The position numbers and the translations under genes are program-made. Below the pieces are notes generated by a model. The model made no database searches. It worked only from the letters and a program-made list of their open reading frames with translations, and had not been told where the DNA came from. From a virus: 46,261 bases of DNA. How positions within the stretch are numbered: the stretch's first letter is position 1; the number at the start of each line of letters is the position of its first letter. Of the stretch, positions 1 to 46,261 are shown in pieces. The stretch is from the IMG/VR virus record IMGVR_UViG_3300029259_000671, positions 1 to 46,261 of that record. The stretch is one strand, 5' to 3'.

Positions 1-1218
1 ATGGCCAAAACCATTAAAGCTTTGACTGATACGCAAGTCAAACAAGCAAAGACGCAAGACAAGGCTTATAAGCTTGCAGATGGCGGCGGCATGTATTTGT
101 ATGTCACAAAGTTAGGTGCTAAATCTTGGCGTATGAATTACGTCAGACCTATAACTAAGAAGCATGCAACTATGACTTTGGGGCTTTATCCCGATGTCAC
201 CCTAGCACAAGCAAGACAACAGCGATCAGAAATACGCGCCCTATTGGCGCAAGGTATTGATCCACAACAGCAGAAAATTGATGATGAACGTGAGCAAGAG
301 CTACTATCTAATAATACATTTGCGGCGATAGCAGATGACTATATAAGCCGTAAGCGCAATGTAAGCCCTGCTACTATCACAAATAACCTGAGACAGCTTA
401 AAAGGCTAAACAAGCACATTGGTGACATGGTTATTACTGAGATTAAACCGATTGATGTATTAAAGGCGTGTCGGACCGCAGAAGCACAGGGTTACTATGA
501 GACAGCTATCAAGATGCGGACCATTGCGGGCCAAGTGTTTAGATATGGGGTCCAAACTGCTAGGTGTGAGCGTGACGTAACTCAGGATTTGATAGGCGCA
601 TTGCAGGCCCCAACAACAAAACATCATCCAGCCATTACGGACCCAAAAGAGCTGGGTCAATTATTAAGGGCCATTGATACTTATGATGGCAGCTTTGAAG
701 TCTGCACAGCAATCAAGTTAATGCCTATGCTATTTGTGCGTAGTGGTGAATTGCGTTATGCGCTGTGGGATGACTTCGACCTTGATGCCGGCACTTGGAC
801 CTTTACACCGCGCAAGACTCAGAGACGGACCGGTCTATCATTAATAGTGCCATTGCCAACACAAGCTATTGAATTGATCCGTGAGCTATCACTACACGCT
901 CGCAGCAAATACCTGTTCCCTGCCATCCATACCACGGTCCAACCAATGAGCGAAAATACCATGAATCAGGCATTGAAACGTCTTGGCTACGATGGGACCA
1001 AACAAACGGTCCACGGATTTAGGGCCACTGCTAGAACACTTATCGTTGAGAAACTAAAATATCCTGAGAGCTTGGTAGAAATGCAGCTAGGCCACAATGT
1101 TAGGGATATGCACGGTCGTGCTTATAATCGTACAATTTTTTTAGATGAGCGTCGTGAAATGATGCAAGCATGGGCTGATTATTTAGGTAGTCTCAAAAAG
1201 GCTAGTTACGATAAATAG
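1..1218 (+). CDS. int: Tyrosine recombinase (phage integrase, P4-like with DUF4102 N-terminus)
   Basis: A 405-residue site-specific recombinase that would integrate and excise the phage genome. Residues 1-95 form the DUF4102-type DNA-binding domain common in P4-like integrases (LADGGGMYLYV, TLGLYPDVTLAQAR). Residues 105-200 fit the SAM-like core-binding domain. The catalytic domain shows Arg247 (VRSGEL), a Lys near 272, His338 and Arg341 (HGFR), His365 (LGHN) and Tyr375 (AYNR), so the full R-K-HxxR-H-Y set is present. The frame opens with ATG at the first base of the window. Its ribosome binding site would lie outside, or, if the genome is circular, in the end of the excisionase gene. The 3' end points at a tRNA-like attachment site about 30 bp downstream, as int does in lambda. 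Confidence 0.95.
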   Translation: MAKTIKALTDTQVKQAKTQDKAYKLADGGGMYLYVTKLGAKSWRMNYVRPITKKHATMTLGLYPDVTLAQARQQRSEIRALLAQGIDPQQQKIDDEREQELLSNNTFAAIADDYISRKRNVSPATITNNLRQLKRLNKHIGDMVITEIKPIDVLKACRTAEAQGYYETAIKMRTIAGQVFRYGVQTARCERDVTQDLIGALQAPTTKHHPAITDPKELGQLLRAIDTYDGSFEVCTAIKLMPMLFVRSGELRYALWDDFDLDAGTWTFTPRKTQRRTGLSLIVPLPTQAIELIRELSLHARSKYLFPAIHTTVQPMSENTMNQALKRLGYDGTKQTVHGFRATARTLIVEKLKYPESLVEMQLGHNVRDMHGRAYNRTIFLDERREMMQAWADYLGSLKKASYDK

Positions 1219-1227
1219 CATTAATAC

Positions 1228-1282
1228 TATATTTTTAATTCTTTAATTCGAGTCCGACCACTAGTACCATATATATTTTTAA
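1228..1282 (+). other. attP: Putative phage attachment site (attP core 1247-1269 resembling a tRNA 3' end)
   Basis: Bases 1247-1269 read exactly like the last 23 nt of a tRNA gene: a canonical T-loop (TTCGAGT, with conserved T54 T55 C56 and A58), a 5-nt T-stem 3' half (CCGAC), a 7-nt acceptor 3' strand (CACTAGT), a discriminator A and CCA. No 5' half of a tRNA precedes it, as expected for a phage core that restores a tRNA on integration. An 11-bp direct repeat, TATATTTTTAA, flanks the core (1228-1238 and 1272-1282) and could be arm-type integrase sites. The site lies 28 bp past the integrase stop. Which tRNA is used is not known to me. Confidence 0.6.
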
Positions 1283-1290
1283 ACAAACAT

Positions 1291-1319
1291 TTGTCTGCTT
1301 AAAATAGCTCATATATACT
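1291..1319 (+). promoter_or_regulatory. Sigma-70-like promoter for the zinc-ribbon membrane protein
   Basis: A -35 box TTGTCT (1291-1296) and a -10 box TATACT (1314-1319) are separated by exactly 17 bp. They lie 33 bp upstream of the TTG start of the next gene, with the ribosome site AGGGAGG between. This would let the gene be expressed independently of the phage operons, including from a prophage. Confidence 0.5.
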
Positions 1320-1352
1320 CTCATGAAATAATTATTTAAAAGGGAGGCTAAA

Positions 1353-1580
1353 TTGTTTATTGATTATAAAAAATGTCCAAAGTGCGACACTAGGGTAAGA
1401 CGCTCTGATTTAAGTTGTAGGCGCTGCGGACATTCAGATTTAACAAATTGGCCATTAACTTTAACTATGTGGGCTATATCTCTATCAATTATTATGCTAA
1501 CAGTCCTTTTTATGATCAGTAATTTCTGTGGTGCTGAGTTGTTTCAACCTCTTATCACAAGCTATGGTGTAATGTGCTAA
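1353..1580 (+). CDS. Small zinc-ribbon membrane protein (hypothetical, cargo-like)
   Basis: A 75-residue protein of unknown function. The N-terminus carries two CxxC pairs (Cys8/Cys11 and Cys22/Cys25) typical of a zinc ribbon. One hydrophobic segment (about residues 33-58) should cross the inner membrane, leaving the ribbon probably in the cytoplasm. The start is TTG, chosen because a near-perfect AGGGAGG lies 5 nt upstream. It lies just inside the attachment site, on the opposite strand to the lysis genes next to it, and has its own promoter-like sequence. This is the usual position for a lysogenic-conversion gene, though no function can be assigned. Confidence 0.7.
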   Translation: MFIDYKKCPKCDTRVRRSDLSCRRCGHSDLTNWPLTLTMWAISLSIIMLTVLFMISNFCGAELFQPLITSYGVMC

Positions 1581-1590
1581 CTATAGACAC

Positions 1591-1623
1591 AAAAAAACGC
1601 CCCACCTGAATTAACAGATGGGG
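1591..1623 (-). terminator. Rho-independent terminator at the end of the late operon
   Basis: On the minus strand a 9-bp stem (CCCCATCTG / CAGGTGGGG, one mismatch) with an AATTAA-type loop is followed by CG and seven T. It lies 100 bp downstream of the endolysin stop and would end the whole minus-strand late transcript. Confidence 0.8.
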
Positions 1624-1722
1624 TACTTTGCTCAACAACCGCTATACATCCACTATCATAATGGCTAACACGGTTCGAGACTTCGAATTTTTAGTATAGC
1701 AGCTAAACGTGGTTAGATGCAG

Positions 1723-2466
1723 TTAAATAGACTGTCCGCAGCACTCACACAAAGCACTATTTTTCACTGCAACGACTTTGATGCACTGTAAAAACTTAAT
1801 CGCATAATCCGCAATCGCCTTATTATCATCAACGCCATTAATAACCCTACGAGCATTTACCCATTCGTTGTAGTTGAGTCCGTACTTGATATACTGGTTT
1901 AATCTGCGAGTTGTAAACGTACCTTTTAGCGAGCCGATAGTTAGTATCTTTGCGCTGACAACGGGGTCTAATGCTAGATCAGGACTGTTAACTAAGTCGA
2001 TACCTAGAATATTGGTAAACTTCTTATAGTTGTCATAACCAGTAATCATAACATCACCGCGACCTCGATACTTATAGCCGTCACCGTCAGCTTCTGGCGT
2101 GTTGCCTAGTCGCTCAGCTAATCGCCCTGTGTCGTACTTATCAAAGTATCTAACACCGCCATACTCGGTGATAGCTTGCATTGTAAACGCTGTCTCATGC
2201 CATGCTGTAGCGAGCATATAAGCAACATATAGCGGATTGTTTGCATCTAGCTCTTTGTATTCGTTAAACGCTGCAAACTTACCATTAATGCCATCTACAA
2301 AACCTTGATTTATTGAGCTAACTTTAAAAACATCTTTGAATTTATCAAAATCAAAATCTAACTTATAACCGACCTCTAGGGCTTCTTGAGATAAGCCACC
2401 CCAATAACCATCGGCATCAAGCCCTATGGTAGCTTGCAATAACTTTACGCTATCCTTTACGCTCAT
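1723..2466 (-). CDS. Endolysin, GH19 chitinase-like lysozyme with N-terminal peptidoglycan-binding segment
   Basis: A 247-residue cell-wall hydrolase for host lysis. Residues 4-32 resemble a short peptidoglycan-binding repeat (VKLLQATIGLDADGYWG). The catalytic domain has the GH19 pattern: AWHET with the likely catalytic Glu91, then YRGRGDVMITGYDNY near 133-147, matching the family's GRG-x-x-x-TG-x-x-NY block. The ATG at 2466 is preferred over an upstream TTG because GGAG lies just upstream of it. The C-terminus ends in a small CECC motif of unknown meaning. It is the last gene of the late operon, after the holin-like proteins. No signal peptide is visible, so release would depend on a holin. 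Confidence 0.88.
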   Translation of the reverse strand: MSVKDSVKLLQATIGLDADGYWGGLSQEALEVGYKLDFDFDKFKDVFKVSSINQGFVDGINGKFAAFNEYKELDANNPLYVAYMLATAWHETAFTMQAITEYGGVRYFDKYDTGRLAERLGNTPEADGDGYKYRGRGDVMITGYDNYKKFTNILGIDLVNSPDLALDPVVSAKILTIGSLKGTFTTRRLNQYIKYGLNYNEWVNARRVINGVDDNKAIADYAIKFLQCIKVVAVKNSALCECCGQSI

Positions 2467-2476
2467 TTTTAGCTCC

Positions 2477-2499
2477 AAAAAAAGCCCCAATTAAGGGGC
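2477..2499 (-). terminator. Rho-independent terminator between membrane protein and endolysin
   Basis: GCCCC / GGGGC with a 6-nt loop is followed on the minus strand by seven T. It overlaps the last codons of the 100-residue membrane protein and ends 11 bp before the endolysin ATG, so it would attenuate endolysin transcription unless it is read through. Confidence 0.75.
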
Positions 2500-2793
2500 G
2501 TGTTTATTGCATTTGATTAGACTTATTGGTATCTGCTTTTTGATGTAATTTGCCGCCTCTAGGATATATAAAGCATTGACAATCAGCATCATCACACGGA
2601 CAAACGTAATAGATAGCACCTTGTCAACTTCATACGGATAGTCGTAATAGATAACTGTCATCCAAACGATTAACCACATGACAACGACTACTATTCGTAA
2701 GTCTGTCTTAGTGTTGACTCGCTTATTAAAGAGAGCCACCAAGCACAATATCAATCCAAAAAACGGCACCCAGTAATTAATTATGGTTATCAT
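2491..2793 (-). CDS. Small membrane protein of the lysis cassette (second holin/antiholin candidate)
   Basis: A 100-residue protein with three likely membrane segments (about residues 4-22, 29-47 and 58-80) and a short basic tail. The ATG at 2793 is chosen because GTGGAGGTG lies just upstream; the gene overlaps the end of the preceding holin-like gene by 17 bp, which suggests translational coupling. Its position between a holin-like protein and the endolysin suggests an accessory holin, antiholin or pinholin. I recognise no named family, so this rests on topology and neighbourhood. Confidence 0.65.
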   Translation of the reverse strand: MITIINYWVPFFGLILCLVALFNKRVNTKTDLRIVVVVMWLIVWMTVIYYDYPYEVDKVLSITFVRVMMLIVNALYILEAANYIKKQIPISLIKCNKHAP

Positions 2794-3391
2794 TCGACAC
2801 CTCCACTTGCTCTTGCGGCATCGGACGACTGTCCACACCTGTATTGATTTTTGGTATCAACACAAGGGATGCAACAACACCTACCAAAGCAGCTGTTAAT
2901 ACTTTTGTGGCATGGTCAGTGACCAGCTTGATTGCAATATCTGCAAACTTGATAGATTGCTGCACAATCAAATCAACAATAGCGTCTTGTAAGTCTTGAC
3001 GATTCATTATGTTGATGGCGATTCTCAGCAAAATAGTACCTGATAGTCCTGATATAAAAGAAGCTATCTGCATGAGTCCAACGCTAGACGATGGATTGAC
3101 AACTGGTAGTACGATAAAAGACAAGACAAAACCTGCCATCACCGCTGTAAAGAAATTCCCCGCCTTAGTGCCGTTTGATTGCATATAGTCTGTTTTAAGT
3201 GCGAAAAATGCACCGATAAAGTTAAGTAGCACCATAGACAGTAGAAAAACCCAGTACGGCAACTGTAGGTTCATATAGCTGTGTGGTGCATTTAGCTGCT
3301 CACCAAGCCCAACCGTGACAGCTGCCACCGTACCAGCGCTTGAGAGTGCGAATGCCCTCACGGTTTCGATGGCTGCGATTCTATGCGGCAT
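2777..3391 (-). CDS. Holin-like phage membrane protein
   Basis: A 204-residue membrane protein just upstream of a second membrane protein and the endolysin. Hydrophobic segments lie near residues 15-33, 44-66, 80-100 and 108-130, with a long amphipathic stretch and another hydrophobic segment near 170-185; the C-terminus is charged (PMPQEQVEVSNDNHN). The start at 3391 is preferred because AGGAGG precedes it with correct spacing. It is longer than classical holins, so it may be a large phage holin family member or another membrane lysis factor. The assignment depends mainly on context. Confidence 0.6.
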   Translation of the reverse strand: MPHRIAAIETVRAFALSSAGTVAAVTVGLGEQLNAPHSYMNLQLPYWVFLLSMVLLNFIGAFFALKTDYMQSNGTKAGNFFTAVMAGFVLSFIVLPVVNPSSSVGLMQIASFISGLSGTILLRIAINIMNRQDLQDAIVDLIVQQSIKFADIAIKLVTDHATKVLTAALVGVVASLVLIPKINTGVDSRPMPQEQVEVSNDNHN

Positions 3392-3413
3392 CACTCCTCC
3401 TAATTTTTGACAT

Positions 3414-3435
3414 AAAAAAACCACTCGTTGAGTGG
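3414..3435 (-). terminator. Rho-independent terminator between tape measure and lysis genes
   Basis: A perfect 6-bp stem (CCACTC / GAGTGG), 3-nt loop and seven T on the minus strand. It starts right after the tape measure stop codon and ends 23 bp before the holin-like start. Confidence 0.8.
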
Positions 3436-6400
3436 CTAGTAACCTGCGATTGCTTTACTGTCTTGTAGTTGTTGCAGTAGAGCTGTAAGTGATGCTTCTT
3501 GGTTTTCTGGCATACTCATCGTTGCTGTTGCACCGCCAAGTTGAAAATTGACATTAATTGTTTTGCTTGAACTTGGCTGACTATCATAACGATTGTACTC
3601 TTGCGTTGTGATTTGAGCCGTCGCTGTCCTTGCCACTTCGTAGTTATCGCGTTGGCGATCTACTTGACGTGCTTTTTCAGCAATTTCAGCCAAGTACACT
3701 GAAGCAGACTTATAGCGATTAATATCAGCAGCTGTTAGCATCTGGCCGTCACTAAAACCTTGCAGCTCACCAAAGTTCAAAGCACCGCTTGATGTGCCCT
3801 GCTTGGCGTACAGCTTACGCGCTTCCTCAATGGCTGATTCTTCTGACAAGCCCTGCGACTTCAAGAAGTTCTCAACACCAAGCCTTGTGCCAAACTGGTT
3901 GCCCTCGATGGGTGCATCCTCAGTGCCGTATTGCCGCAAGTTCCTAAGTGTCTCGTCAGCGTTCTTAAGCTCCTGAGCTTCTTTGACCGCTTTAATCTTG
4001 GCTTGCAACTTATCATAAGCGGATGACGCATCATTAGCGGCGCGTACCATGCTGTTTCCTGCACTGCCTGCGCTACTTGATATACCATCATAAGCTGTAC
4101 GGATGTTATTGACTGAGCGAGTGACATTATCGTTTGCTGCCTTGGCTTGTCCCATTTTTTCAAATGTGACGCGACCTTGTTCGTCGACTGCGACAGTGAC
4201 CCCGCGCTCAGCTGCCATACGCTTAGTGACCGCATCAACGACACCATTGTTTGATGCAATGTTAGCCTTCGCCGTTTTCTCAAACGATTCCTCTAGCTGC
4301 TGCGCTGTGGCTTGACCGTCCTTTTTGACAATGTTGTAAGCGTCGGTATAAGCACCTGCGTCTTTGGCTAATTCCTCACGGGTTTTTAAGCCCAACAAAC
4401 CGTAAGCCTCAGTTACACCATTGATACCGTCCTTGAGTATATCAGCTCGGTTTTGTACTCCCTCCAAGCCCTCGGCAAGTTCTTGGCCAGTGATTTTTCC
4501 CTCTTTGTATAGCTCGTTCCATTTAACGATCAAGGCTTCAATCTCAACCGTGTTACTGGCTTTATCGGACATTGCGGTCAATGAGTCAACGAGTGCGCCG
4601 CCCGCGTCATAACCTGCATCTGTTAAGTCGTCAAAGCCACTGATGAGCTCGTCAAGACTGGCGCTAGATTTTACAAACTCTTTAGATAGCCCAATGCCGA
4701 CTGCACCTGCCAATTCGTCAATCTGTTCTTTGGTGCGACTACTTGCAAGAGTAGATCTATCAAGCTGCGTGACTAACACGCTACCCGTTTCATCTGCTTG
4801 CACTGCCAGGCCTTGCAACGCTGCCGCCTTCTCAAGCTCAGACGTTACGATGCCACCGTTATCTGCAATGCTTTTAGCTGCATATCTTGCAAAGTTGTTT
4901 TCAATCTCTTTGTAGCGTTCGTTAGCAAGATTGATACCTGCCGCCAATTCTTGCCCTGTGATCTTACCTGTTGCTGACATTGCTGTTAGCGAGTTGATAA
5001 TGTCATCAACAGCACCTATCGTCTGTGCTTTCGGCACCAAATCAGTTAGTGAGTCAGTTACGCTAACACCAGTTTCCTGCGCTTTTGTGGCAACCTCGGC
5101 AAAGCTCTCGCCAACACCAAGATAGGCCGCTTGCACACCGCCTGCAGATGCAATGATTAACTCACCAGTCTCACTGAATGTGGCTTGTAATTCGCGCTGC
5201 GCTAACTCAAGGCGCATATCATCGCTAATCATGTTATCGTTTTGGGCGATCTTAGCAGCAGCGATTTTAATAAACTGCTCTTCTAGAGCTTCTGCCGTAT
5301 AAGAGCCTTTGGCTTCCATTTCGTCGTAACCAGCGACAAGTTTGGCGACCGTTTCGTCAGATTTTTCCTGAGCGGTCTTGTTCATCGCAGTCCATGCTTT
5401 GCTAGACGATGACTCGAAATCCATCATCTGTTGCTCAGACTTCTTGTGCAGCTCATCGGCTAACTGGTATAACTCAGCAGCGCGTTGCGACGTCTGACCT
5501 TTGAGCGCGGAAAAACCTTCTAAGATACCGCCTGTTATTTGAGATATAGTGCCAAAAACACTGTTAGCTAGAATAGATATGCCTTTAAAGCCGTCACTCA
5601 TAATGCCCAAACTAACAGAGGCTATGCCTAATAGTCGAGTAAATAGCCCTACCTCCTCATTGCCGCCAGCTAACGCACTGGTCATATCACTAATAGCGCT
5701 ATAAATATCTTTGACTGCCGAAAAGGTATCTCCAAGCGTTACCAATAGCGAATCAAAATGATTTTCTACCGCTGCAATTGTCGATGGGTCAATATCCTTG
5801 ATTGAATCGCTAATATACTGAACCGCTGCTGCCATACGGCCAGATTGATTGACCGTCTCGTTTAGACTGCCAACAAATTCAAACATGGTGTTTTTAAGTA
5901 GTTGTATAGAGTTGCCAAATGTGACAGGCAGTGTCGCAAACTCATCTTCAATAACTTTGGTCTGCGAACGTACTGAGTCAATAACGACCTCTGATGTCAG
6001 CTTACCCTCACCTGCCATCTTGCGTAGTTCGCCCCGAGTCACACCAAGGCCATCTGCCATTGCTTGAGCAAGCCGTGGCGACTGCTCCATGATCGAGTTA
6101 AATTCTTCGCCACGTAACACGCCTGACTGCAAACCTTGCACAAGCTGAATGATAGCCGCATCCGCACTTGCAGCCGTACCACCTGATAATTTAATCGCTT
6201 CGTTAATCGTCTTGGTAACTGACAGTATCTCGCCCTGAGCCAAGCCCAACGTGGTAGATGCTTGCGTAATACGTGCAAACAATTCACCCGTATTGGCAAT
6301 GCTTGAGAACGTCTCATTGGCTATCTGCTTAACACCTTCAAAACCAGTGATAAAGTTGACACCTTCGCCAGTAGCAATCTTGATACGAGCTTCAAGCAAT

Positions 6401-7251
6401 ACAAACGCATCAGCCGCCTGAATAATTTCAGCAACACCGATACCAAGCCCAGCCGCTGCCAATATCCCCTGCAAACTACCAAATGCGCCTTTAAGGTTAT
6501 TAACGCCACCGCTTAGCTTCTTAGTTCCCGTCTCTGTACGCTGTACTTGATCATCAACACCGCGTAACTCTTGCTCAAGCCGTCTAATTTGCTCTTGTGC
6601 GGATCTTGTTACTCTTTCAATTTCAGCGGCAGGGCGACCAGAGTTGTTTTGAAAGTTGGTTAATGAGCGACTAATCTGGTCAATCTCACCACGTATCGTT
6701 TCAGGTACTCGAACGTTAGCCATTCTATAGATAGCATTACGAGCACCGTCAGCTGTAGTACTAGCGCGATTCATTGCACCTGCTAACTCACCTGCAAGGC
6801 TTGTACTGGCTGATTTCGCCTCGTTAAGCTCTTGTTCAAGTCGAGCAACCTTGGCAGTGGCTTGCTCTATCTGCTCAGGTGATGCGTCAGTCTGACCTAG
6901 CCTTGTCGCCTCTAATCTTGCATTAACCAGCTCTTGATCTAAGCGCCCAACTTGCTGCGCTGCGGTACGCATTGCTGCTTCTATTTGGTCACCTGATAAG
7001 TTAGCACCAGCGCCCATCTGTCTTAACTGGTCAGCCGTGGCTTTTAGCTCAGATGTCAAACGACTGGCATCGACGTTACCTAAGTCGGTGAGCATTTTGT
7101 CAGCACGCTCAGTATCAGAGACCATCTGAGACACATTGCGCTCAACCGACTGAGCGTATTCGGTGAACTTATCACGCGCCTGATTGATACCTGCGTTAAA
7201 ATTCTCGTTAAGCAGCCGTAATTGGACGCTAAAATCTAAATCACTTGCCAT
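3436..7251 (-). CDS. Tail tape measure protein
   Basis: A 1271-residue protein that sets tail length and is threaded through the tail tube. The N-terminal 270 residues are predicted coiled coil (many Q/E/L heptads), followed by the conserved tape-measure region (FGSLQGILAAAGLGIGVAEII, GLQSGVLRGEEFNSIMEQSP) and hydrophobic segments around residues 520-590. The middle to C-terminal part holds imperfect internal repeats (for example GKITGQELAAG and GKITGQELAEG). The start at 7251 is used because GAGGTG precedes it; the frame runs open 28 codons further upstream through a terminator. By the usual rule of about 0.15 nm per residue the tail would be near 190 nm. Confidence 0.93.
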   Translation of the reverse strand: MASDLDFSVQLRLLNENFNAGINQARDKFTEYAQSVERNVSQMVSDTERADKMLTDLGNVDASRLTSELKATADQLRQMGAGANLSGDQIEAAMRTAAQQVGRLDQELVNARLEATRLGQTDASPEQIEQATAKVARLEQELNEAKSASTSLAGELAGAMNRASTTADGARNAIYRMANVRVPETIRGEIDQISRSLTNFQNNSGRPAAEIERVTRSAQEQIRRLEQELRGVDDQVQRTETGTKKLSGGVNNLKGAFGSLQGILAAAGLGIGVAEIIQAADAFVLLEARIKIATGEGVNFITGFEGVKQIANETFSSIANTGELFARITQASTTLGLAQGEILSVTKTINEAIKLSGGTAASADAAIIQLVQGLQSGVLRGEEFNSIMEQSPRLAQAMADGLGVTRGELRKMAGEGKLTSEVVIDSVRSQTKVIEDEFATLPVTFGNSIQLLKNTMFEFVGSLNETVNQSGRMAAAVQYISDSIKDIDPSTIAAVENHFDSLLVTLGDTFSAVKDIYSAISDMTSALAGGNEEVGLFTRLLGIASVSLGIMSDGFKGISILANSVFGTISQITGGILEGFSALKGQTSQRAAELYQLADELHKKSEQQMMDFESSSSKAWTAMNKTAQEKSDETVAKLVAGYDEMEAKGSYTAEALEEQFIKIAAAKIAQNDNMISDDMRLELAQRELQATFSETGELIIASAGGVQAAYLGVGESFAEVATKAQETGVSVTDSLTDLVPKAQTIGAVDDIINSLTAMSATGKITGQELAAGINLANERYKEIENNFARYAAKSIADNGGIVTSELEKAAALQGLAVQADETGSVLVTQLDRSTLASSRTKEQIDELAGAVGIGLSKEFVKSSASLDELISGFDDLTDAGYDAGGALVDSLTAMSDKASNTVEIEALIVKWNELYKEGKITGQELAEGLEGVQNRADILKDGINGVTEAYGLLGLKTREELAKDAGAYTDAYNIVKKDGQATAQQLEESFEKTAKANIASNNGVVDAVTKRMAAERGVTVAVDEQGRVTFEKMGQAKAANDNVTRSVNNIRTAYDGISSSAGSAGNSMVRAANDASSAYDKLQAKIKAVKEAQELKNADETLRNLRQYGTEDAPIEGNQFGTRLGVENFLKSQGLSEESAIEEARKLYAKQGTSSGALNFGELQGFSDGQMLTAADINRYKSASVYLAEIAEKARQVDRQRDNYEVARTATAQITTQEYNRYDSQPSSSKTINVNFQLGGATATMSMPENQEASLTALLQQLQDSKAIAGY
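4190..5320 (-). repeat. Imperfect internal repeats in the tape measure protein
   Basis: Three diverged copies of a unit built around AKxIAxNxG, an eight-residue spacer and a turn ending in E/D-x-G are encoded near 5180-5310, 4790-4900 and 4190-4320. A second paired unit around GKITGQELA is encoded near 4941-4970 and 4470-4500. The copies are clear at protein level and diverged in DNA, so they are old duplications. Confidence 0.6.
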
Positions 7252-7276
7252 GTGGCGCACCTCAAATTTTGGGCAT

Positions 7277-7302
7277 AAAAAAAGCCCACCGATTAGGTGA
7301 GC
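7277..7302 (-). terminator. Rho-independent terminator just upstream of the tape measure gene
   Basis: GCTCACC / GGTGGGC (one G-T pair) with a TAATC loop followed by seven T on the minus strand. It ends 25 bp before the tape measure ATG. Confidence 0.7.
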
Positions 7303-7315
7303 TGTGCTTGAAAAG

Positions 7316-7344
7316 AAAAACCGTTTCTTGGTCAACGGTTTTTT
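7316..7344. terminator. Bidirectional terminator after the lipoprotein gene
   Basis: AAAAACCGTT and AACGGTTTTTT form a 10-bp stem with an 8-nt loop; both strands end in a T-run. It lies 12 bp after the lipoprotein stop. With the next terminator it gives a double stop that isolates the lipoprotein gene from the tape measure gene. Confidence 0.7.
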
Positions 7345-7356
7345 AACTAAAAATTA

Positions 7357-7956
7357 TCAATCATCTATACTTAGCTTCATTCTGTCCGACTCGTAACCTC
7401 TGAGATTAAATTCAGAATCAACCTTGTCACTAAGACCAATGATAGGCAGTGTTATTGCTGCTGAATTAGATTTTGTAAATTTATCAAATAAATCTTTACC
7501 TACTTCTGCGCTAACGGGCACCAAAACCTCATCAAGAGTGCTGTACTGCATCAAATAACTTTGCCTGTTACTATTAAATTTTATAGGTATCTGGCACGTT
7601 GGCACACAAGCCACTGCTGATCCCGCAAATATCTTTATCGATTCCGATACAGTGCCAGGCAATAAGCGTTGCCTTTCAGCAATAACAAATGGCCTTGCAT
7701 TTAATCCAGCCACTTCAGGATCAGGATATGTGTTTATCGCATTATTTTCCGCTTTCGCATTGAACACCTCACCCGAGCTATTATCAACTGACGAATAACG
7801 CCATTCCCCATCTTCTTTAGAACCGCCAGAACCTATAGTACCGCCTGCGCCAATCGTACCACCATTGCCATCACTTACTAGCGGTGGCAAACTATCATAA
7901 CCGCCGCCACATCCACTAAGCATCAACGCTAAGCCTACCGCGAATAACTTTCTCAC
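7357..7956 (-). CDS. Predicted outer-membrane/periplasmic lipoprotein (cargo or superinfection-exclusion candidate)
   Basis: A 199-residue protein with a lipoprotein signal: charged MRK, hydrophobic LFAVGLALML and lipobox LSGC, so Cys16 should be lipidated. A glycine-rich flexible linker (residues 17-46) follows, then a folded domain with one Cys pair (VACVPTC) that could form a disulfide. The start is GTG with AGGGG at good spacing. The gene sits between the tail chaperone and the tape measure, where no tail protein is expected, and is closed by two terminators. Phage lipoproteins of this type often block superinfection, but no homologue is recognised. Confidence 0.75.
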   Translation of the reverse strand: MRKLFAVGLALMLSGCGGGYDSLPPLVSDGNGGTIGAGGTIGSGGSKEDGEWRYSSVDNSSGEVFNAKAENNAINTYPDPEVAGLNARPFVIAERQRLLPGTVSESIKIFAGSAVACVPTCQIPIKFNSNRQSYLMQYSTLDEVLVPVSAEVGKDLFDKFTKSNSAAITLPIIGLSDKVDSEFNLRGYESDRMKLSIDD

Positions 7957-8010
7957 AGCTAACCCCTGAAATATTATTTACTCAATTTTAGTTGATTAAG
8001 CATTGTTACG

Positions 8011-8570
8011 CTAGCTTTTCATAAACTCTTTCCAGCCTTTCGCGTCTGCTTGTGACACTCGCATTGCAATAGCCATATCCTTGATACTTTGCTGTTTATC
8101 TTTGGCTAGCGCCTTGGATAACTCCCACCATTCGCCAAACGCCATATCTAAGACATCGTGCTCTCTGAGTCCGATTTTGTAGAATGGTAGTAAGCTGTCG
8201 AACCAAGTAACGCTAACTGTGCCCCCAGACTTTTTAGGGGAATGAAAATCTGACGCATAAAAAAATCGCCACTATGGGCGACGACCTCCTGCATCACTGT
8301 GAGCATTTCAAGCGGCTCAAGCTCTCGATAAAAGGTAGGCGTTTGGTCTGTTAGTACCGATGCCAGTATGACCGTCTCATCTGTGTAGCTGCCGATGAGT
8401 GCCAGTAACTCACTATCAGGTAGTCCTTTATTTGCTTTTACGATACGCTCAAACTCAGCGACAAAAGGTGTAAACGCTCGTGTCACCTCGTTTAAGTTCT
8501 TAACTTTCACGCGCTTGATCGTAATATCAGTATCAGCGACGCGGATCACTTTATCTATTTTGTCTGTCAT
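8011..8570 (-). CDS. Tail assembly chaperone, frameshifted long form (gpGT-like)
   Basis: Translation of the 140-residue chaperone followed by a -1 slip at T TTT TTT (8265-8259) gives a 186-residue fusion: residues 1-104 are shared and 82 new residues follow (from YASDFHSP to KGWKEFMKS, stop at 8011). The -1 frame is open across the whole overlap and its product, including LPFYKIGLREHDVLDMAF, is well formed. The gene pair lies upstream of the tape measure, as G and G-T do in lambda, where the long form bridges tape measure and tail tube protein during assembly. Frameshifting is inferred from the heptamer and the open frame. Confidence 0.75.
8148..8570 (-). CDS. Tail assembly chaperone, short form (gpG-like)
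   Basis: A 140-residue cytoplasmic protein expected to coat the tape measure protein during tail assembly. Only position, size and the overlapping second frame identify it; no enzymatic motif is seen. The ATG at 8570 lies 1 bp after the stop of the upstream 77-residue gene, so the two are probably translated together. The sequence after residue 104 (MRQIFIPLKSL...) is used only when no frameshift happens. Confidence 0.75.
   Translation of the reverse strand: MTDKIDKVIRVADTDITIKRVKVKNLNEVTRAFTPFVAEFERIVKANKGLPDSELLALIGSYTDETVILASVLTDQTPTFYRELEPLEMLTVMQEVVAHSGDFFMRQIFIPLKSLGAQLALLGSTAYYHSTKSDSESTMS
8259..8265 (-). promoter_or_regulatory. Programmed -1 ribosomal frameshift site T TTT TTT
   Basis: Seven consecutive T on the minus strand lie in phase with codons Phe103-Phe104 of the chaperone (GAT TTT TTT ATG), matching the X XXY YYZ slippery pattern perfectly. 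Slipping back one base continues TAT GCG TCA GAT and stays open for 82 codons. Confidence 0.7.
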
Positions 8571-8571
8571 G

Positions 8572-8805
8572 TTAAACCTCTATTTCAACAAAGGGTAAAT
8601 CAGGTGCTTCACTGACTATCTGCCCATCACGTATGAATACTTTAGATTGCAGCTCGTAAGCCGCACTTGATTGTACGATGGTATTGCCGCCACCCTGCAT
8701 GGTAACGGTGTAGTTTGAGCCTTGTCTATCAATGACAGTGGCAAGCTGCTTAGCACCTTGCTCGGTCACGCCTTTGAATAACTGCCATAAGTTGCCGCTT
8801 GCCAT
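8572..8805 (-). CDS. Small phage structural/assembly protein (hypothetical)
   Basis: A 77-residue protein of unknown function, rich in short beta-prone segments (NYTVTMQGGGNTIVQ, KVFIRDGQIVSEAP). Its ATG overlaps the stop of the upstream 690-residue tail protein by one base (TAATG) and it is followed after 1 bp by the tail chaperone, so it belongs to the tail block. The sequence looks like a small virion or assembly component, but I do not recognise a family. Confidence 0.7.
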   Translation of the reverse strand: MASGNLWQLFKGVTEQGAKQLATVIDRQGSNYTVTMQGGGNTIVQSSAAYELQSKVFIRDGQIVSEAPDLPFVEIEV

Positions 8806-10877
8806 TAGACAGACTCCTTATCAAAGTGACGCTCAACATCAATAGACTGGTCAATCTCTAACGCTCGATTGCTCGATAGGCGACCTGTGATGGTCGTACC
8901 TCTGACCATGCCAATCCATGACTCGCCATCATTAACACCGATAAGCGTTGACGGCTTTAACACGCCTACATCACCGTGCAAGGGCATTGATATACCAATG
9001 TTGCCGATGTCACCAGTGTCGCTTAGTATCATCTTACCGCGACTAATAGCGGCGTCTTGGTCGGTCATTAAGTCACTCGTGACCATTGGTGGCTGATAAC
9101 CGCCTGCTGTACCTCTACGCTTAATCAAAGCACCGATACCGCCCTCATTCTCACCATAGATAGTCACGCCATTGTATGCAGGCTTATTGACACGGCCCCG
9201 ACTGCGGCTGGTGATAAGCGACATTGGTAAGTTGATACTAGGCGTTTGTGATGCCCATTCCCATGATGGTATTGGATAATGAGCCAGTACATGGATAATA
9301 TCCTCACTCATGTGAGCATTGACAAACCCACCTGCCGCTTCAGCTATCCACTGCAATGAGTTGATAGGCGTCTTGTTTGAGTAGCCGTAAGTGTTGGCTG
9401 GTATTTGCCAACCATTGGCCCCTCCAAGCTGCCAATCCAATGTAAAGCCTGATGGTACGCCAAAGCGGTTTAACTCGTCTTCAGCAATCTGTCTTGCGCT
9501 CATAGCTGTGTCGTACTTAAAGCCACGTTGCGCTGAATATGGACTCGCTAAGAGCATTGCGCGTGACTTACCTTTGATCGTTAAGCTACTCTCGCCAAAC
9601 GACACGCTATCATCGCAACTATCTAAGATAAAGCGCCATAGATTGCCGTTACAAATGAAATCAACACCGATGCGCTGCTCATGTGCCGTATCGACTTTTG
9701 ATAGCTCTGATAGCGGCACAGTCGCACTAAATGACCATGTATAGCTGTTGCTATCAATGCCCACGCTAAAGCCTAGCATCTTAATCTCACGCCCATCATC
9801 TGAGCGCACTAATGACACACTGTTTGTCACAAATATAACTCCTTTTGATGGTTGTACTGGTTTGCAGTCAAAACCAAAATGTAGCGTTGTATCAACATTG
9901 AGCCATTTACACCTAAAATCTAAGATTGTGCTTACATCAAATTCAGGATCAGGCGGCCTATCAGGGTCTTGTCTGTCAGGGTCAATAACTACAACAATAA
10001 AACGCTCTGAGTATGCAGAATAAATAACCTTGGCATACTCTCGTTTTACATCAAAGTCTGACGCAATAACTTGTGCCATATCGCTTTTATAACTACGATA
10101 CTTACCAATCCAGTCTGCGCCTTCGTAAACAATCTGACGCTCAGTTTGTCGCTTGAGCATGGCTTCAAATCCAAACCATGAGCCAATACTGACGTGCTTA
10201 GCGCCCTCATTACTAACTTGCTTATTATGTGATACAAATAACTGAGACTCGTAAAGCTGCTTGCTGTCTGTACCAATGAGCTTGCTTTGCTCAGATAGCA
10301 ATGTACTGCTAATGCTTATCTTATTGTTTTGCTCAAAAACTGACTGGTTGTCAGTACCTATTAGTTTTGATTGCTGCCAATCGGTTTGAATATCGCCTGA
10401 TAATAAATTGTTTTGCTCAAAACCTGTTTGCTTGTCGATAGTGGCAATCTTGCTATTCTGCACATCACTACTGACTTCGTGCCTTGCTAACCTATCGACA
10501 TTACTGTCGTAACCCGCTGTACCACTAGCCTTGGCGTTTAGCTCGTAAAAACCATTAACTGCAATACCTATTACTGGCTTTTCAGCAGTCATTAATCCTG
10601 ACGCCAACACTTTTATATCACCGCTTATAGCGATGCTGACTGGCGATTCGCCAACATCTATACCACCCGATGCTGTGACAGCAACATTGGCAGATATAAA
10701 GACACTAACGTCCTTGTTCTCGTCCGAACCACCTGTCTTATCAAGCTCTAATTGAGTAGATGGCTGCCAAACCTCGTTAAAATTTAGCAGCGTATTAGGT
10801 CTAAAATTTGTAAATTCTAAATCATTGTTACTGTCTGATAAGTGCGTAAACTTTAAATCAGGCTTATTATCAGACAT
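8805..10877 (-). CDS. Large tail protein with 14-residue repeats and a hub/late-control-like C-terminus
   Basis: A 690-residue tail component. Residues 58-122 hold three beta-rich repeats of about 22 residues (VSVFISANVAVTASGG, VSIAISGDIKVLASG, VIGIAVNGFYELNAKASG). Residues 127-294 are about twelve tandem 14-residue units, most ending in Glu or Gln. Residues 300-680 look like a folded baseplate or tail-hub domain (WIAEAAGGFVNAHMSEDIIHVLAHYP, DQDAAISRGKMILSD) resembling phage tail proteins of the late-control type. It overlaps the 77-residue gene by 1 bp. It may be a central tail-tip protein with a repetitive extension; exact identity is not certain. Confidence 0.75.
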   Translation of the reverse strand: MSDNKPDLKFTHLSDSNNDLEFTNFRPNTLLNFNEVWQPSTQLELDKTGGSDENKDVSVFISANVAVTASGGIDVGESPVSIAISGDIKVLASGLMTAEKPVIGIAVNGFYELNAKASGTAGYDSNVDRLARHEVSSDVQNSKIATIDKQTGFEQNNLLSGDIQTDWQQSKLIGTDNQSVFEQNNKISISSTLLSEQSKLIGTDSKQLYESQLFVSHNKQVSNEGAKHVSIGSWFGFEAMLKRQTERQIVYEGADWIGKYRSYKSDMAQVIASDFDVKREYAKVIYSAYSERFIVVVIDPDRQDPDRPPDPEFDVSTILDFRCKWLNVDTTLHFGFDCKPVQPSKGVIFVTNSVSLVRSDDGREIKMLGFSVGIDSNSYTWSFSATVPLSELSKVDTAHEQRIGVDFICNGNLWRFILDSCDDSVSFGESSLTIKGKSRAMLLASPYSAQRGFKYDTAMSARQIAEDELNRFGVPSGFTLDWQLGGANGWQIPANTYGYSNKTPINSLQWIAEAAGGFVNAHMSEDIIHVLAHYPIPSWEWASQTPSINLPMSLITSRSRGRVNKPAYNGVTIYGENEGGIGALIKRRGTAGGYQPPMVTSDLMTDQDAAISRGKMILSDTGDIGNIGISMPLHGDVGVLKPSTLIGVNDGESWIGMVRGTTITGRLSSNRALEIDQSIDVERHFDKESV
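9996..10499 (-). repeat. Tandem 14-residue coding repeats in the tail protein
   Basis: About twelve consecutive 42-bp units encode 14-residue repeats at residues 127-294. The pattern is x-[SNA]-[KN]-[LIV]-[IAV]-x-x-D/S-x-[KQ]-x-x-aromatic-E. Clear copies are QSKLIGTDNQSVFE, QNNKISISSTLLSE, QSKLIGTDSKQLYE, SQLFVSHNKQVSNE and GAKHVSIGSWFGFE. The central copies are also similar in DNA (repeated TTGTTTTGCTCAAAA on the plus strand). Confidence 0.8.
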
Positions 10878-10886
10878 AGCACACCT

Positions 10887-11228
10887 TTAAATAGTAATGG
10901 TCAAACTCGATAGGCTGACATAGCCCCCAGCGTATATCTCAGGTTTATCTAACGCAATCTCAGAGCCAACATCGAACGTAATATCACTACCTGCGCTATT
11001 GGTCAGTTTTGCAGTCGTAGGCAATCCTGATTTGGTGGCAAGCACTTTAGTGGGTAAGTTAAAAGCGATAACACCCCCTGTTATACTTGCATCAATAGGG
11101 TTTGGCATATCAAAAACAGCTGCGCTATCTGCACCAATGTAAATAGTTAAGATAGTATCAGTGCCGATGTTTAATCTATCTGCTAAACCTTGCAGCATTG
11201 CGTTTTTATCCTCAACACTTAATATCAT
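10887..11228 (-). CDS. Phage tail/virion protein, hypothetical
   Basis: A 113-residue protein of unknown function. The N-terminus is helical (SVEDKNAMLQGLADRLN) and the rest is beta-prone (ILTIYIGADSAAVFDMPNP, GGYVSLSSLTITI). Its ATG overlaps the TGA of the upstream gene (ATGA), a sign of coupled translation, and it is followed after 9 bp by the 690-residue tail protein. It is probably a small tail-tip or fibre-associated component. Confidence 0.7.
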   Translation of the reverse strand: MILSVEDKNAMLQGLADRLNIGTDTILTIYIGADSAAVFDMPNPIDASITGGVIAFNLPTKVLATKSGLPTTAKLTNSAGSDITFDVGSEIALDKPEIYAGGYVSLSSLTITI

Positions 11229-11563
11229 GACGTTACCTCATTTGCTGGTATCAAGTCTTGCACGACAGCATTATATTGAGCTGCGCTCATATCTTCATCT
11301 AGTGACACAACATAGTATTTTTTACTATCATCAAGGCCATTAATAACATAATTGCCATTTGCGTCTGACCACGTTGAGCCAACCAATACACCGGTATCCC
11401 TTTGATGACACAAGACGCGCCTTGATGCAGGCACACCTTGCTCTAATACCTTGCCAGTAATAACACCTGAATACTTAGGGCCATGCAGATCGCTTATGTC
11501 CATAACGCCAATTTTAAAAACAGGTATTAAATCAGGATAAATACCAACTTTAGTAAAATCCAT
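11225..11563 (-). CDS. Small tail protein with carboxypeptidase-regulatory-like beta domain
   Basis: A 112-residue protein. Residues 32-90 (SGVITGKVLEQGVPASRRV to GNYVINGLDDSKKYYVVSLD) have the G-x-V-x-x-x-G-x-P pattern, a TxxDANGNY turn and the closing tyrosine strand of the carboxypeptidase-regulatory/prealbumin-like beta-sandwich. Phages use such domains as spacer or sugar-binding modules on tail fibres. It overlaps the next gene by 4 bp (ATGA) and lies 3 bp downstream of the 416-residue tail protein. Confidence 0.7.
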   Translation of the reverse strand: MDFTKVGIYPDLIPVFKIGVMDISDLHGPKYSGVITGKVLEQGVPASRRVLCHQRDTGVLVGSTWSDANGNYVINGLDDSKKYYVVSLDEDMSAAQYNAVVQDLIPANEVTS

Positions 11564-11566
11564 TTT

Positions 11567-12817
11567 TTAAGCCCTCATGTCAAAAGCAATAGCACCTTGA
11601 TAGTTTTGTCCGGATGACCCTCCGGTTCTTGCCGAAACAGCTATAAACATAACATCATCAATAATACCCAAGTCCAATGCTTTACCATTAACAGCAAATG
11701 GCAGTAGCATCAGCCTTGGCATGCGCGCTCTTACGCCTGATGATGTATATGCGTAAGCAGGACACGCCAATAGCGAGCCTGTCACAGAGCTAATTGACTG
11801 AAAGCCAGCAACGCTAGAGTATCCACTGGAAACATCACCTATAATTCCAGCATAACCTACACTACCCCCCGTAGCTCCTGAAGCACCTGAATGAGTACCA
11901 ATAAAATAAAAAGTCCTGTTTGAGCCACTCTCGTAAACGGATATTTTAGAGCCACTGCTAGAAAAGAACATAGTCGCTGCATCGTTAGCGGTTTCTGACG
12001 CTTTTAATATGCAATTATGCGTGTCACTACCGTTTAATTTATCCATATCTCCGAACGCAAAAAAATCACGTAACTGTCTATCGTTAGGGAACCAAGTATT
12101 GAAGAAATAAAAGTATTTACCATTACCAATAATAATCCATGATAACTGCGCCGATGAGTCCACTTCTCTTGTTTTTAAATGCTCTCTTGATTCATACCAA
12201 AACAGGCTGCCATTGGGGTTAGTCGGTCTGTTATGTATAGAGGCGAAATAATCCCCTATAGGCGCACCTGTTTCATCAATTCCAGTACAAGCCGTAACCA
12301 TCGCACGCCTAGCAGGACTTGTTGAGCTATACCCTGCTCCCGTTGGATATGACATATCAAGGTGCAAAACTGTCTTTGTTGATGTTGGGTCTTTGCTTCG
12401 ATACCCTCTAATTAATGGCTTTGTGTTACCAATAACCGACTCGAAACCTAAAGGTGATACCTTTGTTTTTACAACGCCAGTCGTATTTGTTACGCCTGAT
12501 ATTTTTAGTGTTAGGGTATCTATGGTTTGGCTGATAATTCTATGTGAGCCGTTGAGTAAAGGGTCGTCTGACCCGCTAACAGTTATTTTTTGCTTGAGTG
12601 CGTAACCATGAGGTAAGCCAAAAGTCAAAATAACATTACTGCCGTCAATAGTGACGGACGCAACTGTCTGCACGTTAAAGCCATCAACCAAGCAGGCATC
12701 TAGCATTACTAGCATCTGACCGTTTGGCGTACTACCTAGCGCATTAAGTACAGTTGCACCTAACTGCCCTGAGTGCATCCATGTAAAATCATCACCTATC
12801 GGCTGTCTATCAAACAT
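11567..12817 (-). CDS. Tail tip/fibre-type structural protein
   Basis: A 416-residue protein, probably part of the tail tip or a side fibre. The region from residue 50 to 115 carries a beta-strand pattern seen in phage tail proteins (ASVTIDGSNVILTFGLPHGY, VSGSDDPLLNGSHRIISQ). The C-terminal half is glycine/serine-rich and beta-prone (STGYAGIIGDVSSGYSSVAG type), with no obvious enzyme motif. It sits 2 bp downstream of the giant tail protein gene, in a run of tightly packed tail genes. The function is inferred from position and composition. Confidence 0.7.
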   Translation of the reverse strand: MFDRQPIGDDFTWMHSGQLGATVLNALGSTPNGQMLVMLDACLVDGFNVQTVASVTIDGSNVILTFGLPHGYALKQKITVSGSDDPLLNGSHRIISQTIDTLTLKISGVTNTTGVVKTKVSPLGFESVIGNTKPLIRGYRSKDPTSTKTVLHLDMSYPTGAGYSSTSPARRAMVTACTGIDETGAPIGDYFASIHNRPTNPNGSLFWYESREHLKTREVDSSAQLSWIIIGNGKYFYFFNTWFPNDRQLRDFFAFGDMDKLNGSDTHNCILKASETANDAATMFFSSSGSKISVYESGSNRTFYFIGTHSGASGATGGSVGYAGIIGDVSSGYSSVAGFQSISSVTGSLLACPAYAYTSSGVRARMPRLMLLPFAVNGKALDLGIIDDVMFIAVSARTGGSSGQNYQGAIAFDMRA

Positions 12818-12819
12818 AC

Positions 12820-15800
12820 TTAAACCCTCTCTCTATCAATGTTGGCATGATAACCAATAGTAAAATCATAATTATCTGAACTGCTGCCTTGGTGCTGTTG
12901 AATAGCGTTACCAATCCATATCGGGTATTTTGCCGATGCCGTATTGAATCTCACCACGTTATTTGCTGACCAACCGCTACCCCACGCTTCTTGCGGTATC
13001 GTAAAATATGGCTGCCCTGTCATTGGGTTGAGTGGGCTTGTAGTGGTTGACGTTGAGCCAATACCAATCTCACCAACTGTTTCGCCGATGATCCTAAATG
13101 ATGTTGAGCCTGTAAACACTAGCGCCCATCGTTCCTCGATTGCATCGCGGTTAGTCACCACGATAGGATTATTAGTAATCTGTAGCTGCGATGTTGTAGC
13201 ATCACCAATCAGCGTATTACTCCAAACACTGCCCCATGATTTTTGACCAAAGACGTTATACGCGCGCGCTTGCATATCACCTGCTAATAGCATTGAGCTA
13301 AAGACGGCTGCGGTGCTGTAATCATGCGTGATAGGCGTTGATAGTGTCACACGACCGGATATATCCGTTTCAATAACTAGCGCAATATCCATAATTCGAT
13401 ACTTTGCCGTCAGTGGTGCGGTATAAAATGACATATCGAACATATCGTTGAGCGTCAAAGTACCTGCGTCAAGGTCAGCATCAAGATAATCAAAGCTAAC
13501 TTTCTTACCTGTGCTGTCGACTACATTCACGTCAGACAATCGCTCAAAGCCCAAATCAAACGTATCATTAGGCGCATTGGTCGGTAGCTCCATCGCTTTT
13601 AGCTCAGTAATCGCAATGCTATCGCCTTTGCGTACAAATGGAACACGACCATCGGTAGGCAGGCGCACCGGATCAAGTCCGATAAGCTCTTTATCTAATG
13701 GCAAATAACTATAAGCAATGGCGTTATAGCGTATAGAGTCCGGCTTAACGTAAATCGGTTTATTGATATAGTTTGTGCCACTCTCCATGTAAATATTGGC
13801 AGCGTCATACCAGCTTTCATTTATGATACTAGGATTGGCTGTTACTCCTAGTTTTTCATAGAAATAAAGTAGCACTATGCCCGCTTTAAAATCGACTACA
13901 CCATGCGCGTATTTACTACCGGTTATATTGCCTTGATCGTCAGTCGCTAACAGTAATTTAGCGCCGTCTGCTAACTCACAACTAATCTGCAAAGACGCAT
14001 TTTTAAGTGGTGAGCTTGGTGTTCTAAATACAATATTAGCAAGTGGCGCAGGGTCATTTTCACGAACCATGCTTAGTAATTCAGCACTATTTGCCACGCC
14101 CACAGTCCAAGAGTTTAGACTGACAATGCCTGAGCGATAGTCAATAGTGCCGACCTTGACTGAGCCATTAAAAATACTGCCGTCGGAATCCTTTAGATTG
14201 TCACCTATAGCTTTAAAGAAAACTGAATTTCGTACGATGGGTGAAACATCATCTTGACCTAGCAATATATTAAGCGACCTTGCGCTAACTGTTTTAGTTG
14301 CCAGCTCAGTCACACCTCCAGTATTAGCTTTCAACGTAACATCCGCGTAAGTTGCATTTAGTCCGTAAGACTTGTTGTACGGATAAGTGCCTGTCACCGT
14401 TACTAATTTCGAGCCAGACAATCCGTTCGCAAAATTAAACCCTGACTCCTGTCCAACATAAACACCTTTTGCTTCATAGTTTCTGTAAACCTCAAGAACA
14501 AAGTTAGCCTTTCCGATACTCTTATCAACAGCACTTGATGCTACATCGACTTTCCACGCATTAGCTGCGCCGCCCTCTCTGTAATTAACCCAAACTGTCG
14601 CATCATCTTTTGTTGTGCCATGATACATTTTGGTAACAACTAGCTTGTTAGTGCCAAGTGTGGATAAAACCACTTTAAGCGCCGCGCCCAACCCATCATA
14701 AAAAGCGACTTCAATATCCATATCGGATACGGTTTGCCCTAATTGCTGACTGCCTGTATAAACTGTCTTAAAGCCCTTGCTATCACCGTGAGTAGTCTGA
14801 CCTATATCTTGTGACGTAATTGCGCCTGAGTTCTTAAACTCCTGTTTAATCACGTTGTCTGCTGTTAGGCGTTGATACGATAATTCGATGTTATCAAGCG
14901 GCGCTAAGGTAATGTTAGGGGCAAGGTCAAGCTGCCCATTACTGTAACTGCCTGTAGCGTCACCTGTGATCGCAGTATTGTTTATGGTGGCGGTCTTATC
15001 CGCGCCCCATGTCGCTGTAATATCACCTACCACCTCGTCATCAATAACGATAGAGTGACTAGGCTTAGTAAGTATTTTCTGGCCATATTTAACTGAGCTT
15101 AAATCCACACCAAACGAGTACAGAATAAAACTACCTGCATCAGGAATGGCTGCTGTCGTTAATAAAACCGTTTTCCCTGATAACGTACCGCGTCCATTAC
15201 CGTCATCATCAACCAAGTTTCCGCGCCCATCGTCGTGAACATAATAAGCATCGCCGCCTACTGAGTAGCTAATCTTTAAGCTACTGGTTACCGGCTCAGC
15301 CATTAGCTCACGCACATAGTTATAACCCGCATTGTCACCTACAATTTGGTAGTCAGTTTGTGCTACGCGATTAAATTCTAATGCCGGTGTATAAGAGCCT
15401 GATATAGTGGTTTGACCTAAGTTTAACGTGCTGTACCAAGTAATCTGACCTGAGCTGTATTTGATTGACGCATACGCAGTGCTTGCGCTATCAACTAACT
15501 CACCATTGCGATCAATCAAACTTAGACCTGCGAACGCAAGACTTAACGAACCTGCTGCGATACCACTTGGCAGACTAAATGCTGTGTTAGGTGCAATATT
15601 TACAGATTGGCTAATAACAACTGCGCCGCCCCCTCGAACCTGTGTTGCCACCTGATTAGCGGGGTCACGCTGTAGTATTGGCGTTTCTACTTGCGTACTT
15701 GGCACAACTTGCGTATAGATGCTATTTAATCTCACTTGATTTGATTGCATGGCAACCACTGGATCAGCTAAGCGACTAGCACTGTAATACTTAGCGGCAT

Positions 15801-16485
15801 CAGCAATACGAGCCTCACGCAAGATAGCGCGTCTAGTCGTCGATGTATTCTGATAAAACTCTTGTACCGTCAATCCGTTAAATGACTTGTTTAATGTGTC
15901 GCCAAACTCAATCGTTGCAACTGTACGTGTTACTGTTTCACTTGCTGACTTTTGAAAACGTCGCTCTACCGTATCAACTTTAAGCGGACGGATATATTGA
16001 TAAAACTCGTCAGACTGCCCCTCATTTTGAACCAATACAAGTGGCTGACCGACTGCGGGTATTGGGTCTTTTGCATCTAATGAGATTTGGATAACTCGCT
16101 GACCTGCAAGTTGCGTCTCAAGCAAGTGACCTGCCCACTTGGTGCCAAAAGCCAAGTAGCTCTCAATCTTGTTCTGAGCATCTGAGCGTCTATCAGCAAA
16201 ACTCGTTGCTTTAAATGCAAAGACGCTGATATTTGGATTATCTGGCAGCTCAGTGAATAGCATACGAGTCGCTTGCAATAGCTCAGCATTAGCCGTCTTA
16301 ACTGCCAGTGATACTTTACGCAGACGTACACGACCAAGTAAGCGGTCAATATCAGATACATCAGGGAATAAGTTATTCGACACGCCATCGACTACTGCCT
16401 CGGCTGTTGGCAAGCCGCCACCCTCGTCTGTGTCGTTCATTACCTCAGATTTGAGGATTTCTAAATCGTTTTGAGTAATCGCCAT
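12820..16485 (-). CDS. Giant tail protein (putative baseplate/receptor-binding component)
   Basis: A 1221-residue protein, almost as large as the tape measure. The N-terminal 220 residues are helical and charged (DRLLGRVRLRKVSLAVKTANAE), perhaps the virion-attachment part. The remainder is beta-rich with recurring strand-turn-strand motifs in which a D/Y-x-x-x-G turn precedes a hydrophobic strand (TIDYRSGIVSLNSW, VDFKAGIVLLYFY, DADLDAGTLTLND). The start at 16485 is chosen over a TTG five codons upstream; a GGA lies about 7 nt before the ATG. A terminator lies just upstream. Tail baseplate or fibre protein is the likeliest role; I recognise no named family. Confidence 0.75.
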   Translation of the reverse strand: MAITQNDLEILKSEVMNDTDEGGGLPTAEAVVDGVSNNLFPDVSDIDRLLGRVRLRKVSLAVKTANAELLQATRMLFTELPDNPNISVFAFKATSFADRRSDAQNKIESYLAFGTKWAGHLLETQLAGQRVIQISLDAKDPIPAVGQPLVLVQNEGQSDEFYQYIRPLKVDTVERRFQKSASETVTRTVATIEFGDTLNKSFNGLTVQEFYQNTSTTRRAILREARIADAAKYYSASRLADPVVAMQSNQVRLNSIYTQVVPSTQVETPILQRDPANQVATQVRGGGAVVISQSVNIAPNTAFSLPSGIAAGSLSLAFAGLSLIDRNGELVDSASTAYASIKYSSGQITWYSTLNLGQTTISGSYTPALEFNRVAQTDYQIVGDNAGYNYVRELMAEPVTSSLKISYSVGGDAYYVHDDGRGNLVDDDGNGRGTLSGKTVLLTTAAIPDAGSFILYSFGVDLSSVKYGQKILTKPSHSIVIDDEVVGDITATWGADKTATINNTAITGDATGSYSNGQLDLAPNITLAPLDNIELSYQRLTADNVIKQEFKNSGAITSQDIGQTTHGDSKGFKTVYTGSQQLGQTVSDMDIEVAFYDGLGAALKVVLSTLGTNKLVVTKMYHGTTKDDATVWVNYREGGAANAWKVDVASSAVDKSIGKANFVLEVYRNYEAKGVYVGQESGFNFANGLSGSKLVTVTGTYPYNKSYGLNATYADVTLKANTGGVTELATKTVSARSLNILLGQDDVSPIVRNSVFFKAIGDNLKDSDGSIFNGSVKVGTIDYRSGIVSLNSWTVGVANSAELLSMVRENDPAPLANIVFRTPSSPLKNASLQISCELADGAKLLLATDDQGNITGSKYAHGVVDFKAGIVLLYFYEKLGVTANPSIINESWYDAANIYMESGTNYINKPIYVKPDSIRYNAIAYSYLPLDKELIGLDPVRLPTDGRVPFVRKGDSIAITELKAMELPTNAPNDTFDLGFERLSDVNVVDSTGKKVSFDYLDADLDAGTLTLNDMFDMSFYTAPLTAKYRIMDIALVIETDISGRVTLSTPITHDYSTAAVFSSMLLAGDMQARAYNVFGQKSWGSVWSNTLIGDATTSQLQITNNPIVVTNRDAIEERWALVFTGSTSFRIIGETVGEIGIGSTSTTTSPLNPMTGQPYFTIPQEAWGSGWSANNVVRFNTASAKYPIWIGNAIQQHQGSSSDNYDFTIGYHANIDRERV

Positions 16486-16512
16486 GTCGTCATCCGTCAA
16501 ATTTTAGGCATT

Positions 16513-16535
16513 AAAAAACCCACTACGAGAGTGGG
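16513..16535 (-). terminator. Rho-independent terminator upstream of the giant tail protein
   Basis: A perfect 6-bp stem CCCACT / AGTGGG with a 5-nt loop and six T on the minus strand, between the 34-residue gene and the 1221-residue gene. Confidence 0.8.
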
Positions 16536-16555
16536 CTGTGGTTTGCTTATCTGGT

Positions 16556-16660
16556 TTATTTTTTAATCTCGGCAATCAACTTTGCTGCTCTATCGTTAAT
16601 GCGCTTTTGACGCTCGATAGGTAGTGATGCCATGTATTCATCGAATGATACGGTTTTCAT
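16556..16660 (-). CDS. 34-residue peptide resembling the N-terminus of XRE-type antitoxins
   Basis: A very short open frame: MKTVSFDEYMASLPIERQ, then KRINDRAAKLIAEIKK, with AAGGAG correctly spaced upstream. The pattern F-x-x-Y/F-x-x-SLPxERQxRIxxRAxxLIAE is the usual helical N-terminus of HigA/XRE-type antitoxins and regulators, but the helix-turn-helix part that normally follows is missing; it ends in a stop and a terminator. It may be a remnant or a free-standing dimerisation helix. No toxin gene is adjacent. Confidence 0.6.
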   Translation of the reverse strand: MKTVSFDEYMASLPIERQKRINDRAAKLIAEIKK

Positions 16661-16696
16661 AATAACTCCTTGTAAATTATAGCCAATTATACCATT

Positions 16697-17128
16697 TTAC
16701 ACGCTCGGTATCTCTAAAAACCTAAGCGTTACGTTGTAATAATCGGTCAATTCAGGACTGGTTGAGTTCTTGACTGGCTTAGCTTCAATCGCCTCACCTG
16801 TCGTATCAAATATGACCTTAACGCGCTTTACTTCCCCATCTGCTAGATAGTCTAGCCAAAAGGTAGCGCCTAGCTTGTCACGCTCAGATTTGAGCGCATT
16901 AACCGTTGCTCGTGATAGTACGCCATGTCCAGCGGGTGCTTGCATCGTGTACGGTCTGCCAGCTTTACGCTCTGACTGCTCGACTATCATCGTTCCATCA
17001 AGCGCGTAATTGGTGTTTGATACGATAGCAGACCAATCGTGCTCACTCTCTGGGTATAAGCTGTCAGATAAAACGATAATTTCATTGGTCGCTATATTCG
17101 TCAGCTTTGTTTGTGCATTAGTACGCAT
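16697..17128 (-). CDS. Tail protein, hypothetical
   Basis: A 143-residue soluble, beta-prone protein of unknown function. It contains a long middle part with charged turns (LYPESEHDWSAIVSNTNYALDG) and ends with a strand-rich YYNVTLRFLEIPSV segment, typical of small phage tail components. It overlaps the upstream 131-residue gene by 11 bp. Neighbours on both sides are tail proteins, so a tail or tail-tip adaptor role is likely. Confidence 0.68.
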   Translation of the reverse strand: MRTNAQTKLTNIATNEIIVLSDSLYPESEHDWSAIVSNTNYALDGTMIVEQSERKAGRPYTMQAPAGHGVLSRATVNALKSERDKLGATFWLDYLADGEVKRVKVIFDTTGEAIEAKPVKNSTSPELTDYYNVTLRFLEIPSV

Positions 17129-17513
17129 AATCGCTCTCTACTATTGTTAAGCCAAGCCGATTGAACATATCAAAAGGGTCAATATCAATCGCAATGTAAA
17201 TACTGTTAGGCGTAGCTGTCACGCCCTGCTCATACATAACCACTTTATCCATCGCTTGCTGTGCCAATACTAAATCAGCTCCCTCAGCTTGCAACGGACT
17301 GTCAGATAGTGGTGTATCAAGTAGCGATAGCACGATTGGCTTGATGACAGTAGAGCAAACAGCGTACAAGTTACCCTCTTTATCTTGATGGTTTGCTTGT
17401 GCAAATGTATTAACATCAGCAGGGCTTTCCCCTGCGATTAGTGCAAGTTGATTAGCTATAGCTATATACTGTTCAGGTACTACAAGTGTCATTCTGTGTG
17501 TGTAGTCACTCAT
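17118..17513 (-). CDS. Tail protein, hypothetical
   Basis: A 131-residue protein with a helical N-terminal half (VPEQYIAIANQLALIAGESPADVNTF) and a C-terminus with mixed strands. The phrase on an ordered list of field values (ESPADVNTFAQANHQDKEGN) is common in phage virion proteins. It shares one base with the LamG-like gene upstream and 11 bp with the next gene downstream, so all three are translated as a unit. No known family is recognised. Confidence 0.65.
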   Translation of the reverse strand: MSDYTHRMTLVVPEQYIAIANQLALIAGESPADVNTFAQANHQDKEGNLYAVCSTVIKPIVLSLLDTPLSDSPLQAEGADLVLAQQAMDKVVMYEQGVTATPNSIYIAIDIDPFDMFNRLGLTIVESDYAY

Positions 17514-18286
17514 TATACGCCCCTTAATTTATCGCTATATGTAGTTAAAGTTAACTCATCTGCTAGCGTTAACTCGTCAGCTACAACTACTAATCCAAAC
17601 AAACCCCCTGTAAACCAACCGCTCGTCCCTGTTGACGAGCCTACAATCATCGAAGTATCTGCTATGGCGGAAGTACTATCTAAAGTCACAGAACTACTCC
17701 CAAAACTAAGTGAGAACCTACCATTTCTTCTGAAAAATGTAGCAGTTGAATTTGAGTTGATAGCTGTAGGAGCAGAAGATGCCCCTCCAATAAATATATC
17801 TGCATTTATTCTTGGTACAGATGTACCAACTCTGATTATGAACCTACCCGAGCTACCTGCTTTGTATTGTGATAATAAACCGTTTTCAGTTTCTGTGGGT
17901 ATGTTCTTAAAATAATGAGGTATTGAACAATAGAAATTACCAAGCAGAGGTAATTGGAAGCCAACTACGCTAAGGAAATCATCAACCCCATCAAATGATA
18001 ACCAATGCAGTATGCCATCAGTACGGTAAGTAGGTCTTGATGCACTTACTGTCTGCTGTGCATGATTACCATTGCCCGACTTATCCAAAATAAGTGCTAC
18101 AGGGTCGCCATCAGTTGTGACTGGCACTGTCCCTGCTACGTCTTGGAATAACGTTGACTTGTCAGATGGGTCGTACCACACGCCTTGTTTGCCGCCTGCG
18201 AATAGCGTCATAGGGCTGAATTCACTTGAGCCAAAGCCGTAAGTCTTAATGCCAAAGCTCGGTCTATCAAAGCCAAAATATTGCAT
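17513..18286 (-). CDS. LamG/concanavalin A-like lectin domain tail protein
   Basis: A 257-residue protein with the hallmarks of a jelly-roll carbohydrate-binding domain: ALILDKSGNGNHA followed by RPTYRTDGILHWLSFDGVDDFL (residues 66-105), as found in LamG-like phage receptor-binding proteins. The N-terminal 50 residues (FGFDRPSFGIKTYGFGSSEFSP) look like an attachment segment, and the C-terminus ends in a helical ADELTLTTYSDKLRG. It probably acts as a tail-surface adhesin or decoration that binds host polysaccharide. It lies between the small 82-residue protein and other tail genes. Confidence 0.8.
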   Translation of the reverse strand: MQYFGFDRPSFGIKTYGFGSSEFSPMTLFAGGKQGVWYDPSDKSTLFQDVAGTVPVTTDGDPVALILDKSGNGNHAQQTVSASRPTYRTDGILHWLSFDGVDDFLSVVGFQLPLLGNFYCSIPHYFKNIPTETENGLLSQYKAGSSGRFIIRVGTSVPRINADIFIGGASSAPTAINSNSTATFFRRNGRFSLSFGSSSVTLDSTSAIADTSMIVGSSTGTSGWFTGGLFGLVVVADELTLADELTLTTYSDKLRGV

Positions 18287-18295
18287 GATAGCTCC

Positions 18296-18544
18296 TTACT
18301 TGATGACGTTAACGGGCGCACTGTCTCGATTGCTGCTACTTGCCAATTTACAATAAACAGCCGTTTTGTATGCAAAGTTTACAGGCTCGTCTAGCTTTGT
18401 AACTAGCCCTGCGTCACTTGTTGGCACTGTCTCACTAATAGCAATGTGGTAAAAGTCACCAGTATAAGCAGCTTGCATAGTGCAGTCACCGTCTGATAAT
18501 TTAGTCCACGCTTTTGTTACTGTTACTTGTGTAGTCGCTGCCAT
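18296..18544 (-). CDS. Small virion-associated protein, hypothetical
   Basis: An 82-residue beta-prone protein (TTQVTVTKAWTKLSDGDCTMQAAYTG, FYHIAISETVPTSDAG). The ATG at 18544 has AAGGG upstream and is preferred over a TTG two codons earlier. It is separated from the LamG-like gene by 9 bp. The sequence resembles small decoration or fibre-associated proteins, but the family is not recognised. Confidence 0.65.
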   Translation of the reverse strand: MAATTQVTVTKAWTKLSDGDCTMQAAYTGDFYHIAISETVPTSDAGLVTKLDEPVNFAYKTAVYCKLASSSNRDSAPVNVIK

Positions 18545-18574
18545 ATTCAAACCCTTTTATTTAGTAGTAAGTAT

Positions 18575-18619
18575 TTTATTTGAGTAAGCAACCGTCACGC
18601 AGTCACTTACTTAAATAAA
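18575..18619. repeat. 14-bp inverted repeat upstream of the 82-residue gene
   Basis: TTTATTTGAGTAAG (18575-18588) and CTTACTTAAATAAA (18606-18619) are complementary at 13 of 14 positions with a 17-nt loop. It overlaps the start of the adjacent terminator and lies 31 bp from the 82-residue gene's ATG. Confidence 0.6.
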
Positions 18620-18648
18620 AAAGCTCACCGATTAAAATGAGCTTTTTT
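18617..18648. terminator. Bidirectional terminator after the tail tube gene
   Basis: AAAAAAGCTCA / TGAGCTTTTTT forms an 11-bp stem with a 10-nt loop; T-runs end both strands. It is 38 bp downstream of the tail tube stop codon, a place where attenuation would keep tube protein in excess over tail tip proteins. Confidence 0.75.
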
Positions 18649-18686
18649 GCTTCTAGGTCTATCTAATTATCTTATTTAAAGTTTAT

Positions 18687-19424
18687 TTACAGATTCACAA
18701 CCTGATACGTTGCGCCTGCATCTTCATCAAACAAGCACTCACCCTCAATGCTCATCTCTGCAAAGTTCTCATTGATGAGGTCGTAAGTATCGGCTGGATC
18801 AAGTTTGACGCGGTAAGCAGTCGTAATCTGACGACCTTGCTGACCAACCGTGTTAATGCCATCAAGACGGACTTCATAGTAATCAACATCGTCGGTCATC
18901 GGCTTAGTTACTTTAGACTCGCCATAACCATAATCGATAGCTAGTGGCGCGGTATGACCACCTGTTAGCAGCTCAATACGTCCATAATCGGCATCAACTG
19001 TGTAATCAGTGCCTTCGACTAGCGGGCCATCTGCTGCATCAGTGATAGCCACGTCTGACACGTTGCCATGTTTCAAGAACGTCATATCGCCAATTTCACC
19101 GACATTATGACTTTCGCCTGTCACAGTAGCGGCCGCCACAGTCTCAACCGTTGCTTGCAGTGCTGCACGCATTGCATCATCGCGTCGCTCTTGAATGGTT
19201 AATGAGACAGAGGTTTTTTTGGTGCCCTCACTCACATCCCACAATTGGTTGTTGCCAGAGTGGTTCTCAAACAACTCTTGTTTGCCATCGACTGAGTGAC
19301 TAAACGCCATTGCTGACGCTACGCCCACCCAGAATGCTGACTGCTTAACACCATCTTTAACTGGTGTCATATAGATTTTACCCTTACCGATAAAGGCGTG
19401 GGATTGGTTTAAATTATCTGCCAT
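18687..19424 (-). CDS. Major tail tube protein
   Basis: A 245-residue protein forming the tail tube rings. It has the typical features of siphovirus tube proteins: N-terminal strands (AFIGKGKIYMTPVKDG), a central repeat-free beta-barrel with a KKTSVSLTIQERRDD segment, and a C-terminal AEMSIEGECLFDEDAGATYQ block common in Mu-like/HK97-like tail tubes. Residues 130-155 carry the LVEGTDYTVDADYGRIELL module also seen in phage structural proteins. It is followed by a terminator and preceded at 18 bp by the tail terminator gene, which matches the conserved order of tail genes. Confidence 0.85.
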   Translation of the reverse strand: MADNLNQSHAFIGKGKIYMTPVKDGVKQSAFWVGVASAMAFSHSVDGKQELFENHSGNNQLWDVSEGTKKTSVSLTIQERRDDAMRAALQATVETVAAATVTGESHNVGEIGDMTFLKHGNVSDVAITDAADGPLVEGTDYTVDADYGRIELLTGGHTAPLAIDYGYGESKVTKPMTDDVDYYEVRLDGINTVGQQGRQITTAYRVKLDPADTYDLINENFAEMSIEGECLFDEDAGATYQVVNL

Positions 19425-19441
19425 GAGTTAATTCCCCTCAA

Positions 19442-19864
19442 TTAAGGCTTGAATTGTGTACTAAAAGTGAAAGGGTAAAGCGCAAACGTGCTGAAATAGT
19501 CCGGTCTGCCTGATGTGCTAGTACGCTGTAACGCACTGTGCCAGTCATCTAACTGATAACCCTGCACATGGTTAATCACCTTGCTGATAAGCTCCCCTGC
19601 ATCGCGCATAAGAGCTGCTGTGTCTGTCTGTGATGCTTGGTTGCTGACTGCGATAACAACCGTCCATTGCTGCACGTCCACGCTATCTAGTGAGCCGACA
19701 GCGTTTGGGTTGTTTGATGTATTGACGACATAGAGCGCAGGTGTGATCTGCTTATTAATCTTGCTGATATCTGCAACGGTGCCAATGTGCTTAACACCCC
19801 ACTCGTCAGCCTTAGCCTCTAAGTGCTCGATTAGGCCAAGACCTACTGCAAAATAATTACTCAT
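19442..19864 (-). CDS. Tail terminator/completion protein (Mu gp37-like)
   Basis: A 140-residue protein with a fold pattern typical of tail terminators (Mu gp37 and lambda gpU type): a helical N-terminus (LGLIEHLEAKADEWGVKHIG), central strands (ALYVVNTSN, QQWTVVIAVSN), a helix (LMRDAGELISKVINHV) and a C-terminal strand (STFALYPFTFSTQF). Its ATG overlaps the stop of the virion morphogenesis gene by 4 bp. It lies directly before the tail tube gene, where such proteins cap the finished tail. Confidence 0.75.
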   Translation of the reverse strand: MSNYFAVGLGLIEHLEAKADEWGVKHIGTVADISKINKQITPALYVVNTSNNPNAVGSLDSVDVQQWTVVIAVSNQASQTDTAALMRDAGELISKVINHVQGYQLDDWHSALQRTSTSGRPDYFSTFALYPFTFSTQFKP

Positions 19865-20298
19865 AAGTCCACGTCCATAATTCGATTAATAATGTTAAGC
19901 ACTGATGCTCGGTCGTTCTCGTTCATGCCAAGATACGGTCTAGCAGGTATATCACCCCACAAGTGAGGGAATAGCGCCTTTTTACCGCCGTAGTGCATCA
20001 TGCGTGCGTACACCACGTTTGTGCCCCACTTCACGCCATCGGGTAGCGCAATGTAGGTCAATGAAGCCATTAAGCGACCAGTATCACGCAAGGTTTTACC
20101 GTTTTGAATAATCGCACGTTGAGAGGGTATCCACGGCTGACGCTGTAGATCATGTTGATTGTAAAAACGTTCTTCGGTCTGATGAACCATCTCAGCACCA
20201 GCCAGACGGCTAAACTTCTGCATTTTTTTACTGTCAAAATACAAGTCGCCTAACCGTCTGATAATCTCGTCACCACCTGATAATTCAGCATCAAACAT
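19861..20298 (-). CDS. Virion morphogenesis protein (Mu gpG / P2 gpS-like tail completion)
   Basis: A 145-residue neck protein. The pattern FYNQHDLQRQPWIPSQRAI, TLRDTGRLMASLTY and GTNVVYARMMHYG is the conserved core of the phage virion morphogenesis family (Phage_tail_S). The C-terminus (PARPYLGMNENDR) also matches family members. It acts at the head-tail junction. It lies between a DUF1320-like neck protein and the tail terminator, the same order as Mu's gp36, G and 37. Confidence 0.88.
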   Translation of the reverse strand: MFDAELSGGDEIIRRLGDLYFDSKKMQKFSRLAGAEMVHQTEERFYNQHDLQRQPWIPSQRAIIQNGKTLRDTGRLMASLTYIALPDGVKWGTNVVYARMMHYGGKKALFPHLWGDIPARPYLGMNENDRASVLNIINRIMDVDL

Positions 20299-20306
20299 GA
20301 CTCACC

Positions 20307-20744
20307 TCACTTAATGCCTGGCATCTTTGCAAAAACATCGTCACCAAATATTTGACCAGGGTAACTACTGCCAATTGGTACAGCAGGCTTAACATAAGTG
20401 CTTTGCTGCTCAGTGGCACTCAATGGCTCGGCAAAAGTGACATTTGCGCGACCTGCACCCACGTCTTGCAGCCATTTAAGCGCCTCTTTATAACGAGCTT
20501 CGACCTCATCGGTTGGCTCGTTCATATAGAGCAAGTAGCGTGCAATATCAGCACACACCAGTTTTAAATGCTCGGTCTTATTCAATGGCGTTTGATAGCG
20601 TATGGATAAGTAACTGTTCATCTTCTCTGATGCGTCTGACAGCGCATTAGTGACTGCAAGCAAGCCGTCGTTATGCATCGACTCAAGCTCAGCTATAGCA
20701 AGCGCACCAAAGCGGCTTATTAAATCGTCATGAGTCGCATACAT
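20307..20744 (-). CDS. Mu gp36-like head-tail connector (DUF1320)
   Basis: A 145-residue protein with the start MYATHDDLISRFGALAIAELE and the middle part EKMNSYLSIRYQTPLNK, matching the DUF1320/Mu gp36 family, which forms the connector ring under the portal. The C-terminal 35 residues are extended and glycine/proline rich. The preceding gp35-like gene ends 2 bp upstream and the virion morphogenesis gene follows after 8 bp. Confidence 0.88.
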   Translation of the reverse strand: MYATHDDLISRFGALAIAELESMHNDGLLAVTNALSDASEKMNSYLSIRYQTPLNKTEHLKLVCADIARYLLYMNEPTDEVEARYKEALKWLQDVGAGRANVTFAEPLSATEQQSTYVKPAVPIGSSYPGQIFGDDVFAKMPGIK

Positions 20745-20746
20745 AA

Positions 20747-21028
20747 TCAGTCCTTTGGAAAGCGTGCGATTAGCTCAGCTTTGGTGTCTGAGTCGTTGTA
20801 TTCGATTTCTTCTTCGTCAAGTAAAGCTGTGAGTTCAGCTTTGGTTAGCTTTTCTAGCTCGACCACTTCACCACCTTCACCAGTATCGACATCTTCGGCT
20901 TCAACGGCTTCAGCTTCTACGATGGCGCCTTTACTTAGTAAAAACTCGGCACGCTTTTTGGTCAAGCCTTCGACTACTTCACCAGTCTTAAAACGGCCTA
21001 CCGATTGCTTTGCGATATACTTAGACAT
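20747..21028 (-). CDS. Mu gp35-like protein with HeH/LEM-type C-terminal domain
   Basis: A 93-residue acidic protein located between capsid and DUF1320, as Mu gp35. The N-terminal 35 residues (GRFKTGEVVEGLTKKRAEFLLSKGA) look like a small fold typical of gp35-like proteins; an acidic linker follows; the C-terminus (LTKAELTALLDEEEIEYNDSD to LIARF) has the HeH/LEM helix-extended-helix pattern. The ATG at 21028 is selected because GGAGC lies 7 nt upstream. Confidence 0.75.
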   Translation of the reverse strand: MSKYIAKQSVGRFKTGEVVEGLTKKRAEFLLSKGAIVEAEAVEAEDVDTGEGGEVVELEKLTKAELTALLDEEEIEYNDSDTKAELIARFPKD

Positions 21029-21038
21029 AATTTGCTCC

Positions 21039-21065
21039 AAAAAAAAACCCTGCGATTAGACAGGG
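21039..21065 (-). terminator. Rho-independent terminator after the major capsid gene
   Basis: CCCTG / CAGGG stem with an 8-nt loop, followed by nine T on the minus strand, 20 bp after the capsid stop codon. It would reduce expression of downstream genes relative to capsid. Confidence 0.8.
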
Positions 21066-21084
21066 TTATTAAAGTTAGTTGGTA

Positions 21085-22179
21085 TTAAAGAGTGATAAAA
21101 CCAGTACCGCCACATGCACCATTCTTATTAATTGGTACAGGCAATGGGCTAGAATCAGCGATAAACTTATCAACTGACGGATCATCGCTAAATACATGGT
21201 ACGGCATCAGCTCCATTGCTAATTTAGCAGGGTTCTTACGATGCTTGATCATGCAGAAGTACAGTTTGTTAGCACGCTCAGAGATTAACCAAAAACCATC
21301 TTCTGGAATCATCAAGTCGCTTGTACCGTCTTCAGCATCAAAATCAGCGTCATACGTCCAGAACTCAATACCGTCAAGTGTGCCACGCAAGGTTGCTTTA
21401 GTCTCGCCACCAAAACTGCCGTCAAACACACGAGTTGCTGTACTGTCTTTTGATGCAGTAAACTTGTCATTAAAGGTATCATTGTCAGTCATAGCATCAA
21501 AAACACGGCTGGACATCAGTGCATCAACTGGGCGACGCTTACCGTGCTTAACCAGGTCTTTAACCATACCGCGAATATCTTCATACGGTGTAGCACCTGT
21601 TTGGTCCCATGCAACAAGCGGACTAAACGTCAAATCGCTATGACGATCATAATCAACGGTCACACCTGCATTATCATCACCTTCTACAACAACCTTGCCA
21701 TAAAGCAAGGCGTCGCGGCACATAATAGCGATACGGGCAGATAATGACTCACGGATAGTCCAGTAAGACACTGCCGCTGCCATTTCCCATTCATCTTGCA
21801 TCGTCGGCGGCACACCAGCGGCATTGGTAGCAATCACACGCATGCTCTGCAATAACTTGAGCATTTTCGCTTTGATTTTGCTGCTAGGCTCTACAACACA
21901 GGCAGGTTTGAAGTAAGGTGCTGGAATGTTTTGAACATTCAATACAACCTTATCTTTGATGACACGGCCTTGCGCTGTTGGTACCACAGCAGGAGCTAGC
22001 GGGATGTAAGTTTTAATATCACCTACTGGCACATGGTCTTCGTTGTTTAAGTATTCTTCATCACTAAAGTAGCGATCACGGAAAAAAGTATCGACCGGCT
22101 TGCTTAGATCATAAACCGCGCCAAGTTCTTCAAAAGATGCTGTTTCAATTTCAGCGCCTTCAATATTAAAAGTAGCCAT
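21085..22179 (-). CDS. Major capsid protein (lambda gpE-like)
   Basis: A 364-residue HK97-fold coat protein of the phage capsid E family. It shows the family's N-terminal FFRDRYFSDEEYLNNEDHVP, the central VSYWTIRESLSARIAIMCRDALLYGKV and the C-terminal LMIPEDGFWLISERANKLYFCM blocks. It follows the decoration protein by 12 bp, giving the lambda order C-D-E. No N-terminal scaffold or delta domain is present; scaffolding is probably provided by the C-terminus of the protease upstream. Confidence 0.92.
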   Translation of the reverse strand: MATFNIEGAEIETASFEELGAVYDLSKPVDTFFRDRYFSDEEYLNNEDHVPVGDIKTYIPLAPAVVPTAQGRVIKDKVVLNVQNIPAPYFKPACVVEPSSKIKAKMLKLLQSMRVIATNAAGVPPTMQDEWEMAAAVSYWTIRESLSARIAIMCRDALLYGKVVVEGDDNAGVTVDYDRHSDLTFSPLVAWDQTGATPYEDIRGMVKDLVKHGKRRPVDALMSSRVFDAMTDNDTFNDKFTASKDSTATRVFDGSFGGETKATLRGTLDGIEFWTYDADFDAEDGTSDLMIPEDGFWLISERANKLYFCMIKHRKNPAKLAMELMPYHVFSDDPSVDKFIADSSPLPVPINKNGACGGTGFITL

Positions 22180-22191
22180 AAATATTTATCC

Positions 22192-22572
22192 TTATTTAAC
22201 TACGCTAAGCGTGATTTTAGTTGAGCGATTAGCGTATGCACGCGCCGCTAGTTTCTGAGTCGCATCGAGTGCCGTGCCGTTCAGCTTGACCTGATCAACA
22301 TCAAACTTACCCGCAACATAAACAGGCATCTCGACACCTGCGGCAATCTTGGCGGTGGCTTGCTCAGCAGTTACGTCAGCTAGACAGATAACATGCCAGT
22401 CAGCTTGTGCTCCTGATTCGGTGTTACTGTGAGTCGCCACGTTGGTGCCAGCAGCAATCACTAATAGGTCACCGCGTTTGTATGCTGTAGCAGCGGTAGG
22501 CATTACGCTATCAGTGATAGGTGCGACATCGACCGTTAACGGCTGCTCAGTTGTATAGTTGAAATCAACCAT
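22192..22572 (-). CDS. Head decoration protein (lambda gpD-like)
   Basis: A 126-residue protein of the head decoration D family: YKRGDLLVIAAGTN, CLADVTAEQATAKI, MPVYVAGKFDVDQVKLNG. It should bind as trimers to the expanded capsid shell and stabilise the packaged head. Its first base is shared with the protease stop region, and the major capsid gene follows after 12 bp, an arrangement as in lambda. Confidence 0.88.
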   Translation of the reverse strand: MVDFNYTTEQPLTVDVAPITDSVMPTAATAYKRGDLLVIAAGTNVATHSNTESGAQADWHVICLADVTAEQATAKIAAGVEMPVYVAGKFDVDQVKLNGTALDATQKLAARAYANRSTKITLSVVK

Positions 22573-23786
22573 TATTTAGCTCCTTGTGCTTTAGCTGCTT
22601 CAACAGCTGCTAGAATTTTACTTTCGCCGCCTTCACGGCCATTGGTTGCTTGCGCTTTATCCAAACCATCTGGTAGCTCAGGCGCTTTTACTTCAACAGG
22701 TTTAGCCATAAACTCAGCTACAGCAAACTGTGCGTCGTCCATTGCTTTAAACGCAGTTACTTGCTCGTCTGTAAACTCACGACCAGTATCGGCGGCTAGC
22801 TTATCGATAGCAGCTTGGCGTGTTGATGCTTGCGTCTTTGCTAGTGCATCCTTAGCGGCCTGCGCCTCAGCCTTAGCGTCAGCAATCTTTTGATCAGATG
22901 CAGCTTTATCAGACAATGCCTGATCCTCTAGCTGTTTGATTTTGGCTTGCGCCTTTTCTAACTCGTTCAAGTCGTACTCCTCGGGGTTATTGTTGCTCTG
23001 TGTGGCTTGGCTTGATGTTGATACGCTATCTGCTATCTCGTCAATCAAACCTAATTCTTTGGCTTTAACGGCGGTGAATACGTCACCTTCCCAGCCTTTG
23101 ACGGTTTTGGCATCAACATTACGCTGTGCTGCTACATGATTAAAAAAGACACTTGCTGATTCATCAACGCCTTTTTGTAGGCGCTGCTTTTCATCATCTG
23201 TCAGTGGCATGAATGAGTTGAATGCTGCCTTCCACTTGCCTGATCGGAACAATGAAACCTTTTCACCGTAACGCTCAAGCCATCCGCTTTCCTCAGTGTG
23301 GACCACATAAACACCGATGCTACCAATGCCTGATTGCTTAGACGCTGCAACCTTGCTTGTGCTAGCACCCAACCAGTAAGCAGCTGAATACATGTCACCA
23401 CTGACAAACGTTTCAATCGGCTTTGCAGACTGGTAGATAGTCTCAGTGATACCGTCAAGGCCTGCGACATAACCACCGCCACTATCAATGTCTAAGACAA
23501 TGCTAGTCACTGTGTAATCGTCATTAGCTTGCTGAATGTAGTCCGCTAAGTTTGCATAGCCTGTGACACCCCATGAGCGATAATCGCGTGAGGTTTCAGG
23601 TACTAACAGACCGCGTACATCAATAGTCGCCACGCCATTCTCAACTGTGTAAGCCGCTTCACTATCATCATCGTCATAGCGTGATAGCGCTTTGAAGTCG
23701 ATAGACGCAAGCTGATGCTCAAGCCCTGTACAGCTCATGAGCGCATGACTGTCAATATCGCGCTTAATCTTTGCTTGTAAGTTCAT
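22572..23786 (-). CDS. Head maturation protease, S49 family (lambda gpC-like) with C-terminal scaffold region
   Basis: A 404-residue protein. Residues 50-260 form a SppA-type S49 peptidase: nucleophile Ser134 (GDMYSAAYWLGAS) and general base Lys near 186 (RSGKWKAAF), with VLDIDSGGG near 98-105. Residues 270-340 are an alanine/lysine/glutamate-rich coiled coil, and the tail from 345 to 404 resembles the internal scaffold (Nu3-like) found at the end of gpC homologues. It would process the procapsid and could supply scaffold through an internal start. A terminator lies 12 bp upstream of its ATG. Confidence 0.9.
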   Translation of the reverse strand: MNLQAKIKRDIDSHALMSCTGLEHQLASIDFKALSRYDDDDSEAAYTVENGVATIDVRGLLVPETSRDYRSWGVTGYANLADYIQQANDDYTVTSIVLDIDSGGGYVAGLDGITETIYQSAKPIETFVSGDMYSAAYWLGASTSKVAASKQSGIGSIGVYVVHTEESGWLERYGEKVSLFRSGKWKAAFNSFMPLTDDEKQRLQKGVDESASVFFNHVAAQRNVDAKTVKGWEGDVFTAVKAKELGLIDEIADSVSTSSQATQSNNNPEEYDLNELEKAQAKIKQLEDQALSDKAASDQKIADAKAEAQAAKDALAKTQASTRQAAIDKLAADTGREFTDEQVTAFKAMDDAQFAVAEFMAKPVEVKAPELPDGLDKAQATNGREGGESKILAAVEAAKAQGAK

Positions 23787-23798
23787 ATTTCACCCATT

Positions 23799-23826
23799 AA
23801 AAAAGCCCTTACATTTCTGTAAAGGC
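23799..23826 (-). terminator. Rho-independent terminator upstream of the head protease
   Basis: GCCTTTACA / TGTAAGGGC 9-bp stem (one mismatch), GAAA loop and six T on the minus strand; it lies between a 53-residue gene and the protease gene. Confidence 0.75.
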
Positions 23827-23845
23827 TTGGTGTAATTCGTTTGGT

Positions 23846-24007
23846 TTAATTCTGTGGCGGTCTAGCGCGTGTCTTAATTCCCTTGCTACTTATTTCAAGC
23901 TCGAGCGTAGATACATCAATATCATCTTTTTTACGTCGCTTCGAGTAAGTGACGATTGCTATATCTATCAGCAGCACAACAGCTCTGAGTATTCGTGATT
24001 TATTCAT
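23846..24007 (-). CDS. Small membrane-anchored peptide (hypothetical)
   Basis: A 53-residue frame: a hydrophobic segment (residues 5-20, ILRAVVLLIDIAIVTY) after MNKSR, then a basic cluster (SKRRKKDD) and a soluble charged tail. That is a single-pass membrane protein layout with the tail in the cytoplasm. The ribosome site is weak (GTGAG), so its expression is uncertain. It is followed by a terminator and lies between the 85-residue gene and the head protease; no function is recognised. Confidence 0.5.
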   Translation of the reverse strand: MNKSRILRAVVLLIDIAIVTYSKRRKKDDIDVSTLELEISSKGIKTRARPPQN

Positions 24008-24046
24008 AGCATTTACTCACTTATGTGATTTTTCAGGTAATGTCTG

Positions 24047-24304
24047 CTATTGGGTTGTGGCAATAAATGTGATTCGGTCTTTCAAACGCTCTCGATAAGC
24101 TTGCAAGGCAGTATGTTGTGCTTTGAGCAACTTCCTTTGCGGACTTTCAGTGTGTTCGGTCTCATATGGTTTAAGCTGATAAACCAATGATATTAATCTC
24201 ACTCGACACTCTGAGGCTTCAACGATCAAATCAAGCAGCTCAGTCGGTATCTCGCTTACAGTGATAGGCGTAGTGTAATTTCTTGGTAGGTCTTTATTAG
24301 TCAT
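24047..24304 (-). CDS. Small helical phage protein, crAss001_48/DUF7681-like (tentative)
   Basis: An 85-residue protein, mostly helical. The C-terminal part (SPQRKLLKAQHTALQAYRER followed by LKDRI) resembles the small phage proteins in which a E-Q-x-x-LL-x-x-Q-x-x-AM-x-x-Y-x-x-x-L-x-x-RI pattern ends the chain. Its ATG overlaps the stop of the head morphogenesis gene by 4 bp. Related short families include proteins that bind signalling nucleotides of bacterial defence systems, but nothing in this sequence proves such a role. Confidence 0.55.
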   Translation of the reverse strand: MTNKDLPRNYTTPITVSEIPTELLDLIVEASECRVRLISLVYQLKPYETEHTESPQRKLLKAQHTALQAYRERLKDRITFIATTQ

Positions 24305-25095
24305 TCGCTCTCTTCCTCAATCAATGCCTGTGCCTCGCTAATCAACGTTGCAAGCTCCGGTACTGGTTGCGCTAACATCACTGTGATAGCTGCCTCGATG
24401 CGCTGTCTTGCTGCCAATATCGCATCTGACTGCTTGTAATAAGTGATAGCGAGTTCAGCTATCTTGTCATTGACTAGCTTGTTCATACGGTTATTGTACT
24501 GCGATGGATTGCCGCCAAACCCCTCAGTATTAGGTATGTTTGGTAAATCTTCGTCAGTCGTTATACCTTTAGCTTCGGCCTGCTCTTTAGTTAGTGAGCG
24601 CATGACACAGCGACAACGGTAGTCGTCTGGCGCGTAGTGAGTCTGCCAAAATAGATCATCAATCGGCCTAATAATACCGTCAAGCTCTCTATGACTTATC
24701 CGCTGTCTGCTATCATTGATACCGTCACGCATTAAGTACGGACGCTCAGCCTTGTTTTCTTGCTGCTGATACCATCGACCACGGCCATAAGCGCCCTGAA
24801 TGTTGGTGCGAAAGATATTGTCTAGCCGATGCTGCGGCAGATTGATATCAATATCACCGTCTTTGACCGCTTTTTGAAAGTCTGCAAACGTACCACCGTC
24901 CGCTAACTGCTCGTTGACCAAGCCCATGACGTGCTTAATCTGCTCAGTCTGCCCCAGTCCTGCGATAGATACCGCTTGCTGACGCTGAATAGGTGTCATG
25001 CGGTCGTAGTATTCATCTGGTAAGACCACGTTACGATTAAGCGCGTAAGCAATGGCTTCGATGAACTTTACGTCAAATCCTGCTGATACTGGCAT
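24301..25095 (-). CDS. Phage head morphogenesis protein (Mu gp30 / SPP1 gp7-like minor head protein)
   Basis: A 264-residue minor capsid protein. It carries the family core: LDNIFRTNIQGAYGRGRW, RDGINDSRQRISHRELDG and HYAPDDYRCRCVMRSLTKEQ, with the conserved RCRC cysteines near residues 158-161. It is thought to be ejected or to help scaffold assembly and DNA entry. The gene starts 2 bp after the portal stop and overlaps the following 85-residue gene, matching the Mu order portal (gp29), gp30. Confidence 0.9.
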   Translation of the reverse strand: MPVSAGFDVKFIEAIAYALNRNVVLPDEYYDRMTPIQRQQAVSIAGLGQTEQIKHVMGLVNEQLADGGTFADFQKAVKDGDIDINLPQHRLDNIFRTNIQGAYGRGRWYQQQENKAERPYLMRDGINDSRQRISHRELDGIIRPIDDLFWQTHYAPDDYRCRCVMRSLTKEQAEAKGITTDEDLPNIPNTEGFGGNPSQYNNRMNKLVNDKIAELAITYYKQSDAILAARQRIEAAITVMLAQPVPELATLISEAQALIEEESE

Positions 25096-25097
25096 GG

Positions 25098-26639
25098 CTA
25101 CACCTCACTCGATTCATCAGCAAAACCATGGGCATCAGACACAGCTAAAAAAGTATTAACTAATTGAGTGAAATCACTGTCAGCTAAATCTTCACCGCAT
25201 CGGTTGAATAATGTCTCACGTAAACTAGCAACTTTCTCATCGTCAGTATCACCCTCGATGCTTGCGATAATAGATTTAATATCATTAGGATCAAACGGCT
25301 GTACGCTCGAATTTAGCGCATCATCTGCCACTTGCTCAAGCTCTTGCTGCTCGTCAGTAAATTCACTATCGTCGTCAGCCGCTTTAAATGGCAGCCACGT
25401 TTTATTAGCCATTGACGTATAGCGATTGGCTTGTGTCGACGTTGGTAACTCAATAGCGCCTTGTCCATCACCATAATCCATGTGCGAGATATGCTGCTCG
25501 TTATAGCCATGCTCATCAACAAAATATGACTTGGCAAAACGAACACCCATGTCATGCGCTTTCTTATCAGCATCTAACTGCTCTTGATTAATAAACTTCT
25601 TAGCCACCCACTTAAACTCAGGCGCTTCGAAACCATTAGCTGTACAAATGACATCAATGAATCGTTGAACGGCTTTAAGCGCATGCTTGCGGTCGCTGCT
25701 AAAGATAATCTCTTGCTGCTCTTGGTGCACGACACCTTGGCCGTAAGTACCGCCTTTATCCGTACCACTGGTAAGCGTCTGACCTAGCAAGTAAGTCGTA
25801 ATACTCTGCTTAACTACTGAATCATAGCTAACAAACGCCTCACCATTACCGCCACCAGTAACAGCTGTCACATCCTCATCAGCGCCGATAGTGACGACAC
25901 CTGAGTTGTGTGCAGCAAGCACCGCATCTGCAAATTTCTGCGCATCTTCCTCACTGGTTGCATCAGTCTTACCAATAAGCAAGGGTGAACCGAAACGCTC
26001 CAAGAACTTAGACCAAAAACGCCAGCCATTGGTTTTGAAATAGTGCAACCAGTAGACGCGGCTTAATAATGATTTGCCTTTAGGATTTAGATAGGTTGGT
26101 TTATGCTGCTGGTATAGATAGCGATAGTAAAAGTCAGCCTGATCACTAATCATGACCGGCTGGCTCCCATCATTCGGGAACCATTGTAGTGCGCCACCTG
26201 ATAACGGCTCAAACCATTGAATAGGTTTTGACATCATCGAGGTGACCGCATTACGCCCATTACTATCTTTACCCCATAGCATTTCAATCACATCATAGCC
26301 GTACCACTTACTAAGCGATGAGCCTTGTAATATCGTCTCAAGATGCAGGTCTAACTGCTCATATACAAAATCAGAAACAGCGCCCTCACTTGGCGTAATC
26401 GTGTACTCAGCACTGCCTAACTCTTCTTCACGTCTATCAATCGCTTGGTCAATGTCTGGGTCAGTGAGTAATGTCTTTAGCGCATGACGACTGATACCGG
26501 CCTTTTTAAGTATTTCGTCAGTGTCAGTACGAATCAGGTAGCGGTAAAAGGTCTTACCTCGTAGGTCAGTTGCTTGCTCTTGGCTTAGCGCCTTACCTGC
26601 TGTGACACGGTAACGCGGCTTTTCAGTTATATCATTCAT
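25098..26639 (-). CDS. Portal protein (DUF935, Mu gp29-like)
   Basis: A 513-residue protein forming the dodecameric DNA entry ring. It has the DUF935 start (TFYRYLIRTDTDEILKKAGI), the LLTDPDIDQAIDRREEELGSAEY segment and the YGYDVIEMLWG, KGKSLLSRVYWLHYFKTNGW and FGSPLLIGKT blocks typical of Mu gp29. The acidic C-terminus (DEQQELEQVADDAL) is also common. Its ATG overlaps the TGA of the large terminase by 4 bp, so terminase and portal are translated together. Confidence 0.93.
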   Translation of the reverse strand: MNDITEKPRYRVTAGKALSQEQATDLRGKTFYRYLIRTDTDEILKKAGISRHALKTLLTDPDIDQAIDRREEELGSAEYTITPSEGAVSDFVYEQLDLHLETILQGSSLSKWYGYDVIEMLWGKDSNGRNAVTSMMSKPIQWFEPLSGGALQWFPNDGSQPVMISDQADFYYRYLYQQHKPTYLNPKGKSLLSRVYWLHYFKTNGWRFWSKFLERFGSPLLIGKTDATSEEDAQKFADAVLAAHNSGVVTIGADEDVTAVTGGGNGEAFVSYDSVVKQSITTYLLGQTLTSGTDKGGTYGQGVVHQEQQEIIFSSDRKHALKAVQRFIDVICTANGFEAPEFKWVAKKFINQEQLDADKKAHDMGVRFAKSYFVDEHGYNEQHISHMDYGDGQGAIELPTSTQANRYTSMANKTWLPFKAADDDSEFTDEQQELEQVADDALNSSVQPFDPNDIKSIIASIEGDTDDEKVASLRETLFNRCGEDLADSDFTQLVNTFLAVSDAHGFADESSEV

Positions 26640-27907
26640 CTATACGTCCGTTTGCCAGCAGTGGCTCTATGTCGTTTAGTATTAGCACCACGCTTCATAG
26701 TGCGCTCATGTGCATATCTTAGTGAGTCAATCAAATGGTTATGCTTATCGATAATTTCAGGCAATATCTCACCGCTTAATCGGTCCGTCTTGTAGCTGTA
26801 CAATCTGAACTCTTTGGCGGTTGCTGTGCACCTTGGGTGTATGACAATCTGCTTATAGCCTTTTAGATGAGCAATACCATCCTCAACACTGCCTTTACCT
26901 TTAATGCATGCCTTAATTTTTGGTATGCCGTTACGCTTCAGGTAGCTGATTGATTCAGGCCGAGCGTTATCAGCTATCACCTCGTAGTTTTCGATGCCTG
27001 GTATATTATCTTTGAGGTAATCTGGCGTATCGTCAATCTCAAGACCAACCTTACAAGCCTCATATTCGATATAGAGTATGCCATCATGTTCCCATGAATT
27101 TGTGGCACCTGTTGGATCTGTAGAGAACCCAAAGTCTAAGCCGTTGTATGGCCCATTCCATGTTGGATGTCTTTCAAACTCTTTAACAATAAACTTACCG
27201 TTAAATATCTGAGCATCTGACGCTTCAAGATAAGCACCTTCCCAAATCCAGCAGTAGGTCGCATCATCAAGGTTTTCTTGATCATTAAGTCGCTCTTGCT
27301 CAAGAACATCAGGGAAGAATGGGTTATCGTTGTAATTCATCTCAACGATGAACTCGTGCTCAACCTGTCTGAATCGCTTGTCTGTTGCACTACCTTTGTT
27401 TTCAGGGTTCCAAGTTATCCAAACTTCTGAATCATCTTCACGTACGGTTGGTAGCAGTTTACGCCATGCCGCCTCACTGACGTTCTCAGCTTCATCTACC
27501 CAAGCGAGTAGTATTCGCGACTTACCTTTGATGCTATCTAGATTATGGCGTAGGCCGGTAAAGGCGTAAGCAACACGTTTATTCTTAGTGCGAACGTATT
27601 TCTCGCCAATCTCATAGTAATCATTGAGCCAACCGACTGACTTAATAGCCTGTTTAATTTCCTCTAATGACGACTCTTCTAGTGAGTTCATATACTCACG
27701 GCCGCATAGGATTATGCCGCTAGCGCCTGCTTCGGCTAGTCGATAACCCTCTACGGCTGTCATCAATGCGAATGTACGTGTCTTAGCACTACCACGGCCA
27801 CCGTAAGCGCCTTTGTAGCGCGACTTGGCACTGAATACTGGTATAAGTTTTGGCGGTATCGTTATGTCAGCATAGACTTCATCATTTAATTGCTCGCCCA
27901 TTTTCAT
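26636..27907 (-). CDS. terL: Terminase large subunit
   Basis: A 423-residue packaging motor. The ATPase part has Walker A near residues 34-43 (AYGGRGSAKT) and Walker B with Asp138-Glu139 (LLAWVDEAEN); the motif III coupling and WITWNPENKG follow. The nuclease domain starts near residue 262 with GLDFGFSTDPTG (metal-binding Asp). It fits the PBSX/phage terminase large subunit family. It overlaps the small subunit gene by 26 bp and the portal gene by 4 bp. Two in-frame ATG codons (27907 and 27901) share an AAAGGT ribosome site. Confidence 0.95.
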   Translation of the reverse strand: MKMGEQLNDEVYADITIPPKLIPVFSAKSRYKGAYGGRGSAKTRTFALMTAVEGYRLAEAGASGIILCGREYMNSLEESSLEEIKQAIKSVGWLNDYYEIGEKYVRTKNKRVAYAFTGLRHNLDSIKGKSRILLAWVDEAENVSEAAWRKLLPTVREDDSEVWITWNPENKGSATDKRFRQVEHEFIVEMNYNDNPFFPDVLEQERLNDQENLDDATYCWIWEGAYLEASDAQIFNGKFIVKEFERHPTWNGPYNGLDFGFSTDPTGATNSWEHDGILYIEYEACKVGLEIDDTPDYLKDNIPGIENYEVIADNARPESISYLKRNGIPKIKACIKGKGSVEDGIAHLKGYKQIVIHPRCTATAKEFRLYSYKTDRLSGEILPEIIDKHNHLIDSLRYAHERTMKRGANTKRHRATAGKRTYR

Positions 27908-28358
27908 CTACCTTTGGTGCAACCAGCCTAATTACTGTCGGTTTAGTCGCCATTGATCCATCACTAGATGTGTTATCGACCTTCTGCTTATTGGTGAACA
28001 CCTCGCCCATTTCTTTGGCTGCCTGCTCTGCTAGTGCCGCTGCTAATGGTCTATTCTTTGACTTCTCAGCATCACGCGCCATACGGTCCAGCATATTCAA
28101 TCGATAGGCTTTATTAGCAATTGGTATTGCTTGGATGTCGTTGTTAAAGTCATCACGGAATTGCTTGAACAGGTCTTTCCATTTTTGCGATAAATTAATT
28201 GCAGCTGCTTTACTCGGATCGTAATTCGATACCTGCTGTCTTGTAACTTTCAGTCCATCAAATTCTTGATTGACAGCTTCCACTACTTCGGATGGGGTCA
28301 TATAGGTAGCAAGCCCTTGTACAATAAAGGCCTTAACCTTATTGTTAAGGGTCGCCAT
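27882..28358 (-). CDS. terS: Terminase small subunit (DUF2280)
   Basis: A 158-residue protein with the DUF2280 signature: VKAFIVQGLATYMTPSEVVE, VTRQQVSNYDPSKAA, LSQKWKDLFKQFRDDF and IPIANKAYRLNMLDRM. The N-terminal 45 residues should form a helix-turn-helix that recognises the packaging site; the middle is a helical oligomerisation core and the C-terminus contacts the large subunit. The overlap with the large terminase gene confirms its role. The cos or pac site itself was not identified. Confidence 0.9.
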   Translation of the reverse strand: MATLNNKVKAFIVQGLATYMTPSEVVEAVNQEFDGLKVTRQQVSNYDPSKAAAINLSQKWKDLFKQFRDDFNNDIQAIPIANKAYRLNMLDRMARDAEKSKNRPLAAALAEQAAKEMGEVFTNKQKVDNTSSDGSMATKPTVIRLVAPKVDENGRAIK

Positions 28359-28390
28359 AAATGCTCTCTCGTATCGCTAAGTAAAGGTAA

Positions 28391-28954
28391 TTAGTATTTT
28401 ATTTGCGGCTCACAATCTTGCAGCTCAGCCATGCGCCTGACTGCTTCATCACCGCCATATCGTCTGACGACTCCAAAGAACTCCTCAACATCGTGAGCTA
28501 TCAATTCGAGCTGTGGTCTACCGTCTGCTTTGAATGATGGGTCACCAAACATATCTGGTTTATGCCTCATGTGATAAATCTCATGCTCAACTAATGCAGC
28601 AAACTCAGCGTCGGTACAATCACGGCAATAATTGGCATCAAGAGTTACCAAGTACTCAGGCACATCACCTAACGTGTCTTCAAACCACATTTCCTGACGT
28701 GTCTTTTTCCAACCACCAGCCATCATCATGACTTTCTCGCACTGACCTAACACCTGCTTACCTGCTTTCACGTATTCGCTTTGGGCCCACATAAAGGCTA
28801 TTTCAGTTACTGAGTATTCCATCAAGTGTCTGTGGTCTTCGTTGAACCATTCATGATCAGGATTGAGTATCGTAGCGTGTAGCCATTCATGTATTTCAGG
28901 GGCTGCCATTAGCGGTCGCAAGTCATTAGTTGGTGGCATTGGTCGTTTTATCAT
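28391..28954 (-). CDS. Putative metallopeptidase-like protein
   Basis: A 187-residue protein with a zinc-peptidase motif HEIYH (in ALVEHEIYHMRH) and further His/Glu residues downstream (HDVEEFFGVVRRYGG), in the pattern of the putative phage metallopeptidase domain family found upstream of terminase genes. Four cysteines (YCRDC, and others) are present. The ATG at 28954 is preferred because GAGGTG precedes it; a GTG eight codons upstream lacks a good ribosome site. Its substrate and role are unknown; it directly precedes terminase small subunit by 32 bp. Confidence 0.75.
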   Translation of the reverse strand: MIKRPMPPTNDLRPLMAAPEIHEWLHATILNPDHEWFNEDHRHLMEYSVTEIAFMWAQSEYVKAGKQVLGQCEKVMMMAGGWKKTRQEMWFEDTLGDVPEYLVTLDANYCRDCTDAEFAALVEHEIYHMRHKPDMFGDPSFKADGRPQLELIAHDVEEFFGVVRRYGGDEAVRRMAELQDCEPQIKY

Positions 28955-29040
28955 GCTCACCTCGTAAATATTAAGCACGTTAAAGTCTAAAAAATTGTTA
29001 TAAGATATAGTTTCATTTCACAGTAGGAAAGGAATACACA

Positions 29041-29433
29041 ATGTCTAATTATTCATATGGAACAGGACCTAGTCATGATCAACGTATGATGAGTATCTTA
29101 CGAGAACAACGAGAAACGACTGAACGCCACCGAAACCCTGTTATTCAAATCAGAGAAACCTTAGAGCGCCAAGTTAGAGATTTTGAGTCTAATCTAGATG
29201 AAGAACAGGAAGTAATGATTATGGCAGCTTCATTTGGCAGCTCAGTTACTTTCTATGTCGATTCAATAGAGTTTGGTCAACCGTCAATGATTATTTTTCA
29301 TGGCACAACAATTGATGGTGGAACTACACGACTAATTCAACATTGCAATCAGTTAAGCTTTTTACTACAAGCTGTTCCCAAACAGGATCCTGATGAGAAG
29401 CGTACACCTATTGGTTTTATCCATAGTGAATAG
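29041..29433 (+). CDS. DUF6173 family protein (plus-strand insert in the late operon)
   Basis: A 130-residue protein on the opposite strand to all its neighbours. Its C-terminal two thirds match DUF6173: MIMAASFGSSVTFYVDSIEF, QPSMIIFHGTTIDGGTTRLI, QHCNQLSFLLQAVPK and the closing PIGF. The N-terminal 45 residues are charged and helical. A strong AGGAAAGGA ribosome site precedes the ATG, and an AT-rich stretch upstream could hold a divergent promoter, but no clear -35/-10 pair is seen. Family function is unknown; orientation and position suggest an independently expressed accessory gene. Confidence 0.75.
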   Translation: MSNYSYGTGPSHDQRMMSILREQRETTERHRNPVIQIRETLERQVRDFESNLDEEQEVMIMAASFGSSVTFYVDSIEFGQPSMIIFHGTTIDGGTTRLIQHCNQLSFLLQAVPKQDPDEKRTPIGFIHSE

Positions 29434-29724
29434 ATAAGGTGTCATCAACTAGCATCTTCATCACATGCAAATAAGATGGTGGCTGATAACTTATCGTATG
29501 TCGCAGTTGCCATCTGCTAGCGGTTGTCTCGTTGGCATGTGCTACCAGTGGCTAAATCTGATAGGTAGTACGTGAGTGCTTTAATTTAGGCGCATGTCAA
29601 AGCCTTTGCTTTTCTACATGTAAACCTCTGCAATTGGCGACAGTGTGTCTCACTGCCAGTCTTAGTTGATCTGCCCGCTGTGGCTTGGGTGCTTGCTTCC
29701 TCGTTAAAGGCTCACCGCAGATGT
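29434..29724. other. Non-coding stretch between DUF6173 gene and tRNA terminator
   Basis: About 290 bp with no open frame that has a ribosome site on either strand. Two small hairpins are visible: CAGTG-TGTCT-CACTG near 29646-29660 and AAAGC-AAAG-GCTTT (minus strand) near 29597-29612. The stretch might hold a structured RNA, but nothing I can identify. Confidence 0.4.
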
Positions 29725-29754
29725 AAAAAATGCCTCGTCCAATCAAGGGAGGCA
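29725..29754 (-). terminator. Rho-independent terminator after the tRNA
   Basis: TGCCTC / GAGGCA stem with a 12-nt loop, followed by six T on the minus strand, 18 bp beyond the tRNA 3' end. Confidence 0.75.
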
Positions 29755-29771
29755 AACTGGTTAATAAAATA

Positions 29772-29847
29772 TGGTACGCCTAGCAGGATTTGAACTTGCG
29801 ACCAAAGAATTATGAGTTCTCTGCTCTAACCGCTGAGCTATAGGCAC
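29772..29847 (-). tRNA. tRNA with CAT anticodon, probably tRNA-Ile2 (reads AUA after lysidine modification)
   Basis: A 76-nt cloverleaf with encoded CCA. Acceptor GTGCCTA / TAGGCGT (two wobble pairs at the end), D-arm GCTC/GAGC, anticodon stem GAGAA/TTCTT with loop CTCATAA (anticodon CAT), variable loop TGGTC, T-arm GCAAG-TTCAAAT-CCTGC with one A-C mismatch. The anticodon loop plus TTTGGTCGC variable region resemble bacterial tRNA-Ile2 rather than Met tRNAs, so it likely decodes AUA after TilS modification. The mismatch and wobbles suggest slow decay. It directly abuts the stop codon of the 52-residue gene. Confidence 0.85.
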
Positions 29848-30006
29848 TTAATTGTTGCAAAGCTCAATCTTATCTACAAAACCTTGAGCGCCTTCCACGC
29901 CTCTATTGGCTCGGTCTCGTAAAAACTTTAGCCAATAAGCTTTGGCGCATGACTCTGTGACCTCATGATAATAATCATAGGCTTGCTGGTTAGTTAGTTC
30001 GCACAT
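29848..30006 (-). CDS. Small hypothetical protein upstream of the tRNA
   Basis: A 52-residue soluble protein (MCELTNQQAYDYYHEVTESC to KIELCNN), mostly helical with basic patches and three cysteines. The ribosome site AGGGA lies 7 nt upstream of the ATG. Its TAA ends on the base next to the first tRNA base, so the tRNA must be cut from the same transcript. No family is recognised. Confidence 0.65.
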   Translation of the reverse strand: MCELTNQQAYDYYHEVTESCAKAYWLKFLRDRANRGVEGAQGFVDKIELCNN

Positions 30007-30031
30007 AGCATCCCTGCTAAATTTTAGACGT

Positions 30032-30063
30032 AAAAAAGCCCGTCATGAAAAATCATGACAGGC
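30032..30063 (-). terminator. Rho-independent terminator upstream of the 52-residue gene
   Basis: An 11-bp stem GCCTGTCATGA / TCATGACGGGC (one mismatch) with a TTTT loop and six T on the minus strand. Confidence 0.8.
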
Positions 30064-30076
30064 AAATTGTAGGTGT

Positions 30077-30103
30077 AAAAAAAGCCCAACTCTTGGTAGG
30101 CTT
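30077..30103 (-). terminator. Second terminator in tandem
   Basis: AGCC...GGCT with an inner CCAA/TTGG pair and a small bulge, followed by seven T on the minus strand. Together with the next one it makes a double terminator. Confidence 0.5.
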
Positions 30104-30144
30104 TCACATTATTTTTTTAATTTTTCAAACTAATAAATATATGG

Positions 30145-30396
30145 CTAAAAAGTAAATTTACGATCTATACCAGCAAAAAGAGTTTGGGCATCTTCTTCAG
30201 GAATCTCGCTAATTGCTAAGATATCGACCGTCCTTGGAGTGGGCCGAAGTGAATTTCTAACATTATGTCTGATATTTCTCATATCGGGTAATGTCGTATT
30301 TTCTGGTATGACATAATGATAGTTTTTTATATGATTCTCGCCATTAAGGGGAATCATAACGCTCAGCAAAAAGTGACGCTCTTTTGAATCTGACAT
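30145..30396 (-). CDS. Small hypothetical protein
   Basis: An 83-residue protein of unknown function, beta-prone at the start (RHFLLSVMIPLNGENHIKNYHYVIP) with a basic segment (RNIRHNVRNSLRPTPRTVDI) in the middle. The ATG at 30396 is chosen because GGAG precedes it; another ATG lies nine codons upstream. It is framed by terminators on both sides, so it might have its own expression level. It is not seen in the known order of lambda-like phages. Confidence 0.65.
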   Translation of the reverse strand: MSDSKERHFLLSVMIPLNGENHIKNYHYVIPENTTLPDMRNIRHNVRNSLRPTPRTVDILAISEIPEEDAQTLFAGIDRKFTF

Positions 30397-30467
30397 ATAA
30401 ACTCCATAGTTGAATGCATTCAATACATTAATGGAGGCTATACAACATTTTTCAATGTTTCAGATAC

Positions 30468-30499
30468 AAAAAAAAGGCGGTTAGAATTAACTAATCGCC
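30468..30499 (-). terminator. Rho-independent terminator after the Q-like gene
   Basis: A 9-bp stem GGCGATTAG / CTAACCGCC (one G-T pair), 6-nt loop and eight T on the minus strand, 70 bp past the Q-like stop. In lambda the Q-sensitive terminator tR' lies in the same relative position. Confidence 0.8.
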
Positions 30500-30568
30500 T
30501 TAAATTTACTGGCTCATCACATAAAATGCGGAGCATAAACAGATACTACCACCTAGCTCATTGAGGTG

Positions 30569-31036
30569 TCAAGAGATTAATACGCCCTCAATAAATCCAG
30601 CCCCACGCTCCATAATCGCCTTCACTTTTACGTCTGTTATCTTCTTACCTAACGCCTTGGTTAGCTCTCTTGCAATATGGCTGAATGACTCATCGTATCT
30701 AAAGTGTCTTTTAAGCACTGGGTACATGAGCACGCAGATAAGCAAGTTATCATCATCGATCTCATTGTCCAGCATATGGCCTAATGCTACGTCTAATCGC
30801 GCTGAGTAGCGTTTGAGCGTCGCCATAGCCCTTTCTACCTCCAACGCTTCATCATCGCTTATATGCTCAAATGCTTCGTATCTAGCATAGCGTTTGTAGT
30901 CACTGTCGCAGACTGGCGCACAGTTGATAAGTGCTTGCGCTGGGCTTGAGCAACTGCCAGTGTTGCCAATGTTACGCGTCCACGCGCCCCATGCTGCCAG
31001 TTTTACTTTCACGTCCCTGTCGATTACGTCGCTCAT
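30569..31036 (-). CDS. Putative late antitermination protein (Q-like)
   Basis: A 155-residue basic/helical protein with clustered cysteines (CSSPAQALINCAPVC), a long helix (ISDDEALEVERAMATLKRYS) and the closing GAGFIEGVL found in many phage Q-like antiterminators. It occupies the position between the replication genes and the late genes, just before a terminator. It would let RNA polymerase read through the many downstream terminators. Its ATG overlaps the stop of the preceding 49-residue gene by 4 bp. Family assignment is from pattern and position. Confidence 0.6.
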   Translation of the reverse strand: MSDVIDRDVKVKLAAWGAWTRNIGNTGSCSSPAQALINCAPVCDSDYKRYARYEAFEHISDDEALEVERAMATLKRYSARLDVALGHMLDNEIDDDNLLICVLMYPVLKRHFRYDESFSHIARELTKALGKKITDVKVKAIMERGAGFIEGVLIS

Positions 31037-31182
31037 CTCTTACCACCCTTTTTAGTCTTGCGATTGTTGCGCGGCTTATGCGGTATGTAGTCCTGACCTT
31101 TGAAATCGTTTGGATTACATATCCCGTGAGTTTGCTGCTTTAGCATTGCTATAATTCTGCGACTGTCTTTTAACTTACTCAT
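31033..31182 (-). CDS. Small basic protein in the Q operon
   Basis: A 49-residue protein (MSKLKDSRRIIAMLKQQTHG to KTKKGGKR) with a very basic C-terminus, suggesting nucleic-acid contact. It overlaps both neighbours by 4 bp (ATGA at each end), so dNMP kinase, this gene and Q-like gene are translationally coupled. This tight coupling is the main evidence that it is real. The function is unknown. Confidence 0.7.
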   Translation of the reverse strand: MSKLKDSRRIIAMLKQQTHGICNPNDFKGQDYIPHKPRNNRKTKKGGKR

Positions 31183-31766
31183 TGGTTAGCCTCACCTGTT
31201 AAATCTATCGAATCAAGTTTTGCGTACAGCTCGGACAGTGAACCTCGGTTATCGATATAAATATCTCTATCGTCGTATTGAAGTTTGCGCTCTGATATAT
31301 GACCACCCTCGATACCGCCACGCCCTTCGATGTGGATCAGAAAACCAAACTCACGAATTAAATCCGCTTCGTTCTCAAAACGTACGTCTGGGACAATCAA
31401 ACATCGCCCCGCATTCATTGACTCGAAAACCGTTAGCCAAAAATCATCAGCTATTAGGTTACGACCCCATTCAGTGCCAAGCGTTTGCAACATGTGCCGC
31501 GTAGAGACACCGTATTGGTTGCTAGGTAGGTCTTTGGCTTCATCGCTAGTATCAACGTCTATAGCGTTAAGCATGGCCTTCATTGGGTCTGCAAACGATG
31601 CAGTTGACCAATCACCGCCTAGTTTGTTTAGCAGATAGCTAGCAGCGGTATCCTTACCGCTACGAGCTTTACCTGCTATGCCGATTAATCTCATCTTATC
31701 CACTGGTAGCTCCCCGAAAGTCTGTAGTTCAATTCCATCATCAAACGTGCAATCAACATCACTCAT
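31179..31766 (-). CDS. Deoxynucleoside monophosphate kinase
   Basis: A 195-residue P-loop kinase that would convert dNMPs to dNDPs for phage DNA synthesis. The Walker A loop lies near residues 29-40 (GIAGKARSGKDT); TASFADPMKAML, YGVSTRHMLQTLGTEWGRNLI, DDFWLTV and CLIVPDVRFENEADLI are typical of phage dNMP kinases. The start at 31766 is preferred because GAGG lies 8 nt upstream; an ATG seven codons earlier is possible. It is the first gene after the origin-like gap. Confidence 0.9.
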   Translation of the reverse strand: MSDVDCTFDDGIELQTFGELPVDKMRLIGIAGKARSGKDTAASYLLNKLGGDWSTASFADPMKAMLNAIDVDTSDEAKDLPSNQYGVSTRHMLQTLGTEWGRNLIADDFWLTVFESMNAGRCLIVPDVRFENEADLIREFGFLIHIEGRGGIEGGHISERKLQYDDRDIYIDNRGSLSELYAKLDSIDLTGEANQ

Positions 31767-31952
31767 AACCCAATCCTCGATAAACATTTATAAACTTCGA
31801 TATACTTTTTTATACTCTAAACCGGCGTCCCTTCTAAGCAGGGGTTCAGCTCCGGCGCCATTAAGACTAATAACAAACTTTTGTCTATTTATATTTTCCC
31901 TTTATTCTTTTTTCTTAACTCAAAAAAGAATAAATAAGGGGTGAAAATAGAG

Positions 31953-31971
31953 TTGCGACGATAGCGACGAT
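31953..31971 (-). repeat. Iteron-like repeat copy 1 (inverted)
   Basis: The minus-strand reading, ATCGTCGCTATCGTCGCAA, differs from copy 2 at two and from copy 3 at two positions. Confidence 0.65.
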
Positions 31972-32030
31972 AAAACCCCAAAAACGAAAAAGTAGTCTAT
32001 ATAAGAGAGGTTTTTCAAAACGGGGTATCT

Positions 32031-32049
32031 ATCGACGTTATCGTCGCAA
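32031..32049 (+). repeat. Iteron-like repeat copy 2
   Basis: ATCGACGTTATCGTCGCAA; its core CGACG-TTAT-CGTCG is a perfect inverted repeat. Confidence 0.65.
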
Positions 32050-32102
32050 ACTACCCTTAAAACCACTATTACTATCCTATTTTTATAAAAGTTTTAATTA
32101 AT

Positions 32103-32121
32103 ACCGACGCTATCGTCGCAA
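32103..32121 (+). repeat. Iteron-like repeat copy 3
   Basis: ACCGACGCTATCGTCGCAA; its core CGACG-CTAT-CGTCG is a perfect inverted repeat, 72 bp from copy 2. Confidence 0.65.
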
Positions 32122-32154
32122 ATATAAAAGCCAATCCGCAAAGATTGCGGACTG
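32122..32154 (-). terminator. Terminator after the primase-helicase gene
   Basis: On the minus strand CAGTCCGCAA / TTGCGGATTG forms a 10-bp stem (one mismatch) with a 3-nt loop followed by GCTTTTATATT, 20 bp after the primase stop. The T-run is imperfect. Confidence 0.6.
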
Positions 32155-32173
32155 ACCCGTCACCAGACGCGGA

Positions 32174-34726
32174 TTACGCCACGCCATCCTCTACATTCTC
32201 AAAGTCATCTTTGACGGATATACCTAATAGACCGCGACCACGTATTCCGTACGTGTCTCTGATCTTTTCTACGTATGTTCGCGCTTCCAGTTTTTTGTTC
32301 AGTGTTCTAGCGTTACTGATATACCTCAGCTCCCCGCGTACTTCAGCAAACTGTTTCCAACTCGCCCACAGCGCCGCGTTAGTAGCGACCTTATCCCGAC
32401 CAATCTCACAGCATTCTTCTATCCACTCAGCGAGTAGGTCCATATCGCTTTTATACTCGTCACGCGCTTCCTCAACGATGGCTGGCGGGTTTAGCCCTAT
32501 CTCTAAATAAGCCATCGCGCCGCGAACCAGCCACGCCAGGATGCCTTCATACTCAGCCTTGAGCTTTTCGCTACGGTCGTTGTCTTTGGCAATATCGGGG
32601 TCGGTACTGAAGTTACGGGTAAAGGGTACAAGCATAATGCGGCGCCAGATGCCGAAGTCGTCACCTTTAATGATAGGCTTGTGGTTGGTGGGCAGAATGA
32701 CTGTCCATGTGGGCGTGAACTGTACGAAGGTGCGCGAGTATGCCGCGCGCGCTGCCATCGCCTCACCGCCAGTCATCGATTTGATCAACCCTTCTTTTAG
32801 TTCGCGGTCTTCATCAGGCTCAGTCACATAAACAAAGCGACTGCCGCGAAGGCGTAGGATATCGTCACGCGGACCGCCAGCATTAGCACCGCCACTACCT
32901 AAGAATGTCTCATTGGATGCGGTAATAGCGTGTGCGCCCATCGCGTCACGGATAGCGCCTAAGACAGTCGACTTACCATTACTACCAGTGCCGTACGGTA
33001 TGACGATGATGTCTTCTTTAGGATCCGCAAGTAGCGTGTAACCCATCAGACGTTGGAAGAACTCGACCAGCTCAGTATCACCGTAAAAACATTCGCTAAC
33101 GGTTTGCTCAAATAGTGGGCATTTAGCATCAGGCTTATACTTGGTGTGACTGGCGATAGTGATACGGTCCAGTCTGTCAGACGGTATTAGCGCACCTGTG
33201 GTTAAATCGATAGCCCCATTGGCCACACCAAACAGCATTTTGTTAGCGTCCAAGTCCCCTGTATTTACTAAGATGCTTTTTTCAGTACGGATGATCTTAA
33301 CCATGGCGGTCATCATGGCGACTTTTAGACTGTTCTTAACGAAGTCGTATTGATCACTGGCCAAGATACCCTGCTCAGCGCCATCAGCGATAAGCTGCAT
33401 GAGCGTATCTTTGGATAACTGCTCAAGCTCAGCCTGTGCCGATACGCGCCAGTAACTCCCTGTCCAGCGATACCAGGTCTCAGTATCCGCAGCAAACATG
33501 ATGTTGTCACCAAACAACTCAAGCATCTTGCGAGCGTTACCGAACTCGGTATATTGCATCTGACGTTCTAAGTTCTCAGCGCTGGTATCACGTCCAAGCC
33601 CTAAAAGCGTATTGATGTTGGCATCAGAGATAGACTGCTTCATCATCGCTTTGTATTTTGTCTTGGCAGTCGCACGTACTTCATTACAAGTGATAACTTC
33701 GTTTTTATCTAGCTCACGACCAATAGCGCGTAACGTCTCTTCAAACTCAAAGCCATCGCTACACTCTTCGATGCGGTCTTTGTAGTCTTGGATAGCATCA
33801 CGTTTCTGTGCGCGTTTTTGCTGCGTATTGGCATCATTGCCCCACTTGAGCAATGTGCGAATGGTGATACCGCCACCATCGTGACCAAAGCCCGACCAGC
33901 GTTTTTCTAGGTCTTCATCACTTGAATAGTTATCCGCTTTTTGCGACCAGTCATCCCAAACGTTAAACGCATCATCACTACCGTCGTACTCATGATGCAG
34001 AGCCATACCAACTTGTAACCAGCGGTCGTAGTCCGCAGCATCAAGGTTATTGAGTAGCTTTGCCGCTTCTTTTAGCGTCACGCCTACTTTGGCACCAGCA
34101 GTGAAGTCTTCAGGATCAGCTTTACCGCTATTGATAGTCTTAGTAGATGAGCCGCTACAAACTTGCATACCGGCATCTAGCGCCATTTGCTCAAAGACTT
34201 CTAACACTTGCGTTATTTCATCAGCAGTGACTATCGGTAGCTCAGACGCTGGCGTGTATTCCAGACCGCCAAGCATATCAGTCCACTCGTACGGCTCCTT
34301 AGTATCAGGGTGAATATGGTATGCGACGAACTGCTGCCCTTTGCCTAGTATCTCGACACGCTGCTTTATGTCGCTACCATCTGTAAACCAACGGCTTGCC
34401 GCTTTAGACCAGCCGCTATCGCTAGCTCGGTATACAAGCATCGTCTTTGGCGCTTGTCCGACACGCTCAACGGTCATACCTAAATTGTCATGACACCACT
34501 GCGCTAATGCTGACGCCAGTTCAGGGTTCAGCACATCGATGTCGATGGCACACACTGGATACTCACCAATACCGCACTTCACACCGATACCTGCGTCGAT
34601 ATCGTCAGCGGTAAAGGTCTTCTTTTGCCACTCTTTGATCATTGGCCCCTTTTGGCCTTTATTAATAGGTACGATGCTATACGCGCCGTCACACAGTCTT
34701 TTTGCTTGCATATTGTGGTCACTCAT
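32174..34726 (-). CDS. Phage primase-helicase, P4 family (prim-pol + D5-type SF3 helicase)
   Basis: An 850-residue replication initiator. Residues 10-160 form an archaeo-eukaryotic prim-pol domain with the acidic motif AIDID (Asp62, Asp64) and RVEILG plus YHIHP (His137, His139). Residues 220-300 form a PriCT-type helical domain (YDRWLQVGMALHHEYDGSDDA). Residues 480-850 form the D5-type SF3 helicase with Walker A near 579-587 (GTGSNGKST). It would prime and unwind the phage DNA, and perhaps bind the adjacent iterons. The ATG at 34726 follows the stop of a 59-residue gene by 3 bp, with AAGGAT 10 nt upstream. Confidence 0.92.
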   Translation of the reverse strand: MSDHNMQAKRLCDGAYSIVPINKGQKGPMIKEWQKKTFTADDIDAGIGVKCGIGEYPVCAIDIDVLNPELASALAQWCHDNLGMTVERVGQAPKTMLVYRASDSGWSKAASRWFTDGSDIKQRVEILGKGQQFVAYHIHPDTKEPYEWTDMLGGLEYTPASELPIVTADEITQVLEVFEQMALDAGMQVCSGSSTKTINSGKADPEDFTAGAKVGVTLKEAAKLLNNLDAADYDRWLQVGMALHHEYDGSDDAFNVWDDWSQKADNYSSDEDLEKRWSGFGHDGGGITIRTLLKWGNDANTQQKRAQKRDAIQDYKDRIEECSDGFEFEETLRAIGRELDKNEVITCNEVRATAKTKYKAMMKQSISDANINTLLGLGRDTSAENLERQMQYTEFGNARKMLELFGDNIMFAADTETWYRWTGSYWRVSAQAELEQLSKDTLMQLIADGAEQGILASDQYDFVKNSLKVAMMTAMVKIIRTEKSILVNTGDLDANKMLFGVANGAIDLTTGALIPSDRLDRITIASHTKYKPDAKCPLFEQTVSECFYGDTELVEFFQRLMGYTLLADPKEDIIVIPYGTGSNGKSTVLGAIRDAMGAHAITASNETFLGSGGANAGGPRDDILRLRGSRFVYVTEPDEDRELKEGLIKSMTGGEAMAARAAYSRTFVQFTPTWTVILPTNHKPIIKGDDFGIWRRIMLVPFTRNFSTDPDIAKDNDRSEKLKAEYEGILAWLVRGAMAYLEIGLNPPAIVEEARDEYKSDMDLLAEWIEECCEIGRDKVATNAALWASWKQFAEVRGELRYISNARTLNKKLEARTYVEKIRDTYGIRGRGLLGISVKDDFENVEDGVA

Positions 34727-34729
34727 GGT

Positions 34730-34909
34730 TTACTTATCCTTAGTTGTTTTTAAAGAAAAATGAACCCCATCAGCTCCAACTGATTGGGGTTTTTCTTCGT
34801 CTTGAGTTTTAGTATTGCGTCCGTCTAGCTGCTCTCGCCTCATTCGAGCATGACGATCTGCTTCGTCATTGGCGGCTTCATCAAACAAGATTGTGGTGTT
34901 CAAGCACAT
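34730..34909 (-). CDS. Small hypothetical protein upstream of the primase
   Basis: A 59-residue hydrophilic protein (MCLNTTILFDEAANDEADRH, then an arginine/glutamine-rich stretch and a lysine tail). AGGAG lies 6 nt upstream of the ATG and it ends 3 bp before the primase start, a good operon fit. It overlaps the preceding 60-residue gene by 29 bp. A hairpin with stem ACCCCA-TCAG lies within it at 34763-34791. No family is recognised. Confidence 0.65.
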   Translation of the reverse strand: MCLNTTILFDEAANDEADRHARMRREQLDGRNTKTQDEEKPQSVGADGVHFSLKTTKDK

Positions 34910-35063
34910 GCCAGACTCCTAATTGCTCGTAGTGTTTGTTCCAACTCGCTCTGAGTGTCGCGATAGTTGCATCGGTAAATATCAAAGCCGGTATAGGACT
35001 TATTGATTGGTGACAGCATCTATCGCTGTCTGCTAAGTGATGTGGGCAGTCCTCGCAACTCAT
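34881..35063 (-). CDS. Small CxxC protein downstream of CII-like gene
   Basis: A 60-residue protein with an N-terminal CEDCPHHLADSDRCCHQ segment: four cysteines and three histidines, suggesting metal binding. The rest is a helical region with tryptophans (LRASWNKHYEQLGVWHVLEH). It overlaps the CII-like stop by 4 bp (ATGA) and has AGGGG upstream. The likely role is a small regulatory or DNA-metabolism protein; nothing specific can be proposed. Confidence 0.65.
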   Translation of the reverse strand: MSCEDCPHHLADSDRCCHQSISPIPALIFTDATIATLRASWNKHYEQLGVWHVLEHHNLV

Positions 35064-35443
35064 AATGTGCCCCTTGGACGATAAGTGCCCTCAGCAATCT
35101 GCGTCTTAGCGTCATCATGAAAAAAATCATCGACTTCCTCCAAGCGTTGAAAATTGTCTTTGGCCAATCGAAACAAGATGTCGATTTTCGATGCGTCGTA
35201 ACACTTCATGTTTGCCGGAACCACCTTTAAACCGCAGAACGCCAACATGTCGCAGAGCTTTACTACTTTGCTTTCTGTGTTATTGGCGTCTAACCAGCGA
35301 CCGACTGTGGTTGTATCTACGCCGATGCAGTCCGCTACATTCGTTTGCTTGTTCGCTGCAACGGCTTGCACGATTTGAGACTGCATGTTGCGTGACCATG
35401 CAAGCTGTTCGAGTGATAATTGATTTGTGGCCTTAGTTGTCAT
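35060..35443 (-). CDS. CII-like phage transcriptional activator
   Basis: A 127-residue protein of the phage CII family. Residues 24-62 form a helix-turn-helix (QIVQAVAANKQTNVADCIGV, DTTTVGRWLDANNTESKVVK), followed by LCDMLAFCGLKVVP typical of CII and a basic tail (YRPRGTL). In lambda it drives lysogeny by activating PRE and PI. It is the second gene of the minus-strand early operon, 2 bp behind the Cro-like gene. Its target promoters are not identified. Confidence 0.85.
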   Translation of the reverse strand: MTTKATNQLSLEQLAWSRNMQSQIVQAVAANKQTNVADCIGVDTTTVGRWLDANNTESKVVKLCDMLAFCGLKVVPANMKCYDASKIDILFRLAKDNFQRLEEVDDFFHDDAKTQIAEGTYRPRGTL

Positions 35444-35445
35444 GG

Positions 35446-35676
35446 TTAAGCTTCCTCTAGTTGGTTTATTTTTAGCAGATACTCATTTAATTCTGTTTGC
35501 GCCTTAATCAGCGCAGCCCCACTTTCGTACGAAAGTCGCGGTTTATCTACCCCACGGTTTAAATCGCTAATAGTCCCTTGATGAACCTTAGTTAATAGTG
35601 AAAGCTCGGTTTGCGTATGGTGTTCGAGCAAAAAACGGACTAGCTCATTCCAGTTTGGTGATGCGACATCTTTCAT
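35446..35676 (-). CDS. Cro-like helix-turn-helix repressor
   Basis: A 76-residue XRE-type DNA-binding protein with a helix-turn-helix near residues 20-42 (TQTELSLLTKVHQGTISDLN, RGVDKPRLSYESGAALIKAQ). Size, position and divergent orientation to the CI-like gene mark it as Cro. It is the first gene of the minus-strand early operon, from a promoter overlapping two operators. It would compete with CI for the operators and shift the switch to lytic growth. Confidence 0.85.
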   Translation of the reverse strand: MKDVASPNWNELVRFLLEHHTQTELSLLTKVHQGTISDLNRGVDKPRLSYESGAALIKAQTELNEYLLKINQLEEA

Positions 35677-35707
35677 AGTTTGAATACTCCAAAAACGTTA
35701 GTAATTC

Positions 35708-35736
35708 ATAATATCGTTTTTACGTTATTAATACAA
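35708..35736 (-). promoter_or_regulatory. PR-like early promoter (minus strand) driving cro
   Basis: On the minus strand -35 TTGTAT (35736-35731) and -10 TATTAT (35713-35708) are spaced by 17 bp. One operator lies between the boxes and another overlaps the -35 box, so CI binding would occlude polymerase. It reads into the Cro-like gene with about 25 nt leader. Confidence 0.7.
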
Positions 35737-35774
35737 CGCTAAAACGTTATTAATTTTTATCATAATTACGATAA
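35711..35774. promoter_or_regulatory. Operator cluster A (three 18-bp CI/Cro-like sites)
   Basis: Sites ATATCGT-TTTT-ACGTTAT (35711-35728), ACAACGC-TAAA-ACGTTAT (35733-35750) and TTATCAT-AATT-ACGATAA (35757-35774) share the pattern ATAWCGT-N4-ACGWTAT. Centre spacings are 22 and 24 bp. They span the divergent cro/cI region; the third covers the CI promoter's -10. Confidence 0.7.
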
Positions 35775-35775
35775 T
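35747..35775 (+). promoter_or_regulatory. PRM-like promoter of the CI-like gene
   Basis: -35 TTATTA (35747-35752) and -10 GATAAT (35770-35775) with 17-bp spacing, 21 bp before the CI ATG. The weak -35 fits an activator-dependent PRM. The ribosome site AGGAG lies between. Confidence 0.5.
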
Positions 35776-35796
35776 CAATATAAGTAGGAGATCACC

Positions 35797-36453
35797 ATGT
35801 TGAACACTGTTGGAAAAAGACTTAAGAAGGCGCGTACAGATGCCAAAATGACACAAAAAGAATTGGCGGATGCCGTTGACGCAAAGCAAGGCGCGATATC
35901 CGACTTAGAAAACGGACGTAATAATAGTTCTACTAAGCTGGTACAAATGGCAATTGTATTAGGTGTCAACCCAAGGTGGTTGTCTACCGGCATAGGAGAG
36001 GAAAGAGGTGGCGACGTTAATTTTTGGAGAAAAGATCTAAGCGATGAAGGCATACCTGTTTACCAAGCATCTGCTATTAAGTCACTACTAGATAATGAGT
36101 TTATAATGCCAGTAGGCTATGAGCCTTGTCCCGTGGGCGTTAACAAGGACGGTTATTTTTGGGCGCTTATAGATGACAACAGTATGTCCCCTGAATTTAA
36201 GCTGAACGACCGCGTTATGTTTTCTCCTAAGTACGTACCAACGCCTGGGACGTTCGTGATAGCAATACTTGATGATTACGAAGAGTCAGTATTTAGAAGA
36301 TGGAGGCCTATGGGCTATGATCCGATTACAGACGATGAGTACTATTGGTTAGAAGCTATTAACTCTAACTACCCGCACATAGATAGCAGACATACCAAAT
36401 TTTCGACTTACGCCGTAGCAATGACTCATAAAAGAGACCTTATCGTGTTTTAA
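35797..36453 (+). CDS. cI: CI-like prophage repressor (XRE HTH plus S24/LexA-like domain)
   Basis: A 218-residue repressor. Residues 8-40 form an XRE helix-turn-helix (MTQKELADAVDAKQGAISDL). Residues 105-218 are a peptidase S24-like domain with candidate nucleophile Ser129 (DDNSMSPEF). At the place of the catalytic lysine the sequence reads VFRRWR, and no Ala-Gly cleavage pair is obvious in the linker, so self-cleavage may be lost. The start has AGGAG at good spacing. It is flanked by two operator clusters and ends in a terminator. Confidence 0.88.
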   Translation: MLNTVGKRLKKARTDAKMTQKELADAVDAKQGAISDLENGRNNSSTKLVQMAIVLGVNPRWLSTGIGEERGGDVNFWRKDLSDEGIPVYQASAIKSLLDNEFIMPVGYEPCPVGVNKDGYFWALIDDNSMSPEFKLNDRVMFSPKYVPTPGTFVIAILDDYEESVFRRWRPMGYDPITDDEYYWLEAINSNYPHIDSRHTKFSTYAVAMTHKRDLIVF

Positions 36454-36478
36454 CACTACATAAATATGAATACTCAGA

Positions 36479-36502
36479 AGCCCGCCGTTGTGCGGGTTTT
36501 TT
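36479..36502 (+). terminator. Rho-independent terminator after the CI-like gene
   Basis: CCCGC / GCGGG stem with a 6-nt loop and six T on the plus strand, 26 bp after the CI stop. Confidence 0.8.
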
Positions 36503-36518
36503 ATTGTCTAAAATTTAA

Positions 36519-36579
36519 ATAACGTAAAAATGATAAATAATAACGTTTAACTGTTTACTTGATATCGTTATTACGATAT
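36519..36579. promoter_or_regulatory. Operator cluster B (three CI/Cro-like sites)
   Basis: ATAACGT-AAAA-ATGATAA (36519-36536), ATAACGT-TTAA-CTGTTTA (36540-36557, right arm degenerate) and ATATCGT-TATT-ACGATAT (36562-36579, perfect 7-bp arms) share the cluster A pattern, with 21-22 bp centre spacing. They sit in front of the plus-strand early operon. Confidence 0.7.
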
Positions 36580-36582
36580 TAT
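36554..36582 (+). promoter_or_regulatory. PL-like early promoter (plus strand)
   Basis: -35 TTTACT (36554-36559) and -10 TATTAT (36577-36582) spaced by 17 bp. The perfect operator lies in the spacer and the middle operator overlaps the -35 box, mirroring the arrangement on the cro side. It would start the plus-strand operon of replication genes through xis and int. Confidence 0.65.
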
Positions 36583-36670
36583 CATTTCATCGCAACGAGA
36601 TATACCGAGTCGACGAGACAGCGATTAACTATTTAACGCCAATGAAACTAGAAAATTAAAAGGAATAACC

Positions 36671-36841
36671 ATGCCTGAAATTTATTTAACCGATAGTCAG
36701 CTAGAAAAGATCGCAGACCTTTTATATGAAGAATCTGAAAATGGGGAAGACCTATTAGCAGGTGAATCAAAAGAGCTATCGAACTTAGCTGAAGAAATGA
36801 TCAGAAAAATCGGTGATGAAGGCGAAGAAGTTGATATTTAA
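36671..36841 (+). CDS. Small acidic early protein (first gene of the PL operon)
   Basis: A 56-residue, strongly acidic, helical protein (MPEIYLTDSQLEKIADLLYE, then a run rich in Glu to EEVDI). AAGGAATAACC before the ATG gives a good ribosome site. The gene lies in the slot where lambda has N, but N is basic and arginine-rich, so this is not an N-like RNA-binding protein. Small acidic early proteins in phages sometimes mimic DNA or block host proteins; function is unknown. Confidence 0.65.
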   Translation: MPEIYLTDSQLEKIADLLYEESENGEDLLAGESKELSNLAEEMIRKIGDEGEEVDI

Positions 36842-36911
36842 ATCTAGTTATTTACATACATGCGATTGGTCAGCCAGTCGTATGCAGTAAGCAACTAACA
36901 AGGACCAAGTT

Positions 36912-37154
36912 ATGGAACGCTCAATAATCGTATTGCTTATAGCAATCATCATAGCGCCTTTAACAGTGCTACTGCCAAGGGCTTGTGCCACACAAGCCGC
37001 CAATGAGCAAGCCGCTATCGAGCTACACAAAGATAGCATCCGCACTACTTATATAAGCCCCGCTGATCAAGTCTACATAGATTTTGCCAGTGATGATTTT
37101 AAGAAAGCCAATGAGCACGCAAACGAGTTTTTACGTGCTAACAGAGAGGACTAG
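36912..37154 (+). CDS. Small exported or membrane-anchored early protein
   Basis: An 80-residue protein with an N-terminal hydrophobic segment (residues 4-24, SIIVLLIAIIIAPLTVLLPRA) that may be a signal anchor or a secretion signal with a possible cleavage after ACATQA. The rest is soluble and charged with a C-terminal helix (DFKKANEHANEFLRANR). AAGGA precedes the ATG. It ends 2 bp before the next gene. No family is recognised; a membrane-level role such as host modification is possible. Confidence 0.65.
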   Translation: MERSIIVLLIAIIIAPLTVLLPRACATQAANEQAAIELHKDSIRTTYISPADQVYIDFASDDFKKANEHANEFLRANRED

Positions 37155-37156
37155 AC

Positions 37157-37561
37157 ATGGCATACACCTTGAACCAACTAAAAGCGTTGGACGCTCGCGA
37201 ACTGCTTACTCTCGCTGAGCATGACGTTTGCGAGTTCAGCACGTCCGATACGGAACGCGCTTTGATTTATCAGTTTAATGAGATGTTTGATTTAAACGAC
37301 GAGCTACTTTGCCCAAACGATGTAGAAGACGTTTTGAACGAAGTCAGCGCCCAGCTACCTGAAGACGACTTCTTAGGACACGCCATCGACATAGCGAACG
37401 ACATCGCCAAAGGCACCATGCTTAAAGGTGATATGAAAGCGGAAGGCCTAAGACTATCAAACCTGCTACAAGCTATCCAAGACGAACAGCAAAGCGCTAC
37501 TGAATACGCCTGTCATGAAATTTTGAAGTTAACCCAACCAACGGCTGCAAGCATAGCCTAA
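37157..37561 (+). CDS. Acidic early protein, hypothetical
   Basis: A 134-residue acidic, mostly helical protein (LNQLKALDARELLTLAEHDV, NEMFDLNDELLCPNDVEDVL). It lacks membrane segments or known motifs. It directly follows the exported protein by 2 bp and precedes the 156-residue protein by 14 bp, so it is part of the same early transcript. Function unknown. Confidence 0.68.
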   Translation: MAYTLNQLKALDARELLTLAEHDVCEFSTSDTERALIYQFNEMFDLNDELLCPNDVEDVLNEVSAQLPEDDFLGHAIDIANDIAKGTMLKGDMKAEGLRLSNLLQAIQDEQQSATEYACHEILKLTQPTAASIA

Positions 37562-37575
37562 TAAGGATAAATATT

Positions 37576-38046
37576 ATGAGTATTGAAAGCGGAATTACCA
37601 AAATAGCTGAAGCGCTAGGCGCATTGGCACAATCTGGCAACGCTATCGCAGAAAGCATCAACCGCTATTGCGACATGGCCCAAACCCAAGCTGTCAGCAC
37701 TGGCGGCGACGCTGAAATGAAAGAAGTGATCAACAAAGCGGTTGCAGAGTTTGAAGCTGAACACGATGCACATAAGGCCCAAGCCGAGCAAAGCGACTCG
37801 CAAGTCGCTGAAGACACCGCCGAAGAAGTTGCCACTGAAGAAGCCGAAGCTGTCGAAGAAACGGCAGACACTGAAAGCGATGAACCCGTCTCCTTTGAAG
37901 AAGCCAAAACGGTTGTCATCGATGCGGTAGCCGCCAAGGGCAAACCTGCAGTCGCGGCCATATTCAAACAGCTAGGCGCTAAGAACTTACCGGGACTTGA
38001 GCCGAGCAAATATAACAAGCTGGTCGCACTGTGCAAAGCGGCATAA
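37576..38046 (+). CDS. Early protein with acidic linker and conserved C-terminal helical domain
   Basis: A 156-residue protein. Residues 1-65 are helical; residues 70-105 are an acidic alanine/glutamate/valine linker; the C-terminus (EAKTVVIDAVAAKGKPAVAA, then IFKQLGAKNLPGLEPSKYNK) looks like a domain attached to several phage DNA-metabolism proteins (pattern V-x-x-A-V-x-x-KGK-x-A-V-x-x-x-L-x-x-x-GA-x-x-L). It immediately precedes the DUF2800 nuclease by 10 bp, suggesting a partner role in recombination. Confidence 0.68.
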   Translation: MSIESGITKIAEALGALAQSGNAIAESINRYCDMAQTQAVSTGGDAEMKEVINKAVAEFEAEHDAHKAQAEQSDSQVAEDTAEEVATEEAEAVEETADTESDEPVSFEEAKTVVIDAVAAKGKPAVAAIFKQLGAKNLPGLEPSKYNKLVALCKAA

Positions 38047-38056
38047 GGAGTGAACC

Positions 38057-39319
38057 ATGGCACACGCCAAACTAAGCCCATCATCGAGTGGACGGTGGCT
38101 CACCTGCCCCGCTTCACCCTTGATGGAGGACGGTAAACCGGACAGCACCAGTATTTATGCTGCTGAAGGAACTGCCGCACATTATCTAGCCGAACAAAGC
38201 TTGTCGTTCGGACATACCGCCCCCGCCGAGCGCGTAGGTGAAAGCATCCTAGTCTTTGATAACGGTGATTGTTGTTTTGAGCAAGATCGCAAAGATTGGA
38301 TGCCCAAAGATGTATTCGCTAAGTTTGAAATCACGCAAGACATGGCGGCGTATGTACAAGTCTACATCGACCTAGTGGACGATTTAGTAGCTAGCACCCA
38401 AGGCGATTTGTTTGTAGAAGAACGCTTGAGTCTTACGCCGCTCACTGGTGAGGAAGGCGCAGGTGGCACCGCAGACGCGGTAATACTGACCGATGATGAA
38501 ATTATCATTGCGGATTTGAAGTATGGGCAAGGCTTAAAGGTAGACGCTGAGAATAATACCCAGCTCATGATTTATGGCCTTGCAGCATTGGAAGAATACA
38601 GTTTGATTGGCGACTTCAAGCGCGTTCGATTAATCATCAGCCAACCGCGACTGCATCATGTCAGCGAGTGGACCGCTGATATTGACACGCTTAATGCTTT
38701 TGCCAAGCGCGTGTCCAATACGGCAAAGCTGATTAATAGTCTAGATGTTAGCAGCGACTTAACAGAGCTATTCGCACCTAGTGTGAACGCTTGCCGCTAC
38801 TGCAAAGCCAACACGGAATGTAAAGCGCTCGCTGAGCACAACATCAAATTAGTCAGTGACGACTTTGAAAGTTTAGACGACGCTTACACCGTAAGCGATG
38901 CGAAGTACGACAGCGATACGCTCGCCAAGGTTTACGGGCAAATTGACTTGCTCAAAGACTGGATAAAAGCCGTTGAGCAAGGGACTTACGCCAAGCTCAT
39001 AAACGGTGAAAGCGTCGGGGATTTGAAACTGGTGGAAGGTCGCAGCGGCGCCCGTAAATGGTCGGACGCAAACGAGGCTGAAACCACGCTCAAGTCAATG
39101 CGCTTAAAAGTCGATGAAATGTACGACAAGAAAATCATTAGCCCTACTACTGCTGAAAAACTCGCTAAAGCTGGAACATTAGGTGATACGCAGTGGGACA
39201 AACTACAAGCCATTATTGTAAGACCTGAAGGTAAGCCAAGTATTGCCACGGGTAACGATCCAAGACCCGCCCTCTCTTTTAACACTGTCGAAGACTTCGA
39301 CGATATAACCAACGTATAG
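38057..39319 (+). CDS. DUF2800 nuclease (PD-(D/E)xK, Cas4/AddB-like with Fe-S cysteines)
   Basis: A 420-residue protein of the DUF2800 family, a phage relative of RecB-type exonucleases. Candidate catalytic residues: Asp140 (GGTADAV), Asp153 and Lys155 (IADLKYG) and Gln169. Cys17 (LTCPAS) and Cys246, Cys249 and Cys255 (CRYCKANTEC) match the one-plus-three cysteine pattern of [4Fe-4S]-bound nucleases. It would process DNA ends for recombination. It belongs to the widespread DUF2800-DUF2815-DNA polymerase-VRR-helicase module. Confidence 0.88.
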   Translation: MAHAKLSPSSSGRWLTCPASPLMEDGKPDSTSIYAAEGTAAHYLAEQSLSFGHTAPAERVGESILVFDNGDCCFEQDRKDWMPKDVFAKFEITQDMAAYVQVYIDLVDDLVASTQGDLFVEERLSLTPLTGEEGAGGTADAVILTDDEIIIADLKYGQGLKVDAENNTQLMIYGLAALEEYSLIGDFKRVRLIISQPRLHHVSEWTADIDTLNAFAKRVSNTAKLINSLDVSSDLTELFAPSVNACRYCKANTECKALAEHNIKLVSDDFESLDDAYTVSDAKYDSDTLAKVYGQIDLLKDWIKAVEQGTYAKLINGESVGDLKLVEGRSGARKWSDANEAETTLKSMRLKVDEMYDKKIISPTTAEKLAKAGTLGDTQWDKLQAIIVRPEGKPSIATGNDPRPALSFNTVEDFDDITNV

Positions 39320-39329
39320 GACTAATCTC

Positions 39330-39869
39330 ATGTCAAAAGTAATCTTACAAAACGTACGCATCGCCTTCCCTAACATCTTCCGCCCATCTGAGCAGTTTGA
39401 TAACTTCGGTGCGCAGTTGATCATAGAAAAAGGCAGTGAAAACGAAAAGAAAATTAACGCCGCTATCGCGGAAGCTGCTAACACCAAGTGGACTGCCAAA
39501 GCTGAAAGCACCATCAAACAGCTAAAAGCGGGTAACAAAATTTGCTTTATCGATGGCGACTCTAAAGCTGAGTATGAAGGCTTTGAAGGCAACATGGCGC
39601 TATCAGCTACCAACCGCCAACGTCCTACCGTAGTCGGTAAAGACCGTAGCCCATTAACTGAAGCTGACGGTATTGTCTATGCAGGTTGCTACGTCAACGC
39701 TGTTGTCGATATCTGGCCGCAAGACAACCAATGGGGCAAACGCATCAACGCTAGTCTCAAAGGTATCCAGTTCTTTGCAGACGGTGACTCATTCACCGGC
39801 GGCGGCGTGGCATCTACCGACGACTTTGAAGATATCAGTGAAGGTGCAGACGCTGAAGACTTCGTATAA
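39330..39869 (+). CDS. DUF2815 single-stranded DNA-binding protein (T7 gp2.5-like)
   Basis: A 179-residue protein of the DUF2815 family. It starts with the characteristic SKVILQNVRIAFPNIFRPSE and has the OB-fold segments (QLIIEKGSENEKK, INASLKGIQFFADGDSF) plus an acidic C-terminal tail (DDFEDISEGADAEDFV) used for protein contacts in T7 gp2.5 and SSBs. It should coat single-stranded DNA and recruit polymerase and helicase. It lies between the nuclease and the polymerase genes, as in related phages. Confidence 0.85.
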   Translation: MSKVILQNVRIAFPNIFRPSEQFDNFGAQLIIEKGSENEKKINAAIAEAANTKWTAKAESTIKQLKAGNKICFIDGDSKAEYEGFEGNMALSATNRQRPTVVGKDRSPLTEADGIVYAGCYVNAVVDIWPQDNQWGKRINASLKGIQFFADGDSFTGGGVASTDDFEDISEGADAEDFV

Positions 39870-39902
39870 GCGCATAGACAATTAAGTCTTAAAAAATCGA
39901 TT

Positions 39903-39925
39903 AACTGCCGTAAGCAGTTTTATTT
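39903..39925 (+). terminator. Terminator-like hairpin after the DUF2815 gene
   Basis: AACTGC / GCAGTT stem, 5-nt loop and TTATTT on the plus strand. The short T-run makes it a weak or partial terminator, 33 bp after the DUF2815 stop. Confidence 0.45.
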
Positions 39926-39979
39926 AGTGAGCCAATTGGGTGTTAACCATCACACAGTCGACCAGTTGGCTCAACTAAA
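39923..39979 (+). repeat. Long imperfect stem-loop upstream of the clamp-like gene
   Basis: TTTAGTGAGCCAATTGG (39923-39939) pairs with CCAGTTGGCTCAACTAAA (39962-39979) over about 17 bp with one mismatch and one bulge. The 22-nt loop contains a further GTGT/ACAC pair. It lies between a weak terminator and the preferred GTG start at 40005. Confidence 0.6.
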
Positions 39980-40004
39980 TAAACCCGAAAAAGGAGCCTT
40001 ACAA

Positions 40005-40616
40005 GTGCCCAAAATCACAATATCCCCCCGCGCCAAAAAAGCATCTAAAAAAGCGGCATACGATATGGCGGTCAAACTAAAGCAAGGCGAAACGCTAAGC
40101 AGTTTCGAGCTTGACAGCTTGCTTTTATACTTCGCCCCAAGCATCCCAAAAACGGCTAAAACATCAATGGAATGGGTCGCCAAAGCCGCCGCTAAAAAGG
40201 ATAACCGCAAATACTTGGAGTACGTGCGGGTGCAGGACGGTACGGCGTACGCTGTAGACGGAGAGCGCATTCACTACGCACCAAGCGATCTACCCGAAGG
40301 TTGGTATTGCCCTAAAACATTAGTGCGATTAGAAGGTGTTAATGAGAGAGCGCCCGATTATTTACGGGTATCAGCACGAGCCAATACTGTGAACACTCTC
40401 GCCAAGTTAGGCGAATTGACTAAGGGGGTGGCCGGTAATAAGGCGTACCTTTTTCATGACGGTTTGGATGTCGGTGTTAGTGAGCAAGCGCTTATTGACG
40501 CACTCAATAGCCAAGACGAGAACGCCACCTTTGAGTACGAACCATATAACAGCCACTACCGTGTACGCGGAACACATGAGCTCGGTGAATTTGTCATTAT
40601 GCCGTTGAGGGTTTAA
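40005..40616 (+). CDS. Unknown replication-module protein, possibly sliding-clamp-like
   Basis: A 203-residue protein. The N-terminus is basic and helical (PRAKKASKKAAYDMAVKLKQ); the rest has beta segments with a DGTAYAVDGERIHYAP block that resembles the repeated motif of processivity clamps, but no firm homology can be claimed. The GTG at 40005 is preferred because AAGGAG lies 8 nt upstream; an in-frame GTG at 39927 has none and lies in a hairpin. It ends 2 bp before the DNA polymerase gene, which suits a polymerase partner. Confidence 0.6.
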   Translation: MPKITISPRAKKASKKAAYDMAVKLKQGETLSSFELDSLLLYFAPSIPKTAKTSMEWVAKAAAKKDNRKYLEYVRVQDGTAYAVDGERIHYAPSDLPEGWYCPKTLVRLEGVNERAPDYLRVSARANTVNTLAKLGELTKGVAGNKAYLFHDGLDVGVSEQALIDALNSQDENATFEYEPYNSHYRVRGTHELGEFVIMPLRV

Positions 40617-40618
40617 GT

Positions 40619-42670
40619 ATGAATACACTATTTTTGGATCTCGAAACTTTCAGCGAAACGCCTATCAAGCACGGCACCTATAAATACGCCGCTGACGCGG
40701 AGATTATGCTTTTCGCTTACGCTTGGAACGATGAACCGGCTAAAGTATTTGATTTAACGGGCACCGCCGATTACCGCATGGCTATCGAAGATTTATTAGC
40801 GGACGCCGACACCATCGTCGCGCATAACTCAATGTTTGACCGCAACGTGCTAAAAGCTAACGGCTTCAATGCGGATCTGAGCAAATGGCGCGACACGATG
40901 ATCAAAGCGTACAGCCACAGCTTAGTCGGTAGCCTTGATAATCTTTGTACCATCCTAGGGGTTGACGCTGACCAAGCCAAAGACAAAGACGGTAAAAAGC
41001 TCATTCAATTATTCTGCAAGCCGCTCGGTAAACACCGAAACATCGAACGCGCTACCAAAGACACTCACCCTGAAGAATGGGGTAAGTTTGTCGAGTACGC
41101 AAGGCTAGACGTTGAGGCAATGCGAGCCGTGGATAAAGCAATGCCCGATTGGAACATGGCTTGCGAGATACCGCATTGGCATCTTGACCAGGTCATCAAT
41201 GACCGTGGCTTTAAAGTGGACACCGACTTGGTAGACGCCGCGCTCATAGCAATCGATATCGAAAAAGAACGCTTGGCGAATGAAGCGCAGATGATGACCG
41301 ATGGGGCCGTTGAATCAGCAACACAACGCGCAGCGCTACTCGAATTTATCTTGAGCGAATACGGTATCGATCTACCCGATATGCAAAAGTCTACGCTTGA
41401 GCGCCGTATCAATGATCCTGACTTACCAAGCGCGGTAAAAGACTTACTCAACAATAGACTACAAGCGAGTACAACCAGTACCAGTAAATACCAAGCGCTT
41501 GCGCGTTCTACCAATAGCGATGGGCGACTTCGCGGCACTTTGCAATTCGCCGGAGCCGCACGCACAGGGCGCTGGGCAGGACGCACATTCCAACCGCAAA
41601 ACCTACCTCGCCCAAGTATGAGCGACGCGGATATCAATGCCGGTATCGAAGCGCTCAAAGCAGACTGCGCGGAGTTTATCACCGATAACATCATGGAGCT
41701 GACAAGCTCAGCGCTTCGAGGCTGCATCATAGCGCCTAAAGGCAAAAAGCTAGTCGTCAGTGACTTATCGAACATTGAGGGACGCGCTCAAGCATGGCTT
41801 GCCGGTGAAACGTGGAAGCTAAAAGCCTTTGCTGATTTTGACAAAGGACAAGGCTACGACCTTTATAAACTGGCTTACGCTAAATCGTTTGGCGTATCGC
41901 CTAAAGCGGTCACTAAAGACCAACGCCAAATCGGCAAGGTGCAGGAATTGGCACTTGGTTACGGCGGCGGCGTAGGTGCTTTTACTACGTTCGCAATCGC
42001 TTACGGTATTGACCTTGATCAGTTAGCCGATGACGCTTGGGACACACTACCGCCGCACGATGTTGAAGCGTCACGCTCATGGCTCGCCGTCCGTAAAAAG
42101 GACAAAGAATACGAGCACACCATGAGCGACAAAGCGTTTATTACTTGCGACACGCTCAAACGCATGTGGCGAAATGCCCACAGTAATATCAATCAGCTTT
42201 GGTATGACTTGGAGAACGCTTGCCGCAATGCGATCAACGCCGAAGGTCAAACGTTCAGAGCGGGTAAATTGGCAATACGTCGTGACGGTACTTGGCTGCG
42301 CATCAGACTGCCAAGCGGTCGCTATCTGTGTTACCCAAATATCCGCATCAAAGACGACACCATTCAATATCAGGGCATGAACCAATACGCCCGCAAATGG
42401 CAGTATCTCAGCACTTACAGCGGTAAGCTCTTTGAGAACATCTGCCAAGCCATGAGCCGCGATATCTTAGCGCACAACATGCACACCATCGACAAAGCCG
42501 GTTATAAGATTGTTTTGACCGTCCACGATGAAGTGATATGTGAAGCGCCTGATACTGACGACTTCAATCACGAACACTTAAGCGAACTACTAGCGGCTAA
42601 CCCACCATGGGCCAAAGACATGCCGCTTGCTGCAGGTGGCTTTGAAGACTACCGATATAAAAAGGATTAA
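40619..42670 (+). CDS. Family A DNA polymerase with 3'-5' exonuclease domain
   Basis: A 683-residue replicative polymerase of the T7/Pol I type. The exonuclease domain has Asp7 and Glu9 (LDLET), Asp74 (HNSMFDRN) and Asp164 (YARLDVEAM). The polymerase domain has motif A with Asp382 (SDLSNIEGRAQAW), motif B from Lys433 (KDQRQIGKVQELALGYGGG) and motif C HDE at 636-638. All catalytic residues seen, so it should be active. The ATG is 2 bp after the previous stop. Together with DUF2815 it forms the core replisome in the plus-strand operon. Confidence 0.95.
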   Translation: MNTLFLDLETFSETPIKHGTYKYAADAEIMLFAYAWNDEPAKVFDLTGTADYRMAIEDLLADADTIVAHNSMFDRNVLKANGFNADLSKWRDTMIKAYSHSLVGSLDNLCTILGVDADQAKDKDGKKLIQLFCKPLGKHRNIERATKDTHPEEWGKFVEYARLDVEAMRAVDKAMPDWNMACEIPHWHLDQVINDRGFKVDTDLVDAALIAIDIEKERLANEAQMMTDGAVESATQRAALLEFILSEYGIDLPDMQKSTLERRINDPDLPSAVKDLLNNRLQASTTSTSKYQALARSTNSDGRLRGTLQFAGAARTGRWAGRTFQPQNLPRPSMSDADINAGIEALKADCAEFITDNIMELTSSALRGCIIAPKGKKLVVSDLSNIEGRAQAWLAGETWKLKAFADFDKGQGYDLYKLAYAKSFGVSPKAVTKDQRQIGKVQELALGYGGGVGAFTTFAIAYGIDLDQLADDAWDTLPPHDVEASRSWLAVRKKDKEYEHTMSDKAFITCDTLKRMWRNAHSNINQLWYDLENACRNAINAEGQTFRAGKLAIRRDGTWLRIRLPSGRYLCYPNIRIKDDTIQYQGMNQYARKWQYLSTYSGKLFENICQAMSRDILAHNMHTIDKAGYKIVLTVHDEVICEAPDTDDFNHEHLSELLAANPPWAKDMPLAAGGFEDYRYKKD

Positions 42671-42672
42671 TA

Positions 42673-42966
42673 GTGATCACTGAAAAGGACATTGAGCAAT
42701 ACCTTGTCAAGCAAGCGCAAAAAGATACGGACTGGCAGATACGCAAAGCGCAATGGGTAGGACACAACCACTGCCCTGACCGCTTAATCATGACGCCCGA
42801 TATCACTGTTTGGGTAGAAGTCAAAGCACCTGGCAAAGTGCCGAGAGCGGGACAAGAACGCGAACATACTCGAATGCGCCGCGCTGGTCAAATTGTTGTC
42901 AGCGTCAGCACCAAAGATGAAGTCGACCAACTTATAAAGGATATACACCATGCCAAAAGTAAATAA
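42673..42966 (+). CDS. VRR-NUC domain nuclease
   Basis: A 97-residue stand-alone VRR-NUC nuclease: CPDRLIMTPD and VWVEVKAPGKVPRAGQ carry the catalytic Asp, Glu and Lys, and QIVVSVSTKDEVDQLI closes the fold. Such proteins cut branched DNA during phage recombination or repair. The start is GTG with AAGGA at 8 nt. It begins 2 bp after the polymerase stop and overlaps the following gene by 17 bp. Confidence 0.88.
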   Translation: MITEKDIEQYLVKQAQKDTDWQIRKAQWVGHNHCPDRLIMTPDITVWVEVKAPGKVPRAGQEREHTRMRRAGQIVVSVSTKDEVDQLIKDIHHAKSK

Positions 42967-43273
42967 TAGCGGTGAAGTAAGTCAGCAAAAACTAGCTAAG
43001 TTAATTTCAGAAGTGAATTTGTTTTTACGGGACTTGCGCGGCGAACTGTGCGCGATAAAAGGCAAGGCTAGAGAGTACGCCCCGCCCATTGACTTCCTGA
43101 AGGAAGCTCACGAAACAACAGCCCTACAACCTAAGATACACGGCTTGATGGGTGTGCATTTAATGATAATGGTGATAAAGCAACGCGAGAAAAATAAAGC
43201 TAATAACGAAAAGCTAGACAAGATGGTTTGGGATATTGGGGATTTCTTAGTCAAACTAATGACGGATATTTAA
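42950..43273 (+). CDS. Small helical protein between VRR nuclease and helicase
   Basis: A 107-residue all-helical protein (SQQKLAKLISEVNLFLRDLR to FLVKLMTDI) of unknown function. It overlaps the nuclease gene by 17 bp and ends 1 bp before the helicase gene, so it is probably a helicase or nuclease partner. No conserved motif is recognised. Confidence 0.65.
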   Translation: MPKVNNSGEVSQQKLAKLISEVNLFLRDLRGELCAIKGKAREYAPPIDFLKEAHETTALQPKIHGLMGVHLMIMVIKQREKNKANNEKLDKMVWDIGDFLVKLMTDI

Positions 43274-43274
43274 T

Positions 43275-44657
43275 ATGGACACTCGCAAGGATTACACACC
43301 CCGCCCATATCAGCAAATAGCGCTTGACCATATCCTAGGCACCAAGCGTAATGCGCTCTGGGCTTCTATGGGTATGGGCAAGAGTGTTACATGCTTAACG
43401 GCTATCGACAATCTACAACTGGTCGAACCTGAACCCGTTTTAGTATTGGCGCCCAAACGAGTAGCAGCAACCACATGGCCAGATGAAGCGGCTAAATGGT
43501 CACACCTTCAAGGTTTGGACGTTACGCCGATATTGGGTAGCGCCGCAGAACGTAAAGCTGCGCTAAAAACAGATAGCGCCGTTTACACCATGAACTATGA
43601 AAACCTACCTTGGCTCTTAGAGCACTACGGTAAAAAATGGCCGTTTAAAACCATCATTGCTGATGAATCCACACGCCTGAAATCCTACCGCTCACGTGGT
43701 GGATCTAAACGCGCACGGGCATTGGCAAAGATATCGCATAGCCATGTTGACCGCTTTATTGAGCTAACCGGTACGCCAAGTCCTAACGGTTTAATCGATT
43801 TATGGGGTCAAGCGTACTTCTTAGATGGTGGCGAACGCTTAGGCTACTCGTTCACCGCTTTTAAAAGCCGATGGTTTAAGAGTATTCAAGTAGGCGCACA
43901 GCGCTTTGCCGTACGCTTAGAGCCTCACGATTTCGCGCAAGAGCAAATCCAAGAACGCCTAAGCGACATCTGCTTAACACTCGACGCGCATGATTACTTT
44001 GATATCGCTAAGCCTATCGTTACCGATGTTTACGTCGAGCTACCAAGCAAAGCGCGTGGACTTTACGACAAAATGCAAAAAGAAATGTTTTTTGAGCTAG
44101 GTAACGTAGAAGTTGAAGCGATGAACGCCGCGTCTAAAACCATCAAGTGTCTGCAGTTAGCAAACGGCGCTATCTATACCGACGGTGGCAACTGGCAACC
44201 GCTACATGATACCAAGCTACAAGCGGTCGAATCCATCGTTGAGGAATCTGCAGGTATGCCAGTGCTTGTCGCTTACCACTTTAAAAGTGATTTAGCACGA
44301 CTGCAAGCCGCTTTTAAGCAAGGCAAAGTTTTGGACAGCGATCCGCAAACGATACGCGATTGGAACGCGGGCAAGATACCGATACTTTTCGCCCATCCTG
44401 CTAGCGCCGGTCACGGCCTAAACCTACAAGACGGCGGCAATATCCTAGTCGTCTTCGGCCATTGGTGGAACTTAGAAGAGTACCAGCAAATCGTTGAGCG
44501 TATCGGACCCACGCGCCAAGCGCAAGCCGGACACAATCGCCCCGTATTTATATACCACATCATCGCCAAAGATACCGTCGATGAACTAATCATGGAACGC
44601 CGCGACACCAAGCGTAGCGTACAGGACATTTTACTTAACGCAATGAAAAGGAATTAA
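43275..44657 (+). CDS. SNF2-like DEAD/DEAH-type helicase
   Basis: A 460-residue superfamily 2 ATPase. Motif I near 31-37 (SMGMGKS), motif Ia VLAPKRV (57-63), motif II DEST (Asp130-Glu131), motif III ELTGTPSPNG and the C-terminal motif V/VI ASAGHGLNLQDG and ERIGPTRQAQ are all visible. Such SNF2-like helicases are a fixed part of the DUF2800-polymerase module and probably drive branch migration or remove proteins from DNA. It starts 1 bp after the previous gene and ends 2 bp before the next one. Confidence 0.92.
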   Translation: MDTRKDYTPRPYQQIALDHILGTKRNALWASMGMGKSVTCLTAIDNLQLVEPEPVLVLAPKRVAATTWPDEAAKWSHLQGLDVTPILGSAAERKAALKTDSAVYTMNYENLPWLLEHYGKKWPFKTIIADESTRLKSYRSRGGSKRARALAKISHSHVDRFIELTGTPSPNGLIDLWGQAYFLDGGERLGYSFTAFKSRWFKSIQVGAQRFAVRLEPHDFAQEQIQERLSDICLTLDAHDYFDIAKPIVTDVYVELPSKARGLYDKMQKEMFFELGNVEVEAMNAASKTIKCLQLANGAIYTDGGNWQPLHDTKLQAVESIVEESAGMPVLVAYHFKSDLARLQAAFKQGKVLDSDPQTIRDWNAGKIPILFAHPASAGHGLNLQDGGNILVVFGHWWNLEEYQQIVERIGPTRQAQAGHNRPVFIYHIIAKDTVDELIMERRDTKRSVQDILLNAMKRN

Positions 44658-44659
44658 TT

Positions 44660-44917
44660 ATGAGTATGTTAGAACAGTTAAACCGCTCGCTATCTCTGCA
44701 ACTCGCTAACGTTATGGAATCTGATGGCGAAGAGCTTGACGAAGAAATCAAACGCACTAAAGCAGTAACCGATATTTCAAAACAAATATTAGACGGCCAC
44801 AAGTTGGTACTAGACGCGACCAAGTTCGCTTTTGAGAAAATGCAGCGTGATGTCGTTTTCGATGATTCACTTCTGAGCGTCGGTTATAAAGGCTTAGAGG
44901 GACCTAAAGATGGCTAA
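44660..44917 (+). CDS. Small helical protein, hypothetical
   Basis: An 85-residue protein with a long amphipathic helix (ESDGEELDEEIKRTKAVTDI, SKQILDGHKLVLDATKFAFE). It matches the style of a small phage protein often placed next to SNF2 helicase and HNH genes, in which an EELDxEIxRxKAxxxIxxQI pattern recurs. It overlaps the HNH gene by 8 bp. Function unknown. Confidence 0.68.
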   Translation: MSMLEQLNRSLSLQLANVMESDGEELDEEIKRTKAVTDISKQILDGHKLVLDATKFAFEKMQRDVVFDDSLLSVGYKGLEGPKDG

Positions 44918-45629
44918 ATATCATAGGTACACCGATGAGCAGCACGCTTTTATCGTTAAGCATCAAGCCGATATACATCGCAAAGAATTGGCGGAGCTAT
45001 TCAACGCTGAGTTCGGTACTAAAGTTACCACGTCAATGATGAACGCTTACTGCCGTACTAGAAAGCTTAAAAGCAATAGCACCGGAAGATTCGATATCGG
45101 TGGTTTTAGTCGTGAAGGCGCACACACCTTCACTGAAGAGCAACGCGCATTTATCAAGAAGCACCAAGCTTTTAATACTCGCAAAGCATTGGTCAAGATG
45201 TTTAATACCCGCTTTGGTACTAACTTATCCAAAAATCAGATCGTTTGGTATTGTCTAGTACATAAATTAAAGCGGTACAACAACGCGAACCCCGGTAGCG
45301 AAGTGCCGATTGGCTCAGTGCACAAAGGCGGTAAGCAGCAGTTGCACATCAAAATCGCTAAAGATGAATGGGTACCGCTACATCGGCACAACTATGAAAA
45401 AGAATACGGTCCTGTACCGCAAGATCATACTATTCGATTTTTAGACTGTGATAGTTTTAATTGCGAAGTGTCTAATCTACTAGCCGTACCGCGCTCAGCC
45501 CAAGGTGCTATTAACGCGACTAAAACCTATAAGACTGAAAACACTGAGCTTAACAAAGCGACCATGTTGACCGCCGCATTAAGCACCGTCGTTAAAAGAA
45601 ATAGTGAGACCCACCATGCCAAAACCTAA
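44910..45629 (+). CDS. HNH endonuclease with duplicated N-terminal HTH-like domain
   Basis: A 239-residue protein. Two similar 50-residue modules open it: TDEQHAFIVKHQADIHRKEL (about 8-55) and TEEQRAFIKKHQAFNTRKAL (about 75-125), both ending in a C-R/V-x-x-KLK-like turn; they look like DNA-binding domains. The C-terminus is a phage HNH nuclease (WVPLHRHNYEKEYGPVPQDH, IRFLDCDSFNCEVSNLLAVP). It may be a homing-type endonuclease or a nicking enzyme used at packaging. It overlaps the next gene by 14 bp. Confidence 0.85.
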   Translation: MAKYHRYTDEQHAFIVKHQADIHRKELAELFNAEFGTKVTTSMMNAYCRTRKLKSNSTGRFDIGGFSREGAHTFTEEQRAFIKKHQAFNTRKALVKMFNTRFGTNLSKNQIVWYCLVHKLKRYNNANPGSEVPIGSVHKGGKQQLHIKIAKDEWVPLHRHNYEKEYGPVPQDHTIRFLDCDSFNCEVSNLLAVPRSAQGAINATKTYKTENTELNKATMLTAALSTVVKRNSETHHAKT

Positions 45630-46026
45630 GAACCGCGATAAGCGCAAGAAGCTAGCACAGCGTAAGCGCAACCAAGCCGTCCAGCAGAAGCGTGATGATG
45701 GCGAGTTCGTCAAGTCGTTCACTGGCTATATGCAGCTCACATTTAAGCGTGAGACAGACGACGAAACGATACGCAAGAACGTGATCCGCTGTGACGACTG
45801 GCTAAAGAATAGCTATCAAATATTTAAGAACCCGCGCCGCTACTTGGTAGGCGTCAAGCTCTTTAAGTTTGATAAAAGCATTGAACCCGCTGAGCTCGAA
45901 TGGGCCACAGAAACTGAAATAGCAAAAGAGAACATCGTTGACCTTGCTGCACAGATGGCAGACAAAATGTCGAAAGGACACGACGATGTTGACTTTGATA
46001 ACTCTTATATACGCATTTATGCGTAG
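45616..46026 (+). CDS. Basic hypothetical protein upstream of excisionase
   Basis: A 136-residue protein with a very basic N-terminus (MPKPKNRDKRKKLAQRKRNQ), followed by a compact mixed fold. Such an end suggests nucleic-acid binding. The ATG at 45616 is used; an upstream in-frame GTG lies inside the HNH gene. It is followed after 10 bp by the excisionase. No family is recognised. Confidence 0.65.
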   Translation: MPKPKNRDKRKKLAQRKRNQAVQQKRDDGEFVKSFTGYMQLTFKRETDDETIRKNVIRCDDWLKNSYQIFKNPRRYLVGVKLFKFDKSIEPAELEWATETEIAKENIVDLAAQMADKMSKGHDDVDFDNSYIRIYA

Positions 46027-46036
46027 GAGCAAGACG

Positions 46037-46261
46037 ATGACTGAACAAAACGGAGTTTACTACACGACCGATGACATTAAAAAAATCTTTATGTGGTCGA
46101 ATATGACAATCTACCGAAAACGCAATGATGGCACATTTCCTAACCCTGATATTGAGGGCCGACCAAATAAGTGGCTAAAATCGAAAATTAATGATATGTT
46201 TGGTGTCGGTTCAAATCCAAAAGCAGGAGTCGAACCGTCTGGTTATAAGCAGACACTTTAA
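46037..46261 (+). CDS. xis: AlpA/Xis-like excisionase (helix-turn-helix)
   Basis: A 74-residue DNA-binding protein with the pattern YYTTDDIKKIFMWSNMTIYR, DGTFPNPDIEGRPNKWLKSK, typical of AlpA- and MerR-like recombination directionality factors: a winged helix-turn-helix with a conserved W/F-P-x-P turn. GGAG lies 8 nt before the ATG. It is the last gene of the plus-strand operon and, if the ends are joined, its stop TAA is directly followed by the integrase ATG, a natural xis-int pair. Confidence 0.8.
   Translation: MTEQNGVYYTTDDIKKIFMWSNMTIYRKRNDGTFPNPDIEGRPNKWLKSKINDMFGVGSNPKAGVEPSGYKQTL

Follow-up and report, generated by a model that had tools for sequence, protein, structure and literature searches.

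The region between positions 35,708 and 36,582 of the DNA analysed here (the window, i.e., the whole stretch of 46,261 bases of a virus record) is, with a probability of roughly 0.9, the immunity region of a temperate lambda-type phage, in which a CI repressor and a Cro-like protein act on six palindromic operators, OR1 to OR3 and OL1 to OL3. Two arrays of three palindromic sites each, at 35711-35774 and 36519-36579, lie on either side of a CI-type gene, and they are read as OR and OL because three predictions hold: the palindromes of heteroimmune phages differ, those of phages with the same recognition helix match, and the promoter geometry is repeated at PR and PL. The argument stands on the arrays, their coupling to the helix-turn-helix (HTH) motif, the conserved geometry and the gene order, all of them seen in the sequence and in the comparison with relatives.

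The window carries genes for a tyrosine integrase, a terminase, a head protease and a Q-like protein as well as a lambda-like early region. The latter consists of the primase, CII-like and Cro-like genes, all directed leftward, the rightward cI gene, and then a DUF2800 exonuclease operon on the strand of cI. The features around the repressor gene are as follows.

35060..35443, minus strand: CII-like regulator gene, second in the PR operon (phrog_725 'CII-like regulator', E = 1.3e-20; Pfam Phage_CII at 0.0087, below the cut-off)
35446..35676, minus strand: Cro-like HTH repressor gene, 76 aa, first in the PR operon (phrog_8038/6831 and a weak HTH_3 match)
35797..36453, plus strand: cI repressor gene, 218 aa (Pfam HTH_3, 2.8e-10, N-terminal; Peptidase_S24, 4.1e-7, C-terminal; phrog_4, 5.2e-31)
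36476..36501, plus strand: intrinsic terminator after cI, between cI and OL (GC hairpin and T run, at the same place in relatives)

The cI gene and the Cro-like gene are divergent with one operator array between them, and the second array, with the same operator sequence, follows the cI terminator and precedes the exonuclease operon. The putative recognition helix of the Cro-like protein (HQGTISDLNRG) is similar to that of CI (KQGAISDLENG). Close relatives of CI were found once in viral contigs and not in genome contigs, relatives of the exonuclease were not found in genome contigs, and a blastn search of the OR region against phages gave chance-level matches only. The primase (32174-34726) and the exonuclease (38057-39319) share 45-47% identity with their counterparts in Bordetella phage BPP-1 and related phages. 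On the minus strand, at 29772-29847, a tRNA-Met gene (CAT anticodon) lies with the packaging genes on one side and the Q-like gene on the other.

The six operators, to which no strand is assigned, are distributed as follows.

35711..35728: OR1 operator ATATCGTTTTTACGTTAT, 14/14, inside the PR spacer
35733..35750: OR2 operator ACAACGCTAAAACGTTAT, 12/14, over the PR -35, centred about -40.5 from the predicted PRM start
35757..35774: OR3 operator TTATCATAATTACGATAA, 11/14, over the putative PRM -10
36519..36536: OL3 operator ATAACGTAAAAATGATAA, 12/14
36540..36557: OL2 operator ATAACGTTTAACTGTTTA, 10/14, one perfect half-site, over the PL -35
36562..36579: OL1 operator ATATCGTTATTACGATAT, 14/14, inside the PL spacer

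An earlier note on this DNA had described six sites of the form ATAWCGT-N4-ACGWTAT in these two clusters, with centre spacings of 21-24 bp. Site mapping recovered both clusters at the same coordinates as well as the spacings (22 and 24 in the cro-cI gap, 21 and 22 beyond the cI terminator), and six sites are indeed present; their uniformity was overstated, since a full match to the consensus is confined to OR1 and OL1. OL2 combines one perfect half with a second half that matches at 3/7, and the OL array may therefore consist of two sites and a half-site.

Counted over the whole window, the consensus is uninformative: with three or fewer mismatches it occurs 9 times against 7.5 expected. What distinguishes the arrays from chance is solely their spacing and their top scores. 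Two triplets of sites with at least 10/14 matches and spacings of 20-25 bp were observed, and two sites with 14/14, whereas neither occurred in 200 dinucleotide shuffles of the window; with 2000 shuffles per intergenic stretch, a triplet arose in 2, and the best totals reached 30 and 31, compared with 37 and 36 observed. Since the consensus used in these shuffle tests was derived from the six tested sites themselves, real and shuffled DNA were also subjected to one and the same de novo palindrome search, which returned the same six sites with 110.7 bits, against a maximum of 84.5 in 15 shuffles. A possible seventh operator at 36584 (11/14, in phase with OL1) was rejected, because it falls within a leader of which most of the stretch ATCGCAACGAGAT is conserved in the heteroimmune phages L004 and L005.

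Three putative promoters are associated with the arrays.

35708..35736, minus strand: putative PR promoter, -35 TTGTAT (35736-35731), 17-bp spacer, -10 TATTAT (35713-35708)
36554..36582, plus strand: putative PL promoter, TTTACT (36554-36559), 17-bp spacer, TATTAT (36577-36582), predicted start near 36589
35747..35775, plus strand: putative PRM promoter for cI, TTATTA-17-GATAAT, with a weak -35

The case for these promoters rests on conserved geometry and not on consensus matches, which are weak (PR 8/12, PL 9/12); in a consensus scan of the region, promoter-like matches were no more numerous than in shuffles. The offset of the -10 from the outer operator (OR1 or OL1) is the same at PR and PL, both here and at the two promoters of the relative L003. 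From the predicted starts near 35701 (PR, minus strand) and 36589 (PL, plus strand), the centre of the first operator lies at about -18.5 and that of the second at about -40.5 at both promoters, in agreement with the earlier claim that each array contains a 17-bp-spaced promoter whose spacer holds one site and whose -35 is overlapped by another. At the putative PRM, OR3 would cover the -10, and OR2 would be centred near -40, compared with -42 for OR2 of lambda.

The comparison of relatives indicates that the arrays are part of an exchangeable immunity cassette and track the HTH of the repressor. L004, L005 and L006 share the backbone of the window, with primases 90-95% and exonucleases 80-82% identical, but differ in cI/cro and in both arrays; DNA homology breaks off at the cassette and picks up again on the OL1 boundary or slightly beyond it, at 36577 in L006 and at 36588 in L004. 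The same palindrome search applied to L004 and L005 yielded another palindrome on both sides of cI. For L006, the palindrome set was not clearly significant in the unbiased search; inspected by eye, its OL matches the OL of L183, a phage with a closely similar HTH in its CI. L006/L183 and L005/L014 are two further pairs in which a similar HTH goes with a similar OL. Conversely, L003 has a more distant backbone (exonuclease 60% identical), a different CI C-terminal domain and a Cro-like protein 54% identical, and it carries the same palindrome in three plus three sites, spaced at 19-33 bp; its recognition helix is nearly identical to that of the window (SQGQISDLENGRNKSS against KQGAISDLENGRNNSS). 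In Moraxella catarrhalis phage Mcat13 (KR093637), whose backbone is unrelated, with the recognition helix SQGSISDLEVGRNKIS and 62% and 57% identity in the HTH and Cro, respectively, the operators ATATCGCTTAAGCGATAT and ATATCGTTTTAGGGATAT lie in the cI-cro gap and ATATCGTTTAAACGATAT lies 2.3 kb beyond cI. The motif QG.IS is common to the Cro-like proteins of the window, L003 and Mcat13. The same palindrome thus accompanies the same helix and another palindrome accompanies another cassette, and the operator sequence therefore tracks the CI/Cro helix. These matches and differences, less clear only for L006, together with the equal geometry of PR and PL, support the OR/OL logic of lambda that the earlier note had proposed. 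The tandem layout of three plus three sites is not universal, because the OR sites of Mcat13 are 64 bp apart and its OL has one strong site. That predicted OL site is located at L098 2476-2493, which corresponds to KR093637 29975-29992; beyond the cI gene of Mcat13, from 27636 to at least 32500, the record holds no annotated genes despite the predicted OL/PL.

In the mechanism that we infer, which comprises an order of operator occupancy, activation of PRM, looping and a switch without CI self-cleavage, CI, and Cro with a different order of preference, would bind OR1-3 in the cro-cI gap and OL1-3 past the cI terminator. CI at OR1/OR2 would cover the spacer and the -35 of PR and silence the operon of cro, the CII-like gene and the primase, and CI at OL1/OL2 would do the same at PL and silence the exonuclease/recombination operon. 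OR2 is at a lambda-like place for the activation of PRM, and occupation of OR3 would cover the PRM -10 and result in autorepression. CI multimers would probably bridge OL and OR over about 800 bp, as in HK022 and phiKO2.

The CI protein itself departs from nearly all of its relatives in the S24-like domain. The catalytic serine is kept (Ser129, in the context SMS), as in all 51 distinct sequences aligned, and the position of the catalytic lysine is occupied by Arg167. Lysine is found in 49 of these 51 distinct S24-type CI sequences, among which the CI of the window is counted, and the two exceptions are the CI of the window and that of L006 (Arg, VTG). The Ala-Gly scissile bond is absent as well: relatives have QAG/AAG where this CI reads QASAIK. 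Since both the catalytic lysine and the Ala-Gly bond are lacking, RecA-driven self-cleavage is unlikely, and these residues predict that induction likely does not proceed via RecA-stimulated cleavage of CI. Antirepressor routes are documented for Gifsy-type repressors (PMC3121763) and N15-type repressors (PMC10432266). In the window, neither an antirepressor nor an exact LexA box was identified, and near-matches to the LexA box were rarer than chance. The AlphaFold model of CI is poor (pLDDT 51, confident only in the HTH) and was set aside. Cooperativity of CI is not to be assumed because its C-terminal domain is divergent.

The distance between OR2 and OL2 is about 807 bp, compared with about 2360 bp in lambda (from annotated operators). 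The earlier note was correct in placing the arrays about 800 bp apart around a single cI gene; the arrangement is not novel, since the cI gene of lambda also lies between OR and OL, and such compactness is already known from HK022 (~700 bp) and phiKO2 (~630 bp), whose repressors both loop in vivo (PMC8053113). By analogy with these precedents, looping between OL and OR by CI is plausible here. Among relatives the OL-OR interval ranges from about 0.8 kb in the window to about 1.9 kb in L003 and about 3 kb in Mcat13, and the gap between cI and OL varies from less than 1 kb to about 3 kb because accessory genes occupy it, e.g., a SocA/Panacea protein and a 125-aa protein in L011 (282-1241), a 312-aa protein in L003 (5789-6727), and proteins of 280 aa and 149 aa in L018 (4517-5786), which have RexA/RexB-like sizes and no PADLOC match. 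This slot is empty in the window, and the short gap suggests an unoccupied rex-like cargo slot and not a distance that is special for looping.

If only OR1/OR2 and OL1 (perhaps also OL3) were real, the layout would be one of two sites, and the weaker palindromes would be chance occurrences in AT-rich DNA, for which the poor second half of the 10/14 site at 36540, the 66 sites of at least 10/14 in the window against 54 expected, the apparently only two good sites in the OL of L101, as judged by eye, and the one strong OL site of Mcat13 can all be cited. This is nevertheless unlikely, given that spaced triplets are absent from the whole-window shuffles and that L003, despite its different CI C-terminal domain, repeats three sites per array. 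That the palindromes are bound by another regulator, either in a control by Cro alone or by a host factor, is highly improbable: QG.IS is present in the helices of both Cro and CI, so that the sequence does not separate the two proteins, but in heteroimmune phages the palindrome is replaced along with the entire cI/cro cassette in an otherwise constant gene neighbourhood, and a host factor would not track the cassette.

It is somewhat unlikely, too, that the arrays are real CI operators which act independently, with no looping of OL to OR by CI. The OL-OR interval varies among relatives, so the distance is not under obvious selection, and the C-terminal domain of CI is degenerate in this phage; yet all three lambdoid repressors examined with the loopometer form loops, two of them at spacings of 630-700 bp (PMC8053113).

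Another less expected element of the region lies immediately downstream of the OL array.

36589..36625, plus strand: PL leader RNA element, ATCGC-N15-GTC-GACGA-GAC-A-GCGAT, with an outer stem and a boxB-like GACGA hairpin, from alignment
36629..36636, plus strand: CTATTTAA, boxA-like conserved motif after the hairpin, YTATTTAA in 9/9 leaders aligned

The predicted PL transcript would start with this element, followed by TAACTATTTAAC. A hairpin of the form NNN-GA[CT]GA-NNN followed by YTNTTTAA is found just past OL in the window, L004, L005, L006, L014, Mcat13, L099, L101 and L104, and all true members read YTATTTAA; the pattern had no match in composition-shuffled loci, and one of the ten regex matches, in L051, was judged a chance match. 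The 3-bp inner stems covary (GTC/GAC, GCT/AGC, GCA/TGC, GCG/CGC and AGC/GCT) around a GAYGA loop, which may correspond to the GNRA-like pentaloop of a boxB hairpin. A scan of the collection with a second pattern returned eleven stretches. In eight of them, including the new L183 and L185, a CI gene precedes the element on the contig, and the inner stem pairs at 3/3 wherever checked. The other three (L184, L186 and L187) were rejected as leaders, as their inner stem is not fully paired and no CI gene was seen alongside. Besides the window, the leader is present in L004, L005, L006, L014, L096, L099, L101, L104, L183 and L185, and in at least 10 phages in all; it is absent from L018 and L003. 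Its structure rests on this comparison, because folding of single sequences singles out only L005 (z -2.8). An Rfam search gave no family near the gathering score, and blastn against phages gave no match.

The leader is conserved while the adjacent operators change between heteroimmune phages, and it may provide homology where immunity cassettes are exchanged. It resembles boxB plus boxA, in the order of rRNA leaders, and our best guess is that it is a candidate for a nut- or put-like role. The hairpin might be bound by an N protein. A search confined to the PL side of the window and to ATG starts, for an N-like Arg-rich ORF (25-130 aa, Shine-Dalgarno match, at least four Arg per 18 residues), found none. 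A more tentative proposal, against which the odds lean a little, is that the leader is the first of a new family of antitermination RNAs of early operons, characterized by a GA[CU]GA hairpin at the 5' end, a boxA-like UAUUUAA, independence from N and constancy beside an exchanged repressor/operator cassette.

The operator architecture is already known, and the arrays add a well-supported example to it; the interest of the region lies mainly in its PL leader and in the degenerate peptidase domain of CI. Sets of close relatives that differ in their immunity cassettes and whose operators can be read represent a natural panel that links recognition helix to operator beyond the enterobacteria. A CI protein with a recognizable S24 domain minus the lysine and the cleavage bond points to an induction that is independent of RecA-stimulated self-cleavage, and the covarying leader RNA at PL, which heteroimmune phages have in common, is a candidate antitermination element of a new kind that can be tested.

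With respect to known systems, lambda (OL-rexBA-cI-OR-cro; NC_001416) shares with the window the gene order, three operators on each side of cI, a CII-like gene after cro, and the placement of OR1/OL1 in the promoter spacer and of OR2/OL2 over the -35. In contrast to lambda, the phage described here has no rexAB, no recognizable N and no lambda-like pair of nut sites, and its CI is devoid of the S24 lysine and the Ala-Gly bond. HK022 likewise has a compact OL-OR interval (~700 bp; PMC8053113) around cI and an RNA element just after PL (putL; PMC9378689), but its OL2 and OL3 are 53 bp apart, whereas the sites here are close-set. The put element of HK022 is a two-stem RNA of about 70 nt that follows both PL and PR (PMC9378689); the element of the window is a GAYGA hairpin of about 37 nt on the PL side only, with no second copy above chance elsewhere in the window, including the PR side, and does not correspond to the put RNA as described. 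Looping has been shown for the CB repressor of phiKO2 (PMC8053113), and the repressor of N15 is non-proteolytic (PMC10432266); both phages are linear plasmid prophages, whereas the present one carries a tyrosine integrase. Self-cleavage of the repressor upon DNA damage is not expected in Gifsy-type prophages either (PMC3121763), but at 136 aa the repressor of Gifsy-1/-2 in strain LT2 is a far smaller protein (PMC3121763), whereas the S24 domain is present and catalytically degenerate here. Mcat13 (KR093637) differs from the window in the intact S24 lysine and Ala-Gly bond of its CI, in an OL that lies about 2.3 kb past cI and in the wider spacing of its other sites, and it shares with the window the operator core ATATCGT-N4-ACGATAT, similar recognition helices of CI and Cro, and the kind of hairpin in the PL leader.
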